A stretch of DNA of 64,000 bases, taken from assembly GCF_000803315.1 (NCBI RefSeq), contig NZ_JRMH01000001.1, positions 2,542,001-2,606,000 of the forward strand, given 5' to 3'. Origin of the DNA: Pectobacterium actinidiae. GTDB lineage: Bacteria > Pseudomonadota > Gammaproteobacteria > Enterobacterales > Enterobacteriaceae. Below are positions 1 through 64,000 of this stretch, in pieces. Position numbers and translations under genes: made by a program. Under the pieces are notes generated by a model. It was not told where the DNA came from. It saw only the letters and a list, made by a program, of their open reading frames with translations, and searched no databases. Position 1 is the stretch's first letter, and each line of letters starts with the position of its first letter.

Positions 1-285
1 CTATTTTTTTAAATGTTATAAAACGTTTTTTTACTATTTAAACTATTTTGTAGTTCCGCTTTTATTAGGGGTATTCGCACAACTCTTTTTTATATTTAAT
101 ATTCCACTTACCTTGTTAACATTTATTTATCCTGACCATAACTAATCGGATATTATTGATATTCTGCATAACAAAAAAGCGCCCCAGTCAACAATAAGAC
201 CGGGGCGCAATAAAGTCGGGATAGCGAGAATGACTGGGTGACTCTACACCCGTCAATCAGTTGCTCGGATACAGGATGAAAGCCT
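1..285. other. AT-rich non-coding left edge
   Basis: No convincing gene is visible here. The first 150 bases are very AT-rich and could hold the promoter of a gene lying outside the window. The part from about 170 to 208 is the terminator of the LysR gene described next. Confidence 0.5.
173..208 (-). terminator. Intrinsic terminator of the LysR gene
   Basis: On the minus strand, GCGCCCC and GGGGCGC form a 7-bp GC stem (179-208) followed by a run of six T. It lies about 80 bases beyond the stop codon of the LysR-type gene and points the same way. Confidence 0.75.
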
Positions 286-1188
286 TTACGCCTGAGCTTG
301 CAACCACTGCTGTGCCGCGTCAAAAAAGTTCTGCGCCAGCGGCGTTGCTCTGCCAGCTTGGGCCACAACGACGGCAGCGCGGCGGTGCATTGGCGGAAAC
401 AGCAGCGGTCGCAATTTTAACGCGGGCGTCATGTCTGGGATCAGGCTGCCGTGAGGCACAATGCCGCATCCAAGCCCGACATACGCACTTTGGATCAGTT
501 GCAATACGGAAGCGCTTTCCACCTTGACCCACGGCGAAACACCCATTTCACGGAAATGGCTATCCAGATAGCGACGGAAATAGCGGCTGGCCTCAGCCAG
601 ACAGAGCGGAATCTCAGCAAGCGCATCAAGAGGCAGCGGTGTTTCTCCCACCATCTGCGGGAAATGTTGTGGATGGAACAGTAAATCAATGCCCTGCTCC
701 GTTAACGGCGACGCCTGAAAGTGCAGTTCCTCTAGCGTCGAAAATTCAAAAAAGCCGATACCGACATCGACTGAATGTGCATTCAGCGCTTCCAGCAGTT
801 GATCCGCACTGAACAGCGAGATCTGAAAATCCAGCTGCGGATAAACCTTGTTCACCGCTGCCAGCAGGCTCGACAGCGCGATACTGCTTTGCGGCACCGC
901 GCCGATGCGTAATACGCCGCTCACGCCACGTTTCAGCGACGCGACTTCCAGTTTTAGCCCCTGATAAACCGAGACGATTTCCCGCGCCCAGGCCAGCACG
1001 CGTTCACCTTCGGCGGTGAAGCCTTCAAAATTATTACCCCGATTAATTAACGCCAGATCCAGCTCTCGCTCCAGATTTTTCAACCGCATGGAGAGCGTGG
1101 GCTGACTGACAAAACTGGCTTCCGCTGCCCGGCCAAAATGGCGCTCTTTCTCCAGATTGCACAGGTATTGCAGTTGCTTAATATCCAT
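286..1188 (-). CDS. LysR-family transcriptional regulator
   Basis: A 300-residue LysR-type regulator. The N-terminal winged helix-turn-helix covers about residues 1-60 (HFGRAAEASFVSQPTLSMRL), and the rest resembles the periplasmic-binding-protein-like effector domain (about 90-295). The start chosen is the ATG at 1188, which gives the canonical MDIKQLQYL beginning; the frame stays open upstream but codes for non-LysR sequence. The gene is divergent from the YdeP-type oxidoreductase, so control of that gene is a reasonable inference. I do not recognise a specific orthologue. The last part, with many Ala and Gln residues, is the normal C-terminus. Confidence 0.85.
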   Translation of the reverse strand: MDIKQLQYLCNLEKERHFGRAAEASFVSQPTLSMRLKNLERELDLALINRGNNFEGFTAEGERVLAWAREIVSVYQGLKLEVASLKRGVSGVLRIGAVPQSSIALSSLLAAVNKVYPQLDFQISLFSADQLLEALNAHSVDVGIGFFEFSTLEELHFQASPLTEQGIDLLFHPQHFPQMVGETPLPLDALAEIPLCLAEASRYFRRYLDSHFREMGVSPWVKVESASVLQLIQSAYVGLGCGIVPHGSLIPDMTPALKLRPLLFPPMHRRAAVVVAQAGRATPLAQNFFDAAQQWLQAQA

Positions 1189-1345
1189 CGTCAGACTCTG
1201 TAGTGGGTAAGCGGCAAGTATATACTGATAAACTGATAAATCGCCTCTATCCCACCATAGCCGCATTTGATTAGACGCGATCGCTGGCGGCACCTAAACT
1301 TCCCTTAAGAGCAAATATTTAAAATTTTGTTCACATAAAAAAAAC

Positions 1346-1469
1346 AAACCCTAAATAATTCGAGTTTCAGGACGGCGGCAACGCAGCGAGTCCCCAGGAG
1401 CTTACTCAAGTAAGTGACTGGGGTGAGCGAGGCAGCCAACACACCTGCAACTTGAAGTATGACGGGTTT
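1346..1469 (+). repeat. ERIC element, copy 1 (124 bp)
   Basis: A near full-length enterobacterial repetitive intergenic consensus. The left end is AAACCCTAAATAATTCGAG and the right end ACTTGAAGTATGACGGGTTT. The central core contains CCCCAGGAGCTTAC and AAGTAAGTGACTGGGG, the familiar ERIC stem. Both termini carry AAACCC/GGGTTT instead of the ATACCC/GGGTAT seen in copies 3 and 4. It ends 20 bases before the oxidoreductase start codon. Confidence 0.93.
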
Positions 1470-1488
1470 ATTCACCTGCGGAACGTCT

Positions 1489-3801
1489 ATGAAATTCAAA
1501 CCATCAATCAAGCCATACCGCAATGCGGCTGGCGGCTGGGGCTCGTTGGAAGCCACCACGCGTTTTGTTCTCGACAGCAAGCAAGCGCTGAAAAATATCC
1601 GAAACTTGTTACGGGTCAATAAATCGAAAGGATTTGACTGCCCCGGCTGTGCCTGGGGTGATGACAACAGCAGCACGTTCAGTTTCTGTGAAAACGGCGC
1701 GAAAGCGGTCAGTTGGGAAGCCACGCGCAAAGCGGTCGATCTGGATTTTTTCGCCGCTCACAGCGTGACGACGCTACGTCAGCAAAGTAATTATTTCCTT
1801 GAGTATCAGGGGCGCTTAACCCACCCGATGCGCTACGACCGCGCCAGCGATCGCTATGTCCCTATCGATTGGGACGCCGCATATGCGCTGATCGCTCAGC
1901 ATATCAATAATATGGCACACCCCAATCAGGTGGAGCTTTATACCTCCGGCCGTGCCAGCAATGAAGCCTCTTATCTGTATCAGCTTTTTGGCCGTATGCT
2001 GGGCACCAACAATTTTCCTGACTGCTCGAATATGTGTCATGAGGCTAGCGGAATCGGTCTGAAACAAAGTATCGGCGTGGGTAAAGGCACTATCCGGCTG
2101 GATGATTTCGAACACGCTGACGCGATTTTCGTCTTCGGGCAGAACCCTGGCACCAATCACCCACGTATGCTGCACAGCCTTCGTCATGCCGCCGACCGCG
2201 GCGCACACGTCGTCTCGTTTAATACGCTACGTGAGCGCGGTCTGGAGCGCTTTGCTAATCCGCAGAATCCGCTGGAACTGCTCACGCCGCTATCTGGCAC
2301 TATTAGCGAAACCTATCTGCAACCCAATCTGGGTGGCGATATGGCTGCCGTGCGCGGTATGGTAAAAGCCCTGCTGGAAACACATCGCCAGCGTTTGTCT
2401 GTCGGGGAAGCGGGTTTATTCGATCAGGCTTTCCTGTCCACACATACTCAGCAGGTAGACGACTATCTTACTGTGGTTGATGCCACAAGCTGGCAGAAAA
2501 TTGAACAGCAATCCGGCCTGAGCGAAGCGCAGCTACGCTATGTGGCGGCGATTTATCAGCAGTCGCCACGTGTAATTTGCACCTGGGCGATGGGGATTAC
2601 CCAGCACAAACATTCTGTCGCCACCGTGCGAGAAATCGTGAATCTGCAACTGCTGTTCGGGCAGTTAGGAAAACCGGGCGCCGGGCTATGTCCGGTACGC
2701 GGTCACAGTAATGTGCAGGGTAACCGCACCATGGGGATCGATGAGAAACCCACGGCCGCGTTTCTCGACCGTCTGGCGGCACATTATGACTTCACACCAC
2801 CTTACACCGCAGGCCACAACACGGTAGAAGCGCTGGAAGCGATGCTGCGCGACGAGATAAAAGTGCTGATCGCGCTGGGCGGTAACCTCGCCGCCGCGGC
2901 ACCGGATTCAGCCCGTACTGAAGAAGCGCTCAGCCGCTGCGATCTGACGGTGCATATCAGCACCAAGCTCAACCGCAGCCATCTGATTACTGGCAAGGTC
3001 GATGCATTGATTCTGCCGACGCTCGGCCGTACCGATCTCGATATGCAGGCCAGCGGTGCACAGTTTATTACCGTCGAAGACTCCTTCAGCATGGTACACG
3101 CCTCACAGGGCGTCGGACAGCCGCTTTCGCCGTTGCAGCGCTCGGAAACGGCGATTGTTGCGGGGATTGCCAATGCGGTACTCGGCCATGAAAAACTCGA
3201 CTGGCTGGCGCTGGCGGACGATTATTCACGCATCCGCGACCATATCGCCGCCACCCTTCCTGGCTTTACGGATTTCAATGCCAACTGCGACCTGCCGGGC
3301 GGATTCTATCTCGGCAACGCAGCCGCTGAACTGCGCTTCAATACGCCCAACGGGAAAGCGCAATTCAGCCATGCCGCGCTGCCCGATACGCTGTTTCCGC
3401 AGTTGCAAGGCAGCGACGTGCCTTTTACCCTGCAAACCCTGCGTTCACACGATCAGTACAACACTACGATTTATGGTCTGGATGACCGCTATCGCGGCGT
3501 GTATGGTCAGCGGGAAGTGCTATTTATGCACCCGGATGATATCAGCGCGTTAGGGCTGGAAGACGGCGATCTCGTCGATATCGAAACGCTGTGGAACGAC
3601 GGCATTACCCGCATCGTCAACGGTTTCAAGCTGGTAAGCTACGCGATCCCGCGCGGTAATCTGGCCGCCTATTACCCCGAAACCAACCCACTGGTGCCGC
3701 TGTCCAGCTTCGGGGATGAAACGCACACGCCGACGTCTAAATCCGTGCCGGTTGTCGTGCGTCGCAGTACGCAAGCGGAGTCTCTGCTGCGTATCGCCTA
3801 A
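1489..3801 (+). CDS. YdeP-type molybdopterin-dependent oxidoreductase (FdhF/FdnG-like)
   Basis: A 770-residue soluble member of the molybdopterin oxidoreductase superfamily, most like E. coli YdeP, which is about the same length and linked to acid resistance. The N-terminal Fe-S motif has CPGC followed by a third Cys in FSFCENGA (about residues 46-70), the pattern of YdeP rather than the four-Cys pattern of classical formate dehydrogenases. The catalytic core and the C-terminal molybdopterin dinucleotide-binding domain (from about residue 640) follow. The start at 1489 is chosen because the upstream ATG at 1459 lies inside the ERIC repeat. The ribosome-binding site is weak. No signal peptide is seen. 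The physiological substrate is unknown. A LysR gene is divergent. Confidence 0.88.
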   Translation: MKFKPSIKPYRNAAGGWGSLEATTRFVLDSKQALKNIRNLLRVNKSKGFDCPGCAWGDDNSSTFSFCENGAKAVSWEATRKAVDLDFFAAHSVTTLRQQSNYFLEYQGRLTHPMRYDRASDRYVPIDWDAAYALIAQHINNMAHPNQVELYTSGRASNEASYLYQLFGRMLGTNNFPDCSNMCHEASGIGLKQSIGVGKGTIRLDDFEHADAIFVFGQNPGTNHPRMLHSLRHAADRGAHVVSFNTLRERGLERFANPQNPLELLTPLSGTISETYLQPNLGGDMAAVRGMVKALLETHRQRLSVGEAGLFDQAFLSTHTQQVDDYLTVVDATSWQKIEQQSGLSEAQLRYVAAIYQQSPRVICTWAMGITQHKHSVATVREIVNLQLLFGQLGKPGAGLCPVRGHSNVQGNRTMGIDEKPTAAFLDRLAAHYDFTPPYTAGHNTVEALEAMLRDEIKVLIALGGNLAAAAPDSARTEEALSRCDLTVHISTKLNRSHLITGKVDALILPTLGRTDLDMQASGAQFITVEDSFSMVHASQGVGQPLSPLQRSETAIVAGIANAVLGHEKLDWLALADDYSRIRDHIAATLPGFTDFNANCDLPGGFYLGNAAAELRFNTPNGKAQFSHAALPDTLFPQLQGSDVPFTLQTLRSHDQYNTTIYGLDDRYRGVYGQREVLFMHPDDISALGLEDGDLVDIETLWNDGITRIVNGFKLVSYAIPRGNLAAYYPETNPLVPLSSFGDETHTPTSKSVPVVVRRSTQAESLLRIA

Positions 3802-4038
3802 GCATCTGTCTACTAGGCTGCAATTCACAACATAACCTACTCTGTCGTGCCGTGAGCTCTAATCGCGTGCACGGCAGGTGGATACATTCAAATCAGCGTT
3901 GACTTTACTCGGATTTATCCGCGTTTCTCCTGCCAATCTGTGCCTACGCCCTCCCCGATTATCCTTGCCGCAAGCACCCGATTCGAGTAAAACTGTGAAC
4001 GGCTAATTGAGCTACTCACAACCGTATTTCTGGACGCT

Positions 4039-5973
4039 ATGTTTCAAGATAATCCGCTGCTTGCACAGCTAAAACAGCAACTTCACTCTCAGACACCACG
4101 TGTTGAAGGTGTCGTCAAAGGTACCGATAAAGGATTCGGCTTTCTTGAAGCTGACGGACAAAAAAGCTATTTCATTCCCCCTCCGCACATGAAAAAAGTG
4201 ATGCACGGTGACCGGATTACCGCCACCCTGCATACGGAAAAAGAGCGGGAAATTGTCGAGCCAGAAACGCTGATCGAACCCTTCCTTACCCGATTTGTTG
4301 GGTGCATTCATAAAAAAGACGATCGTTTATCCATTACGCCTGACCACCCACTGCTGAAAGATGCCATTCCTTGTCGCGCCGCGCGCGATGTCACGCATGA
4401 TTTTCAGGAAGGCGATTGGGCGGTAGCTGAAATGCGCCGCCACCCGTTGAAGGGCGATCGTGGGTTTCATGCTGAACTAACGCAGTACATCACCACAGGC
4501 GATGACCCGCTGGTGCCATGGTGGGTGACACTGTCACGCCATAATCTGGAGCGTTCGGCCCCAGAGGTTGAGGCGACTGAGCGCCATGACGGCGAACTCG
4601 TCCGCGAAGATCTCACCGCGCTGAGCTTTGTCACTATCGACAGCGCCAGCACTGAAGATATGGACGATGCGTTGTACGTGCAGGACAACGGTGATGGTTC
4701 ACTGCAATTAACCATTGCTATTGCCGATCCGACCGCGTATGTCGCTGCGGGTAGCGAGCTGGACAACATTGCACGTCAGCGCGCCTTCACCAACTATCTG
4801 CCCGGCTTCAACATCCCGATGCTGCCGCGCCCGCTGTCGGACGATATCTGTTCCCTGCGCCCGGACGAACGTCGCCCAGTGCTCGCTTGTCGCGTGACGA
4901 TTGCCGCCGACGGTGCGTTGGGTGACGACATTCACTTCTTTGCCGCCTGGATCGAATCCAAAGCCAAATTAGCGTATGACAACGTCTCCGATTGGCTGGA
5001 AAATCAAGGCGAATGGCAGCCGCCAAGCGACGCAATTGCCGAACAAATTCGTTTGCTACATCGCCTTTGCCTGACACGCAGCGACTGGCGCACCACGCAT
5101 GCGCTGGTATTCAAAGATCGCCCGGATTACCGCTTCCTGCTGGGTGAAAAAGGCGACGTATTGGACATCGTGGTTGAACATCGCCGTATCGCCAACCGTA
5201 TCGTTGAAGAATCCATGATTGCCGCCAACGTTTGTGCGGCCATCGTGCTGCGCGATAAGCTGGGCTTCGGCATCTATAACGTGCACAACGGCTTTGATCC
5301 TGCCTCGATTGAACAGGCAGTTGCCGTGCTGGACACCCACGGGGTTCAGGCTGATGCGCAAGTGCTGTTGACGCTGGAAGGCTTCTGTATGCTGCGCCGC
5401 GAGCTGGACGCCCAGCCGACACAGTTTCTGGACAGCCGCATCCGCCGTTTCCAGTCTTTCGCGGAAGTGAGCACCACGCCGGGGCCACACTTCGGTCTGG
5501 GGCTAGAAGCCTATGCCACCTGGACATCGCCGATCCGTAAATACGGCGATATGGTGAACCACCGTTTGTTGAAAGCGGTTATCACCGGGCAGGTCGCGCA
5601 AAAACCGCAAGACGACGTCACGGTTCAGTTGGCAGAACGCCGTCGCCTTAATCGTATGGCTGAACGGGATGTCGGTGACTGGCTCTACGCTCGCTACCTC
5701 AAAGACAAAGCCGGTACGGATAATCGCTTTAATGCGGAAATCATTGACGTCACACGTGGTGGCCTGCGCATTCGCCTGCTAGATAACGGCGCAGTGGCGT
5801 TTATCCCGTCCTCCTTTATCCACGCCGTACGCGATGAGCTGGTGTGCAGTCAGGAGATGGGCACCCTGTCAGTGAAAGGCGAAGTGGTTTATCGTCAGGG
5901 GGATACGCTGGACGTCGTCATTGCTGAAGTTCGTCTGGAAACCCGCAGCATCGTGGCAAAACCTGCCGCCTAG
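4039..5973 (+). CDS. rnb: Exoribonuclease II (RNase II)
   Basis: A 644-residue 3'-to-5' hydrolytic exoribonuclease that degrades single-stranded RNA. The domain order is as in E. coli Rnb: two N-terminal cold-shock-type OB folds (about 1-170, with [17 protein letters not shown]), the RNB catalytic domain (about 190-520, with the acidic cluster [11 protein letters not shown] and the RxxxR-rich core), and a C-terminal S1 domain (about 555-640). Length equals the family norm. The start follows a weak ribosome-binding site but matches the usual [15 protein letters not shown] beginning. It is monocistronic, with a 237-base upstream gap. Confidence 0.97.
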
Positions 5974-5981
5974 CCGTCATA

Positions 5982-6001
5982 CCGCCGAGTCATCTCGGCG
6001 G
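5982..6001 (+). terminator. GC-rich hairpin after rnb
   Basis: CCGCCGAG-TCAT-CTCGGCGG forms a perfect 8-bp stem 9 bases after the rnb stop. There is no T run, so it may act as an RNA-stabilising 3' hairpin rather than a terminator. A second GC-rich inverted repeat (GCGCGGG / CCCGCGC) follows within 60 bases. Confidence 0.45.
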
Positions 6002-6153
6002 ACAGCATCTCCGCGCGGGCATTCACGCGAACTGACCCGCGCGTCATCACGCGTTTATTCCGCGACATGCTTTATCAACGATATCGCCACGCCTGATCCG
6101 TTTTAAGCGTCATCGACGACAGACGTGCCCCCCTAATAACAGGAGCGTTCCCG

Positions 6154-7071
6154 ATGAAGAAAATGACAATCGGTACATCCGCGATACAGGCTTCCAACAT
6201 TGCGTTGGGCTGTATGCGAATGGCGAAGAAAAGCACGAGTGAAGCGGCTGACATCCTCAATGCCTCCGTCGAGGCAGGCATCGATTTTTTCGATCACGCG
6301 GATATCTATGGTTCCGGCTTGTCGGAAGAGATTTTCGCTGCCGGTTTACAGAAGACATCTATCCACCGGGACACGATTTTTCTCCAATCCAAATGTGGCA
6401 TTCGTAAGGGATTTTTTGACTTCTCGAAAGCTCATATCATCGCCTCCGTTGAAGGCAGTCTACAACGTTTAAAAACGGACTATCTCGATACGCTCCTGCT
6501 GCATCGCCCGGATACATTATTTGAACCCGATGAAGTGGCCGCCGCCTTTGATGAGCTGGAAAGCAGCGGGAAAGTACGCCACTTTGGCGTCAGTAATCAG
6601 AATCCGTTACAAATTGAGCTGCTGAAAAAATCCGTACGTCAGCCGCTTATTGCCAACCAATTGCAGTTCAGCATCATGCACACGGGCATGATTGATGCCG
6701 GCTTTAACGTGAATATGACGAACACGGCATCGGTGAACCACGATGGCGCGATTCTGGAATACAGCCGCCTGAATACCATGACAATTCAGGCCTGGTCGCC
6801 CTTCCAGTACGGCTTTTTTGAGGGTGTTTTCCTCGATAACGAGAAATTCCCTAAGCTGAACGCGACGATTAATCACATCGCCGAGCAGCATCACGTGACC
6901 AATACCGCGATCGCCACCGCATGGATTTTGCGCCACCCCGCCGCCATGCAGGTGATTATCGGCACCATGAGTCCAGAACGTATCCGTGACATCGCGGCGG
7001 CGTCTACCCTGTCGCTCAGCCGCGAAGAATGGTATGAAATTTACCGCGCCGCCGGAAACGTTCTGCCTTAA
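6154..7071 (+). CDS. Aldo/keto reductase, YdhF family
   Basis: A 305-residue NAD(P)H-dependent aldo/keto reductase with the TIM-barrel fold. The catalytic set is recognisable: Asp and Tyr in FDHADIYGSG (about residues 46-55), Lys in QSKCGIRKG, and His in LLLHRPD. The sequence closely resembles E. coli YdhF (about 298 residues). An AGGAG ribosome-binding site lies about 8 bases before the ATG. The physiological substrate is not known for this subgroup. It stands alone between rnb and a convergent Lrp-type gene. Confidence 0.88.
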   Translation: MKKMTIGTSAIQASNIALGCMRMAKKSTSEAADILNASVEAGIDFFDHADIYGSGLSEEIFAAGLQKTSIHRDTIFLQSKCGIRKGFFDFSKAHIIASVEGSLQRLKTDYLDTLLLHRPDTLFEPDEVAAAFDELESSGKVRHFGVSNQNPLQIELLKKSVRQPLIANQLQFSIMHTGMIDAGFNVNMTNTASVNHDGAILEYSRLNTMTIQAWSPFQYGFFEGVFLDNEKFPKLNATINHIAEQHHVTNTAIATAWILRHPAAMQVIIGTMSPERIRDIAAASTLSLSREEWYEIYRAAGNVLP

Positions 7072-7149
7072 GCAACGCATTGTCTTGAGAAACAGGTTGT
7101 TTTAAGAGGCGTATAGCACAGGCCCTGCGTCTCTGGTCACCAAGAGGCG

Positions 7150-7653
7150 TTATAAACTGGGAACAGGGCCACGCTCAACAAAGGTCGACAGAACAATATA
7201 GCTACGCGTACTGTCGACACCTTCCACTTCCTGTAGCTTACCTAACAGTTCCTCTAATCCTTCCGTATCCCGGGCGCGAACCTTGAGCATCACGCCACAA
7301 TCTCCGGCAACGGTATGAAATTCCTCAATTTCCGGCAAATCACTCAGTGCCAATAAACGTTTGGTGCTCACGACATTCTTCGTGTTTACCAGCACAAAGG
7401 TTAATAAGGTTCGCCCCACCTTGCAGCCATCAATTTTTGCAACGGTACCCTTAATGACCCCATCCTTTTTTAGCCGCTTCACTCTTTCATGCACGGACGG
7501 CGCGGAAAGGTGCAGCGCTTCCCCTAACTCGGCATAGCTCCGACTGCTGTCAGTTGCCAGAAGGGCTAATATTTTTCGGTCCACTTCGTCCAGTTTTGCA
7601 GGGATGTGCCTTTCTTGCCTAAGCACATTCGTTTTTTCAATTTCATTAGTCAT
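7150..7653 (-). CDS. Lrp/AsnC-family transcriptional regulator
   Basis: A 167-residue feast/famine-type regulator. The N-terminal helix-turn-helix lies at about residues 20-70 (LDEVDRKILALLATDSSRSYAELGEALHLSAPSVHERVKRLK), and the C-terminal RAM ligand domain runs from about 85 to 160. It has an N-terminal extension of about 18 residues compared with typical Lrp. An AAGGA ribosome-binding site precedes the ATG. It is divergent from the MFS exporter gene, and the 71-base gap holds a 15-bp palindrome, so it probably controls itself and the exporter. Confidence 0.9.
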   Translation of the reverse strand: MTNEIEKTNVLRQERHIPAKLDEVDRKILALLATDSSRSYAELGEALHLSAPSVHERVKRLKKDGVIKGTVAKIDGCKVGRTLLTFVLVNTKNVVSTKRLLALSDLPEIEEFHTVAGDCGVMLKVRARDTEGLEELLGKLQEVEGVDSTRSYIVLSTFVERGPVPSL

Positions 7654-7666
7654 TTTATTTCCTTGC

Positions 7667-7681
7667 CCTAATAGTATTAGG
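7667..7681. promoter_or_regulatory. Palindromic operator candidate between the Lrp-type and MFS genes
   Basis: CCTAATAGTATTAGG is a perfect 7-bp-arm palindrome with a single central base, placed 14 bases upstream of the Lrp-type start and 43 bases upstream of the MFS start. Lrp-family sites are usually about 15-bp AT-rich palindromes. Function is inferred. Confidence 0.5.
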
Positions 7682-7724
7682 CATAATTTATCACATGCAA
7701 AAATTGTTAGACATTGGGGATATC

Positions 7725-8906
7725 ATGCCTATTGCTTTATGGGCGCTGGTTATTGGTGCTTTTGGTATTGGAACAACAGAATTCATCATCGCGGGTTTGC
7801 TGCCTGCAATCGCTGCTGATTACGGGGTAACGATCCCTGTGGCGGCGTATATGGCGACAAGCTATGCGCTTGGCGTTTTTGTCGGCGCGCCTGTGCTCAT
7901 TATTCTTGGCTCCCGGTTACCCAAAAAAACCATGTTGGTTTTTCTGGCCGGGCTCTTTGTTCTGGGGAATTTGGTCACGGCTCTTGCACCTTCTATAGGG
8001 GTAGCGATCGCCGGACGCATTATCACCTCTCTGACGCACGGCGCCTTCTTCGGGATTGGCTCTGTACTCGCCGCTGAAATGGTGCCGAAAGAGAAACGCG
8101 TCAGCGCCATCGCTTTTATGTTCTCCGGCCTTACCGTTGCTAACCTTATTGGCGTTCCTGTAGGAACCTGGATTAGCCATCAGTTTTCCTGGCAAGCCAC
8201 GTTCTACGCCATCACGGTGATTGGGGTCGCCACAGCGGTCGGCGTACTTGTGCTTATCCCCCCCACCGCCAAGCCCAAAGCACAGCATATCGGGCATGAG
8301 TTTGCTGCATTCGGAAACGCGAAAGTCCTGCTGTCAATGGGCATAACGATTCTTGGTCCTGCGGCTTTCTTTACCTCAATTACGTATATCGCGCCCATGA
8401 TGACGGAAGTGGCTCACTTTTCAGAGGGATCGATTACCTGGCTGCTAATGGTATTCGGTTTGGGCTTGTTCGTGGGCAACTGGCTGGGTGGTCGCTTCGC
8501 AGACAGAGCGTTAATGCCCATGCTGTATGTCACTCTGTTTGGACAGGCTGCCATTTTGTTCATCTTCCATTTGACGGCCAGCAGTCAGATTGCCTCGGTG
8601 TTGTGCATATTCCTGATGGCGGCTTTTGGATTTGCGACTGTCTCTCCCATTCAGAAACTGGTGATGGACAAGGCCAGAGCCGCAGGCGCGCCGACGCTTG
8701 CTTCAGCGGTCAATATTGGGCTCTTTAATCTTGGTAATGCCCTTGGTGCCTGGGTGGGCGGGAGCGTTATCGCCAGCGGCTTCGGTTTCACGGCACCAAA
8801 CTGGGCAGGCGGGGTTCTGTCGCTGAGTGCGCTGATCCTTGCTATCGTGGTTGGTGTGGTCGATAAACGAAGCAGCCCGTTGACGGCATCCGTAGAGTGC
8901 CATTGA
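7725..8906 (+). CDS. MFS drug/sugar exporter, YdhP/AraJ type
   Basis: A 393-residue inner-membrane protein of the major facilitator superfamily with about 12 hydrophobic segments. It begins MPIALWALVIGAFGIGTTEF, which is characteristic of the YdhP/AraJ/SotB branch of DHA1 exporters. The start at 7725 is preferred to the ATG 30 bases upstream because TTGGGGAT provides a ribosome-binding site and the protein then matches the family N-terminus. Substrate unknown. The divergent Lrp-type regulator suggests an amino acid or its derivative as the signal. Confidence 0.85.
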   Translation: MPIALWALVIGAFGIGTTEFIIAGLLPAIAADYGVTIPVAAYMATSYALGVFVGAPVLIILGSRLPKKTMLVFLAGLFVLGNLVTALAPSIGVAIAGRIITSLTHGAFFGIGSVLAAEMVPKEKRVSAIAFMFSGLTVANLIGVPVGTWISHQFSWQATFYAITVIGVATAVGVLVLIPPTAKPKAQHIGHEFAAFGNAKVLLSMGITILGPAAFFTSITYIAPMMTEVAHFSEGSITWLLMVFGLGLFVGNWLGGRFADRALMPMLYVTLFGQAAILFIFHLTASSQIASVLCIFLMAAFGFATVSPIQKLVMDKARAAGAPTLASAVNIGLFNLGNALGAWVGGSVIASGFGFTAPNWAGGVLSLSALILAIVVGVVDKRSSPLTASVECH

Positions 8907-9491
8907 TGAAATAGACAGCACATACAAAAATGCGCGGGTTATGTCCGCGCTCAAGTTCCATTAGCCGGCATAGCGCCATGAACTACATCGCACGTCAGCG
9001 CTGATTATTTATCAAGTTGGGCCAGCTGTTTTTCCGCACTTATTTCTCCCTTTTTACCGCGCCAGCACCTTACCCCTTGTTTGGGCTTTAATTTTCTTTA
9101 CAAAAATTCACCTTCGCTCACATTTTCTCATCCATTCGCTTCTCTTCGCCATTAAACCCACTATTGTTAAATTGCATTAACACCCGCGCCATATACCTCA
9201 AATAATTCGAGTTGCAGGACAAAACGTTGACGTTTTGAACAATGCAAAGCATTGGCCCGCGAGGGCGAGGCTCATTTATGGGCCTCATAACGCGGCAACC
9301 GCATGACAAATCGGTTTTAACCGATTTGAACAGCGCCAGCGCTGGCCCGAAGGGTGAGCTTCATTTATGAAGCTCATTAATCCCCAGGAGCTTACAACAA
9401 GTAAGTGACTGGGGTGAGTAAGGGAAGCCAACGCACATGCAGCTTGAAGTATTGCGGTATACCTTTTCTGAATAACGAAGGAGCCGTTGTT
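8907..9491. other. 585-base intergenic region with hairpin and ERIC copy 2
   Basis: No gene is supported. It contains a small hairpin GCGCGG-gttatgt-CCGCGC (8932-8950) just after the MFS gene and then the long ERIC variant at 9192-9461. The rest is AT-rich and probably carries the original promoter of the CstA-type gene. Confidence 0.6.
9192..9461 (+). repeat. ERIC element, copy 2: long chimeric form (270 bp)
   Basis: The ends are ERIC (TATACCTCAAATAATTCGAG and CTTGAAGTATTGCGGTATA) and the usual core CCCAGGAGCTTAC / AAGTAAGTGACTGGG is present at about 9382-9415. Between the left end and the core lie two diverged tandem copies (9214-9288 and 9301-9377) of a roughly 75-bp module, each with four potential stem-loops. 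The element ends 30 bases before the start codon of the CstA-type gene. Confidence 0.88.
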
Positions 9492-11555
9492 ATGAGTAAC
9501 GTAAAGAGCATTGTGATCTGGCTACTCGTTGGCCTGGCGGGCGCCTTTTCGTTCGCCACGCTGGCGCTAAGCCGCGGTGAACACGTCAATGCCGTGTGGT
9601 TAGTTATCGCTGCTGTGTCGTGTTACAGCATCGCCTATCGGTTTTACAGCCTGTTCATTGCCAAAAAAGTGTTTGAGCTCGACGATCGCCGGCTGACACC
9701 GGCAGAGCGTCATAACGACGGTCTGGATTACGTACCCACCAATAAATGGGTACTGTTCGGCCACCACTTCGCCGCCATCGCCGGAGCCGGGCCGCTGGTT
9801 GGACCGATTCTCGCCGCACAAATGGGCTTTCTGCCCGGTACGATCTGGATTTTGGTCGGCGTGATGCTGGCGGGTGCCGTGCAGGATTTTCTGGTGCTGT
9901 TTATCTCAACCCGCCGAGACGGTCGTTCTCTGGGTGAGATGGCAAAACAGGAACTGGGTACATTCGCGGGTATTATCACGATGCTCGGTGCGCTGGGCGT
10001 GATGATCATCATTCTCTCGGCGCTGGCGCTGGTCGTCGTTAAAGCGCTGGCAGAGAGTCCGTGGGGATTGTTCACGATTGCCGCCACCATCCCTATCGCG
10101 CTATTCATGGGCGTTTACATGCGCTTTTTACGTCCAGGCAAAATCGCTGAAGTGTCCATCATCGGCTTTGTGCTAATGATGCTGGCGATTGTCTATGGCG
10201 GCAACATCGCCGTACACCCTTACTGGGGGCCGTTCTTCACGCTGAAAGGGACGTCACTCACCTGGGTACTGGTGATTTACGGCTTCGTGGCGTCCGTCCT
10301 GCCCGTCTGGCTGCTGCTGGCACCGCGTGATTATCTCTCTACGTTCCTGAAAATCGGGGTCATTGTCGGGCTGGCCTTCGGTATTGTATTCGCAATGCCG
10401 GAAATGAAAATGCCTGCCGTTTCTCGTTTTATTGACGGCTCCGGCCCGGTCTTCTCCGGTACGCTGTTCCCCTTCCTGTTTATCACCATCGCCTGCGGCG
10501 CGATTTCCGGCTTCCACGCACTGGTTTCCAGCGGCACCACGCCGAAGCTGGTTGAACGTGAAAGCCATATTCGCTTCATCGGCTATGGTGCCATGCTGAT
10601 GGAATCCTTCGTAGCGATTATGGCGCTGATTTGTGCCTCGGTTATCGAACCGGGTATCTACTTCGCCATGAACTCACCCGCCGCCCTGATCGGCACCACG
10701 GTTGAGAGCGCTTCGTTAGCCATCAATAACTGGGGATTTGTGATTACCCCGCAGGAATTAAGCGCCATTGCCAATGACGTTGGCGAAGCCTCAATTCTTT
10801 CCCGCGCCGGCGGTGCACCGACCTTTGCGGTGGGCATGGCCTACATTATCACGGAAATCTTTAACAGCCGGGCGATGATGGCCTTCTGGTATCACTTCGC
10901 GATTCTGTTTGAAGCGCTGTTCATTCTGACTGCGGTTGACGCCGGAACGCGAGCCTGTCGTTTCATGGTGCAGGATCTGGTCGGTATTGCGATTCCCAGA
11001 TTAGCGAACAGCCATTCCTGGCTGGGGAATCTGGCGGGTACGACCGTTGCCGTTTCCGGCTGGGGATTCTTCGTCTATCAGGGCGTGATCGATCCACTGG
11101 GCGGGATCAATACACTCTGGCCACTGTTCGGTATCGGTAACCAGATGTTGGCCTCGATGGCGTTGATTCTCGGCACCGTGGTGTTGTTTAAGATGAAGAA
11201 GCAGCGCTATGCGTGGGTGACCATTGTGCCTACCGTCTGGCTGTTTATTACGTCGATGACGGCGGGTTGGCAGAAAATTTTCCATGAAAAACCGAGTATC
11301 GGCTTTCTGGCTCAGGCGAAACGCTTCGCGGCGGGTATCGAACAGAACACGCTGATCGCACCGGCCAAATCGATTAAAGACATGGAAACTATCGTCTTCA
11401 GTAATCAGATCAACGCCGCACTGTGTGGGTTCTTCATGCTGGTAGCGGTAACCATGCTGATTTCCGCCTTCTTTGTCATTCGTCGTGCGATGAATAGCGA
11501 TGTCCCAACGGCAAAAGAGACACCGATTGTCTTACGGGACGGCGCTCAGCCTTAA
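9492..11555 (+). CDS. CstA/BtsT-family carbon-starvation transporter
   Basis: A 687-residue polytopic inner-membrane protein of the carbon-starvation family (peptide/pyruvate uptake). Family landmarks include RHNDGLDYVPTNKWVLFGHHFAAIAGAGPLVGP early on, FHALVSSGTTPKL in the middle, and WPLFGIGNQMLA near the end. Some segments (ALAESPWGLFT, PYWGPF) look closer to the pyruvate transporter BtsT/YjiY and others to CstA, so I give no symbol. An AAGGAG ribosome-binding site supports the start at 9492; the upstream part of the frame is ERIC sequence. A strong terminator follows. Confidence 0.9.
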   Translation: MSNVKSIVIWLLVGLAGAFSFATLALSRGEHVNAVWLVIAAVSCYSIAYRFYSLFIAKKVFELDDRRLTPAERHNDGLDYVPTNKWVLFGHHFAAIAGAGPLVGPILAAQMGFLPGTIWILVGVMLAGAVQDFLVLFISTRRDGRSLGEMAKQELGTFAGIITMLGALGVMIIILSALALVVVKALAESPWGLFTIAATIPIALFMGVYMRFLRPGKIAEVSIIGFVLMMLAIVYGGNIAVHPYWGPFFTLKGTSLTWVLVIYGFVASVLPVWLLLAPRDYLSTFLKIGVIVGLAFGIVFAMPEMKMPAVSRFIDGSGPVFSGTLFPFLFITIACGAISGFHALVSSGTTPKLVERESHIRFIGYGAMLMESFVAIMALICASVIEPGIYFAMNSPAALIGTTVESASLAINNWGFVITPQELSAIANDVGEASILSRAGGAPTFAVGMAYIITEIFNSRAMMAFWYHFAILFEALFILTAVDAGTRACRFMVQDLVGIAIPRLANSHSWLGNLAGTTVAVSGWGFFVYQGVIDPLGGINTLWPLFGIGNQMLASMALILGTVVLFKMKKQRYAWVTIVPTVWLFITSMTAGWQKIFHEKPSIGFLAQAKRFAAGIEQNTLIAPAKSIKDMETIVFSNQINAALCGFFMLVAVTMLISAFFVIRRAMNSDVPTAKETPIVLRDGAQP

Positions 11556-11577
11556 GCACCGCAGAGACACTTTCTCC

Positions 11578-11604
11578 AATCCCTCCCTCGCGGAGGGATT
11601 TTTT
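11578..11604 (+). terminator. Intrinsic terminator of the CstA-type gene
   Basis: AATCCCTCC-ctcgc-GGAGGGATT forms a 9-bp stem that runs into six T, about 20 bases after the stop codon. Confidence 0.9.
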
Positions 11605-11721
11605 ATGGCGTGCCATCCCTGCCCGCCCCCCTGACGCAACGTTAAAAATTTCCCCCAGAAATTTTTTATTTAGTTAACGGCTTACGGATTTAGCACTGCG
11701 TTTGCACCGTTCAGGATCGAG

Positions 11722-11806
11722 CGAATCAAGCCCCATACATAACGAATCAAGCCCCATACATAACAATAACGCCGCTGATGCGGCGTTATTGTTATGTATG
11801 GGGCTT
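11722..11806. repeat. 21-bp tandem duplication plus 27-bp perfect inverted repeat
   Basis: Two identical 21-bp units lie head to tail at 11722-11742 and 11743-11763. The second merges into a perfect inverted repeat with 27-bp arms (11749-11775 and 11780-11806) around the loop TGAT. It lies just downstream of araD (minus strand). It has no T run, but such a stem should halt or process the araD transcript. Confidence 0.8.
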
Positions 11807-11834
11807 ACAAGTAACGTGAAGGAATCGCGGCGGT

Positions 11835-12530
11835 TTATTGTCCGTAATAGGCGTTCTTGCCGTGCTTGCGTAAGTAGTGTTTATCCAACAGTGTTTGTTG
11901 CATCTCGCCCAATTGAGGCGTTAATTGGCGCGAGAAAATCCCCATGTAGGCCAGCTCTTCCAGAACAACGGCGTTGTGTACCGCGTTGTCTGCATCTTTC
12001 CCCCATGCAAAGGGGCCATGTGAATTAACCAATACGGCAGGAACATCCACCGGAGAAATGCCACGCTGGCGGAAGGTTTCAACGATCACCCTTCCCGTAT
12101 CCCACTCATAGCGACCGTTGATTTCCTCGTCCGTCATCAGACGCGTGCAAGGAATCGGGCCATAAAAGTAGTCCGCATGCGTTGTTCCCCAGGCGGGGAT
12201 ATCTTTACCGGCTTGCGCCCAGATCGTGGCATGGCGGGAATGGGTATGCACAATACCGCCGATATCGGTAAATTCCAGATACAGCACGCGGTGGGTATCG
12301 GTATCTGACGACGGTTTCTTCGTCCCCTCCACCACCTTGCCACTTTCCAGCTCAACGACAACCATGTCCTCCAGCGTCATGACCGCATACTCCACGCCGG
12401 AAGGTTTGATCACCATTAGGCCGCGCTCTCGATCCACCGCGCTGACATTTCCCCAGGTAAACGTCACCAGATTGTGCTGCGGCAAGGCCAGATTGGCTTC
12501 CAACACCTGTTTTTTTAGCGTTTCTAACAT
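11835..12530 (-). CDS. araD: L-ribulose-5-phosphate 4-epimerase
   Basis: A 231-residue class II aldolase-fold zinc enzyme that converts L-ribulose 5-phosphate to D-xylulose 5-phosphate. Length is identical to E. coli AraD, with [32 protein letters not shown] (two zinc His), GTTHADYF and SHGPFAWGK all present. A GGGGAGG ribosome-binding site precedes the ATG. It is solitary: no araA, araB or araC is next to it. An AraC-like half-site lies upstream, consistent with arabinose control from elsewhere in the genome. UlaF and SgbE are related enzymes, but the sequence is closest to AraD. Confidence 0.94.
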
Positions 12531-12865
12531 AATCAGCCTCCCCTCGGCGCGATAACACCATTCTCGCGGCCTGACGAGTTCGTCGCTATGGGCTAAATCG
12601 CTAAAGACCTAGCGGTGTTCTGCTATGGGAAAAAGAAAGAGACACCCTGCATTATTGAGCAAAAAACAGCCAAATTTATCAATTATTGCTATCGTTAACA
12701 TAACGCAGGGGAATTAAGATTTTTTACCTGTTGCAGTTTTTTCCGATGATTATACTTGTCATCACGCGGGAAAAGGCTCGTTTTCTTTATTTAATACCGT
12801 AAAAAGCACATTGTTTGATATTTCCTCACAAGAAACGTGAGACTAAGAGCAGAAAGGGGAAAAAG
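12531..12865. other. araD-osmB divergent intergenic region
   Basis: These 335 bases separate the divergent araD and osmB genes and must hold both promoters. One AraC-like half-site is visible on the araD side. The osmB side is AT-rich. No gene is supported. Confidence 0.6.
12587..12603 (-). promoter_or_regulatory. AraC-like half-site upstream of araD
   Basis: On the minus strand TAGCGATTTAGCCCATA fits the AraC half-site pattern TAGC-N7-TCCATA at 9 of 10 defined positions, about 57 bases upstream of the araD start. A second CCCATAGC motif lies 37 bases further upstream. The role is inferred from the match alone. Confidence 0.4.
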
Positions 12866-13078
12866 ATGAAATTAAACAAACGTTTTGCAACAGCCGCTCT
12901 GGCAATTACGCTTGCTGTAACGCTTGCAGGCTGTTCAAATATGTCCAAACGTGACCGTAATACCGCGATTGGTGCCGGTGCGGGTGCGGTAGGTGGTGCG
13001 ATCTTAACGGATGGCGGAACATTAGGAACGCTGGGCGGTGCTGCTATCGGCGGGCTGATTGGCCGTCAGGTCGACTAA
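12866..13078 (+). CDS. osmB: Osmotically inducible lipoprotein B
   Basis: A 70-residue outer-membrane lipoprotein. A signal peptide ends in the lipobox LAGC (Cys at residue 23), followed by a Gly/Ala-rich glycine-zipper segment (AIGAGAGAVGGAILTDGG and TLGGAAIGGLIG). The start at 12866 is supported by an AAAGGGGAAAA ribosome-binding site and by the normal OsmB N-terminus; the frame is open upstream but adds a non-signal extension. Expression is expected to respond to osmotic and stationary-phase stress, from knowledge of E. coli. Confidence 0.93.
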   Translation: MKLNKRFATAALAITLAVTLAGCSNMSKRDRNTAIGAGAGAVGGAILTDGGTLGTLGGAAIGGLIGRQVD

Positions 13079-13091
13079 CGAATTCATGGGT

Positions 13092-13117
13092 AGCAGGTTA
13101 ATGGGAGTTAACCTGCT
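13092..13117. terminator. Bidirectional hairpin between osmB and yciH
   Basis: AGCAGGTTAA-tgggag-TTAACCTGCT forms a perfect 10-bp stem in the gap between the convergent osmB and yciH genes. T runs on either side are weak. Confidence 0.6.
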
Positions 13118-13143
13118 GCTCTTATCTAGTATCTCTGTGTGCT

Positions 13144-13479
13144 TTAGCCACCAGCCAGCTTAACCTTCATTCCTTTAGCTTCCAGCAGCTGTTTTAGCAA
13201 GTCGCGCTTATCTCCCTGGATTTCGATCACACCGTCTTTTACCGATCCGCCGCAGCCACATTTTTTCTTCAATTCTGCCGCCAGCTTGTCCAGCGCGGCA
13301 TCATCAAGATCGAGACCGCTAATCAGGCATACGCCTTTCCCTTTGCGTCCGCTCGTCTGGCGCTGGATGCGCACGATGCCATCACCTTTTGGCCGAACGA
13401 CGTGTTCTTCTTCCGGCTTAATACGCCCGGTTTCCGTGGAGTAAACCAGTTGGCTGTTCTCGTCACGACGCATGCTCAT
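13144..13479 (-). CDS. yciH: SUI1/eIF1-like protein YciH
   Basis: A 111-residue protein of the eIF1/SUI1 family, thought to influence start-codon fidelity in bacteria. The SUI1 core spans about residues 35-105 ([15 protein letters not shown] and [20 protein letters not shown]). Its start overlaps the pyrF stop by four bases (ATGA), so the two are translationally coupled, as in E. coli. Confidence 0.93.
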
Positions 13480-14219
13480 GATGCTGTACCGTTTAACAAT
13501 GACGCGCGAATCTCACGCAGCGTCTGTGCTGGATCCGCCGATTGGGTGATCGGACGTCCAATCACCATGTAATCTACACCCGCTTGCTGTGCCTGAATCG
13601 GCGTCATAATACGGCGCTGATCGCCGACATCACTGCCTGCGGGGCGAATTCCTGGCGTGACCAGCTTAAACGCCTGCCCACATACCTGCTTCAATCGTTG
13701 CGCTTCATGTGCGGAACACACCACGCCATCCAGCCCGCTGTTATGCGTTAGCACGGCGAGTTTTTCCGCCTGCTCTGCCGGACTAAGCGTAATACCGAGC
13801 CCGCGCAGATCGTCTTCGTCCATGCTGGTTAACACGGTCACGGCAATCAGCAGCGGCGCATCTTTACCAAACGGCACCAGCGCCTCTTTCGCCGCGGTCA
13901 TCATGCGCGAACCGCCGCTGGCGTGGACATTCACCATCCACACGCCAAGATCGGCCGCAGCCGCAACAGCATGTGCTACGGTGTTCGGAATATCGTGGAA
14001 TTTCAGATCGAGAAACACATCAAAGCCGCGCTGCTGCAACGTCTGCACAAACTGTGGGCCGAATAAGGTAAACATCTCTTTGCCTACCTTCAAACGGCAA
14101 TCCTGCGGATCGATACGGTCAACAAACGACAGCGCTGTCTGCTGATTGGCATAGTCCAGTGCGACCACAATCGGGGATGATACCGTTTGATTCTTTTGCT
14201 GTAGATTCTCGTTTTTCAT
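13476..14219 (-). CDS. pyrF: Orotidine 5'-phosphate decarboxylase
   Basis: A 247-residue enzyme that decarboxylates OMP to UMP, the last step of de novo pyrimidine synthesis. The catalytic Lys/Asp motif is intact in [13 protein letters not shown] (about residues 71-83), and the phosphate-binding end is [10 protein letters not shown]. The N-terminus is slightly variable, as in other enterobacteria; the start chosen is the ATG after GGGTGACGA. It forms an operon with yciH and probably lapA-lapB upstream. Confidence 0.96.
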
Positions 14220-14402
14220 TCGTCACCCAGTCTCTTGCGAAGCCAAAATTCCCGCCGCATTCTACATGCCCCGCCTTGGAAATCCCAGCCACCTGAAGAC
14301 CAATACGGTTAAAGAGGCTGGCTGGCACCGAAATCACTCATAATCATGAGTATGTTGTAACTAAATAGCATTAAAAAAATAGCCGATCGATATCAGGAGA
14401 GG

Positions 14403-15572
14403 TTATTGCCCGTCTAATCCACGGATTGGCTTTACGCTAGCCCAGGTACGGCAGGAAGGACATTGCCAATAAAGTGATTGTGACGTGAAGCCACATTTAC
14501 GGCAGCTGTAGCGGGGTTTGGTGCGAATTTGTTCGCCCACCATATCGCGCAAACCCTGAAGATTTTCTTTTGTTCGTCCGTCTTCCGCTTCATGCAGGTG
14601 AAAATCCATCAGGCGGTGGAACACGCGCATTGTGGGGTGGCGTTGAAGCTGGCGGTTAATATAAGCCTGTGCAACCTCCGCCCCCTCCTCTCTTTCGAGG
14701 ATATCGGCAAGCATCAATTCCGCCGTCGCACCGGTATTTTCTTCTACGCAGCGTTTGAGGAAATTCGCCCAATCCAAGGGCTTATCTAAATGCTGATAGC
14801 ACTCTTGCAGCATCGGCAGCGTTTCGCTAACCAGTTCTTTATCCTGATCGAGAACCTGCCGCAAGGCTTCTACGGCACGCGAATAATCCTGCTGCGCCAT
14901 ATAGATGCGCCCCATCATGATAGACGCACGGGCACACTGACTGTCCGCTGCCGCCCCTTTCTTCAGGAACGTTAGCGCTTTATCCAGATCGTCGCTCCCC
15001 ATCGCCAATAGCGCCAATTCACAGTAAAAATGGGCGATATCCACGCGGAGTGGGTCTTTCCCCATCTTGACCAACTTTTCAGCAACATCAATTGCCGTCT
15101 GCCAGTCGCTGGTCGCCTGATGAATCTGCAAGAGCTGCTGCAAGGCGCTGCGCCGAAAATCTTCTTCGTCCACCAATTGGTTAAAACTTTCTTCAGCGCG
15201 GTCATACAGCCCGGCGGCCATGTAGTCACGACCCAGCTGTTGCACAGCCAGCAGACGTTGTTCAAAGGTTAACGATGCGCTTTCGGTCAGCGCCTGATGG
15301 ATGCGAATCGCACGATCAACTTCGCCGCGCGAACGAAACAGGTTACCGAGCGTGAGGTGGGCTTCAAAAGTGTTGCTGTCATCCTTGAGCATATCAAGAA
15401 ACAGCTCAACCGCCTTATCCTGCTGATTGGACAACAGGAAGTTAACCCCGGTGACATATTCACGGGACAGGCGGTTGGATTCCTGCTCTTTGTCCTGCTG
15501 CGCACTTCTGCGACCCATGTACCAGCCGTACGCGGCGGCCACGGGCAGCAACAGAAACAGCAGTTCTAACAT
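14403..15572 (-). CDS. lapB: Lipopolysaccharide assembly protein B (YciM)
   Basis: A 389-residue cytoplasmic-facing inner-membrane protein that controls LPS synthesis by promoting FtsH-dependent turnover of LpxC. It has an N-terminal membrane anchor (residues 1-18), a series of TPR repeats (about 35-330), and a C-terminal rubredoxin-like metal-binding domain with CRKCGF and CPSCRTW. Length equals E. coli LapB. It sits 12 bases downstream of lapA. Confidence 0.96.
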   Translation of the reverse strand: MLELLFLLLPVAAAYGWYMGRRSAQQDKEQESNRLSREYVTGVNFLLSNQQDKAVELFLDMLKDDSNTFEAHLTLGNLFRSRGEVDRAIRIHQALTESASLTFEQRLLAVQQLGRDYMAAGLYDRAEESFNQLVDEEDFRRSALQQLLQIHQATSDWQTAIDVAEKLVKMGKDPLRVDIAHFYCELALLAMGSDDLDKALTFLKKGAAADSQCARASIMMGRIYMAQQDYSRAVEALRQVLDQDKELVSETLPMLQECYQHLDKPLDWANFLKRCVEENTGATAELMLADILEREEGAEVAQAYINRQLQRHPTMRVFHRLMDFHLHEAEDGRTKENLQGLRDMVGEQIRTKPRYSCRKCGFTSQSLYWQCPSCRTWASVKPIRGLDGQ

Positions 15573-15584
15573 AGAGCGAATTCC

Positions 15585-15890
15585 TTAGTGGGTGACCGTC
15601 TGCACTGTCGCCACATTCTCCTCGGTGGAGGTAGAAAGCTGTTGCTCCAGACGCTTGATTTTACGCTGTGCACGGCCAAGCGCAATGCGCTGACGCAGAT
15701 AAAACAGACCACAGATAACCCAGCCAAGGGCAAAACCCAAGGCAAATAGCGTGGCGAGCAGTGTGGAGATGCGATACTCCCCCTGTGCCAGCAGGTAGTT
15801 AAATGTCACAACCTGATCGTTGTGCGCACCCAGTGTGACAGAAATGATGAATATCGCCAGCACGAGTAAAAAAATCAGCAAATATTTCAC
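15585..15890 (-). CDS. lapA: Lipopolysaccharide assembly protein A (YciS)
   Basis: A 101-residue inner-membrane protein with two membrane segments (about residues 2-20 and 43-65) and a C-terminal coiled coil (RAQRKIKRLEQQL). The start is a GTG at 15890, which restores the normal (M)KYLLIFLLVLAIF N-terminus; the upstream ATG would add a non-conserved extension. It is co-transcribed with lapB. Confidence 0.93.
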   Translation of the reverse strand: MKYLLIFLLVLAIFIISVTLGAHNDQVVTFNYLLAQGEYRISTLLATLFALGFALGWVICGLFYLRQRIALGRAQRKIKRLEQQLSTSTEENVATVQTVTH

Positions 15891-16072
15891 ATTGTCCTTC
15901 CTGTGATATCCATTAACCGGATGAATTATGCCAAATTTTGGCGACAAACCCCATTAAATTACCATGTCCGATGCAGACTGGGAAATTAAGAACCACGCTC
16001 CACCGCCCTCTGTGCTTGTTATTATTCTGTGCTGAAAAAAATGACAGCAGCAAGCCAGCAAGGGGAAGAGTC

Positions 16073-16293
16073 ATGTCAAAGTGGGACGAACAGCGATTAT
16101 TGGTCAAGATCGCTACGTTCTATTATAGCGAAGGGATGAAACAAGCAGAAATTGCCGCCTCACTCCATTTGTCACAGTCTTTTGTCTCCCGCGTTATCAC
16201 GCTGTGTTAAAGAAGGTGTGGTCAAAATCAGCGTAATTCAAGCCCTACCCCGCGGATGCCAGAAAAACCGACAACATTACGCGGGATAAATCT
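16073..16293 (+). pseudogene. Remnant of a SorC/DeoR-type sugar-binding regulator
   Basis: The first 45 codons (MSKWDEQRLLVKIATFYYSE then a helix-turn-helix with QAEIAASLHLSQSFVSRV) match the DNA-binding domain of SorC-family regulators. A stop then appears, but the frame that continues, VKEGVVKISVIQ, is the expected next stretch, so a short deletion (about two bases near 16200) has shifted the frame. The shifted frame ends at about 16293 and the sugar-binding domain (about 260 residues) is missing. A good ribosome-binding site (AAGGGGAAGAG) remains. Confidence 0.7.
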
Positions 16294-16478
16294 AATCAGG
16301 AGTAAGACGTTTTGCTCCCAAAGGCAATCGATGGAAACACATCAACTTTGCTTGCCTCAGTGCAGTGCTATTCGAAGGGCGAGAACGTCTAAAACAGATC
16401 TCACGCTCTCAGTCCCTTCGTTTTTGGTTCTACAGCCATCAAGGCGCGAGTGACTGGAGATAACTCGCGATAAAAGGG

Positions 16479-17255
16479 CTACGGGGATTTATTTTCAGCG
16501 GCATCCTCCTCCGCCTGCTCTTTAATTTCTTCATACTGGAGCGAGAGCGGGCCACACCAGCGCTGTGCCAGCCAACTAGCAACCACCACCAGCAGCCAGC
16601 TAATTAACGTCGCCACCACCAAATCCTGCGGCCAATGCATACCGAGTACCAGACGGCTACCCATAACGCCGCTGGCCCAGAGCATCAGGATCACCACCGT
16701 TTTATAATGCCGACGAGCCCACAGCAGCCCAACGCCCAGCAGCGCCCAGGTTGCGGCAAACATGGTATGCCCAGAGGGGAATGCAAAGCCGGTTTCAAAC
16801 TGCCAGTGGCTGCGCAGCCACTGCGGAATCTGCGTTTGATCCTGCAATTGCGTTTTCACCAGTTCCGAACGCTCTTTACGCGGCAGCGAGTAGAAATAGC
16901 TGTCGTCAACCTGATGATTTTTCTCCAGCCAGACGACATAGGGCCTTGATTCCTTTGCCCACTCTTTAATCCCCGATTTGATTCCCTGACCAATCAGCAC
17001 CGTAATCGCCATGATGACCAGCAGACCGAGCGCAGGCTTCAGACGAAAACGCAGGCACCAGAGAAACCAAATACCTAGCACAATGCTGGTCAGAATGCCC
17101 CACGGCGATGTCACCGTTTCGGTAATCCAGAAGAGTACGCGCAACCACGGCCCACCATACTCCGGTTGCCACTGCCAGCCGCTCATCCAGATAGTCATTG
17201 GCATAATCAGTAATAGCGCAGCACCAATAGTGGTTCGTTTGGCAATTTCGAACAT
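16479..17255 (-). CDS. pgpB: Phosphatidylglycerophosphatase B
   Basis: A 258-residue inner-membrane PAP2-family phosphatase acting on phosphatidylglycerol phosphate, undecaprenyl pyrophosphate and related lipids at the periplasmic face. The PAP2 signature is complete: KESRPYVVW (about residues 101-109), PSGHTM, and SRLVLGMHWPQD. About six membrane helices. The order lapA-pgpB-ribA is the usual one, apart from the regulator remnant in between. Confidence 0.95.
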   Translation of the reverse strand: MFEIAKRTTIGAALLLIMPMTIWMSGWQWQPEYGGPWLRVLFWITETVTSPWGILTSIVLGIWFLWCLRFRLKPALGLLVIMAITVLIGQGIKSGIKEWAKESRPYVVWLEKNHQVDDSYFYSLPRKERSELVKTQLQDQTQIPQWLRSHWQFETGFAFPSGHTMFAATWALLGVGLLWARRHYKTVVILMLWASGVMGSRLVLGMHWPQDLVVATLISWLLVVVASWLAQRWCGPLSLQYEEIKEQAEEDAAENKSP

Positions 17256-17531
17256 AATTTCTTCCCATAATTCAGCATGATGCTATGCAACAAAACTTTC
17301 ACAATTCTATCAGAAAATCCGACACGAACTGTCAGTATGGCGTAAAATAGCGCTCAGTTCTGTCAACGAACCTGAAACCAAACCACGGTAAGGCCTCGTT
17401 GTAATTCAATTTTTGTGATGTTCTTAGACAGGCTTTTTTGCTGGTCAAGCGCGATAGGCAGCAGTAGGATTCGCGTCAGAACTTTATTTTTGGACATAGC
17501 TTTTTGGAACACAGCTTTTTTGGAGAAAAGT

Positions 17532-18125
17532 ATGCAGCTAAAACGGGTGGCGGAAGCCAAGTTACCCACTCCGTGGGGCGATTTTCTGATGGTGGGTTTT
17601 GAAGAGATCGCCACAGGTCACGATCACCTTGCATTGGTCTATGGTGATATTTCCGGTTCAGTTCCCGTACTTGCTCGCGTGCATTCCGAGTGCCTGACAG
17701 GGGATGCCTTGTTTAGCCTGCGCTGTGACTGTGGTTTCCAGCTTGAGGCTGCATTGGGCCACATCGCCGAAGAAGGTCGCGGCGTGCTGTTATACCATCG
17801 TCAGGAAGGTCGCAATATCGGTCTGCTCAATAAAATCCGCGCTTATGCGTTGCAGGATCTGGGAGCCGATACGGTAGAAGCCAACCATCAGCTTGGGTTT
17901 GCCGCCGACGAGCGCGACTTCACGCTGTGCGCCGACATGTTCAAGCTGCTCGACGTTGATGAAGTTCGCCTGCTGACCAATAATCCGCAGAAAGTGAAAA
18001 TACTCAACGAAGCAGGCATCAATATCGTTGAACGCGTGCCATTAATCGTCGGACGTAACCCGAAAAATGAGAACTATCTGGCGACCAAAGCTGCCAAAAT
18101 GGGGCACATGCTGGATATAAAATAG
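17532..18125 (+). CDS. ribA: GTP cyclohydrolase II
   Basis: A 197-residue enzyme catalysing the first committed step of riboflavin synthesis from GTP. Zinc-binding cysteines lie in [18 protein letters not shown], and RQEGRNIGL is the substrate-binding/catalytic motif. The start at 17532 has a GGAGAAAAG ribosome-binding site and gives [18 protein letters not shown]; the frame is open for 39 codons upstream but these are not conserved. Divergent from pgpB. In E. coli it neighbours acnA directly; here a peptide-binding protein gene lies between. Confidence 0.96.
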
Positions 18126-18160
18126 CACTCCCGCCTTGCGCCAATATTGTTTCCGCAGCG

Positions 18161-18188
18161 AAGACAGCCGGTTTTCACCGGCAGTCTT
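18161..18188. terminator. Bidirectional terminator between ribA and the OppA-type gene
   Basis: AAGAC-a-GCCGGT-tttc-ACCGGC-a-GTCTT is a stem of 5 plus 6 pairs with one internal mismatch, in the 70-base gap between two convergent genes. Confidence 0.65.
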
Positions 18189-18195
18189 ATTCAGG

Positions 18196-19830
18196 CTAGT
18201 GCTTGATGATGTACATATCTTGCGTGTAATAATCACCACGCACATTAGGAGAAAAACCGCCAATATAGGTCTTAACCATCTGTGGCTGAACATAGTAATA
18301 GATGGGCAGTAATGGAATCGTGTTATCTAAAATATCTGAGGCCTGTTGATAAATAGCCTCTTTCTCCTGCTTATCCTCCACCGTCAGCGCTTTTTTCAAC
18401 AACGCGTCGTACTGTGTATTACTGAATTTACCGTTGTTGTTACTGTCATTCGTTTCCAGAGTATTCAAGAACGTACTGGCTTCATTGTAATCCCCTGTCC
18501 AGGACTGTCTGACCACCTCAAAATTACCGGTACGTACGGTATCCAGCATCGTTTTCCATTCCTGATTTTGCAGCGTCACTTCTGAGCCAAGATTCTTTTT
18601 CCACATTGAACTCGCGGCAATCGCCACGCGTAAGTGCGATTCCGAGGTGTTGTAAAGCAGGTTGAATTTCAGCGGATGTTTTTCATCAAATCCAGCTTCT
18701 TTCAACAGTTTTTTCGCTTCTTCGTTGCGCTGTTGCTGTGTCCAGCTTGCCCATTCAGGATCCTTACGCTGGAAGCCACCGATATTTTTAGGAATCAAAC
18801 TGTAAGCAGGCGTCTGTCCCATCCCAAGCACATTATTGGCGATAATATCTTTATCTAAGCTGAGATCCAGAGCGCGACGAACACGAGGATCGTCAAAAGG
18901 TGCCTTTTTCGTATTGAAGCGATAGAAGTAGGTACCGATCTGCGGCGACACCTTCACTTCCTGAGGGTATTCTTTTTTCAATGATGCGAACTGAATCGGT
19001 GATAAAAGCCCCGTAATGTCAATCTCGCCGGATTTATAGCGGTTTAACTCCGCCGCCTGCGAGCTGATCGGCAGGTACGTCACTTTGTTAATCACGGTAT
19101 GCGCGTTATCCCAATACTGGCTATTGCGCTTGCCGACAATACGTTCGTTAACCACCCACTCGCTCAGCGTGTAGGGACCGCTGCTGACAAAATTCCCGAC
19201 CTGCGTCCAGTTATCAGGATGCTTTTCTATCACCGCTTTCGGTAATGGCACCAGTACATGGTAAGCCGACATTTCCAGGAAATAAGAAAGTGGATGTTCC
19301 AGAGTCACTTCAACGGTATGACTATCCAACGCCTTGATACCCAAGGTATCTGGCGCCTTCTTGCCCGCCATAATATCCGCCGCATTCTTCACATACATAC
19401 TGGCGACGTAGCTGCCGTAAGGCGACAGCGTTTTAGGGTCGCCAAGGCGCTGCCAACTGAACACCACATCATCCGCCGTAATCGGTGAACCATTGGACCA
19501 TTTGGCATCAGGCCGCAGATGGAATGTCCACACCGTATTGTCTTTATTATCCCAGCGCTCGGCCAATCGCGGCTGAATCGTGCCGTCATCCCCGACACGC
19601 ACCAGATTATCGAAGAAATCATTGATAATGTGGCCTTCAACATCGCTTTCCACCTTATGCGGATCCAACGATGCCGGCTCAGAACCATTACCTCGCACCA
19701 ACTCTTGCTTGTCTGCCAGCGCCGTCCCGGCAGGAACCTGTGCCGCAAAAACCGATGTCATCGACCCTGTTGCACACAGCGTGAGAAGTAGCAGAGAATG
19801 TTTAAAACGTTTTTTGATCAACTCATTCAT
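18196..19830 (-). CDS. Oligopeptide-binding periplasmic protein (OppA/MppA type)
   Basis: A 544-residue ABC-transporter solute-binding protein of family SBP_bac_5. The signal peptide is residues 1-30 (hydrophobic LLLLTLCATGSMTSVFA, cleavage near AQVPAG). Family motifs include RGNGSEPASLDPHKVESD and WTFHLRPDAKWSNG. Length fits OppA (543) and MppA (537). No permease or ATPase gene is adjacent, so it probably feeds a transporter encoded elsewhere, as MppA uses the Opp membrane complex. An AGGAGGTT ribosome-binding site precedes the ATG. Confidence 0.9.
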   Translation of the reverse strand: MNELIKKRFKHSLLLLTLCATGSMTSVFAAQVPAGTALADKQELVRGNGSEPASLDPHKVESDVEGHIINDFFDNLVRVGDDGTIQPRLAERWDNKDNTVWTFHLRPDAKWSNGSPITADDVVFSWQRLGDPKTLSPYGSYVASMYVKNAADIMAGKKAPDTLGIKALDSHTVEVTLEHPLSYFLEMSAYHVLVPLPKAVIEKHPDNWTQVGNFVSSGPYTLSEWVVNERIVGKRNSQYWDNAHTVINKVTYLPISSQAAELNRYKSGEIDITGLLSPIQFASLKKEYPQEVKVSPQIGTYFYRFNTKKAPFDDPRVRRALDLSLDKDIIANNVLGMGQTPAYSLIPKNIGGFQRKDPEWASWTQQQRNEEAKKLLKEAGFDEKHPLKFNLLYNTSESHLRVAIAASSMWKKNLGSEVTLQNQEWKTMLDTVRTGNFEVVRQSWTGDYNEASTFLNTLETNDSNNNGKFSNTQYDALLKKALTVEDKQEKEAIYQQASDILDNTIPLLPIYYYVQPQMVKTYIGGFSPNVRGDYYTQDMYIIKH

Positions 19831-20061
19831 ATAACCTCCTGTTATAGCGGCATTGGTATTGATTACCTTGCAAGCCTCTCTTGTGGGACTTGCTTATAAG
19901 CACTCGCACGTCGCGTGACTCAAACGACACGTATCGTCCCACAGCTTGAATATTCAGGGCATGGCTGGGCAATAATTTTTACTTATTCCCCATGTAGTTA
20001 GCGTCTCTACAACATAACCATAATTCGCCTGAGGATACGAGAGTTTAATGTGGGAAAACGT

Positions 20062-20095
20062 GCGCTGGTGCGGAGGAATAGACGTGCACCAGCGC
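20062..20095 (-). terminator. Hairpin after acnA
   Basis: GCGCTGGTGC and GCACCAGCGC form a perfect 10-bp stem around a 14-base loop, about 20 bases beyond the acnA stop. On the minus strand it is followed by ACGTTTTCCC, a short T run. Confidence 0.65.
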
Positions 20096-20114
20096 GGCAG
20101 GAGAGCAAATCGTT

Positions 20115-22787
20115 CTACAGCATATTGCGGATAACGTAGTGCAGGATGCCGTCGTTCTGGTAGTAGGTCAGTTCGTTGCGGGTGTCGATACGGCAGCGGG
20201 TCTTGATCGTCTGCGTATTGCCATCAGCATCAGTGATGCTCACTTCGACCGTCGCCCCCGGCGTCAGCTGATTTAATCCCGTAATCGAAATCTGTTCATC
20301 CCCCGTGAGTTTCAGCGTTTTGCGCGTCACACCGTCGGGAAACTCCAGCGGCAGAATGCCCATCCCGATCAGGTTAGAACGGTGAATACGTTCGAACGAT
20401 TCGGCAATCACGACTCGGACGCCCAGTAAACGCGGGCCTTTCGCTGCCCAGTCGCGGCTAGAGCCAGAGCCGTATTCTTTCCCGGCAAACAGCGCCAGCG
20501 GGACATTGTCGTCCTTGTAGCGCATCGCCGCGTCATAGATCGTCATCTCATTTTGCGACGGGATGTGGCGGGTATAGCCGCCCTCTTTACCTGGCACCAT
20601 TTCATTGCGGATACGGATGTTGGCAAACGTCCCACGCATCATCACTTCGTGGTTACCGCGCCGTGAACCGTAAGAGTTGAACTCCGCCGTTTCGACGCCA
20701 CGCTCCAGCAAATATTTTCCTGCTGGGCTATCGCGCTTGATGTTGCCTGCTGGTGAGATATGGTCCGTGGTGACCGAATCGCCCAGCATCGCCAGAATGC
20801 GTGCATGGTGGATATCCTGAACCGGTTCCGGCTCTTTTCCCATATCCAGAAAGAAAGGCGTCTGGCGAATATAGGTCGATTCTTCCGGCCATTGATAGGT
20901 GGGGTTGTTGTCGACCTCGATATCTTGCCACTCCTGCGTGCCTTCAAACACGGCGGCATACTGTTTGTGGAACATGCCAGCGCTGACGTTCAATACCGCG
21001 TCCGCCACTGCTTTGGCCGATGGCCAGATATCTTTCAGGTAGACCGCTTTCCCGTCACGATCTTCGCCCAGCGGTTCTTGTGTCAGATCGATATTCATAT
21101 TCCCCGCCAGCGCGTACGCGACCACCAGCGGCGGTGACGCCAGCCAGTTCGTCTTCACCAGCGGATGAATACGACCTTCAAAGTTGCGGTTGCCTGACAG
21201 CACTGCGCCGACTGTCAGATCGCCTTCTTTTATCGCTGCTTCAATCGCATCCGGCAGCGGACCGGAGTTACCGATACAAGTGGTACAGCCGTAGCCGACC
21301 AGATTGAACCCCAGTTCATCGAGGAACGGCGTCAATCCCGCTTTGGCATAGTAATCCGTTACGACCCGCGAACCCGGAGCCAGTGAGGTCTTAACCCACG
21401 GCTTGGTTTTCAGACCGCGCTCGACGGCATTTTTTGCCAGCAGCCCGGCCGTCATCAGCACGCTTGGGTTAGAAGTATTGGTACAGGAGGTGATCGCGGC
21501 GATCACGACGGCCCCCTGCTGTAAACGATATGTTTCGCCTTCCAGCGTAAATTCTTCATAGTCAGAACGGTTCTTCACCGTGCTAACCTCCAGCTCCCGG
21601 CTGGCTTTAAAGGCTTCCGGTACACCCGCTAAAGGCACGCGATCCTGCGGGCGTTTCGGCCCTGCCAGACTGGTTTCCACCGTCGATAAATCCAGCGCAA
21701 GCTGGCTGGTAAATACCGGTTCATCACCCGCATTACGCCACAGTCCCTGCTGTTTACTGTAGGCTTCCACCAGCGCAATTTGTTCTTCTGCACGGTTGGT
21801 CAACCGCATGTAATCCAGCGTAATTTGGTCGATGGGGAAGAAGCCACAGGTTGCACCATACTCCGGTGCCATATTGGCGATGGTCGCGCGATCCGCCAAC
21901 GGCAGCGAATCCAGCCCATCACCGTAAAATTCCACAAACTTGCCGACCACGCCGTGTTTACGCAGCATCTGCGTGACCGTCAGAACCAGATCGGTTGCCG
22001 TGATCCCTTCTCGCATCTTGCCGCTTAGCTTGACGCCGACCACATCAGGGATCAGCATCGAAACAGGCTGCCCCAGCATCGCTGCCTCAGCCTCAATCCC
22101 GCCGACACCCCAGCCGAGCACACCCAGACCGTTAATCATCGTGGTATGCGAATCGGTTCCTACCAGCGTATCAGGATAAGCAAACTGCTTGTCGCCCCGC
22201 TTTTCATACCAGATAGCCTTGGCGAGATACTCCAGATTCACCTGGTGGCAAATCCCGGTTCCCGGCGGCACGACGCTGAAGTAGCTAAAGGCATTTTGCC
22301 CCCAGCGCAAAAACTCATAACGCTCGCGGTTACGCGCCATTTCGAGCTGCGTGTTATCCGTTAGCGCCTGACGATCGCCGAAGTGGTCAACCGTCACCGA
22401 GTGGTCGATAACCAGATCGACCGGCGACAGCGGGTTAACCTTATTCACATCGCCGCCCAATCGTTTCACTGCCGCTCGCATCGCCGCCAGATCGACCACG
22501 GCGGGCACGCCAGTGAAGTCCTGCATCAACACACGCGCGGGACGATAGGCAATTTCCCGATCAACGTGACCTGTTTTCAGCCAGTCCACAACCGCCTGAA
22601 GATCGTCCTGCTCTACCGTGTCGCCGTCCTGATGACGCAATAAATTCTCCAGCAGCACCTTGAGCGATTTCGGTAATTTATCGATGTTGCCAAGCGTTTT
22701 CGCCGCCGTCGGCAGGCTGTAGTAATGGTAAATCTGCTTCTGTACCGTCAGTGTGTCCAGACAAGTGTCGCGAAGGTGTGATGACAT
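20115..22787 (-). CDS. acnA: Aconitate hydratase A
   Basis: An 890-residue [4Fe-4S] enzyme interconverting citrate and isocitrate. The cluster ligands are visible in TSCTNTSNP and [31 protein letters not shown] and the C-terminal swivel domain ([16 protein letters not shown]) are typical. The start at 22787 has a strong GGGAGGA ribosome-binding site. AcnA is the stress- and stationary-phase aconitase in E. coli. The upstream 290 bases, between it and the symporter gene, should hold its promoter, but I could not assign specific sites. Confidence 0.97.
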
Positions 22788-23030
22788 GCTTCCTCCCAAA
22801 TTAACTTGCTTTTAGGGTATATTCGTTATTCTGCATCGGGCGATTAATGAATAACCAGCCTGAGCTTGCGGTCTTATTTAAAGATAACACAAACAAAAAA
22901 TAACGTTTTTGCAACAATGTGATATGAACGCAACGATAGCTGTTAGCTATTGAAAGAAGCAGATCGGAATAAACGCGAGTGGGATGGAAAACAGTCACGG
23001 TAACGTACGAAAGAGAGCGAAAAGAGAAGA

Positions 23031-23051
23031 GAAAAACGGCCCGAAGGCCGT
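23031..23051 (-). terminator. Terminator of the DAACS symporter gene
   Basis: ACGGCC-cgaa-GGCCGT forms a 6-bp GC stem with a stable tetraloop. On the minus strand it is followed by TTTTTC. It lies about 30 bases after the symporter stop. Confidence 0.85.
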
Positions 23052-23079
23052 CTGCCCAGTGGATTAACCTGACGTTAAT

Positions 23080-24378
23080 TTAGACATTCCCGGCTGCCAT
23101 CACAGGTGCTTCTTCGTCGTCATGGTCTCGCTCTTCCAGGTCATGGTTTCGTTCCAGTTTGGCAACAACGGCGGTCGCCATACCGTTACCAATCACATTG
23201 GTTGCCGTGCGGCCCATATCCAGGAACTGATCGATACCAATAATCAGCAAAATGCCCGCTTCGGGTAAGCTGAACATCGGCAAAGTGGCTGCCACGACTA
23301 CGACTGCGGCACGTGCCACCCCAGCCATACCTTTACTGGTGATCATCAGCGTCAGCAGAATCAAGGTCTGCTCCGTCAAACTTAAATGGATATTGTAAGC
23401 CTGCGCGATAAACAGAATGGCGAAAGCCTGATAGATCATGGAGCCAACAAGGTTAAAGGAATACCCCAACGGGAGTACGAAGCTGGTGATTTTTTTGGGA
23501 ACGCCGAATTCGCTCAGTGCTTCCATCGTTTTCGGGTAAGCCGCTTCGCTACTGGCGGTGGCAAATGCCAGCATACTGGGTTCACGCAGCAGTTTGATCA
23601 GTCCCCAGGTGGCTTTCTTACCGAGGAACAGCGCACCAGCCCCGAACATGAGTCCCCATAGCAATGCCAGCCCAAGGTAGAACTCCCCAATGACTTTGCC
23701 AAAGTCGAGGAGCAGCCCCAGCCCTTCTGTCGTAATAGAAGATGCCAGCGAGGAAAATACCGCAAGAGGCGCTAACCGCATGACATAGTCCGTCACCCGG
23801 AACATCACTTTCGCCAGTTCCTCTATCATCGATTCCATCGTGACAGCATGTTTATTCTGGCCTTTCACAAAAGCCAACGCGGAACCAAAGAACATGGAGA
23901 ACACCAAAATCTGCAATATTTCGTTATTCGCCATTGCTTCGACAATGCTGCGTGGAAATATATGGGCAATAAAGCTTTTCAGTGTAAAGCCACCGGTATT
24001 CACGCCGGTATCTACCGCTATTGGGGTACTTGGAATGGCGAGATTCATTCCAACACCGGGCTCGAAGATATTGGCTAACATCATGCCAATAAAAAGGGAA
24101 ACCACGGAAGAACAAATAAACCACACCATCGCCTTCAGCCCTATTCGGCCAACGGAAGAAGAGTTCCCCATGCTAGCAAGGCCAGAGACCAATGTGGCGA
24201 ATACCAATGGCGCAATAATCATTTTTATCAGGCGAAGAAAAACATCGGTTACTAAATTAAAGTAGGATACGACCTCTTTGGCTTCCTGCGCCGTTAATAA
24301 AGCATGACAGGCACCGCCGACAATAATCCCTAGAAGAATAGCCAAGGCTATAAAAAACAATAACCCGTTCTTTTTCAT
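23080..24378 (-). CDS. Dicarboxylate/amino acid:cation symporter (DAACS family)
   Basis: A 432-residue inner-membrane symporter of the GltP/DctA fold. It shows eight or more membrane segments and the re-entrant-loop signatures: a serine-rich TASSEAAYP and the NxxGTx-like stretch near DMGRTATNVIGNG. The start at 24378 gives MKKNGLLFFIALAILLG and follows GAGGT; an upstream ATG would add 11 unlikely residues. The C-terminal tail is unusually acidic (DLEERDHDDEEAP). The substrate (C4-dicarboxylate, glutamate or aspartate) cannot be decided from sequence. Confidence 0.88.
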   Translation of the reverse strand: MKKNGLLFFIALAILLGIIVGGACHALLTAQEAKEVVSYFNLVTDVFLRLIKMIIAPLVFATLVSGLASMGNSSSVGRIGLKAMVWFICSSVVSLFIGMMLANIFEPGVGMNLAIPSTPIAVDTGVNTGGFTLKSFIAHIFPRSIVEAMANNEILQILVFSMFFGSALAFVKGQNKHAVTMESMIEELAKVMFRVTDYVMRLAPLAVFSSLASSITTEGLGLLLDFGKVIGEFYLGLALLWGLMFGAGALFLGKKATWGLIKLLREPSMLAFATASSEAAYPKTMEALSEFGVPKKITSFVLPLGYSFNLVGSMIYQAFAILFIAQAYNIHLSLTEQTLILLTLMITSKGMAGVARAAVVVVAATLPMFSLPEAGILLIIGIDQFLDMGRTATNVIGNGMATAVVAKLERNHDLEERDHDDEEAPVMAAGNV

Positions 24379-25198
24379 AGTAACCTCATGATAATGAATA
24401 GAATCAAACAATACACATTATTAGCAAACATGAGTCGCCTAACATACAGGCGTAAGCAACCTACGGCTTCTCCGATTTTTGCCAGCGTATTATCTGTGTC
24501 TTGATGTGATGGTAATAGTTACTCGGGATGCGTATTGACTTTTCCATCACGGATAGAAAAGATTTCGGCGAGACGTAACGTATAATTCGAAATGTTGCTA
24601 TTTATTAATATTGTGCACTCTCGGCGAAAATCGTTTGACATAACTACCCCTCCCTTATTACATGCGATAAATAAAGGGGTAGGTTAATCAACTTCACTTT
24701 TAAATAGCACCCCTTCATAACCTTCCCTATTTTTTAAATATCTACTAGACGCTAACCTTGGGGAATAACTTAAATCGACGGTATCATGAAAAATACGAAA
24801 TCTGTCACTAATGAAATTTTTCTTATCAAAAGATTTAGTAATAATTAATTAATCTCTATAAATCATGTATCAAAAAACATCCCCCACGCCGCTGATTTCA
24901 CCGTATTGCCTGCAAAAATCAACAACACCATTTATTTGACGCCTCTCTCTGATCTCTCCCCTCGCCCATCTGACTATCGCGCTCTTGCCCCCCAGAAGTT
25001 GCCCCGGAGTGACGTATGAAAATTTGGTTTTCCGCCGCAAAAATCGCCAAAGTTTCACGTAAAAATCATACATAAGGAGTATTTTGCAAGAGGCCTCACA
25101 CTCTCCCATTACGTTTTGTTGTAAAAAAACGACATGTCGTTATTCAACAATCATCAGCGCATGTGTTGATGGAAAAATAATAATAGGAAGGGGCTTCC
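24379..25198. other. 820-base AT-rich intergenic region
   Basis: It separates the divergent symporter and gstA genes. A hairpin CTACCCCT / AGGGGTAG (24644-24682) and a 14-bp perfect palindrome (25128-25141) are visible. A possible 79-codon minus-strand frame (24870-25109) has no family resemblance and is probably not real. This is the longest gap without a gene in the window. Confidence 0.6.
25128..25141. promoter_or_regulatory. 14-bp palindrome upstream of gstA
   Basis: AACGACATGTCGTT is a perfect palindrome 57 bases before the gstA start. It has the size and symmetry of an operator, but I do not recognise the cognate regulator. Confidence 0.35.
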
Positions 25199-25807
25199 AT
25201 GAAACTGTTTTACAAAGCTGAAAGCAGTTCTCTTTTTACACACATTGTTTTGATCGAATCCAAATTGGAATTCAAACTGGAGAAGGTCAATCTGCGCACG
25301 AAAAAGACAGAGCGTGGCACCGATTATACGTTCATCAACCCGAAAGGGATGGTGCCAGCGCTAGAACTGGATGATGGTTCTGTCCTGACTGAAGGTGTCG
25401 CTATCGCCGAGTACATTGCCGACCTGGTTCCACACTGTAACCTTATCGCCCCTACTGGCAGTATGGCGCGCTACCATACACTCGAATGGCTGAATTACAT
25501 CTCTGCTGAGCTGCACAAAACGTTTACGCCACTCTTCCGTTCCGGCACGCCGGAAACGTATAAAGAGCTGCTGATGGAGTATTTGCAGGTCAAATTCCGT
25601 TATATCAATCTGGTGTTGAGTGAACAGAACTATCTGGTCGCCAACCGCTTCAGTATCGCCGATGCGTATCTGTTTACCGTAATGCGTTGGGCGCAGTCGC
25701 TAAAACTGGATATGTTTCGCTACCCTGCGCTGGCGGCTTACCTCGACCATATTGCCGAGCGCCCTTCCGTCGTTACCGCGCTTAAGGTTGAAAGGTTGAA
25801 AGGTTGA
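25199..25807 (+). CDS. gstA: Glutathione S-transferase
   Basis: A 202-residue cytosolic beta-class glutathione transferase: N-terminal thioredoxin-like domain (1-80, with the catalytic-site region MKLFYKAESSS and the GSH-binding NPKGMVPAL...DDGSVLTEGVAIAEYIA) and C-terminal helical domain (90-200, with NRFSIADAYLFTVMRW). An AGGAAGGGG ribosome-binding site is present. The last codons and the stop lie inside an 8-bp tandem repeat, so the C-terminal residues (VERLKG) are set by repeat number. The order gstA-pdxY-tyrS-pdxH is as in E. coli. Confidence 0.95.
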   Translation: MKLFYKAESSSLFTHIVLIESKLEFKLEKVNLRTKKTERGTDYTFINPKGMVPALELDDGSVLTEGVAIAEYIADLVPHCNLIAPTGSMARYHTLEWLNYISAELHKTFTPLFRSGTPETYKELLMEYLQVKFRYINLVLSEQNYLVANRFSIADAYLFTVMRWAQSLKLDMFRYPALAAYLDHIAERPSVVTALKVERLKG

Positions 25808-25815
25808 AAGGTTAA
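25784..25815 (+). repeat. 8-bp tandem repeat across the gstA stop codon
   Basis: Three perfect copies of AAGGTTGA (25784-25791, 25792-25799, 25800-25807) and one variant AAGGTTAA (25808-25815). The unit is not a multiple of three, so a gain or loss of copies would change the reading frame at the gstA C-terminus. Confidence 0.9.
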
Positions 25816-25821
25816 TATGCA

Positions 25822-25847
25822 ATAGCGCCCCGAATTTCGGGGCGCTA
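25822..25847. terminator. Bidirectional terminator between gstA and pdxY
   Basis: ATAGCGCCCCGAA and TTCGGGGCGCTAT form a perfect 26-bp palindrome followed on the plus strand by ACGTTTT, in the gap between the convergent gstA and pdxY genes. Confidence 0.85.
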
Positions 25848-25853
25848 TACGTT

Positions 25854-26714
25854 TTACGCGAGGCGAATGGCCTGGAAATGATGACGCGGATTGGCAATCC
25901 CATCCTGAGCCGCAACCAGCTGTAGCTCATACTCATTCATCTCTTTCGTCACCAGCATGACTTCATAGACCGCCGCCGTGGTGTGCTCCAGCGCTTTATC
26001 CAACGCCACGCCCTTCAGCAAGTTCACCAGCAGTAATCCACTGGTCAAATCGCCCACGCCGACAGGTTGACGTTCAAACTCTACCAGCGGGCGGCTGATG
26101 TGCCAGGCATCCGTCGGCGTCACCAGCAGCATTTCAAAGCTGTCTTCACGCGTGGCCGCTCGGCTAAGGTGTTTCACCAGAACAATTTTCGGCCCTTTTT
26201 CACACAGGGCTCGCGCAGTCTCTATGGCTTCCGCCACGTTATGCACGGTACGACCACCCAGCAGTTCCAGTTCAGGTAGGTTCGGCGCGATAATGTCGGC
26301 CGCTAGCAGCGACTGCTGGCAGTGGAAATCAGATACACCGGGCGCGACGATACAGCCTTTCTCCGGCGTACCCATCACGGGATCGCAGAAGTACAGCGCA
26401 TCAGGGTTGGCGGCTTTTACCTGACGAACAATACCCAGAATATGTTCCCCTTGCTCGGCAGAACCGATATAGCCGCTCAACACCGCATTGCAGGTCTTCA
26501 GTTTGTCGATGTTCGCAATTCCCTGCACCACGTCGGTCAGGTGGCTGGCTGGCATCACACACCCCGTCCAGTGACCGTATTGGGTATGGTTGGAGAACTG
26601 CACCGTATTCAACGGCCAAACGTTTGCGCCCATCCGACGCATCGGAAACTCTGCCGCACTGTTACCGGCATGACCAAAAACGACATGTGATTGGATGGAA
26701 AGTATATTTTTCAT
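25854..26714 (-). CDS. pdxY: Pyridoxal kinase PdxY
   Basis: A 286-residue ribokinase-fold kinase of the B6 salvage pathway that phosphorylates pyridoxal. Landmarks: [24 protein letters not shown] at the N-terminus, [14 protein letters not shown], and the anion-hole region [13 protein letters not shown]. The start at 26714 is the ATG; a TTG three codons upstream is less likely. Lies downstream of tyrS, separated by a terminator. Confidence 0.96.
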
Positions 26715-26760
26715 TAGATACAACTCAAATCCTTGCCAGCGCCTGTGCGCCTCAACTTAC

Positions 26761-26787
26761 AAGAAGAAAGGGAGCTGACGCTCCCTT
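26761..26787 (-). terminator. Terminator between tyrS and pdxY
   Basis: AAGGGAGC-tgac-GCTCCCTT forms an 8-bp stem, followed on the minus strand by TCTTCTT. It lies 11 bases after the tyrS stop and probably attenuates read-through into pdxY. Confidence 0.75.
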
Positions 26788-26798
26788 ATCGGTGATGC

Positions 26799-28076
26799 TT
26801 ATGCTTTCCAGCAAATCAGGCAGTAGTGCTTTTTGCCACGACGCAGCAAGGTGTAGCGATCAAACAGACGGTCGGAATCGCTGAAGGTATATTCAGGATC
26901 GGCCTGTTTTTCGCCGTTAATGGTTACCGCATTCGAAGCGATCATCGTACGAGCCTGACCGCGTGACGGCACCAGCTCGGCACTGACCAGCGCCTGTTGT
27001 AAATCCGCGCCGTTTTCCAGTTCAATAATCGGCATACCATCCTGCGCCAGTTGAGCAAAATCGTCCTGCGTCATATCCTGCAATGCGCCAGAGAACAGGC
27101 TTTGTGTAATACGACGAGCCGCCTCCAGACCCGCTTCACCGTGCACCATACGAGTCACTTCTTCGGCCAGCACATACTGCGCGCGTGGAGCTTTGCCGCT
27201 GTTTTTGTCTTCTTCTTCCAGCGCATCGATGTCTTCGAGGCTCATGAAGGTGAAGAATTTCAAGAAGCGGTACACATCGGCATCTGCCGTGTTGATCCAG
27301 AATTGGTAGAACTTGTAAGGACTGGTCTTGCTGGCATCCAGCCAGATTGCGCCGCCTTCCGTTTTACCGAACTTCGTGCCATCAGATTTTGTGATCAACG
27401 GTACAGTCAAACCGTAGACCTGTTTCTGGTTCATGCGGCGCGTCAAGTCGATACCGGACGTGATGTTACCCCATTGGTCAGAACCACCAATTTGCAGTTC
27501 GACCTCATGCTGTTTGTTCAGCGAGGCAAAATCGTATCCCTGCAACAGGTTGTAAGAAAACTCGGTGAACGAAATGCCGACGTCATCACGGTTTAAACGC
27601 TGCTTGACGGCTTCTTTGCTAATCATCTGATTAACGGAGAAGTGTTTACCGATATCACGCAGGAAATCCAGCACGTTCATATTGCCGAACCAATCGTAAT
27701 TATTGGCGGCGATCGCGCTGTTTTTGCCGCAGTCAAAATCCAGGAATGGAGAAACCTGACGACGAATTTTCTCTACCCACTCACCCACGGTTTCAGCCGT
27801 GTTCAGCTTACGCTCGGTGGCTTTAAAGCTTGGGTCACCAATCAGCCCGGTGGCACCGCCAACCAGCGCAACCGGCTTGTGGCCAGACAGCTGGAAGCGT
27901 TTCAGGCAGAGCAGCGGCACCAGATGCCCCAAATGCAAGCTGTCAGCGGTGGGATCGAAACCGCAATACAGTGCAATTGGCCCTTGCGCCAGCCGCTCTG
28001 CTAACGCTTCCTCATCCGTCACCTGGGCAATCAAGCCCCGCTCTTGCAATTGTTTAATCAGGTTACTACTCGCCAT
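26799..28076 (-). CDS. tyrS: Tyrosyl-tRNA synthetase
   Basis: A 425-residue class I aminoacyl-tRNA synthetase. The HIGH motif appears as HLGH in [11 protein letters not shown] and the KMSKS loop as KFGKTEG. The C-terminal S4-like RNA-binding domain starts at about residue 355 ([20 protein letters not shown]). The start at 28076 has a GGAG ribosome-binding site. Close in length to E. coli TyrS (424). Confidence 0.97.
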
Positions 28077-28310
28077 CGATAACTCCATTTTTATAAAAAT
28101 AGGCCGTTACGTTCCCGTTGGGTTTACGCACAATGCCGTGAGAGATGCGCAGCATACCTGTTTGCTGTCGCATGATGATTTCGCTGCCGCATGACGTTAC
28201 GCAACCAGCTATGAACGCCATATCACCGCGTAATGCCCAGTCAACGCGAAACTTCATAGGATAAAGTGCTGATGATAGGAGCGCCAGCGTTTAACACGGA
28301 TATTTCGCGA

Positions 28311-28994
28311 TTAAGGCGCTAAACGATCGATCTGCCAGCCCGCGTCCTGCCGCTGGTAGAAAAATCGGTCATGCAGACGGTGTTCACCGCCCTGCCAAAA
28401 CTCGACAGAATCGATAACGACACGGAAGCCGCCCCAGAAGCTCGGCAAAGGCACCTCGCCATTCTGAAATTTTTGCTTCAATTCCAAAAATTTGCTTTCC
28501 AGCACGCCACGCGCTGAAATCCGGCTGGACTGCTTTGATACCCACGCGCCAATCTGACTGTCTTTCGGGCGGCTGTGAAAATATTTCAGCACCTCAAGCG
28601 CCGGTAGCTTCTCTACGCGTCCCAGCACGATTACCTGCCGCTCCAACATATGCCAAGGGAACAGCAGGCTGATGCGTGGATTGTTTTCGAGATGATGAGC
28701 TTTGCGGCTACCCATATTGGTATAAAACACCATGCCTTTCTCATCATAGTGTTTCAGTAGAACGATACGCTGGTAAGGCTGACCGTGTTCATCCACGGTT
28801 GCGACGGACATCGCGGTAGGATCGGCCAGTTTCGCGTCGCAGGCCTGCTTCAGCCAGCGTTCAAATAAATCCAGCGGATTTGCGGGAAGATCGCCTCGGC
28901 GAAGCCCGCCACGCGTGTATTCACGGCGGATGTCAGCAATATCGGCGGGTTGAATAAGAGGCGTACCGTCAGAGGGGGAACGTTCCTGAGTCAT
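28311..28994 (-). CDS. pdxH: Pyridoxamine 5'-phosphate oxidase
   Basis: A 227-residue FMN enzyme oxidising pyridoxamine/pyridoxine 5'-phosphate to pyridoxal 5'-phosphate. FMN- and PLP-binding residues lie in [22 protein letters not shown] and in the C-terminal [10 protein letters not shown], which is diagnostic. The start at 28994 follows AGGATATT; the longer frame upstream is not conserved. Lies between tyrS and mliC, as in E. coli. Confidence 0.96.
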
Positions 28995-29101
28995 AATATC
29001 CTGCTGTCGCAATGTCGGGCCAGAAGCGGGCGAAAATCCCATTTTGCTCCCGTACCCGAAAAATCGCAATCAGCAGCGACACCGCGATCGTGCGGCGTCA
29101 G

Positions 29102-29419
29102 TTACATCGGTGCCAACACACAGTCGTCGACGATAACTCGTTCACCCCGCTGGATAAATGCACGATCGCCTTTACTCCAGAAAGTGTAGGTGTCATTGCT
29201 ATATCTGACGCCAGAAGCGGACACCACTTGAGGAAGCGTCAGACGTTCACCGTCCAGCAGGAAACTCACCTGCGGAGTCGCTTCACCGCCCTGCTGTAGC
29301 GTAACGGTTAACGGCATCGTGCCACACTGATAATGCAGCGTTTCCACCGTCTGTTTATGGCCAAAATAGCTGCATCCGCTCAGCAGAATCAGCGCGGTCC
29401 CCGTCAGCAATCGTTTCAT
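29102..29419 (-). CDS. mliC: Membrane-bound lysozyme inhibitor of C-type lysozyme (YdhA)
   Basis: A 105-residue lipoprotein. The signal peptide ends in LSGC (lipobox, Cys at residue 16). The mature part is the MliC/PliC beta-barrel, with a conserved Cys pair (YQCG and DDCV) and the inhibitory loop around VSASGVRYSND. It protects peptidoglycan from host C-type lysozyme. Start at 29419 with a GGAG ribosome-binding site. Confidence 0.92.
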   Translation of the reverse strand: MKRLLTGTALILLSGCSYFGHKQTVETLHYQCGTMPLTVTLQQGGEATPQVSFLLDGERLTLPQVVSASGVRYSNDTYTFWSKGDRAFIQRGERVIVDDCVLAPM

Positions 29420-29515
29420 TTTTTCTCCTGTCATTCTTATCGATAGCGTCAACTGGCGTTGCCGCTCATGTAAGTTTAACAAGAGGATAATTATGAACCT
29501 CTCGGCAAAATCTGA

Positions 29516-30628
29516 TTAATCCGCGTTAACCGGATAAATCGCGCCTAACACCGTTTCCTGGCTCGCTCCCGTGACAGAGGGCAGATTGCCCGGCAACCCC
29601 GACAGCGTGCGTGACGCCAGCCAGGCAAATGCCAGCGCTTCCATATCATCGCCGCTCACGCCACACTCATCCGTCGTGCTGACTTCGATGCCCGGCAGCA
29701 GCGCAGAGAGACGTGCCATAATGAGCGGATTACGTGCTCCACCGCCGCAAACCAATAAGCGTTCGCATCCACCGACCAACAGCACCTGTTCAGCGATGCT
29801 CATAGCCGTTAACTCAACCAGCGTCGCTTGAACATCCTGCGGCGCTATCGGCGGCAGGCCAGCCAGCATTCTTTCCAGCCAACCCAGATTGAAATACTCA
29901 CGTCCAGTGCTTTTGGGGGCTCGCAACGCAAAATAAGGATCGGTCAACATTCGGCGTAGCAATAGTGGATTTACCTGACCGCTCATCGCCCACACGGCGT
30001 CTTTATCATACGGTTGCGCACAGTGCCGCCAGATCCAGGCATCCAACAGCATGTTCCCGGGCCCCGTATCGTAGCCGCGCACGGGCGCACCCGGCACCAA
30101 CAGGGACAGATTGGCGATCCCGCCGATGTTGAGCACGATACGTCGTTCAGTAGGATGCAGCAGCAACGCATGGTGGAATGATGGCACCAGCGGAGCGCCC
30201 TGCCCGCCATAGGCCAAATCGCGGCGTCGAAAATCACCAACGGTTGTGATGCCAGTCAATGCGGCAACGCGGTTATTATCGCCGATCTGCAACGTACAAG
30301 GCGCATCGCCTGTGGGCTCATGCCAGACCGTCTGTCCGTGGCAGCCAATCGCGGTGATGTCCTCCGCGCTCAGCTCCGTCTCTTTAAGCAGCGTCAGCAC
30401 GGCTTCGGCAAACAAGATGCCCAAACGCGTATCCAACTGTCCGAGCGCAGACAGCGTCACCGCCTGCCCCTGACACATCCCCAGTATGGCCATTTTGATA
30501 TCCTGGGGTATCGGATGGCAGTAGCTGGCCTGCTGCGCAACCGTATGTTCGTCAATGGCGGCTAGCACAACATCCACACCATCAAGGCTGGTGCCGGACA
30601 TTACGCCAATATATCTGCCTGATCTCAT
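29516..30628 (-). CDS. anmK: Anhydro-N-acetylmuramic acid kinase
   Basis: A 370-residue ATP-dependent kinase of the ASKHA fold that converts 1,6-anhydroMurNAc to MurNAc 6-phosphate in cell-wall recycling. The phosphate-1 loop [12 protein letters not shown] lies at the N-terminus; [14 protein letters not shown] ([12 protein letters not shown]) and [14 protein letters not shown] are family signatures. Length matches E. coli AnmK (369). Confidence 0.96.
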
Positions 30629-30977
30629 TATATAGCCTTTGCCCCTGTGGGATAAAAAGAGAACACCGATAACAACCGTTACGTTGAGAATAAAAGTAGC
30701 ACGTTAACACGCTGAATTATTAAATTTTTTACGTTTTTGCCACACGGGTTAGGTTTTAACCAAATGTGGGTTTTTGATAATATTTGCTACAAAAAAAGCC
30801 CTTTCTCGTACTATTTACTTCTCTGTTTATACGCAATTTAAGCGCACTATTATATTCTGCAAAAAAGAGTAAAAAGAGTGGCATGCTACACTGAGCCAGA
30901 CCATAATTTATTGGTATAACACTGCGTCGGCCGAGGCTGAGCCAGCCCGACATATTCGCTATTAAGGAGTTTGTATT
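30629..30977. other. anmK-slyB intergenic region
   Basis: These 349 AT-rich bases contain the promoters of the divergent anmK and slyB genes. TATTTA and TGTTTA near 30810-30830 resemble PhoP half-sites but are spaced one base too far apart, so I do not call a PhoP box. No gene is supported. Confidence 0.5.
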
Positions 30978-31445
30978 ATGATGAAGCGTTTGCTTGTGGT
31001 TACTCTTGCTGGTATCACGCTGGCTGGTTGTGCTAATACCAGTACGCTTTCAGGTGACGTTTACAGCGCATCCGAAGCTAAACAGGTGCAGACCGTAACC
31101 TACGGTACGATTGTTTCTATGCGTCCGGTTCAAATTCAGGCGGGAGAAGATTCTAACGTGATCGGTGCACTGGGCGGTGCTGTTCTGGGCGGTTTCTTGG
31201 GCAACACTATTGGCGGCGGTTCCGGCCGTAGCCTGGCGACCGCAGCTGGCGCAGTAGCGGGTGGCGTAGCCGGCCAAAGCGCTACGGGTGCGATGAACCG
31301 CACACAGGGCGTAGAATTGGAAATTCGTCGTGATGACGGCAGTACCATTATGGTGGTACAGAAACAAGGCGATACGAAATTCAGCGCAGGCCAACGCGTT
31401 GCCATGGCCAGCAATGGCCGCAGTATCACCGTTTCTCCACGCTAA
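30978..31445 (+). CDS. slyB: Outer-membrane lipoprotein SlyB
   Basis: A 155-residue outer-membrane lipoprotein. Signal peptide with lipobox LAGC, then a glycine-zipper (Rick 17 kDa-type) segment, GALGGAVLGGFLGNTIGGG (about residues 61-79), and a conserved SPR C-terminus. SlyB is a PhoPQ-regulated envelope-stress protein in related bacteria. AAGGAG lies 9 bases upstream; a second ATG directly follows the first. Convergent with slyA. Confidence 0.95.
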   Translation: MMKRLLVVTLAGITLAGCANTSTLSGDVYSASEAKQVQTVTYGTIVSMRPVQIQAGEDSNVIGALGGAVLGGFLGNTIGGGSGRSLATAAGAVAGGVAGQSATGAMNRTQGVELEIRRDDGSTIMVVQKQGDTKFSAGQRVAMASNGRSITVSPR

Positions 31446-31450
31446 TGCTG

Positions 31451-31485
31451 TGTGACGATCGCCACGCACTGCGGCGATCGTCACA
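31451..31485. terminator. Hairpin after slyB
   Basis: TGTGACGATCGCC and GGCGATCGTCACA form a perfect 13-bp stem around a 9-base loop, six bases after the slyB stop. No T run follows. Confidence 0.65.
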
Positions 31486-31576
31486 ACGAATAATCAATTC
31501 CCGGAATAAATAACCAATAATTAATACTGGTGATATTGCCGGGATTTAATTCTCCCTCTGCGTAACCCAAATTTAG

Positions 31577-32014
31577 CTACGCTTGATTTTCATGTAATGC
31601 CAATATATTTTTCTCAAGACGTGAAACCAGCAGCGCTAATTCATCAACCTGCTCCGGCGTAATACCAAATAATACTTCACTACGTGTATGGCTAATTACA
31701 CCATTGACTGCCTGTATGATTGGCTCTGCTGATTCAGTCAGCATAATACGTTTTGCCCGACGATCGTGCGCACAAACGTGGCGAGTGATTAACCCTTTTT
31801 CCTCAAGTTGATCCAGTGTTCGGACTAATGAGGGTTGCTCAATACCTATCGCTTTGGCGAGTTGAATCTGCGACTGCCCAGGGGGTAGATGGTATATGTT
31901 ATGCAACGTGACCCAATGCGTCTGAGTCAGTTCAAGTGGTTTTAATCGATGATCGACCAGCGCACGCCATACGCGCACCAGACGGGCTAAATCAGATCCT
32001 AATGGCAATTCCAT
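31577..32014 (-). CDS. slyA: MarR-family regulator SlyA (Hor/Rap homologue)
   Basis: A 145-residue winged-helix regulator nearly identical in its DNA-binding core to E. coli/Salmonella SlyA ([45 protein letters not shown]). In soft-rot Erwinia the homologue Hor/Rap controls antibiotic and plant-cell-wall-degrading enzyme production, so this gene may be a virulence regulator. The start at 32014 follows GGAGAGGTG. Confidence 0.95.
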
Positions 32015-32242
32015 CACCTCTCCTTATTGTTAGCACGCTAAGTTATATCCCTGGATTGCAATCAACTCTGATTTATAAGAATAAAAAATGACTTTATTGT
32101 TGTAAAAATAGCTCCATCTTAGAATGGATTCTATCAAATAAAAGTCTTTTAAAAATGATCTCAGGCTTATTTTATTCAATCGAACGCTCCTGCGTTGCTT
32201 AAACAAAATTTCACGTAAATAGATCATCTAAGACAAGATAAC

Positions 32243-32482
32243 TTAAAACAACGATGGCTGACGGGACTCTGCTGGTGTATCGGATTTCTCTGAACGCTGT
32301 GACCGTCTCATTCTCTGCCGACACAAACGCAGCACATCCTGTTTCTGCGCATCACTCATTTGGCCCCAACTAAAGCGCTCATTACGACTGCGAAAGCAAC
32401 CGCGACAATATCCGCCTTCATCCGTCTGACAAATACCACGGCATGGATTAGGGACTACAAAGAGTTCAAGTTGCTCTGGCAC
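32243..32482 (-). CDS. ydhL: DUF1289 protein YdhL
   Basis: A 79-residue small protein of the DUF1289 family with a conserved Cys set, PCRGICQTDEGGYCRGCFRS, that looks like a metal site. The start is a GTG at 32482, preceded by AGGAGG; this gives (M)PEQLELF and exactly the length of E. coli YdhL. Longer ATG starts (to 32608) would add non-conserved residues. The biochemical function is not known. Confidence 0.85.
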   Translation of the reverse strand: MPEQLELFVVPNPCRGICQTDEGGYCRGCFRSRNERFSWGQMSDAQKQDVLRLCRQRMRRSQRSEKSDTPAESRQPSLF

Positions 32483-32771
32483 AACACCTCCTGCGACAAC
32501 TCTATTTATTGAAGCCCTGTTCTTTACCGCTGGCAAGCCCAAACGGACAGTCATAATGAAAATAATTAGGTAACCATTGTAATAACTGACGATTTTTTTA
32601 CACGCCAAGCCGTCTAAAAGTGACCCAACGCGCTATTTATCCCTCCTGATAGTACGTTTTAACACAAACCTCACCGTAGTGTCGCATTTTTAGCATCATC
32701 CCAACAGTTTGGACTCGGTAGAGCCACAACGCTATACTTCCCTTTTTGTTGCACTTTTTAACGAGGACACT

Positions 32772-33179
32772 ATGCGCTTACTTCATACCATGCTGCGTGT
32801 TGGCGATTTACAACGTTCTATCGATTTCTATACCCAAATCCTGGGCATGCGCGTACTGCGCACCAGCGAGAATACCGAATACAAATACACGTTGGCCTTC
32901 GTCGGTTATACCGAAGAGAGCGAAGGTGCGGTTATCGAACTGACCTACAACTGGGGCGTCGACAGTTATGATTTGGGCAACGCCTATGGTCATATCGCAT
33001 TGGGCGTTGACGATGTTGCCGCAACCTGTGAGCGTATCCGTAAAGCGGGCGGCAATGTAACGCGCGAAGCAGGTCCGGTCAAAGGCGGTACGACTGTGAT
33101 CGCGTTCATCGAAGATCCAGATGGTTATAAGATCGAATTGATCGAAAATGCCCACGCGGGTAACGGCATCGGTCACTAA
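32772..33179 (+). CDS. gloA: Glyoxalase I (lactoylglutathione lyase)
   Basis: A 135-residue metalloenzyme of the vicinal-oxygen-chelate fold that isomerises the methylglyoxal-glutathione hemithioacetal to S-lactoylglutathione. Metal ligands are visible: His in MRLLHTML, Glu in VIELTYN, His in YGHIALGV and Glu in YKIELIE. The start at 32772 follows AACGAGGACAC. It is followed by a hairpin and then rnt. Confidence 0.97.
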
Positions 33180-33192
33180 TCCCATGCATTCT

Positions 33193-33215
33193 ACAGGTGC
33201 GGCATCAGCACCTGT
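33193..33215 (+). terminator. Terminator of gloA
   Basis: ACAGGTGC-ggcatca-GCACCTGT forms an 8-bp stem followed by a pyrimidine-rich stretch, 13 bases after the gloA stop. Confidence 0.6.
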
Positions 33216-33326
33216 TCCCCCTCTTCTTCTGCCATCACTGCGGTTTGAAACAACAACGGGCATGCTGCATCTCCAGTCAAAATTTGCAATAATGCGCGCT
33301 GCGTTTTGCTAACAATTAAGAGAAAA

Positions 33327-33998
33327 ATGGCTGATAAAAGTGATCTGAATGCCCTGAGCGGCCGTTTTCGTGGGTTTTACCCGGTAGTGATTGATGTTGA
33401 AACCGCCGGATTTAATGCGAAAACCGATGCCTTGCTGGAAGTTGCAGCGGTAACATTAAAAATGGATCAAGACGGTTGGTTACAGCCAGATGAAACGCTG
33501 CATTTTCATGTCGAACCCTTCGAAGGCGCGATTCTGGAACCCGCCGCACTGGCGTTTAACGGTATTGACCCCACCAACCCCCTGCGTGGCGCAGTGAGCG
33601 AATATGATGCGCTGCATGAAATTTTCAAAGTCGTGCGTAAAGGGATCAAAGATCAGGGTTGCAACCGCGCGATTATCGTGGCGCATAACGCCACATTCGA
33701 TCATAGCTTTATGGCAGCAGCAGCGGAACGCTGTAGCCTGAAACGTAATCCGTTCCATCCTTTCGCCACTTTCGATACCGCCGCTCTCAGCGGGCTGGTG
33801 TTAGGCCAAACGGTTCTGGCTAAAGCCTGTATTACCGCCGGTATTGCGTTTGACTCCAGCCAGGCGCACTCTGCGCTGTATGACACCAATCAGACAGCAT
33901 TACTGTTCTGCGAGTTGGTTAATCGCTGGAAACGTCTGGGCGGCTGGCCGCTAGCACTGGAAGAAAGTTCTCTGGAAGACGCGTCAGCCGAAGACTGA
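33327..33998 (+). CDS. rnt: Ribonuclease T
   Basis: A 223-residue DEDD-family 3' exoribonuclease that trims the 3' ends of tRNA and other stable RNAs. All exonuclease motifs are present: VIDVETAGF (Exo I, about residues 21-29), [10 protein letters not shown] (Exo II), and [11 protein letters not shown] (Exo III, DEDDh-type His). Start at 33327 ([14 protein letters not shown]). Confidence 0.97.
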
Positions 33999-34010
33999 AA
34001 AGATTGAGAT

Positions 34011-34039
34011 CAAAAAACGGGTGCCATAAAGCACCCGTT
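34011..34039 (-). terminator. Terminator of grxD
   Basis: AACGGGTGC-cataaa-GCACCCGTT forms a 9-bp stem. On the minus strand it is followed by TTTTTTG. It lies between convergent rnt and grxD and is oriented for grxD. Confidence 0.85.
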
Positions 34040-34100
34040 GGAAGGATTTACGCTCGCATCGTAACAACATTTGACATCGTCATTACGCCAGAAGAAAGCC

Positions 34101-34451
34101 TTACTCTTGATCGGCCTGCTGCGCTTTGTATTTGTCTGCCGTTTCTTTGATCAGCGGTTGCAGTTCACCGCGCTGAAACATTTCCATCACGATATCACAA
34201 CCGCCAATCAGCTCGCCGTCAACCCACAGCTGCGGGAATGTCGGCCAATTCGCGTATTTCGGTAGCTCAGCGCGAATGTCTGGGTTCTGCAAAATATCAA
34301 CATACGCAAAACGTTCGCCACAGGCAGACAGCGCCTGAACAGTCTGTGCGGAAAAGCCGCAGCTTGGCAATTTCGGGGAACCTTTCATGTACAGCAGAAT
34401 CGGGTTTTCAGCAATTTGGCGCTGAATTTTTTCAATTGTCGGTGTCGTCAT
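34101..34451 (-). CDS. grxD: Monothiol glutaredoxin 4
   Basis: A 116-residue monothiol glutaredoxin with the CGFS active site (PKLPSCGFSAQT, about residues 25-36) that binds and transfers [2Fe-2S] clusters. GSH-binding residues WPTFPQLWVDGELIGGCDI follow. Length equals E. coli GrxD plus one. An AGGAAGCAAG ribosome-binding site is present. Confidence 0.97.
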   Translation of the reverse strand: MTTPTIEKIQRQIAENPILLYMKGSPKLPSCGFSAQTVQALSACGERFAYVDILQNPDIRAELPKYANWPTFPQLWVDGELIGGCDIVMEMFQRGELQPLIKETADKYKAQQADQE

Positions 34452-34793
34452 CTTCTTGCTTCCTTAATTCTATAGGATGGCTAACGTCCAAAACGCTAAC
34501 CATGAGCCGCCGTCAGAGATGCTACGACAGCGACATTGACTCAGTGATATTGTACCGATGCCACTAGCCACAAAAAAACGCCATTTTTTGTAAGGTTATT
34601 TTTTTCCTGAAAGCATTCATCATTGATGAAATCAACGTCAGAAAACGCTGATAAATCAATCGAAAAAATAACTATTAACGTTTTTTCACTATTCTGTATG
34701 AATAAAGAGGCCATGCCCACTTTTTTATAACACCGTTTTCAGGAATACTGTGGGGATTGAGCGAGTTAAGGATTATGTTCGGTCACTTTTATT
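34452..34793. other. grxD-mepH intergenic region
   Basis: These 342 AT-rich bases separate divergent genes and hold their promoters. Nothing else stands out. No gene is supported. Confidence 0.5.
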
Positions 34794-35642
34794 ATGCGCT
34801 TATTTATTACTCTTTTTATATTATTTTTCAGTAATCTATCCCTGAACGTGGTTCAGGCTGCGCCGTCTACCCCGCATTCTGCGCCGAAGAAAAGCGCCGT
34901 GGCAGAAACGAATAAGAAAAGCCGTCAAACAAAGGGTAATGCTAAATCACCGACGCCGATCAAAAGCAAAAAACCAGAACCTACCGCAGTCAGCAATAAA
35001 ACCCAATCCCGTACCGCGAGCAAAGCGACAGAAAAAAAGCCGTCACGGACGCAAAGTAGTACACCTGCGCTAGTGAAAAAAAATCTTAAAAAGCTGAAGT
35101 CTGAAGAGAAACAAACAACCGCACAAACCAGAGTCAAAACCGGTCTGAAGAAGACCGCACTCAAGGGTAAGGCAGATAAAAATCCGTCGCTGACAGAAAA
35201 AGGAATGGCGTTAAGCGCTGCGCATAAAAAGCGCTATCAGCATGCCAAAACAACGGCAATGAATAAGTTGATGAGCCAGATAGGCAAGCCTTACCACTGG
35301 GGCGGTTCATCTCCCTTTACTGGGTTCGACTGTAGCGGACTGGTTTATTACGCCTACAAAGATGTCGTTAAAATCCAAATTCCACGCACCGCAAACGAAA
35401 TGTATCACCTGCGCGACGCCGCTCCGATTAAAAAGAGCGAGCTGGAAAGTGGCGATTTGGTCTTTTTCCGCATCAATAATCGTGGCGCGGCCGATCACGT
35501 CGGAGTTTATCTGGGGGAAGGGAAATTCATTCAGTCGCCGCGTACAGGCTCAGATATTCGTATCAGCAAGTTGAGTGAAGATTATTGGCAGGAGCACTAC
35601 GTTGGCGCGCGTCGTGTAGTGACACCGCAAACCATTCGTTAA
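34794..35642 (+). CDS. mepH: NlpC/P60 murein endopeptidase MepH
   Basis: A 282-residue periplasmic D,D-endopeptidase-type hydrolase that cleaves peptide cross-links in peptidoglycan. A signal peptide (1-22) is followed by a very basic Lys/Ser/Thr-rich linker (about 23-145) and the C-terminal NlpC/P60 domain (about 160-275). The catalytic Cys is in FDCSGLVYYAY and the His in ADHVGVYLGEG. The order mepH-ynhF-purR matches E. coli. The ribosome-binding site is weak. Confidence 0.93.
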   Translation: MRLFITLFILFFSNLSLNVVQAAPSTPHSAPKKSAVAETNKKSRQTKGNAKSPTPIKSKKPEPTAVSNKTQSRTASKATEKKPSRTQSSTPALVKKNLKKLKSEEKQTTAQTRVKTGLKKTALKGKADKNPSLTEKGMALSAAHKKRYQHAKTTAMNKLMSQIGKPYHWGGSSPFTGFDCSGLVYYAYKDVVKIQIPRTANEMYHLRDAAPIKKSELESGDLVFFRINNRGAADHVGVYLGEGKFIQSPRTGSDIRISKLSEDYWQEHYVGARRVVTPQTIR

Positions 35643-35661
35643 GAACAGATTATATCTCTTG

Positions 35662-35749
35662 TATACCCTAAATAATTCGAGTTTCAGGACAAAACGTTAA
35701 CGTTTTGAACAACGCCAACGCACATGCAACTTGAAGTATGGCGGGTATA
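35662..35749 (+). repeat. ERIC element, copy 3: short form (88 bp)
   Basis: It has both ERIC ends (TATACCCTAAATAATTCGAG and ACTTGAAGTATGGCGGGTATA) but lacks the central ERIC core. The interior is a single palindrome (AAAACGTTAACGTTTT) followed by GAACAACGCCAACGCACATG. It looks like an element reduced to the first stem of the module seen in copies 2 and 4. Confidence 0.88.
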
Positions 35750-35793
35750 AAAGCGATTCAGACACGTTTATGGCATCATCAACGTGTCTGAAT
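35746..35793 (-). terminator. Terminator of ynhF
   Basis: ATTCAGACACGTT and AACGTGTCTGAAT form a perfect 13-bp stem around a 12-base loop (35756-35793). On the minus strand it runs into CGCTTTTATA. It abuts ERIC copy 3. Confidence 0.7.
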
Positions 35794-35811
35794 ATCTAAC
35801 CAGTCGTTTGG

Positions 35812-35901
35812 TTAGTTCAGCACCGCTGTAAAACTAAACACGATGATCACCGCCAACGAACCAATAGTTGTCAGCAAAGACATCTTCAGATCTGTATCCA
35901 T
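35812..35901 (-). CDS. ynhF: Small membrane protein YnhF
   Basis: A 29-residue single-pass membrane peptide, MDTDLKMSLLTTIGSLAVII then a hydrophobic tail ending in TAVLN. It starts with the same pattern as E. coli YnhF (also 29 residues) and has the same position next to purR. An AAGGAGT ribosome-binding site lies just upstream. Function is unknown; YnhF is a known small membrane protein in E. coli. Confidence 0.85.
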   Translation of the reverse strand: MDTDLKMSLLTTIGSLAVIIVFSFTAVLN

Positions 35902-35905
35902 AAAT

Positions 35906-36290
35906 GACTCCTTATTAACGAACAAATTTTATCTGAAAGCTTCATCTGAAAAGACACAACCCTGCACAGCCGAGCGCGTTTAGGTAGTTAAAGCCACAAA
36001 TAATAGGGTTATTACGATTCTTTCATAATTCTAGCGAAAAATCTCGGACGAATGCATCACTAATAGTATAAATTAGCCCTTCCACTTTCATGATAAATCG
36101 GACACAATCCGCTGTTTATGAAAGCGCTGCGTATCAGTCGAAAAACGTCAACCCAGATCCCTTCGGTATAACATTCGGCATTCTCCTTCTGAAATCCTGT
36201 TTTTTAGCTTAGAAGAAGAACATTAAACGTAGGCAAACGATTAACAATATACTTACGTCTATAACAGGTAAGTTCAGGAGTCATTTTTAG
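35906..36290. other. ynhF-purR intergenic region
   Basis: These 385 AT-rich bases separate the divergent ynhF and purR genes and hold the purR promoter with a probable PurR autoregulatory box near its 3' end. No gene is supported. Confidence 0.55.
36231..36247 (+). promoter_or_regulatory. Probable PurR box upstream of purR
   Basis: AGGCAAACGATTAACAA resembles the PurR operator (GCAAACGTTT core), 44 bases upstream of the purR start. E. coli purR is autoregulated through similar sites. The match is partial. Confidence 0.5.
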
Positions 36291-37316
36291 ATGGCAACGA
36301 TTAAAGATGTGGCAAAGCGTGCTGGCGTTTCTACCACAACCGTATCGCACGTGATCAATAAAACACGTTTCGTCGCCGAAGAGACTAAGGCAGCCGTCAG
36401 GGCAGCAATCAAAGAATTGCACTATTCACCCAGCGCCGTCGCCCGCAGCCTCAAAGTTAATCACACTAAATCTATCGGCTTGCTGGCCACCTCCAGCGAA
36501 GCCCCCTATTTCGCCGAGATCATTGAAGCCGTTGAAAACAGCTGCTATGCCAAAGGCTACACGCTGGTGCTGTGTAATTCGCATAACGACATCGGCAAGC
36601 AGCGCGCCTACCTTTCCATGCTGGCGCAAAAACGTGTCGACGGCCTGTTGGTGATGTGCGCCGAGTACCCACCAGAACTATTGTCGATGTTGGAAGATTA
36701 TCGCAGCATTCCGATGGTCGTTATGGACTGGGGACAAATGCACAGCGATTTTACCGATACGATTATCGATAACGCCTTTGAAGGTGGTTATATGGCAGGT
36801 CGCTACCTGATCGAACGCGGCCATCGTGATATCGGTGCCATCCCCGGCACTCAAGAACGCAATACCGGCAGCGGACGCTACCTCGGTTTTTTAAAAGCAC
36901 TGAAGGAAGCCGACATTTCCGTGCGCGACGAATGGGTGGTTCGGGGCGATTTTGAACCGGAGTCCGGCTATAAAGCCATGCATCAGATTCTCGCACAGAA
37001 ACAGCGGCCAACCGCCGTATTCTGCGGCGGCGATATTATGGCGATGGGTGCTATCTGTGCGGCTGACGAACTGGGTCTGCGCGTACCGCAGGATATTTCG
37101 GTGATCGGTTATGACAACGTGCGCCACGCACGCTTCTTTACACCTGCGCTGACCACCATCCACCAGCCAAAGGAGCGTCTGGGCCAGTCCGCGTTCTCTA
37201 TGCTCTTGGATCGCATAACCAGTAAACGGGAAGATGCGCACGTCATTGAAGTACACCCGACGCTGATTGAACGTCGTTCAGTGGCAGATGGCCCTTACCT
37301 CGACTATCGCCGCTAA
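36291..37316 (+). CDS. purR: Purine repressor PurR
   Basis: A 341-residue LacI-family repressor of purine nucleotide synthesis genes, with hypoxanthine or guanine as corepressor. The helix-turn-helix and hinge occupy residues 1-60 ([20 protein letters not shown] and PSAVARSLK); the rest is the periplasmic-binding-protein-like effector domain. Length and sequence match E. coli PurR. A CAGGAGT ribosome-binding site precedes the ATG. Confidence 0.97.
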
Positions 37317-37369
37317 CCGCAGCCATTCTATACAGACGATTTTCTTATCCCTGCCAGCTTTCCCTCTCT

Positions 37370-37403
37370 GCTTCAGCCAGCTTTCTTGTAGGCTGGCTGA
37401 AGC
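37370..37403 (+). terminator. Terminator hairpin of purR
   Basis: GCTTCAGCCAGC and GCTGGCTGAAGC form a perfect 12-bp stem around a 10-base loop, 54 bases after the purR stop. The T run is weak (CGTTCTAATTCT). Confidence 0.7.
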
Positions 37404-37414
37404 CGTTCTAATTC

Positions 37415-37557
37415 TATACCCTAAATAATCGAGTTGCATGACAACACGCTAGCGTTTTGCACAACGTCAAAGCGTTGGCCCTTTAGGGCGAGGCTCATGA
37501 ATGAGCCGAGTAACGGACGTAGCCGACGTACATGCGGCTTGAAGTATGACGGGTATA
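37415..37557 (+). repeat. ERIC element, copy 4: variant core (143 bp)
   Basis: ERIC ends (TATACCCTAAATAATCGAG and GCTTGAAGTATGACGGGTATA) flank one copy of the 75-bp multi-stem module (37436-37510) in place of the usual ERIC core. Module stems: AACGCTAG-like first palindrome, CAACGT/GCGTTG, GCCCtttAGGGC and GGCTCATgaATGAGCC. Confidence 0.88.
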
Positions 37558-37662
37558 ATACCGTGTTTCATTTTCTCTGGTGACAGCCGATACCCCGGCT
37601 GCGATAAGTGTTTTCCAGGTCTGTTTACGATACTTTTATCTAAGAAAAGTTAAGGAGACACG

Positions 37663-38814
37663 ATGAGTTCACCTTATACAGAAGAATGGGATGAGGAGAC
37701 CGCCCCCTGGTTCCACATCGTACAGGACATGTTGGCTAGCGCGGATATCACCATCAACGGTACCCGTCCTTTTGATATCCAGGTGATCAACCCCGGTTTT
37801 TTTAAGCGCGTTCTGCAAGAAGGATCGTTGGGGTTGGGAGAAAGCTACATGGATGGATGGTGGGAATGTGAACAGCTGGATATGTTCTCCCATCGCGTCC
37901 TGCGTGCGGATCTGGAAGCGAAACTCCCCCGCCGATTGCACGATCTTACGCGAGTCGCCCTCTCCCGTATCACGAATTTGCAGTCCCGTCGACGCGCTCA
38001 GATTGTCGGTAAAGCGCATTACGATTTAGGTAATGACCTGTTTACCCTGATGCTGGATCCCTACATGCAGTACTCCTGCGCTTACTGGAAACAGGCACAA
38101 ACGCTGGAACAGGCGCAGGAAGACAAACTCGCCATGATTTGCGAAAAACTCCAGTTAACATCAGGGATGACGCTGCTGGATATCGGCTGCGGTTGGGGCG
38201 GGCTTGCGGAGTTTGCAGCCCGGCACTATGGCGTATCAGTTTACGGCATCACGATTTCAAAGGAGCAGCAAATGCTGGCACAGCAGCGCTGTCAGAATCT
38301 GGACGTCACCATTGAACGACAGGATTATCGCGATCTCAATCGGCAATTTGATCGTATCGTGTCAGTTGGCATGTTTGAACACGTCGGGCCACGCAACTAT
38401 GACAATTACTTTCGCATCGTGCGGCGTAATCTAAAGCCTAATGGGCTGTTTCTCTTACATACCATCGGAGCCAATAAGACCGACCCATACCTCGATCCCT
38501 GGACTCATAAATACATTTTCCCCAACGGCTGTATTCCCTCCATACGGCACATTGCGCAGGCGAGTGAGCCTTACATGGTGATGGAGGATTGGCACAATTT
38601 CGGCACCGATTACGATCGCACATTAATGGCATGGCATGCACGTTTTCAGCAAGGCTGGCCGCAGCTTTCCCCACGCTACCCTGCCCGCTTCCGCCGAATG
38701 TTCAGTTACTATCTTAACCTTTGCGCGGGAGCCTTCAGAGCGAGAACGCTCCAACTCTGGCAAGTCGTGTTTAGCCTGGAGGGCGTCGAAGGAGGATTGC
38801 GTGTTGCACGCTGA
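37663..38814 (+). CDS. cfa: Cyclopropane-fatty-acyl-phospholipid synthase
   Basis: A 383-residue SAM-dependent enzyme that methylenates unsaturated acyl chains of membrane phospholipids on entry into stationary phase. An N-terminal lipid-binding domain (1-120) is followed by the methyltransferase domain with LLDIGCGWGGLAEFAARHYG (motif I) and the conserved VGMFEHVGPRNYDNYF. AAGGAGAC lies before the ATG. Convergent with ribE. Confidence 0.97.
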   Translation: MSSPYTEEWDEETAPWFHIVQDMLASADITINGTRPFDIQVINPGFFKRVLQEGSLGLGESYMDGWWECEQLDMFSHRVLRADLEAKLPRRLHDLTRVALSRITNLQSRRRAQIVGKAHYDLGNDLFTLMLDPYMQYSCAYWKQAQTLEQAQEDKLAMICEKLQLTSGMTLLDIGCGWGGLAEFAARHYGVSVYGITISKEQQMLAQQRCQNLDVTIERQDYRDLNRQFDRIVSVGMFEHVGPRNYDNYFRIVRRNLKPNGLFLLHTIGANKTDPYLDPWTHKYIFPNGCIPSIRHIAQASEPYMVMEDWHNFGTDYDRTLMAWHARFQQGWPQLSPRYPARFRRMFSYYLNLCAGAFRARTLQLWQVVFSLEGVEGGLRVAR

Positions 38815-38824
38815 CAGGAAAGAA

Positions 38825-38852
38825 AAACCGGACGATGCGGTTCGTCCGGTTT
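38825..38852. terminator. Bidirectional terminator between cfa and ribE
   Basis: AAACCGGACGA-tgcggt-TCGTCCGGTTT forms a perfect 11-bp stem between two convergent genes, with A and T residues at its base on both strands. Confidence 0.8.
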
Positions 38853-38875
38853 ACAAGAATATGCAGTGCAGGATA

Positions 38876-39511
38876 TCAGCCTTCGTTGGCGAGATCGCTC
38901 GCCTGCTTGCTAGCCAACACACGCTCGACCGTATCCACCACGGCCTGTGTCTGCGGGTCGATTTCAATATTGATACGATTCCCCAGACGTTTCTGGCCCA
39001 GAGTTGTGCGATTCAGCGTTTCTGGGATTAAATGCACGCAGAAGCGCCCGCGAGTGACTTCCCCCACCGTCAGGCTGATACCATCAATCCCAACGAAGCC
39101 TTTATGCAGTACGTATTTCATCAGTGCTTCATCTGCCAGACGGAACCAAATCTGATGGTTATTCTCTGAAACCTGAATCTTAACCACTTCCGCCGTACAC
39201 ATGATGTGGCCCGACATGACGTGTCCACCGATCTCATCACCGAATTTTGCGGCTCGCTCAATATTTACGACATCGCCCTCATGAATATCGCCCAGATTCG
39301 TTAACCGCAGCGTTTCCTTCATGAGATCAAAACTGACACGATCGCCGTCAATAGCGGTTACCGTCAGGCAGCAGCCATTGTGTGCCACGGAGGCTCCGGG
39401 CACGAGCCCTGGCAGTAGCTCGGGTGGGAGTTGGACAATATGCGTGCGAAAATTGGATTTTTCTTCAATCGACACCACCGGCGCGGTGCCCTGAACAATA
39501 CCGGTAAACAT
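38876..39511 (-). CDS. ribE: Riboflavin synthase alpha subunit
   Basis: A 211-residue enzyme that dismutates two 6,7-dimethyl-8-ribityllumazine to riboflavin. It has the tandem lumazine-binding barrels (about 1-97 and 98-195), starting MFTGIVQG, with HNGCCLTV in the first and [12 protein letters not shown] in the second. The gene is called ribC in some E. coli nomenclature. No FMN riboswitch is seen upstream. Confidence 0.96.
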
Positions 39512-39757
39512 GCGGTTTGCCTCTTAAAACCAAAAAAATGACTCAGTGCAGTGTGCCCGATATTGCGCGGAAAACCAAACCGGAATGCCGTATACCCGAT
39601 TGCTGTCTAAATCGTAACGTAACAAAAAGAATATATTTTCTTCCATGCTGGTTTACTTTCGTTAAGCCGTTACAATAATGCACTCTTTATCCCAGTCTGT
39701 TTTTCATATCTGAGTCATTTATCCTGCTATTACGTTAGTCATTCAAGGAAGGTATCC

Positions 39758-41131
39758 GTGCAACAGTATCTGACAGAAGCGCGTAAATTATCGGTGCTTG
39801 CTGTTCCTGTCATTATTGCGCAAGTGTCCCAAACGTCGATGGGTGTGGTTGACACCGTCATGGCCGGTGCGTACAGCGCCACCGATATGGCCGCCGTCGC
39901 GGTGGGAACCTCAATCTGGCTACCCGCCATTCTTTTTGGTCATGGCCTGCTACTGGCGTTAACGCCCGTTGTCGCACAGCTCAACGGTTCCGGCCGTCGC
40001 GATCGTATTTCTCATCAGGTGCGACAGTCCTTTTTCCTCGCGGCCATCATTTCGGTGCTGACGATGCTGGTGCTGTATCAGGGAGAATACGCCATTAACC
40101 TGATGAGCGACGGTTCGCCTGAACTGGCTGCGAAAGCCATCGGCTATCTACACGCGTTGCTGTGGGGCGTACCTGGTTATCTGTTCTATCAGGTTTTGCG
40201 CTGCCAGTGTGAAGGGCTGTCCAAAACCTACCCCGGCATGATGATTGGATTCATCGGGCTGTTAATCAACATCCCGATTAACTACATATTTATCCACGGT
40301 AAATTTGGTCTGCCCGAATTGGGCGGCGTAGGTTGCGGCGTCGCCACCGCGTCGGTTTACTGGATCATGATGCTGCTGATGATGCTCTATACCCGACGAG
40401 CCTCCTGGTTACGCGATATCCGTCTTCATCGCCCGGCATTCCGGCCAGATTTTACCGTGCTGAAGCGCCTGTTTGGTCTCGGTTTGCCCATCGCACTGGC
40501 TCTGCTTTTTGAAGTCACGCTGTTTGCCGTTGTTGCTCTACTGGTGTTACCGCTGGGTGTTGTCGATGTCGCCGGTCACCAAATTGCCCTGAACTTCAGT
40601 TCGCTGATGTTCGTCCTTCCACTCTCGGTGGGCGTCGCTACCACCATTCGCGTTGGACATCGCTTAGGGGAAGGTTCGGTTGAGGACGCCCGTATTGCCG
40701 CGTACACAGGCATCATGGCCGGCGTAGCGTTAGCCTGCTGCACAGCAATTTTCACCACACTGCTGCGTGAACCCATTGCCCTGCTCTACAATCAGGACCC
40801 GCTAGTGGTCGCGATGGCCTCTCAGCTCATGCTGTTGGCTGCCGTTTATCAAATATCCGATGCCGTTCAGGTCATCGGCACCGGCGTACTGCGTGGCTAT
40901 AAAGACACCCGTTCAATTTTCTATATTACTTTCGTCGCGTATTGGGTATTGGGGTTACCAAGCGGCTACCTGCTGGCGTTAACCGATGTCATCGTGCCAC
41001 GCATGGGGCCTGCGGGTTTCTGGTGTGGTTTCATCATTGGTCTGACAGCAGCAGCGGTGATGATGGTGACGCGGATTCGTTTTCTTCAGCGCCAACCCGC
41101 CGCACGGATTTTAGCGCGCGCCGCTCGCTAG
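39758..41131 (+). CDS. mdtK: MATE-family multidrug efflux pump MdtK (NorM)
   Basis: A 457-residue inner-membrane cation-coupled drug exporter with 12 membrane segments. The start is a GTG at 39758, preceded by AAGGAAGG; this gives (M)[21 protein letters not shown], the normal N-terminus. Signatures include [23 protein letters not shown] and the C-terminal [20 protein letters not shown]. It neighbours ribE and tRNA-Val as in E. coli. Confidence 0.96.
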
Positions 41132-41314
41132 ATAACGTCTCACCCAATTTATACCTAAGCCTGAATACGGGTATCGCCGAAAAAAACGGCGAAATGGATA
41201 CAAGCCCAGCAGTCGCACTGGCAAGAGCACAAAATTGCATTTTTCCTCTTGCCAGTTTTCCCCTTGCTCGCTACTATTCGTCCCGCTGTCAGACAGGCAG
41301 CGCGGTATCTTAAT

Positions 41315-41391
41315 GCGTTCATAGCTCAGTTGGTTAGAGCACCACCTTGACATGGTGGGGGTCGTTGGTTCGAGTCCAATTGAACGCACCA
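41315..41391 (+). tRNA. tRNA-Val (GAC)
   Basis: A 77-base tRNA including the encoded CCA. The acceptor stem is GCGTTCA/TGAACGC, the D arm GCTC...GAGC, the anticodon stem CCACC/GGTGG with loop TTGACAT (anticodon GAC), and the T arm GTTGG-TTCGAGT-CCAAT. E. coli has two copies (valV, valW) at this position; only one is visible here. Confidence 0.96.
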
Positions 41392-41498
41392 TTCCTTGTT
41401 TTTTCTCCTCCATTTCTCTTAAATTACCGTTCATTTTTCACTCGCCTCATGAAATAAACGCACGATCCTGATTCGTTCATGCCCTCTATTTCGCCAAT

Positions 41499-41530
41499 TT
41501 AAGTAACTTAATTAATCATTAAGTAACTAA
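41499..41530 (+). promoter_or_regulatory. Direct repeats upstream of the lactate operon
   Basis: TTAAGTAACTTA and TTAAGTAACTAA lie exactly 20 bases apart (two helical turns), about 150 bases upstream of the permease start. The first copy is itself nearly palindromic (TTAAGTAACTTAA). This is a candidate binding site for a regulator I cannot name. Confidence 0.35.
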
Positions 41531-41675
41531 TATCAATATTATTTTGCACTTCTTCGTTTCATCTGACCCGATTCAGCTAAAATTATTCAATAACCATTCA
41601 TTATATAAGTGTATATAGCACCACATTGGTATCCCTTGTTTTTACCTCTTAACATCAGGATGTCAGGACACCGCT

Positions 41676-43229
41676 ATGCACAATTATTTATATTTTTTGC
41701 TGGGTAGCTTCCCACTGTTGGTCATGATTGTTCTTATCCTAAAAATAAAAACACCTATCCATCACGCGGTGCTGATTACGCTGGCACTCACCGTGATTAT
41801 TACCTCCCTATTCTGGCACACACCGCTGAAAACGCTGGGGTTAGCAGTAAGCTATGGCGCGTTGAAAGGGCTATGGCCAATTATCATCGTCATTCTGGGA
41901 GCGATATACAGTTATAACCTGATGCAAAAGACGCGCAGTATGGATGTGCTACGCGATGTCCTCGCCAGTGTGAGCGATGATAAACGTATTCAGGTATTGC
42001 TCATTTCATGGTGTTTTGGTGGTTTTCTCGAAGCCGCAGCGGGTTATGGCACCGCAGTCGCGATCCCCATCGGCATACTTATCGCACTTGGCTTTAATCC
42101 AATGAAAGCGGCCATCGCATCACTGGTCGCCAATACTGTCCCCACCGCCTTTGGCGCCGTCGGCATTCCGGTTTCTATTTTAGCGGAACAGGTTCACCTT
42201 CCCGTTACCACATTAAGTGCCACAGTTGTGCAACAACTGGCGTTGTTCAACATCCTCCTGCCCTTTGTCATCGTTGCCATCATCGGGGGCGGCATTAAAG
42301 CTATTCGTGGTGTGTTCGCTATTACGCTGGTGTGCGGCGTGACCACGCTGGTGCCACAGTACATTGTGGCTGCCCACCTCGGTGCCGAACTGCCCGCTTT
42401 CGCAGGCAGTTTAGTCAGCCTGATTGCTGTCACGTTAATGGCGAAATGCCGCAAGAAAGATACCGAAGCGGCCTACCTCATCGACAGCGCTCAACGTGCG
42501 TCCCTATCTGGCTATTCTGCCAGCCAGTTGTTACGTGCCTGTGCGATTTATATCCTAATTTTTAGCTTTATCCTGCTTTGCTCTCCACTGTTCCCCGCAA
42601 TCAAAAGCACCGTCTCTCAAGTGGCGTCCATCATTCCTTTCCACCTGACGGATACCCAAGTGCTGAAATTGAAGATTGACTGGATTGCCACTCCCGGCGT
42701 TCTGATCATCATCGCCAGTCTGCTAGGCGGTTTTATACAGGGAGCGAATCTGGGAACCATGCTGAGTGTCTTCTTTAGCACGGTAAAACAGCTCAGGAAC
42801 TCGATTATCGCGATTACCGCCATCGTCGCCATGGCGACGGTAATGGATGTCAGCGGGCTGATCGCCACGCTGGCACAAACGATGGTCGATGTAACCGGAG
42901 GGGGTTATCTGTTTATTGCCCCGGTGATTGGAGCATTAGGCACCTTTGTCACCGGCAGCGACACCAATTCCAACGTGCTGTTTGGCAAATTGCAAACGAT
43001 GGCCGCGGAAAAACTGCACGTCGACCCTGTCTGGCTGGCCGCGGCGAATACCGCCGGTGCCACTGGCGGCAAAATGATATCGCCACAAAGTATCGCCATT
43101 GCGGTGTCAGCAACACGCATGGAAGGACAAGGCAGCGCGATTATGTCCGGCACACTGAAGTATTGCGGCGTCTACATCATCATTCTTGGGCTCAAGGTCG
43201 GCCTGGTTTACTACCTGTTTATGGCCTGA
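41676..43229 (+). CDS. L-lactate permease (LctP/LldP family)
   Basis: A 517-residue inner-membrane protein with about 12 to 14 hydrophobic segments, of the lactate permease family. Family motifs include GGFLEAAAGYGTAVAIP, VGIPV, and the C-terminal GSDTNSNVLFG and AATGGKMISPQSIAIA-like (TAGATGGKMISPQSIA). It is the first gene of an operon with lutABC, which fits lactate uptake (a LutP-like role). Glycolate or another 2-hydroxy acid is possible. Confidence 0.9.
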   Translation: MHNYLYFLLGSFPLLVMIVLILKIKTPIHHAVLITLALTVIITSLFWHTPLKTLGLAVSYGALKGLWPIIIVILGAIYSYNLMQKTRSMDVLRDVLASVSDDKRIQVLLISWCFGGFLEAAAGYGTAVAIPIGILIALGFNPMKAAIASLVANTVPTAFGAVGIPVSILAEQVHLPVTTLSATVVQQLALFNILLPFVIVAIIGGGIKAIRGVFAITLVCGVTTLVPQYIVAAHLGAELPAFAGSLVSLIAVTLMAKCRKKDTEAAYLIDSAQRASLSGYSASQLLRACAIYILIFSFILLCSPLFPAIKSTVSQVASIIPFHLTDTQVLKLKIDWIATPGVLIIIASLLGGFIQGANLGTMLSVFFSTVKQLRNSIIAITAIVAMATVMDVSGLIATLAQTMVDVTGGGYLFIAPVIGALGTFVTGSDTNSNVLFGKLQTMAAEKLHVDPVWLAAANTAGATGGKMISPQSIAIAVSATRMEGQGSAIMSGTLKYCGVYIIILGLKVGLVYYLFMA

Positions 43230-43274
43230 TGACACTATAAAAAATCCATCTACATTGAGTAATGGGAGTCTGTC

Positions 43275-43994
43275 GTGAATGTTAATTTTTTTGTTACCTG
43301 TATTGGTGACGCACTGAAATCCCGCATGGCGCGTGATTCTGTACTGCTACTGGAGCAGTTGGGTTGCACCGTGCATTTTCCCGAAAAACAGTCATGCTGC
43401 GGGCAACCCGCCATCAACGGCGGTTATATCAACAGCGCCATTCCGGGTATGAAAAGTGTGATTGCCGCACTGGAAGACAATGACGACCCGATCATTTCTC
43501 CCGCGGGTTCGTGTATGAACGCCATCCGTCACTATCCTGAGTATCTGGCCGATGAACCCGAATGGGTGATCCGTGCTGAACGTGTCGCCGAGCGGATGAA
43601 AGATCTGACCTCATTCATTGTCAATACGCTTGGCGTGACGGACGTTGGCGCACGTCTGCCAGGAACCGCCGTTTATCACCCTTCCTGTAGCCTGTTTCGC
43701 AAGCTGGGCGTGCGCGAAGAACCTGTCACGTTGCTCAGCCATGTTCAAGATCTGCATTTGCTGCCGTTTAAGGCAGAAGAGACCTGTTGCGGCTTCGGCG
43801 GCACCTTCTCGGTGAAGATGGCAGAAATTTCCGGCGAAATGGTCAAAGAGAAAGTCAACCATATGATGGATGTCAAACCCGACTATCTGATTGGTGCCGA
43901 TGTCAGTTGCCTGCTTAATATAGGTGGCCGAATGCAGCGTGAAGGGCATCCTGTCAAGGTGATGCACATCGCCGAAGTCCTGATGAGCCGTTAA
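43275..43994 (+). CDS. lutA: Lactate utilisation protein LutA (YkgE type)
   Basis: A 239-residue Fe-S oxidoreductase subunit with two CCG domains (cysteine-rich motifs KQSCCGQPAINGG and ETCCGFGGTFSVK), which bind Fe-S clusters and resemble those of heterodisulfide reductase and GlpC. With LutB and LutC it oxidises L-lactate to pyruvate, independent of LldD. The start is a GTG at 43275 with GGGAG upstream. Nine bases separate it from lutB. Confidence 0.93.
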   Translation: MNVNFFVTCIGDALKSRMARDSVLLLEQLGCTVHFPEKQSCCGQPAINGGYINSAIPGMKSVIAALEDNDDPIISPAGSCMNAIRHYPEYLADEPEWVIRAERVAERMKDLTSFIVNTLGVTDVGARLPGTAVYHPSCSLFRKLGVREEPVTLLSHVQDLHLLPFKAEETCCGFGGTFSVKMAEISGEMVKEKVNHMMDVKPDYLIGADVSCLLNIGGRMQREGHPVKVMHIAEVLMSR

Positions 43995-44003
43995 GGAGAG
44001 AAT

Positions 44004-45425
44004 ATGAGCCTGAAAACCAGCGATGTTAAATTCAAGGATCGTATTCAAACTCAGATTCACGATCCCATCATGCGCAAGGCCGTTGCCAATGCGCAGGAAC
44101 GTATCGGTGCGAATCGGCAAAAAATGGTCGATGAGCTAGGGCATTGGGAAGCATGGCGCGATCACGCCGCCCAGATCCGCGAGCATGTGCTTGATAATCT
44201 CGATGCGTACCTTTACCAGCTCTCAGAAAAAGTGACAGCCAACGGCGGACACGTCTATTTCGCCAAAACCAAAGAGGATGCCACCCGCTATATCCTTCAG
44301 GTTGCCCAAGCTAATCATGCTAAAAAAGTCGTCAAAGCGAAATCAATGGTCACCGAAGAAATCGGCATGAACCACGTCTTGCAGCAGGCGGGAATTGACG
44401 TAATCGAAACCGATTTGGGCGAATATATTTTACAACTGGATCAAGATCCGCCCTCACATGTCGTCGTGCCCGCCATTCATAAAGATCGCTATCAGATTCG
44501 TAAAGTGCTGCACGAAAAATTAGGCTATGACGGACCGGAAACGCCGGAAGCCATGACGCTGTTCATTCGTCAGAAGATACGTGAGGATTTTCTCAGTGCG
44601 GAAATCGGTATCACCGGCTGTAATTTCGCCGTGGCAGAAACCGGGTCGGTGTGCCTGGTCACCAATGAAGGTAATGCGAGAATGTGTACCACGCTGCCAA
44701 AAACGCATATTGCGGTGATGGGCATGGAGCGCATTGCACCAACCTTTGAAGAAGTGGACGTCTTGATCACCATGCTAGCGCGTAGTGCGGTCGGCGCGCG
44801 CCTAACGGGTTACAACACCTGGCTGACAGGGCCGCGGGAAGCAGGACACGTTGATGGGCCGCAGGAATTTCATCTGGTGATCGTCGATAACGGGCGTTCA
44901 CAAATTCTCGGCTCCACCTTCCGCGATATTCTACGCTGTATTCGCTGTGGCGCCTGTATCAACACTTGCCCAGCCTATCGTCACATTGGTGGTCACGGCT
45001 ACGGTTCCATTTATCCTGGCCCGATTGGTGCCGTTATATCTCCCCTGCTGGGGGGCTATCAGGATTTCAAGGAACTGCCCTACGCCTGTTCACTCTGTAC
45101 CGCCTGCGACACCGTGTGCCCGGTTCGCATTCCTTTGTCGTCATTGATTCTCAAACATCGGCGCGTCATGGCAGAAAATGGCATAACACCGAAAGCCGAA
45201 CAGCGCGTGACGAAACTATTCAGCTACGTCAACAGCCATCCGACAATCTGGAAAGTCGGGATGATCGCTGGTGCCCGTGCCGCAAGCTGGTTTATTAAAA
45301 ACGGTAAAACCCCTATTGAGATTGGCGCAATCGGCGAATGGACGGAAGCACGGGATCTGCCAGAGGCAGACGGTGAAAGTTTCCGCAGCTGGTTTAAAAA
45401 ACATCAGGCGAGAGGAAAAAAATAA
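44004..45425 (+). CDS. lutB: Lactate utilisation protein LutB (YkgF type)
   Basis: A 473-residue Fe-S protein. The N-terminal LUD domain (about 70-300) contains GITGCNFAVAETGSVCLVTNEGN. Two 4Fe-4S motifs follow, CIRCGACINTCPAYR (about 312-326) and CSLCTACDTVCPVRIP (about 362-377). A strong AAGGAGAG ribosome-binding site is present. Its stop overlaps the lutC start (TAATG), indicating coupled translation. Confidence 0.95.
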   Translation: MSLKTSDVKFKDRIQTQIHDPIMRKAVANAQERIGANRQKMVDELGHWEAWRDHAAQIREHVLDNLDAYLYQLSEKVTANGGHVYFAKTKEDATRYILQVAQANHAKKVVKAKSMVTEEIGMNHVLQQAGIDVIETDLGEYILQLDQDPPSHVVVPAIHKDRYQIRKVLHEKLGYDGPETPEAMTLFIRQKIREDFLSAEIGITGCNFAVAETGSVCLVTNEGNARMCTTLPKTHIAVMGMERIAPTFEEVDVLITMLARSAVGARLTGYNTWLTGPREAGHVDGPQEFHLVIVDNGRSQILGSTFRDILRCIRCGACINTCPAYRHIGGHGYGSIYPGPIGAVISPLLGGYQDFKELPYACSLCTACDTVCPVRIPLSSLILKHRRVMAENGITPKAEQRVTKLFSYVNSHPTIWKVGMIAGARAASWFIKNGKTPIEIGAIGEWTEARDLPEADGESFRSWFKKHQARGKK

Positions 45426-46120
45426 TGGGAAACCGAGATAGCTTTCTGGCTGATATTGCTCGCCAGCTTGGACGCGACGTGCGCCGCATGCCCATGCCGC
45501 GACCAAGGCCAGCCAGCCACCATGCCCAAACCCGTTTAGTCGACCTGACCGCACAGCAGCGTTGTGATGCGTTTATCGATGTCGCGACTAACGTCATGCT
45601 GGCACACTGCGAAGTCGTCCCCGAAACTGATGCGGCGCAGGCCGCACAGCGTTTGTGCGATAAATACGGTCATACGCCAGTGATTATCAGCGCTGACCCG
45701 CGTTTAGAGGCATTAGGGATCACCGCATGCTTGCAGCGCGAGTGTCAGGCCACCGTATGGGACCCACGGGCGGGAGAAGAAAACCTGCGCCTGGCGGAAC
45801 AGGCCAAAGTCGGTGTGGTCTACGCGGAATATGGCCTGACCGAATCAGGCGGAGTGGTGCTATTTTCCGCACCAGAGCGAGGGCGCGCCGTCAGCCTGCT
45901 GCCGGAATCCTCTCTCTTTGTCCTGCGCAAGAGCACACTGTTGCCACGCGTCGCACAGTTGGCGCAACACCTGCATCACATGGCGCAACACGGTGAACGT
46001 ATGCCATCTTGTATTAATATTATTGGCGGCCCAAGCTCTACCGCCGATATTGAGCTCATCAAGGTTGTCGGCGTCCACGGACCGATTAATGCGGCTTATC
46101 TGATTGTTGAAGACTGTTGA
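45425..46120 (+). CDS. lutC: Lactate utilisation protein LutC (YkgG type)
   Basis: A 231-residue LUD-domain protein, third subunit of the LutABC L-lactate dehydrogenase complex. The conserved EYGLTESGGVVLFSAPERGRA and SCINIIGGPSSTADIELIKVVGVHGP are typical. The N-terminus is rich in Arg and Pro. A hairpin follows the stop. Confidence 0.94.
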   Translation: MGNRDSFLADIARQLGRDVRRMPMPRPRPASHHAQTRLVDLTAQQRCDAFIDVATNVMLAHCEVVPETDAAQAAQRLCDKYGHTPVIISADPRLEALGITACLQRECQATVWDPRAGEENLRLAEQAKVGVVYAEYGLTESGGVVLFSAPERGRAVSLLPESSLFVLRKSTLLPRVAQLAQHLHHMAQHGERMPSCINIIGGPSSTADIELIKVVGVHGPINAAYLIVEDC

Positions 46121-46127
46121 GTGCTTG

Positions 46128-46150
46128 GGCAGGTGGCTTCGCCGCCTGCC
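46128..46150 (+). terminator. Hairpin after lutC
   Basis: GGCAGGTGGC-ttc-GCCGCCTGCC forms a 10-bp stem with one G-U wobble, eight bases after the lutC stop. There is no T run. Confidence 0.6.
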
Positions 46151-46227
46151 AGACTCAGCGACAAAACGTATTCACCGTGGGCAGCCAACATTACACGGGC
46201 GTGGCTCACCTGACAGAATGAGGAATT

Positions 46228-46929
46228 CTATCGATCCTCTGTCAGAATGATTGCCAGCAACGTATCAATATGACTTTGCATGGTGTCCAGCGTTGCGACC
46301 GGTAAGGTCACGCCGCTGAATAACAGTGGCAGTTCGGTACAGCCAAGAATGACCGCATCGACCCCGCTTTCCTGCTTCATACGCTGCACAATATTCACAA
46401 AATCAGTCAGTGTCGTTGGTTTTATGATGCCGTGCTCTAATTCGGTCGTTATTTTGTCATCAATCTGCGCTATCGTCGTAGCATCGGGAACGATCACCGT
46501 AATACCGCGCTCACGGAACGGTTTCTTGAAAAAGTCCTCTTCCATTGTGAAGCGCGTTCCCAACAAACCGACCTTCTTTACGCCCAACCGCACGGCATCG
46601 TCTCTGGTCGATTCGATAATACTGACCAGTGGAACCGTAGCCTGCTTTTGTAACTCATCAAAGACAATGTGCGGCGTATTCCCAGTTAGCGCGACGATAT
46701 CCGCCCCAGCGGCAGTCAGATTGTTGATACCAGCCATCAGGTAATCAACCAGTGCCGCGTAATTCTTGTTACGGCAGAGCGCCAGTACGTCAAACACGTT
46801 CAGGCTTTCTATCGTCAGATTCGGAAAAAAGGCAGTGCCAACCCGACGCTGTGCTTCATACACCAATTTACGGTAGTAGAGCAGCGTAGATTCCGGCCCG
46901 ATGCCGCCAATAAGCCCCAGCTTTTTCAT
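46228..46929 (-). CDS. Aspartate/glutamate racemase-family protein
   Basis: A 233-residue PLP-independent racemase of the Asp/Glu racemase superfamily, most like E. coli YgeA. Two cysteines act in catalysis in most family members: here the second is in VILGCTELPLLF, while the first expected position reads VALTGNTPHI, where Thr-Gly replaces the usual Cys-Asn-Thr. That may change activity. The start at 46929 has GGAGAGGAAAG. It lies downstream of a tautomerase gene. Confidence 0.85.
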   Translation of the reverse strand: MKKLGLIGGIGPESTLLYYRKLVYEAQRRVGTAFFPNLTIESLNVFDVLALCRNKNYAALVDYLMAGINNLTAAGADIVALTGNTPHIVFDELQKQATVPLVSIIESTRDDAVRLGVKKVGLLGTRFTMEEDFFKKPFRERGITVIVPDATTIAQIDDKITTELEHGIIKPTTLTDFVNIVQRMKQESGVDAVILGCTELPLLFSGVTLPVATLDTMQSHIDTLLAIILTEDR

Positions 46930-46970
46930 CTTTCCTCTCCGTATAGCTGCATCACCGTTTTGCACGTGCG

Positions 46971-47177
46971 CTACTTCTGTTTCCGTCGCTGTGTTGTGGT
47001 TTCGCCGCCGACGCCCCAGTTGTCCATATCGACCTCATCAATGATGACAACCGTCGTCGCCGGGTTCTTGTTTAGCACTCTGGCAAGCAGTTGCGTCACT
47101 TCGAGAATGAGTTCGCTTTTCTGTTCTACCGTCGGGGCTTCAGAACCCCCTGTCACTTTAATATTTACGTAAGGCAT
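46971..47177 (-). CDS. 4-oxalocrotonate tautomerase-like protein
   Basis: A 68-residue protein of the 4-oxalocrotonate tautomerase family. After Met removal the N-terminal Pro (MPYVNIKVTGG) would be the catalytic base. The family fold (beta-alpha-beta with RVLNKNPATTVVIIDEVDMDNWGVGG) is clear. It is upstream of and probably co-transcribed with the racemase gene, 41 bases apart. Substrate unknown. Confidence 0.85.
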   Translation of the reverse strand: MPYVNIKVTGGSEAPTVEQKSELILEVTQLLARVLNKNPATTVVIIDEVDMDNWGVGGETTTQRRKQK

Positions 47178-47279
47178 GCTGCGTTCCTGATTCGTCTATG
47201 TGGTTGAATCACGGTAGAGAAAAGAGATATTCTTTTCAATTGAAAAGAAATGCACACATCATTCTGTTTTGGAGAAAAT

Positions 47280-48134
47280 GTGGAGATTGTCGATCTAAAA
47301 ACGCTCATTGCACTGGTTGAGCAAGGGGGAATTACGCAGGCGGCCAAAACGCTGAACCGCGTGCCGTCCGCCATTACTACGCGCCTCCAACAGCTTGAGA
47401 GCACGCTGGGGGTAGCGCTTTTCCTGCGTGAGAAAAAGCGCTTTATCCTCACACAGGAAGGGCGTTCGCTGTATGACTATGCAAAGCGGATTATCGAGCT
47501 GGTTGATGAAGCAGAAAACCGCGTCAGGCACAGCATGCCGGGAGGAAAATTCCGGCTTGGTGCCCTCGATAGCATGGCGGCAACGCGCCTTCCAGCTCCG
47601 CTTGCCAGACTCCATGCCCAGAACCCGACGCTGGAGTTAGAACTCTCCACAGGTATCAGCAAATGGCTTTATGACGCGTTACTCGACAATCGTCTTGATG
47701 CAGCCTTTCTCGCCGACGCACCACAAGACGATCGTCTGGAACGTCTGCCCGTTTTTGAAGAAGCGTTGTTCATTATCTCGCCCGCAGGACAGAAAGCCAT
47801 TCATACGCCGGATGATGTTCGCAACGGCACCGTCCTCGCTTTCAGCGATGGCTGTTCGTACCGCGATCGTTTACTTCGCTGGTATCTGGCACATCAACGC
47901 AAACCGCAGCGAATTGTCGAGATGACGTCATACCACGCCATTGTCAGCGGTGTCGCAGCAGGTATGGGCATCGGTATCGTGCCAGCCGTACTGCTTACCC
48001 TATTCCCCGATCGCTCGTTGATCGGTACGCACGCTATCAGCGGTAGTGAAAGTCGGATTGTGACCGAGTTACTCTGGCGTAAAGGAATGCGCTCTGCCAA
48101 CCTTTCCGCCCTACTAACCTGTCTGGATAAATAG
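47280..48134 (+). CDS. LysR-family transcriptional regulator
   Basis: A 284-residue LysR regulator with helix-turn-helix GGITQAAKTLNRVPSAITTRLQQLE (about residues 15-40). The likely start is GTG at 47280, preceded by TTTTGGAGAAAAT; an ATG at 47250 would add ten residues. It is divergent from the tautomerase-racemase pair, whose control is inferred. Its 3' end faces the AEC transporter gene. Confidence 0.85.
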   Translation: MEIVDLKTLIALVEQGGITQAAKTLNRVPSAITTRLQQLESTLGVALFLREKKRFILTQEGRSLYDYAKRIIELVDEAENRVRHSMPGGKFRLGALDSMAATRLPAPLARLHAQNPTLELELSTGISKWLYDALLDNRLDAAFLADAPQDDRLERLPVFEEALFIISPAGQKAIHTPDDVRNGTVLAFSDGCSYRDRLLRWYLAHQRKPQRIVEMTSYHAIVSGVAAGMGIGIVPAVLLTLFPDRSLIGTHAISGSESRIVTELLWRKGMRSANLSALLTCLDK

Positions 48135-48151
48135 GGCGTAGTGCTATTCGC

Positions 48152-49093
48152 TTACGGGCGAATCCAGGACAGATAGACGGTGATTGTCAGGATAGACACG
48201 ATCGTCGAGTACAGCACCGTGCGTGAGGTGATGCGCGCTTCGCGGCGGTAAAACTCCGCCAGCATAAACGGCCCGGTTCCCGTCGGCAGCGCAGCCAGCA
48301 GCACCGCAGTATGAGTCAACAAGGGAGGCAACCCAAAGATCTTAGTGGCAATGATCCAGGTAATGATGGGATGCAGCACCAGTTTTAGCGTGACCAACAC
48401 CCCCACGATGACAGTCGGTTGAAAAGGCGACTCACGCGAGGTATTGGCCAGAAAAAGCCCCAGTGCGATCAGTGCACAAGGCGACGCCGTGTTGCCCAAC
48501 AATTTCAGGAAGACATCCACCGGCTCAGGAACACTCAGGCCGCTCAACGGGAAAAACAGTGCCACGGACGGTGCAATCAATAGCGGATTACGTGTCAGTG
48601 CACCAGCCACCTTCAACAGCAGTGCTGTCCTGCGCGTTTCCGTCTGGATTCCAACTTCAACAAAGACAATCGCAAAAGCAAAAAGTACGCAGACGGTGAT
48701 GATCGTGGCAATCAGCGTCGGAGCCATCGCCTCCTGCCCCAGAAACGCCAGCGCCAGCGGAAAACCGATAAACCCCGTATTCGCGTAGCTTGAATTCAAT
48801 GCATCCAGCGCGGCATCAGCCAAATGGCGAGAGCGATAAAGCTGAAAAGCCAGCGTGAGTGCGAAAACCAACAGCGCACCAAGACCAAACGTCATGATAA
48901 AACCGGGCTGCCAGACGTCAGACCACCGGGCATGCGCAATAATATTGAAAAGCAACGCAGGTAGCCCGAGATAGACGACAAATCGATTAAGTTCTGACGT
49001 GGCATTCGGACCAAAAATACCGATTTTACGGGTAAACCAGCCGATGAAAATCAGTGCAAAGATAGGTAAGACGACAGCAAAGGTCGATAGCAT
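48152..49093 (-). CDS. AEC-family (auxin efflux carrier) transporter
   Basis: A 313-residue inner-membrane protein with about ten membrane segments, of the AEC family (malonate, malate and related carriers). The conserved GFIGFPLALAFLGQEA and the C-terminal SLPTGTGPFMLAEFY-like (AALPTGTGPFMLAEFYRRE) are typical. Substrate not predictable. It may act with the nearby racemase cluster, though it lies on the far side of the LysR gene. Confidence 0.88.
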   Translation of the reverse strand: MLSTFAVVLPIFALIFIGWFTRKIGIFGPNATSELNRFVVYLGLPALLFNIIAHARWSDVWQPGFIMTFGLGALLVFALTLAFQLYRSRHLADAALDALNSSYANTGFIGFPLALAFLGQEAMAPTLIATIITVCVLFAFAIVFVEVGIQTETRRTALLLKVAGALTRNPLLIAPSVALFFPLSGLSVPEPVDVFLKLLGNTASPCALIALGLFLANTSRESPFQPTVIVGVLVTLKLVLHPIITWIIATKIFGLPPLLTHTAVLLAALPTGTGPFMLAEFYRREARITSRTVLYSTIVSILTITVYLSWIRP

Positions 49094-49145
49094 GACAAAA
49101 ACCCGATGTTATTTGCAGGATACCGCCCGCTTCCTCAGAAGCAGT

Positions 49146-49179
49146 AAAAAAAGCCCAGCGACATCGTCGATGAGCTTTT
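49146..49179 (-). terminator. Terminator of the beta-glucoside operon
   Basis: On the minus strand an imperfect stem (AAAAGCTCA...TGGGCTTTT with an inner CGAC/GTCG) runs into a stretch of seven or more T. It lies 20 bases after the phospho-beta-glucosidase stop. Confidence 0.75.
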
Positions 49180-49198
49180 GCGATCCTCTTAATGCCAC

Positions 49199-50680
<1,482 letters not shown>

Positions 50681-52573
50681 TTACACCGCAGCAGCGGACA
50701 GTTTCAAAAATGCTTCGCGGGAATCGACGTCATTCTCTTTTATCACGCTGATTTCCTGATAATTTTCTGTATTGGTTACAATCATAATGACGCTCGGATC
50801 AATGTTTTCCGCACGCAACGCATCAAGATCAAAGCTAATCAGCAGGTCACCCACCGACACATTTTGTTCATCCTCAACATGACGAGTAAAATGGCGGCCA
50901 TTGAGCTTAACGGTGTCGATACCGATGTGGATTAGCACCTCAGCTCCCGCGCGACTTTCCAGCGTAATGGCATGATTGGTGGCAAAAATCGAACCGACAG
51001 TGCCATTAACCGGTGAGCGCAATTCCCCTTTTTGCGGCACAATCGCAATCCCTTTGCCAAATACTTCATCGGCAAAAACCGGATCGCTAAGCTGATGTAA
51101 CGGCACAACATGACCGGCCAGCGGCGCGAAAAGCGTTTCGTCTTTTGTCGCCAGCATCGTGCTAGCCGTTTTTCCCTCATCAGGTGCTGGCGGCGCGTTG
51201 GTTTCTTCTGTTTTATCCACCGGATCGTCAAACCCAATCACGTACGTGATGGCTGTCGCCACCGTAAATGCGATAACCAGACTGACTAATGCCCAACCAA
51301 ACGTTTCGCCCACTAAGGCAGGCAGGCCAGGAAGACCACTTAACGCATAGGCATAGGTTTTCACACCAAATGCTGACGCGAAACCACCGCCGCAGGCACC
51401 GCCGATTAATGCCGCTGCAAATGGGCGTTTAAACCGGATATTGATGCCGTACATCGCCGGTTCCGTCACCCCCATCAGGGCGCTGAAAGAGGTCGACAGT
51501 GCCAGCGATTTGATTTTTTTGTTACGGGAACGCAGGAATACGCCGAATGCCGCGCCAGCCTGACCGAAATTGGCGACGAAGATAAGAATTTTGATCGGAT
51601 CGTAACCGAGCCGAGTGATGTTATTGATGATGATCGGCACCAGCACATAATGCATACCGGTAATAATCATCAGAGACAGCGTGCCGCCAACGATAATGCC
51701 TGCCAGCGGCCCCATGTTGTCCACCAGCCAGATGATGCCGCCGGACAGAGAATTACCGATAAAAATCCCCGCAGGTCCAATGAGAATGAGCATAATCGGG
51801 GCGACAATCAGTAAGCTCAACAGCGGGACAAACATCATCCTGAGTGCGGAAGGCATATATTTACTGATAAACCGCTCCACATAGCTCAGCAGCCAGACGG
51901 AGATGATAATTGGGATTACCGATGACGCGTATGACACCGGAGAGACGCCAAACCCCAAAAATTCGACGGGCTGCCCTGATTTCAGCAACGTTGTTATGGT
52001 GGGATGAAATAGCGTCGCGGCCAGTGCCACGCTGACAAACGGGTTAGCGCCAAATTTCTGCCCAGCGCTGAACGCAAGCACCATAGGGATGAAATAAAAC
52101 ACGCCGTCGCCAATCGCGGACAGAATCAGGTAGGTCTGGTTAGTGTTGGCGACCCAGCCAAACGAGATAACCAGCGACAGCAGGCCTTTTAATATCCCCG
52201 CACCAGCGATGGCAGGAATAATCGGTGAAAAAATGCCAGAAATAATTTCAAAGGCCGCCGAGATAGGATTTCTTTTTTTCGGCTTATCACCCGATTTTTC
52301 GTTCTCAGCATCACTATTAATTTGCACATGCGGTAATTCGTCAAAAATAGCCTGACAAACCTGCGCCACTTTCCCGCCAATAATAACCTGAAATTGATCG
52401 CCCGACAGGTTTGTCCCCATCACACCCTCAAGATTTTCCAGCGCATTGCGATCAACTTTGTTGACATCTTTCAGGCTAAATCGCAATCGCGTAATACAAT
52501 GGAACAAGGAAATGATATTCGGGGCACCGCCCAAATGTTCAATAATCCTTGACGCTGTCTGTTTATAATCCAT
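50681..52573 (-). CDS. bglF: PTS beta-glucoside-specific EIIBCA component
   Basis: A 630-residue PTS permease. Domain order B-C-A: EIIB (about 1-85, phosphorylated Cys in FHCITRLRFSLKD), membrane EIIC (about 105-460), and EIIA (about 480-625, with His in EVLIHIGIDTVKLNGRHF). It imports and phosphorylates aryl-beta-glucosides and also controls BglG by phosphorylation in E. coli. It lies 9 bases upstream of bglB. ArbF is an equally close relative. Confidence 0.92.
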   Translation of the reverse strand: MDYKQTASRIIEHLGGAPNIISLFHCITRLRFSLKDVNKVDRNALENLEGVMGTNLSGDQFQVIIGGKVAQVCQAIFDELPHVQINSDAENEKSGDKPKKRNPISAAFEIISGIFSPIIPAIAGAGILKGLLSLVISFGWVANTNQTYLILSAIGDGVFYFIPMVLAFSAGQKFGANPFVSVALAATLFHPTITTLLKSGQPVEFLGFGVSPVSYASSVIPIIISVWLLSYVERFISKYMPSALRMMFVPLLSLLIVAPIMLILIGPAGIFIGNSLSGGIIWLVDNMGPLAGIIVGGTLSLMIITGMHYVLVPIIINNITRLGYDPIKILIFVANFGQAGAAFGVFLRSRNKKIKSLALSTSFSALMGVTEPAMYGINIRFKRPFAAALIGGACGGGFASAFGVKTYAYALSGLPGLPALVGETFGWALVSLVIAFTVATAITYVIGFDDPVDKTEETNAPPAPDEGKTASTMLATKDETLFAPLAGHVVPLHQLSDPVFADEVFGKGIAIVPQKGELRSPVNGTVGSIFATNHAITLESRAGAEVLIHIGIDTVKLNGRHFTRHVEDEQNVSVGDLLISFDLDALRAENIDPSVIMIVTNTENYQEISVIKENDVDSREAFLKLSAAAV

Positions 52574-52630
52574 AGATTATCTACTCCAGAAAGAAACACA
52601 GTTAAGGTCGAATAAATACCGACAGTTATC

Positions 52631-52757
52631 TATACTCTAAATAATTCAAGTTTCAGGTAGGCGGCAAGAGAAGGAGTCCCGATGAGCTTACTTGAGTAAG
52701 TGATTCGGGTGACTAAACGCAGCCAACGCACATGCAAATTGAAGTATGACGAGTATA
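52631..52757 (+). repeat. ERIC element, copy 5 (127 bp) between bglG and bglF
   Basis: A full-length ERIC: TATACTCTAAATAATTCAAG at the left, AATTGAAGTATGACGAGTATA at the right, with the core GAGTCCCGATGAGCTTACTT / AAGTAAGTGATTCGGG. Relative to the consensus the core CCCCAG/CTGGGG pair is changed on both sides (CCCGAT/ATTCGGG), and both ends read ATACTC/GAGTAT, so stems are preserved. Confidence 0.93.
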
Positions 52758-52778
52758 TCGGTTTCATAGCTTCCTCTG

Positions 52779-52807
52779 GGCTTTGCCTGATTAAACAGTA
52801 ACAATCC
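52779..52807 (-). promoter_or_regulatory. Ribonucleic antiterminator (RAT) site 2
   Basis: On the minus strand the 29-base motif begins GGATTGTTACTG and ends CAGGCAAAGCC, a close match to the BglG-family RAT consensus. It starts within the bglG stop codon. The terminator that should overlap its 3' part is not obvious, because ERIC copy 5 begins 21 bases further on. Confidence 0.8.
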
Positions 52808-53658
52808 TAAATGGAATTCTTTTGTCGCTGCATCATATTTTCTATATGCACCGTCAGATATAATTTTTCAGAGTCAGTCATTTGATACTGATAATTCTTT
52901 TTGATGAAGTCGCCAATCGCATTGACGCAATTCACCGTTTTCTCATGTTTCTTTTTGACCAAATTAAACAGGTCATCGACATCATCATTGAGTTCTGTCT
53001 TTCTTAATACACGCTGTGCGAAAAATTTAATATGGGTAATAAAACGCTGGTAGTTGATGCTTTGCTCATCAATCGTTACGCCATACCAGTATTTGACGAT
53101 ATTTTGAATCTGATAGATCAACTTTGTTATTTCAGTCACTTGGCCATCTGCATTTTTCATCCCTGCGTTAACAATATGCAACGCGATACTGCACGCCTCG
53201 GCGTTCGGTAATAATACACCACAGCGAGAAGCAATAATGGCCAGCGCCTGCAAGGCGACGGAATATTCGTCTTTATAAAAATGGCGCACTTCCCATTCAA
53301 GCGGATTATTGATTTCCAACCCCTGCTTATGCCTCTCAATGGCATAATGCAAATGATCGGAGAGCGAGACATAAAGGCCTTCGCTAATTTTATAATTCAG
53401 CGCATGCTGCGCCAAATGCACAATATCATCGGTTAACTGAATAATTTCCATCGGGACTTCATTCAGCAACACCATAAAGCGGGAATAAATTTTATCATCA
53501 TGCAGGTGAAAAGTTTTCTCGACCTTGTCTGCCGAAATGCTATCCCCTACGTGCGCCTCAAAACCCAGTCCCCGACCGGTTAAAATAAGCTCATTGCCCG
53601 ACGAGTCCGTGGCGCTGACAACATTATTATTTAATATTTGTTTGATATAAAATGTCAT
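52807..53658 (-). CDS. bglG: BglG-family transcriptional antiterminator
   Basis: A 283-residue RNA-binding antiterminator. The CAT RNA-binding domain is residues 1-55 (MTFYIKQILNNNVVSATDSS and GRGLGF), followed by PRD1 (about 65-170) and PRD2 (about 175-280), with regulatory His residues such as IVHLAQHALNY and LTVHIENM. BglF-type phosphorylation controls it. The start at 53658 follows GGGGAGTGGT. Both flanking leaders contain RAT sequences. Confidence 0.93.
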   Translation of the reverse strand: MTFYIKQILNNNVVSATDSSGNELILTGRGLGFEAHVGDSISADKVEKTFHLHDDKIYSRFMVLLNEVPMEIIQLTDDIVHLAQHALNYKISEGLYVSLSDHLHYAIERHKQGLEINNPLEWEVRHFYKDEYSVALQALAIIASRCGVLLPNAEACSIALHIVNAGMKNADGQVTEITKLIYQIQNIVKYWYGVTIDEQSINYQRFITHIKFFAQRVLRKTELNDDVDDLFNLVKKKHEKTVNCVNAIGDFIKKNYQYQMTDSEKLYLTVHIENMMQRQKNSI

Positions 53659-53670
53659 ACCACTCCCCAA

Positions 53671-53751
53671 AAACAAAAAAACGGGCAAAACGTAAATACA
53701 GTCAAGGAAAGAAATAAAAATTTCCCTGTATCTGCATCTAGGTTTTGCCCG
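53671..53751 (-). terminator. RAT-controlled leader terminator of bglG
   Basis: On the minus strand CGGGCAAAAC pairs with GTTTTGCCCG over a long imperfect stem (with ATACAG/CTGTAT inside), ending in TTTTTTTG. Its 5' arm overlaps RAT site 1, so BglG binding would prevent the terminator from forming. Confidence 0.9.
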
Positions 53752-53769
53752 CTTTGCGGTAACAAGCTC
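53741..53769 (-). promoter_or_regulatory. Ribonucleic antiterminator (RAT) site 1
   Basis: The 29-base minus-strand motif contains GCTTGTTACCGC and GCGGGCAAAACC, a near-perfect BglG-type RAT. It overlaps the 5' arm of the leader terminator. Confidence 0.88.
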
Positions 53770-53783
53770 TAAAAGCAAGGTGA

Positions 53784-53811
53784 ATCTAACACCCAGAAAA
53801 AATGATAGCAA
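53784..53811 (-). promoter_or_regulatory. Putative sigma-70 promoter of bglG
   Basis: On the minus strand TTGCTA (-35) and TTAGAT (-10) are separated by 16 bases, just upstream of RAT site 1. A lone CRP half-site (TGTGA at 53849-53853) lies further upstream. Predicted from sequence only. Confidence 0.4.
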
Positions 53812-53864
53812 GACACGCGCACACTTTTACTTAGCAGGGTGTTAAATTTGTGATCTATCCAGCG

Positions 53865-56800
53865 TTATTCCACCCGCGATTCGATCACCACCACGTACTG
53901 TCCTGCGCGAACCGATGCACCGGGCTGGCAGCGTATATCCCGCACAATGCCGCGCTGCGGTGACACGATGGGGATCTCCATTTTCATCGATTCAAGGATC
54001 ATCAGCGTGTCTCCTTCGGCCACCGTTTTGCCTACTTCCGTCGTCACCTGCCAGAGATTGCCGGAAATCGGGCTTTCTACCCCCACTTGTCCCGGTTGGA
54101 TCGGTGGTTCACTCGCCTCTTCAATCACCCCATCCACGCTATCCGCTATCGATTGACCGGCCATACGCCAGCGCTCGCGCTCCGCTTCAAACGCGGCTCG
54201 CTGGCGCACGCGGAATGTTTCAATCTCTTCCGCTTCACACGATAAGAAATCCTGATAAGCGTTTAACGCCAGTTCGCTTTGTTCGATCCGTAGTGAGTAG
54301 CGTCCTAGCGGGAAATCCCGTCGAATGGATAACAATTCGTCAGCCGATACCGGATAGAAACGAATTTGGTCAAAAAAACGCAGCAGCCACGGTTTGCCGT
54401 CAAATGCGTCAACGCCGCGATAGCGATCCCACATTTGCAGCGTGCGTCCAACAAACTGGTAACCACCCGGCCCTTCCATGCCGTAAACACACAGGTAAGC
54501 GCCACCGATGCCCACCGAGTTTTCCGCGGTCCAGGTACGCGCCGGATTATATTTAGTAGTGACTAAACGGTGGCGTGGATCCAGCGGCGTTGCCACCGGC
54601 GCACCGAGGTAAACGTCACCCAACCCCATCACCAGATAGCTAGCGTCAAAGACCGTGCGGTAAACCTCATCGAGATTATCCAGTTCGTTAATACGGCGGA
54701 TAAATTCAAGGTTGCTCGGGCACCAGGGCGCATCGCTGCGTACCGTGGTCATGTACTTTTGAATCGCCAGTTGGCAGGCGGGATCGTCCCAGGACAGCGG
54801 CAGATAAACCACTCGTGATGGCACAGTCAGATTCTGCTGGGTGCAAACGTCCTGCCATAGCGTGGAGAGCACATCCAACACATGCTGTAGCGAAAGCACT
54901 TCGGGACGATAGTGCACCTGCAACGAGCGAATGCCCGGCGTCACGTCAATGATGCCATCAAGCGCCTGTTGCTCTAACGCCAGCATGAGTGCATGGACGC
55001 GGAAACGCAGCGCAACATCCAACTCCGCTGCGCCCACCTCCAGCAGCAAGTGGGTATCGCCGGATAGCCGTGCAACCAACCGCTTGTCCGCCTCACCGCT
55101 ATCCAACACCACCGGAGAAATGAGCGCGGCAGGTGACCAATCAATCGCGATCGGAGCAAGCTGTTCCACCTCCGCCTGACGTGCCTGCGCCAGTGCACGC
55201 GCCGTCGGGAGATCGACAGGAATAAAGCGCACACGGTCGCCCGCAGTAAGCTGCCCCAACGCCCACAGGTCAGCTTCGATTACCGTCACCGGACAGACGA
55301 ACCCACCGAGGCTCGGGCCATCCGGCCCCAGAATAACCGGCATATCGCCGGTGAAATCCACCGCGCCGATGGCATACGGGTTATCATGAATATTCGAAGG
55401 GTGCAGCCCGGCTTCTCCACCGCTGTCACGTACCCACTCCGGTTTTGGCCCAATCAGGCGCACGCCCGTGCGGCTGGAGTTAAAATGTACTTCCCACTCG
55501 GTGGCGAGAAAGGTTTCCATATAAGCAGGCGTGAAATAATCCGGTGCGGCATGTGGGCCGTAGACCACACGCAGTTCACGCACGACAGACAACGTGGTAC
55601 GCAATTCGTCCGGCAGGCTATCGCCGGTGTATCTGTCCCTCAGGGGAGCAAGGTGCAATACGTCTCCCGCCCGCAGCGCCCTGCCCGCGTGGCCGCCAAA
55701 CTGCCCCAGTGTGAAGGTGCTTTTACTGCCGAGATAATCCGGCACATCGAACCCGCCGCGCAGGCAGAGATAGCTACGTACGCCCTGATCCAGCATGGTT
55801 CCTAAACGCAGCGTGGCACCCGCCGGTATCGCAAATACGCTATCCATCGGTACAGACTGACCATCCAATTCGATAACGATAGCCGCACCAGTAACCACCG
55901 CCACGGCGTCCGTATTAAAACGCAGTGTTGGCCCATTCATCGTGACTTCCAGCGCCGCCATTCCCGCCGGGTTCCCCACCAGACGGTTGCCTAAACGCAG
56001 TGCGCGATCGTCCATCGGTCCCGACGGCGGCACGCCGACCGCCCAGTATCCGAGACGGCCGGGATAATCTTGTACGGTGGTCTGTGTGCCAGCACTCACC
56101 ACTTCGCAGGTTGTCGCGTTGTAAACCAACGTATCCAGACAGCGCGTCCACGGCTGGCCGCTGGCAAACGGCTCTGCCGCCAAAATCTGACGCAAATAGT
56201 CACGGTTATGTTCAACGCCGTAGAGTCGCGTGTCCGCCAGCGCCCGATCCAATTCGACTATTGCCTGCTCGCGGGTGGGTGCACTAGCGATGATCTTAGC
56301 CAGCATCGGATCGAAAAACGGTGGGATCTCGCACCCGGCCGTCACCCACGTATCGATGCGTAGGCTCTGTCCTTCTGACGCGGGGAACGCAACTTCCGTC
56401 AATAATCCCGGTGACGGCTGGAACTGTTTACCTGGATCTTCCGCGTACAGGCGCGCCTGAATCGCATGACCCTGCGGATTCAATCTAACGGCCAACTCTC
56501 GCAGCGGCGGCAAATCGCCTGCGGCCAGTTCGACCATCCAGCGCACCAGATCCACGCCCCATACCTGCTCCGTTACACCGTGCTCGACCTGAAGGCGCGT
56601 ATTAACTTCAAGAAAGTAAAAACGGTCCGTCGCGCTGTCATAAACGAATTCCACCGTTCCGGCACTGCGGTAATTTACCGCCTGTGCCAGACTGATTGCG
56701 GCAGAACACAGCGCTTCGGCAACGCCATCTGGCAGATTGGGCGCGGGCGTTTCTTCAATCACTTTCTGATTACGGCGCTGTACCGAACAGTCCCGAACCC

Positions 56801-57470
56801 CTAGCGCGAGCACATCGCCCTGCCCATCGCCAAAGATCTGTACCTCCAGATGTCGGGCGCGTTCGATATATTTTTCAATGAAAACGCCTGCGTCGCTGAA
56901 GTTGTTCTGTCCCAAACGCTTTACCGTTTCAAACGCGTCGGACAGTTCCGTGGCGTTATAGCAGACGCGCATCCCGATCCCACCACCTCCGGCTGTGCTT
57001 TTAAGCATGACCGGATAGCCGATCGCTGCCGCCGCACCGAGAGCCACATCAATATTGTCCAGCAGCTCAGTGCCTTCCAGCAGCGGTACGTTGTGCTGCT
57101 TCGCCAGCGCGCGCGCCGTATGTTTTAAGCCGAATACCCGTAGCTGCTGCGGCGTCGGCCCGACAAAGGCAATCTGTGCCGCTTCGCAGGCTTCGGCAAA
57201 CGCCGCATTCTCGGATAGAAAACCATAGCCGGGATGAATCGCCTGCGCGCCGCTGCGCTGCGCCGCAGAGAGAATTTTTTCTACATCCAGATAGGTGTGA
57301 GCCGCCGCGCCCTCTCCCAGGCTAAGGGCTTCATCGGCGTCCTGAATATGCAGGCTACTGATATCGGCATCAGAATAAACCGCGACGCCGCGGACGTTCA
57401 TCTCGCGCAACGAACGCAGAATACGGCACGCAATCGCGCCACGGTTGGCAATCAGAAGTGTGTCGAACAT
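53865..57470 (-). CDS. Biotin-dependent urea/guanidine carboxylase
   Basis: A 1201-residue multidomain enzyme: biotin carboxylase (about 1-450, with the ATP-grasp loop KSTAGGGGIGMRV and EVNTRLQVEHGVTE), carboxyltransferase with KipA- and KipI-like halves (about 455-1050), and a C-terminal biotin carrier domain with ESMKMEI. Proteins of this type were annotated as urea carboxylase; those linked to guanidine-I riboswitches and carboxyguanidine deiminases act as guanidine carboxylases. The riboswitch here favours guanidine. The ribosome-binding site before the ATG is weak. No allophanate hydrolase gene follows. Confidence 0.92.
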   Translation of the reverse strand: MFDTLLIANRGAIACRILRSLREMNVRGVAVYSDADISSLHIQDADEALSLGEGAAAHTYLDVEKILSAAQRSGAQAIHPGYGFLSENAAFAEACEAAQIAFVGPTPQQLRVFGLKHTARALAKQHNVPLLEGTELLDNIDVALGAAAAIGYPVMLKSTAGGGGIGMRVCYNATELSDAFETVKRLGQNNFSDAGVFIEKYIERARHLEVQIFGDGQGDVLALGVRDCSVQRRNQKVIEETPAPNLPDGVAEALCSAAISLAQAVNYRSAGTVEFVYDSATDRFYFLEVNTRLQVEHGVTEQVWGVDLVRWMVELAAGDLPPLRELAVRLNPQGHAIQARLYAEDPGKQFQPSPGLLTEVAFPASEGQSLRIDTWVTAGCEIPPFFDPMLAKIIASAPTREQAIVELDRALADTRLYGVEHNRDYLRQILAAEPFASGQPWTRCLDTLVYNATTCEVVSAGTQTTVQDYPGRLGYWAVGVPPSGPMDDRALRLGNRLVGNPAGMAALEVTMNGPTLRFNTDAVAVVTGAAIVIELDGQSVPMDSVFAIPAGATLRLGTMLDQGVRSYLCLRGGFDVPDYLGSKSTFTLGQFGGHAGRALRAGDVLHLAPLRDRYTGDSLPDELRTTLSVVRELRVVYGPHAAPDYFTPAYMETFLATEWEVHFNSSRTGVRLIGPKPEWVRDSGGEAGLHPSNIHDNPYAIGAVDFTGDMPVILGPDGPSLGGFVCPVTVIEADLWALGQLTAGDRVRFIPVDLPTARALAQARQAEVEQLAPIAIDWSPAALISPVVLDSGEADKRLVARLSGDTHLLLEVGAAELDVALRFRVHALMLALEQQALDGIIDVTPGIRSLQVHYRPEVLSLQHVLDVLSTLWQDVCTQQNLTVPSRVVYLPLSWDDPACQLAIQKYMTTVRSDAPWCPSNLEFIRRINELDNLDEVYRTVFDASYLVMGLGDVYLGAPVATPLDPRHRLVTTKYNPARTWTAENSVGIGGAYLCVYGMEGPGGYQFVGRTLQMWDRYRGVDAFDGKPWLLRFFDQIRFYPVSADELLSIRRDFPLGRYSLRIEQSELALNAYQDFLSCEAEEIETFRVRQRAAFEAERERWRMAGQSIADSVDGVIEEASEPPIQPGQVGVESPISGNLWQVTTEVGKTVAEGDTLMILESMKMEIPIVSPQRGIVRDIRCQPGASVRAGQYVVVIESRVE

Positions 57471-57578
57471 ACGCTAGACTCATGCAAGGGCGGGTCGTCC
57501 CGCCAAAATGCGATCCGCATGATGGTCGTCCATCGCGGTAAATGTCATTGGGTGCAGAGGCCTGCTACCACGCTAGAA

Positions 57579-57722
57579 TCACGGGGTTTTGTCAGACTGA
57601 GCACGGCTCGACAGCGGCAGAAAATAGCGATTTGCCCTTGCCTCCAGCGCGCTCACCAGCCACGCTTTCACCCGCTGCCAGCGCGTAGGTTTTTCATCGC
57701 CTCGTTCCGACGTCAATTCCAT
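57579..57722 (-). CDS. Possible small ORF coupled to the deiminase subunit gene
   Basis: A 47-codon frame starting at an ATG that overlaps the stop of the upstream deiminase subunit gene by ten bases. The product is basic and has a possible amphipathic helix ([20 protein letters not shown]). It fills most of the 242-base gap before the carboxylase gene. I recognise no family, and coding status is unproven. Confidence 0.35.
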
Positions 57723-58348
57723 ATCAGCACCTCCGCGGGCGTCGGGTTCCAGCCGTTGCACGGATTATTCAACTGCGGACAGTTGGAAATCAGCACAATG
57801 ACATCCGCTTCGGCACGCAGCTCCACGTATTTCCCCGGAGCGGAAATACCGTCCTCAAAGGTCAGTCCACCTTCTGCCGTCACCGGCACGTTCATGAAGA
57901 AGTTGATGTTCGCGCCGATGTCCTTTTTGTTCAGGCGACCATCGTGCAGGCAGGCACAGAGAAAATTGTCGCGACAGCTATGCATGTAGCGCCGATCGAG
58001 CGCATAGCGCACGGTGTTACTCTCCTGCGCACAGGCACCGCCCAGCGTGTCATGACGACCACAGGTGTCGGCGACAATCGTCAGCAGCGGATTGCCAAGA
58101 TTGGAGTACAGCACGCTGCCCGTCGTCAGGTAGACGCTATTTTGGCGGCGCAGCGTACGTTGCGGATCGTAGCGTTCACGCGGATCGTTGACGCGATAAA
58201 ACAGCGTATCCACCGCCTGATTACCTTCCAAATCCAGCAGTCGCAACGTCTGTCCCTGCTTCACCTCAAACAGATAGGGTTCTCCGGCAGGAATCACATG
58301 GCGGAATACCGCATCCTCGGCCGTTTTATTGCTGGCAATTAACGTCAT
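57713..58348 (-). CDS. Carboxyguanidine deiminase subunit (CgdA/CgdB family), second gene
   Basis: A 211-residue protein formerly annotated as urea carboxylase-associated. Shares with the preceding gene the block [20 protein letters not shown] followed by RHDTLGG, and INFFMNVPV. The two paralogues are thought to form a heteromeric deiminase that turns carboxyguanidine into allophanate. A CNGWNPTP motif lies near the C-terminus. Start at 58348 with AAGGAGG. I do not decide which of CgdA or CgdB it is. Confidence 0.85.
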
Positions 58349-58359
58349 GTCCGGCCTCC

Positions 58360-59094
58360 TTACAGGCAAAAGCGTTCGGTGTTGTGAAACGCACGTGCAT
58401 TTTCCTCACGGAATTCACGGCAGTAGCCAGCAGCATCCTCGCTTTCCGCCCGGCGCCAGGTGAGCGCGATTGGTCGCGGCGCATACGTCGGGTTGGGATC
58501 CATCGGATGCTGCAAAGCGGTGAGCACCACCAGCGTATCCATCGGCGCATACAGCTCGATGTAGTTCCCCGCCTGAGAATGATTGGCGTGAAAATGAAAC
58601 TGCCCCTGCGCATCGACGGTCACTTTGCTAAACAGGTTGATGGTCATCAGCAGATCTTGCAGATTAAGATTCCATTTCCCCATCTCGACCAGCAGGTTAT
58701 CCATGCCATTACGGAAAAAACCGTTACGCCATTCCTGATAGCGCCCCTGCCCGTATTTCGCCTGCACCTCCTGCGCATTGAGCACACCGCCGAAGCTGTC
58801 GTGCCAGCCACAGGTATCAGTAATGATTGCCGCCAGCACGCGTCCCATATCGGAATAGAGGCAGTGCCCAGCCGTTAATTTGGCGGTGTGTTGCCCTTTA
58901 AGGGTATCCGGCAGGTTCAGGCGTTCGCTGGTCTGGTGCGCGTTGAATAGCAGCAGGCCAACGTTGCCGCCACCTTCCACATCGGTTATCCGTAGAATCT
59001 GTCCACGCTTGAGAATGAAGGAGGTATGCCCTCCCCCCGGCACCGTTTCTTCGTCAAACGTTGTTCGGCCTGTTGGTGTCTGTATCTCTGTCAT
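58360..59094 (-). CDS. Carboxyguanidine deiminase subunit (CgdA/CgdB family), first gene
   Basis: A 244-residue paralogue of the next gene, with [20 protein letters not shown] followed by HDSFGG and [10 protein letters not shown]. Together the two are expected to form the carboxyguanidine deiminase. A strong AAGGAG lies upstream; GTG at 59097 directly before the ATG is an alternative start. It lies 13 bases after the ABC ATPase gene and 11 before its paralogue, so all are in one operon. Confidence 0.85.
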
Positions 59095-59107
59095 CACACA
59101 AAGCTCC

Positions 59108-59899
59108 TTAAATGGGGGATGTTGCCGCGCTGGCTACAGAAGGCAGCGGCGTCAGCGCACGCTGACGCGTGGCGAGACGCTCCTGATTAAGCGGGATGTC
59201 ATAGGTAATGCGCGCGCCATAAGCTTCCGGCGCATGGGGATCGACGCGTACTTTGTCGAACACCAGCAAACGCGTGCCGAGATGGAACCCCTCCGGTAAA
59301 TCGTGGGTAACCATAAAGACCGTTAAGCGTGTTTCTCGCCACAGCTCCAGCAGCAGCGAGTGCATATCGCCGCGAATACCGGGATCCAGCGCCCCGAACG
59401 GCTCATCCAGCAGCAGGATGCGCGGCTGGACAATAAACGCCTGCGCAATCGCCAGCCGTTGCTGCATGCCGCCGGAAAGCTGGTTGGGGTATTTATGCAT
59501 GGCGTGCCCCAGCCCGACGCGCGCCAGCATACGTGCGGCACGGTCTCGAACGTCCTGCTTACGCTGTCCGAACAGCCTGCCGAGCCAAGGGGAACCCGGT
59601 ATTTCCAGCCCAATCACCACGTTTTCCAGTACGGTTAAATGCGGGAAAACCGAATAGCGTTGAAATACCACGCCGCGACTGGCATCGGGTTCAGCTGGCA
59701 GCCGCTTGCCTTCGAGCCGGACTTCACCACGGCTGGGCGTTTCCTGCCCCAACAGCAGGCGTAGAAAAGTGGATTTACCGCAGCCGGATGCCCCAACCAT
59801 CGTGCAGAACTCCCCTTCCTCAACGTTCAGGTTGAGCCGTTCCAGCACCACGTGGTCGCCGTATTCCTGCCAGATGTTATCGATCTCGATAAAACTCAT
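59108..59899 (-). CDS. ABC transporter ATP-binding protein (guanidine operon)
   Basis: A 263-residue ATPase of the nitrate/taurine (NitT/TauT) type. Walker A is GASGCGKST, the signature LSGGMQQRLAIAQA, Walker B ILLLDEPFGALD, and the H-loop VTHD. The start at 59899 overlaps the permease stop (ATGA); the frame is open upstream but lies within the permease gene. It energises uptake of the operon's substrate, probably guanidine. Confidence 0.92.
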   Translation of the reverse strand: MSFIEIDNIWQEYGDHVVLERLNLNVEEGEFCTMVGASGCGKSTFLRLLLGQETPSRGEVRLEGKRLPAEPDASRGVVFQRYSVFPHLTVLENVVIGLEIPGSPWLGRLFGQRKQDVRDRAARMLARVGLGHAMHKYPNQLSGGMQQRLAIAQAFIVQPRILLLDEPFGALDPGIRGDMHSLLLELWRETRLTVFMVTHDLPEGFHLGTRLLVFDKVRVDPHAPEAYGARITYDIPLNQERLATRQRALTPLPSVASAATSPI

Positions 59900-60711
59900 G
59901 CTTTGCTTTCCTCTGACCACGGGAACCCACAGCGATGCAGCCACCGCAGCGCCATGTCCATGAACCATGCCAGCAGCGTGATCCACACGACGTAAGGCAG
60001 GATGACGTCCATCGCCAGATAGCGGCGTACCAGAAAGATGCGGTAACCGAGCCCCGCCGTTGCCGAAATCGCTTCGGCAGAAATCAGGAACAGCCACGCC
60101 GCGCCCAGCAGCAGCCGCAGTGAAATCAACAGCCGCGACAGCAGTTGCGGCAGAATGACGCGCAGCACCACGACCCAACTGCTTGCCCCCAGCGTCTGCG
60201 CTTTAATCAACGTTTCCTGCGGTATGTTGCGAGCACGCTGTTCGAGGTCGCGCGCCAGCATCGGCGTAACCCCAATCACGATCAGCATCACTTTCGAGAG
60301 TTCATCCAGCCCAAAAACGATGAAGAGAATGGGCAAAATCGCCAGCGGCGGGATCATCGACAGTACGGTCATCAGCGGCGAGAGCGATGCACGAAATAGC
60401 GGGAACGCCCCGGCCATAATCCCGAACAGCAGGCTCAACAGGCTGGCGATCCCCAGCCCCAGCGCGAGACGCGCCAGACTGGCCTGCGTATCCAACCAGA
60501 ACAGGTAATCGCCGCTGCGTTTGTCCTCGGTCAGTGCCATGCGCTGAATCGCCTCGGCCATTTGTCCGAGACTCGGCAGAAGTTTGTCATTGGGGTTAGC
60601 CTCCAGCCGCACTGCCGACCCGATGAGGTACAGCACGAGCAGTACGACAAACGGCAGCAGAACCAGTAACAGCCGTCCGCCCCGACTGGGGTAGCGATTG
60701 ATCAAGCGCAC
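59896..60711 (-). CDS. ABC transporter permease (guanidine operon)
   Basis: A 271-residue inner-membrane permease of the BPD_transp_1 type with about six membrane segments. The EAA-loop region QETLIKAQTLGASSWVVVLR couples to the ATPase. The start is a GTG at 60711 with GGAGAG upstream, 22 bases after the stop of the binding-protein gene; a longer ATG start would overlap that gene. Confidence 0.9.
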   Translation of the reverse strand: MRLINRYPSRGGRLLLVLLPFVVLLVLYLIGSAVRLEANPNDKLLPSLGQMAEAIQRMALTEDKRSGDYLFWLDTQASLARLALGLGIASLLSLLFGIMAGAFPLFRASLSPLMTVLSMIPPLAILPILFIVFGLDELSKVMLIVIGVTPMLARDLEQRARNIPQETLIKAQTLGASSWVVVLRVILPQLLSRLLISLRLLLGAAWLFLISAEAISATAGLGYRIFLVRRYLAMDVILPYVVWITLLAWFMDMALRWLHRCGFPWSEESKA

Positions 60712-60733
60712 GATAGTCTCTCCAGTTTGCGGG

Positions 60734-61792
60734 TCAGAGTTTGTTCTCTGCGGCCAGACGCACGAAGGTGTCGTCAAAGCGCAGTTTCACATTGGCGCTG
60801 TCACCCAGCGTTCCCTGCCCAGGGAACGTCATGCCGATAAAATCTGCGCTCTGTGCACCGGTGCCGAGTAACCCCTTGTCGAAGGAGAAATCCGCGACCC
60901 GCTTCATGGTATTAGGGAGATCCGGGCTGGTCAGAAACGCCAGATTGTCCTGTGGGGAATAAAACAGATGGGTGGTTTTCAACTGCGCCTGATAGCCGGC
61001 TAAATCGGTACCAGAGGCAGCAGCCATTGACTCCAGCGCGGGTTTATCGCCCGCTTTCATTAGCGTCATCATTTCAAACCAGGCACCGGCCAGCGCTTTG
61101 CCCAACGCCGGATTGTCCTGTAACGTTTGCGTGTTCACGACCATCATATCGATGAGTTCACCGGGGATCTGACCAGACTGAAAGACTTCCGTGGTGTCCG
61201 GCTGGCTTTTGATTGCAGAAAGCTGGGGGTTCCAGGCGACGGCGGCCTGCACGCTGCGAGTGGCAAAGGCAGCGACAATATCGGCATCCGACGTGTTGAC
61301 GATAGTGACATCCCGCTCACGCAATCCGGCGGTTTCCAGACCGCGAACCAGCAGGTAATGCGAGACAGAGAGTTCAGGCAGGTTAACCTTCATCCCGCGC
61401 AAATCACTCAGCGTTTTCCCTTTGCCTTTGAGCACGATGCCATCGTTGCCTGCGGAGAAACTGCCGAGCAACAGCGCTGTGGTATCCACACCGCCCGCGG
61501 CCGGAATGGTCAGTGCATCCATGTTGGTCATCGTGCAGCCGTCAAACTGCCCGGCGGTGTATTGATTAATCGACTCGACGTAGTCGTTAAGCTGCGTGAC
61601 CTTGATCTTGATGCCGTACTTGTCGGCCCATTTATCGATAATGCCCTGCGTGCCGATGAACCCCCACGGCATCCATCCGGCATAGATAGTCCAGCATACG
61701 TTGAATTGCGTTTTAGGCGCAGCCTGAGAAGGGAAGCTCAGCAATGCTGAGAGACTGAGGACGCAAACGCCCAGTAAACGAGATAGGTTCAT
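60734..61792 (-). CDS. ABC transporter substrate-binding protein (guanidine operon)
   Basis: A 352-residue periplasmic protein of the NMT1/THI5/TauA-like family. The signal peptide is residues 1-24 (cleavage near SQAAPKT). Mature landmarks include CWTIYAGWMPWGFI and FDGCTMTNMDALTIPAAGG. First gene of the operon; GGAGGTC lies before its ATG. Related proteins are labelled urea carboxylase-related ABC transporter components. A guanidine-I riboswitch precedes it, which points to guanidine as ligand. Confidence 0.92.
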   Translation of the reverse strand: MNLSRLLGVCVLSLSALLSFPSQAAPKTQFNVCWTIYAGWMPWGFIGTQGIIDKWADKYGIKIKVTQLNDYVESINQYTAGQFDGCTMTNMDALTIPAAGGVDTTALLLGSFSAGNDGIVLKGKGKTLSDLRGMKVNLPELSVSHYLLVRGLETAGLRERDVTIVNTSDADIVAAFATRSVQAAVAWNPQLSAIKSQPDTTEVFQSGQIPGELIDMMVVNTQTLQDNPALGKALAGAWFEMMTLMKAGDKPALESMAAASGTDLAGYQAQLKTTHLFYSPQDNLAFLTSPDLPNTMKRVADFSFDKGLLGTGAQSADFIGMTFPGQGTLGDSANVKLRFDDTFVRLAAENKL

Positions 61793-61814
61793 GCCAGACC
61801 TCCGGTTGAGTAGG

Positions 61815-61860
61815 AAAAAAGCGGGAACAGCGCGACACCATGGGTGTTGCTGTCTCCCGG
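61815..61860 (-). terminator. Riboswitch-controlled intrinsic terminator
   Basis: On the minus strand CCGGGAGACAGC pairs with GCTGTTCCCGC (one bulge), with an inner ACACC/GGTGT hairpin, and runs into six T. The 5' arm overlaps the conserved 3' end of the aptamer, so ligand binding should prevent termination. Confidence 0.85.
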
Positions 61861-61950
61861 GCTTTTATCCCGCCGTGTAACCTCAACTGGAGGTCGCCAG
61901 CTCTCGGACCAGACATCCATATGGTATGGATCGGAACCCTAGCCAGCTAT
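61852..61950 (-). ncRNA. Guanidine-I (ykkC-yxkD) riboswitch aptamer
   Basis: The conserved segments of the ykkC class I motif appear in order on the minus strand: CTAGGGTTCCG, then CTGGTCCGAGAG, then ACACGGCGGGATAAAAGCCC and GGGAG. Helices P1 and P2 can be drawn. It lies in the leader of the guanidine operon, 60 bases upstream of the binding-protein start, and has an overlapping terminator. Confidence 0.95.
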
Positions 61951-61995
61951 TCAGGTTGTTCAGCGCCATGCGTGGTGCTGTCCCGAAGAGATAAG

Positions 61996-62011
61996 AGCAA
62001 AATGCGTGCCA
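61996..62011 (-). promoter_or_regulatory. Sigma-54 promoter of the guanidine operon
   Basis: On the minus strand TGGCACGCATTTTGCT matches the -24/-12 consensus TGGCACG-N4-TTGCW at every defined position. The GC of the -12 element is at 61997-61998, so transcription should start near 61985, about 35 bases before the riboswitch. Two NtrC-like sites lie upstream. Confidence 0.8.
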
Positions 62012-62075
62012 GTACCGAAAAGCCCAGTACGGCTGTGGTTTATAAGGGGAATTATGCGGGGAAGCACGCCGCTCT

Positions 62076-62124
62076 CGCGCCATCTCGGTGCAGCAGCGCA
62101 GCAGGTGCGCATCACGGCGGTGCA
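62076..62124. promoter_or_regulatory. Two NtrC-like sites upstream of the sigma-54 promoter
   Basis: CGCGCCATCTCGGTGCA (62076-62092) and CGCATCACGGCGGTGCA (62108-62124) each match the NtrC consensus TGCACYA-N3-TGGTGCA at 11 of 14 half-site positions. Their centres are 32 bases apart and lie at about -99 and -131 from the predicted start, the arrangement known from glnA. Confidence 0.6.
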
Positions 62125-62147
62125 GATACCGTTGGCAGGTGCAAGAT

Positions 62148-62561
62148 TCAGCGAACGGCAGTACTCGCCGCGATTTTTTCCAACAGCACACTAAATACCG
62201 CTTGTTCGTCAGAGGACAAGGCCTGAAGCATTCGCGCCTCTATCTGCTTTTCCTGATGCAGAAAAACCTGCGTAAACGCGACGCCCTTATCGGACAAACT
62301 GAGCCACACGCTGCGGCCGTCATCCGGATTATCGATCTTGCGGACATAATCACGTTTGACCAGCTCCGCGACCATGCGGGTGATCTGTGCCTTATCGCGC
62401 CCCACGGACTTCGCCAGTGACTGAGGCGTAATGCGCCCTTCCGTCGCAATAATCTTGCATAAGCGAATGTGCACCACATCCAGATTGATGTCGTGTGCTT
62501 TCATCTGTTCCTGCATCTGTGCCTTAAAACTTTCCAATAAGGCAAAAAGGGGTTTCATCAT
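62148..62561 (-). CDS. MarR-family transcriptional regulator
   Basis: A 137-residue winged-helix regulator: RITPQSLAKSVGRDKAQITRMVAELVKRDYV is the recognition region and NPDDGRSVWLSLSDKG the wing. Two ATGs are adjacent at the start. It is divergent from the DUF3861 gene, and the 80-base gap contains two perfect palindromes, likely its operators. It lies upstream of the guanidine operon on the same strand but before the sigma-54 promoter. Confidence 0.9.
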   Translation of the reverse strand: MMKPLFALLESFKAQMQEQMKAHDINLDVVHIRLCKIIATEGRITPQSLAKSVGRDKAQITRMVAELVKRDYVRKIDNPDDGRSVWLSLSDKGVAFTQVFLHQEKQIEARMLQALSSDEQAVFSVLLEKIAASTAVR

Positions 62562-62566
62562 GGTTT

Positions 62567-62612
62567 ATTGACTCAGTCAATCAATGATCATATAGTTGAT
62601 TTTATCAACTAT
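62567..62612. promoter_or_regulatory. Two palindromic operator candidates in the MarR-DUF3861 gap
   Basis: ATTGACTCAGTCAAT (62567-62581) is a perfect 7-bp-arm palindrome directly upstream of the MarR start. ATAGTTGAT-ttt-ATCAACTAT (62592-62612) is a perfect 9-bp-arm inverted repeat between the two promoters. MarR proteins typically bind such sites. Confidence 0.65.
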
Positions 62613-62642
62613 CTATCACGAGTTCAATTTACCGGGGGCATT

Positions 62643-62906
62643 ATGGGCAACGTTTATCAGATCACGCTGGAAGAAAAAGCCGAGCAGCAACGTACGCTGT
62701 CGTTTGAATTCTCGATTCACGATGATGTGTTTACATTACTGGAAAAAGTCGATGGCAAGATGGACATGACGCCGGAACAGACTCAGGCCTTTCTGGTGGG
62801 GTTGAAGCTATTCAGTGAAGTGATGATGCAGAAAAGAAAACATCCGCTGTTTAAGGAATTTGCAGCCCCGTTCAGGGAATTTATGCTTAATCTTAAGAAG
62901 CAGTGA
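62643..62906 (+). CDS. DUF3861 domain protein
   Basis: An 87-residue protein of the DUF3861 family, starting MGNVYQITLEEKAEQQRTLSF, which has no known function. Start at 62643 with GGGGGCATT upstream; the frame is open for 25 codons before it, but those lie in the operator region. It is divergent from the MarR gene and convergent with katG, so a role in the response controlled by that MarR is likely but unproven. Confidence 0.8.
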   Translation: MGNVYQITLEEKAEQQRTLSFEFSIHDDVFTLLEKVDGKMDMTPEQTQAFLVGLKLFSEVMMQKRKHPLFKEFAAPFREFMLNLKKQ

Positions 62907-62978
62907 TCCACACAGGGTCATGCAGAAAAAATGATGCTCCCCACGCTGTTAAAACACCCGCGCGAGGAGCCTTACGTC

Positions 62979-64000
<1,022 letters not shown>

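Follow-up and report, generated by a model that had tools for sequence, protein, structure and literature searches.

A sigma-54-type promoter with NtrC-like sites ahead of the Guanidine-I riboswitch of a Pectobacterium operon: probable joint control by nitrogen and guanidine

A -24/-12 element of the sigma-54 type stands just upstream of the Guanidine-I riboswitch of a guanidine operon in the window (the whole stretch of 64,000 nucleotides of Pectobacterium actinidiae DNA analysed here), with two NtrC-like palindromes farther upstream, and from these sequences we put at roughly 85% the probability that the operon is nitrogen-controlled and guanidine-gated. The elements, their conservation among related loci and their order are directly visible in the sequences compared. 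An earlier note, made from the letters of the window, had proposed the same arrangement; it is right on the sequence and very probably right on the regulation.

The operon, its promoter and its leader

All features lie on the minus strand and are listed from upstream to downstream.

62148..62561, minus strand: MarR-like regulator gene, immediately upstream in the same orientation; MarR-family matches below cut-offs
62108..62124, minus strand: distal NtrC-like palindrome TGCACCGCCGTGATGCG, read as TGCACC-GCCGT-GATGCG; centre 62116 (-131); 10/12 half-site bases
62076..62092, minus strand: proximal NtrC-like palindrome TGCACCGAGATGGCGCG, read as TGCACC-GAGAT-GGCGCG; centre 62084 (-99); 10/12 half-site bases
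61852..61953, minus strand: Guanidine-I riboswitch aptamer (RF00442); 97.7 bits against a gathering score of 63, so that the Rfam threshold is reached
61815..61858, minus strand: terminator-like hairpin and U6, the 5' arm sharing bases with the aptamer's 3' end; putative expression platform
60734..61792, minus strand: ABC transporter substrate-binding protein, TIGR03427; 564 bits, cut-off 334
59896..60777, minus strand: ABC transporter permease; best NCBIfam match a TauC-type permease, below cut-off
59108..59899, minus strand: ABC transporter ATPase; matches many ABC-ATPase families, below cut-offs
58360..59097, minus strand: UAAP1 (carboxyguanidine deiminase subunit), TIGR03425; 325 bits, cut-off 206
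57713..58369, minus strand: UAAP2 (carboxyguanidine deiminase subunit), TIGR03424; 331 bits, cut-off 285
57490..57537, minus strand: Guanidine-II riboswitch aptamer (RF01068), within the operon; 41.8 bits, gathering score 32
53865..57470, minus strand: guanidine carboxylase (annotated as urea carboxylase), TIGR02712; 1845 bits, cut-off 1304

The start of the ATPase gene at 59899 was set by eye, the family scan having covered 59108-59998, and the frames downstream of the carboxylase resemble, again by eye, genes for an antiterminator and a PTS permease. The UAAP family is presumably that of COG3665. The MarR-like gene probably does not belong to the operon; a PADLOC search with its protein gave weak matches only. 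With Guanidine-II just before the carboxylase gene, a single operon carries two guanidine riboswitch classes, and this internal placement of Guanidine-II has previously been described in other enterobacteria (accessible sections of PMC12186494). Elsewhere in the window, at 41353-41506 on the minus strand, there is an Rfam match to the HPnc0260 antisense RNA (63 bits, cut-off 59), which overlaps a tRNA gene on the opposite strand (41315-41388).

No allophanate hydrolase gene is present within the operon, which in this respect is not complete; the hydrolase is encoded in a separate operon (G000:C1:2371626-2373293), where it precedes a second TIGR02712 carboxylase gene and urea transporter genes (L055 3996-9408, taken from G000:C1:2364000-2381000). 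The two carboxylases have 615 of 1161 aligned residues in common. An Asp at Kluyveromyces lactis residue 1330, which is TIGR02712 position 701, is the published criterion that separates guanidine carboxylases from urea carboxylases (PMC11410670, in the sections available). Within the motif YAIGAV[D/N]FTGD the window carboxylase has Asp705 and the distal paralogue Asn687, this column being tentatively equated with position 701 from its nearness. The claim of the earlier note that guanidine is here a nitrogen source, and not only a toxin, fits the gene content, and such use is known in enterobacteria with the same type of operon (PMC12186494, sections available).

The -24/-12 element occupies 62012-61996 on the minus strand (CTGGCACGCATTTTGCT, that is, CTGGCACG-CATT-TTGCT) and matches every one of the 13 consensus positions in a pattern search; the stretch TGGCACGCATTTTGCT at 62011-61996 likewise shows zero mismatches to the -24/-12 pattern, which bears out the full match first reported. 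Its GG and GC elements stand at the fixed spacing of a sigma-54 promoter, in a TGGCAC-N5-TTGC context, and transcription is predicted to start at 61985, twelve bases beyond the C of the GC element; the aptamer starts 32 nt past that point. The pattern with up to two mismatches occurs three times in the window against 7.8 expected and is no commoner than in shuffled sequence, so a single loose match carries no weight and conservation was used instead. The exact form TGGCACG-N4-TTGCW occurs twice in the 4.92-Mb genome, and a control pattern read backwards also occurs twice; about two exact matches are thus expected genome-wide by chance. The case for the predicted promoter is its position beside the riboswitch together with its conservation, not the match alone, and it is on conservation and placement, rather than on any single match, that a chance match was set aside as an explanation.

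It is highly unlikely that the -24/-12 match lies unused and that the operon is instead served by a sigma-70 promoter or by transcripts running on from the MarR-like gene. That gene is just upstream on the same strand, the only two sigma-70-like sites found on the minus strand in 61700-62700 precede it, and no terminator-like site was found between it and the operon (in a scan that also missed the hairpin at 61858); against this, the promoter scan found no sigma-70-like site on the minus strand from 62560 to 61953, and an element that is not used would scarcely stay at a constant distance in all 19 genus loci and turn up again in other families, as described below.

Downstream of the aptamer, 61858-61821 folds as a strong hairpin followed by six T, and the RNA of 61872-61800 has a folding energy of -30 kcal/mol (z -3.5); the consensus terminator scan did not report the hairpin at 61858-61815. 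From these features the leader may be a termination-type on-switch. A run of T of the kind searched for follows the aptamer in just 43 of 100 loci, and for this reason termination is proposed for the window leader only.

Distribution of the promoter beside guanidine riboswitches

The Guanidine-I aptamer was found in 19 of 25 genomes of the genus. At all 19 loci a -24/-12 element scores at least 11/13 (all 13 positions in 17 of them), and in every one it sits 59 nt before the aptamer. The alignment across Pectobacterium that the earlier note had called for thus finds the GG and GC elements kept throughout and at a constant distance. Agreement with the window sequence over the 19 loci is 0.966 for the promoter and 0.907 for the 42 nt between promoter and aptamer.

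The family search found the aptamer in 30 of 198 genomes, two of these belonging to the genus. Outside the genus, 26 of 28 loci carry the element at 11/13 or better, beginning 48 to 72 nt before the aptamer in these 26; at one of the two low-scoring loci (L035) the aptamer itself is below the gathering score. At a further locus (L026), in a genome listed as 49% complete, the gene for the importer binding protein appears to be split between frames, possibly by a sequencing error.

Class-wide and phylum-wide searches found the aptamer in 29/369 and 43/398 genomes, respectively, and the best-scoring aptamers of these searches supplied 53 further loci. At least 11/13 was reached in 41 of them and at least 10 in 46; 12 scored below 11, two of which lack any GG/GC pair. 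Five of the 53 lie outside the class, which we take to be Gammaproteobacteria in the broad sense, including Burkholderiales, and 38 of the 48 inside it score 11 or more. Twenty extra places were fetched from the matches listed, eight in the class and 12 outside, and 6/8 and 4/12 of these reach 11. Overall, the element is present at 44/56 loci of the same class outside the family and at 7/17 outside the class (3 of these 17 aptamers being below the gathering score). The seven positives outside the class (L104, L106, L108, L262, L263, L265, and L266) have the element 26 to 28 nt before the aptamer, abutting it, and none has an NtrC-like site at 10/12; it is as if another arrangement were used there. 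A phylum-wide rule, which we had claimed first, was dropped on these grounds, and on present sequences the layout holds as a general tendency within the class but not across the phylum. Note that, of the 86 loci scoring at least 11 in the 100-locus set, five have a predicted start that lies within the aptamer match, by 1 to 6 nt, and two more have it 1 nt before; none of these seven belongs to the family. A predicted start inside or abutting the aptamer at 7/86 loci needs explaining and counts against our reading.

Two controls bear on the specificity of these counts. With the 4-nt spacer the element is found at 19/19, 26/28, and 41/53 loci, whereas spacers of 2, 3, 5, and 6 nt give zero or one locus each (of 100); loci reaching 11 with a wrong spacer amount to two counts in the 100-locus set, one in the named set described below, and two in the 20 extra loci. 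Beside the aptamer, 19/19 and 67/81 loci reach 11, against 0/19 and 0/80 in nine other upstream windows of 150 nt.

The named-record set consists of the best 80 of 555 records and comes partly from the same genomes as the other sets of loci. The element was found upstream of the importer gene in 79 of these 80, with a score of at least 12 in 60. An Rfam scan of 16 of the 80 recovered Guanidine-I in every one; Erwinia rhapontici, Klebsiella michiganensis, Raoultella, Pseudomonas, and Paraburkholderia are among them. Erwinia aphidicola (L162 and L163) and Pantoea allii (L187 and L189) each have two contigs with the importer gene and the same promoter, perhaps representing two copies of the operon start. 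In two Klebsiella species, a ZTP riboswitch lies about 2.3 kb before Guanidine-I (L180 478-557 and L188 456-534). A relative of the importer binding protein is encoded on 235 of 72,556 plasmid records, 124 from Rhizobium and 73 from Pantoea.

A tblastn match to a protein of the window operon lies no more than 1500 nt downstream at 95 of 100 loci (counted by hand); the five without one are L035, L073, L078, L082, and L107, of which only L073 scores at least 11. For this reason a contrast of assimilation with export inside Guanidine-I loci was dropped in favor of one with Guanidine-II loci. The family search for Guanidine-II gave aptamers in 68 of 149 genomes, and 30 loci were fetched. Their best -24/-12 score in the upstream 150 nt is 9/13; the first gene is SugE-like, as judged by eye, in 25, a carboxylase in two, and an unassignable ORF in three. 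The promoter type goes, on this comparison, with assimilation rather than with guanidine sensing itself, a contrast limited by the difference in riboswitch class between the two sets.

The same comparison bears on the idea that the operon serves mainly in detoxification, with nitrogen control incidental. Guanidine riboswitches do often control exporters, as the SugE-like genes illustrate, but genes for an importer, a deiminase, and a carboxylase are present here and no exporter was found among the operon genes scanned; the promoter type accompanies assimilation operons, and none was seen at the exporter loci. We regard a mainly detoxifying role as very improbable.

NtrC-like sites and the choice of activator

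Relative to the predicted start the two palindrome centers of the window are at -131 and -99, a spacing of 32 bp that is also that of the NtrC sites of glnA. Counted by hand against the 14-position NtrC consensus TGCACCAnnnTGGTGCA, as quoted in PMC8743547, each site agrees at 11/14 positions, which reproduces the two 17-bp sites with 11 of 14 half-site positions that had been described near -99 and -131. Two 10/12 palindromes upstream of a sigma-54-type promoter are what would be expected of a member of the NtrC regulon, although the sites are weak in the genus: the best NtrC-like site between -60 and -220 reaches at least 9/12 in 18/19 loci and 10 in only 7/19, the best score being 8 or 9 in 12/19; among shuffled genus loci 0.8% of 160-nt stretches reach 10/12. 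The distal palindrome is, by eye, weaker in those genus loci whose compared stretch reaches that far. Both blocks are nevertheless conserved, in favor of the earlier note, for which a lack of such conservation would have counted as refutation, with a mean identity over the 19 loci of 0.885 for the distal block (14/17 columns invariant) and 0.901 for the proximal one (8/17 invariant), against 0.63 to 0.72, as agreement with the window sequence, in the stretches between and around them. Thus, the NtrC-like sites appear modest in the home genus, even though their blocks are kept.

A broader test of the half-site used TGCACC-N5-GGTGCA, scored at -240 to -60 from the predicted start of 165 of the 180 loci, those whose promoter scores at least 11 (15 lower-scoring loci were left out), reduced to 112 non-redundant loci. 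A site of 10/12 is reached in 46, and 11 in 12, leaving 66 without one at 10/12; outside the home genus the count is 43/105. Among 120 permutations of the half-site the real one ranks first with 46 loci, the next giving 12 and the median 1, and among gaps of 0 to 11 only a gap of 5 stands out (46; the next gives 10). Shuffled sequences yield a mean of 1.6 loci at 10/12 and at most 5. Forty of the 56 site centers, counted by hand, fall at -84 to -89, -98 to -100, -109 to -119, or -128 to -131, and 16 fall elsewhere; the clusters, near -87, -99, -116, and -130, are spaced by perhaps one helical turn, as if the sites stayed on a single helix face. A Paraburkholderia locus (L212) combines the aptamer, an 11/13 promoter, and a 10/12 NtrC-like site.

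The genome encodes one NtrC over the cut-off (1013 bits to PRK10923) and one RpoN. Other proteins of the same genome match the NtrC family below cut-off, and at least some of them are taken to be sigma-54 activators; the sigma-54 promoter might therefore be real and its activator another protein, for example, a sensor of guanidine or a related compound. The imperfect half-sites of the genus and the 66/112 loci mentioned above would fit such an activator. Its assignment is nonetheless unlikely because the NtrC half-site outdoes the 119 other permutations, and does so at the NtrC gap only, and because the scan of genes within the operon and next to it turned up no such activator. NtrC is thus the activator that we prefer.

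Two further loci of the genome have similar upstream regions. The allophanate hydrolase gene (atzF) is present in 24 of 25 genomes of the genus; a -24/-12-like element of at least 10/13 is found in the same place at 22 of the 24 loci, and a pair of NtrC-like sites of at least 9/12, at -107 and -86, at 23 of the 24. The genome's one remaining exact promoter match stands before a gene for a 1408-residue protein (L109 3860-8459) that combines a molybdopterin-oxidoreductase part with a CysJ-like one; with nitrate-reductase matches that stay under their cut-offs, it is probably a fused assimilatory nitrate reductase. An 11/12 NtrC site lies there, at -98 as counted by hand, and the leader is about 280 nt long. 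This locus provides an internal yardstick for the guanidine promoter.

A two-input switch and its relation to known systems

In the mechanism that we propose, shortage of nitrogen would lead to binding of phosphorylated NtrC at the palindromes at about -131 and -99, from where, by looping, it would reach RNA polymerase-sigma-54 at the -24/-12 element to start transcription near 61985. The hairpin at 61858-61815 would be passed only when guanidine keeps the Guanidine-I aptamer in its bound form; read-through would then allow the importer and carboxyguanidine deiminase to be made, and the internal Guanidine-II would gate the carboxylase. Guanidine would be imported, carboxylated, and deiminated to allophanate, from which the allophanate hydrolase of the separate operon, which has a sigma-54-like promoter and NtrC-like sites of its own, would release ammonia. 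We infer the action of sigma-54 and NtrC, the termination mechanism, and the working of the two layers as an AND gate.

The closest parallel is the nas system of Klebsiella oxytoca, which also combines nitrogen control by Ntr with a substrate-specific check by transcription antitermination (PMC5424462, sections available); unlike here, where the leader would be read by a guanidine-binding RNA, the nas leader is read by the protein NasR, which senses nitrate. In Raoultella terrigena, Erwinia rhapontici, Klebsiella michiganensis, and Vreelandella boliviensis, the guanidine carboxylase operons likewise have Guanidine-I before the importer and deiminase genes and Guanidine-II before the carboxylase, and all four organisms grow on guanidine as a nitrogen source (PMC12186494 and PMC12508155, each in its accessible sections); they differ from the genome of the window in that the latter keeps its allophanate hydrolase in a separate operon. 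The accessible sections of these two papers contain no mention of the promoter class of the operons, and the main text of PMC12186494 has no occurrence of NtrC, RpoN, NtcA, or "nitrogen limitation". Operon proteins were strongly raised on guanidine relative to ammonium (PMC12508155, accessible sections). Such a rise would fit both inputs, and the growth data in the available sections do not tell nitrogen control apart from induction by guanidine.

Nitrospira lies outside this phylum. A point against nitrogen control is that a Nitrospira used guanidine equally with and without ammonium (available sections of PMC11410670). RNA-seq of a Burkholderia cenocepacia H111 ntrC mutant under nitrogen limitation revealed reduced transcription of I35_7283-7286, genes that the authors read as serving urea use; by their descriptions these resemble the present operon in encoding a periplasmic protein, an aminomethyltransferase, and a urea carboxylase (available sections of PMC5491218). 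A promoter prediction for what is presumably the UAAP family is similarly given in PMC12316311, where, in contrast to the present work, the word "guanidine" has zero occurrences in the main text and the aptamer is not mentioned in the sections available. The accessible parts of a Sinorhizobium start-site paper (PMC3616915) and of PMC8381380 have nothing on this operon. Within a limited search of the open-licence literature, no report joining sigma-54 or NtrC to a guanidine riboswitch was found. Guanidine as a nitrogen source and the Guanidine-I/Guanidine-II layout were thus known already, and what is apparently new, so far as that search extends, is the riboswitch version of the nas logic.

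We think it likely that the arrangement holds as a rule for the class, with a sigma-54 promoter just before Guanidine-I bringing guanidine assimilation operons into the Ntr regulon, as a two-input switch, and exporter genes being governed by the riboswitch only. If so, promoter class would tell feeding from defence riboswitches by sequence alone, and some "urea carboxylase" genes in NtrC regulons already in print would in fact be guanidine genes; such genes may likewise lie under that name in the available data on nitrogen starvation and ntrC mutants. Guanidine riboswitches have raised the question of whether guanidine is food or poison, and the promoter gives it an answer at the level of sequence that is testable in laboratory strains: since a nitrogen-starvation promoter is predicted before the guanidine switch in most of the class's operons examined, the finding suggests that guanidine serves these bacteria as food and is not solely a poison to be removed.
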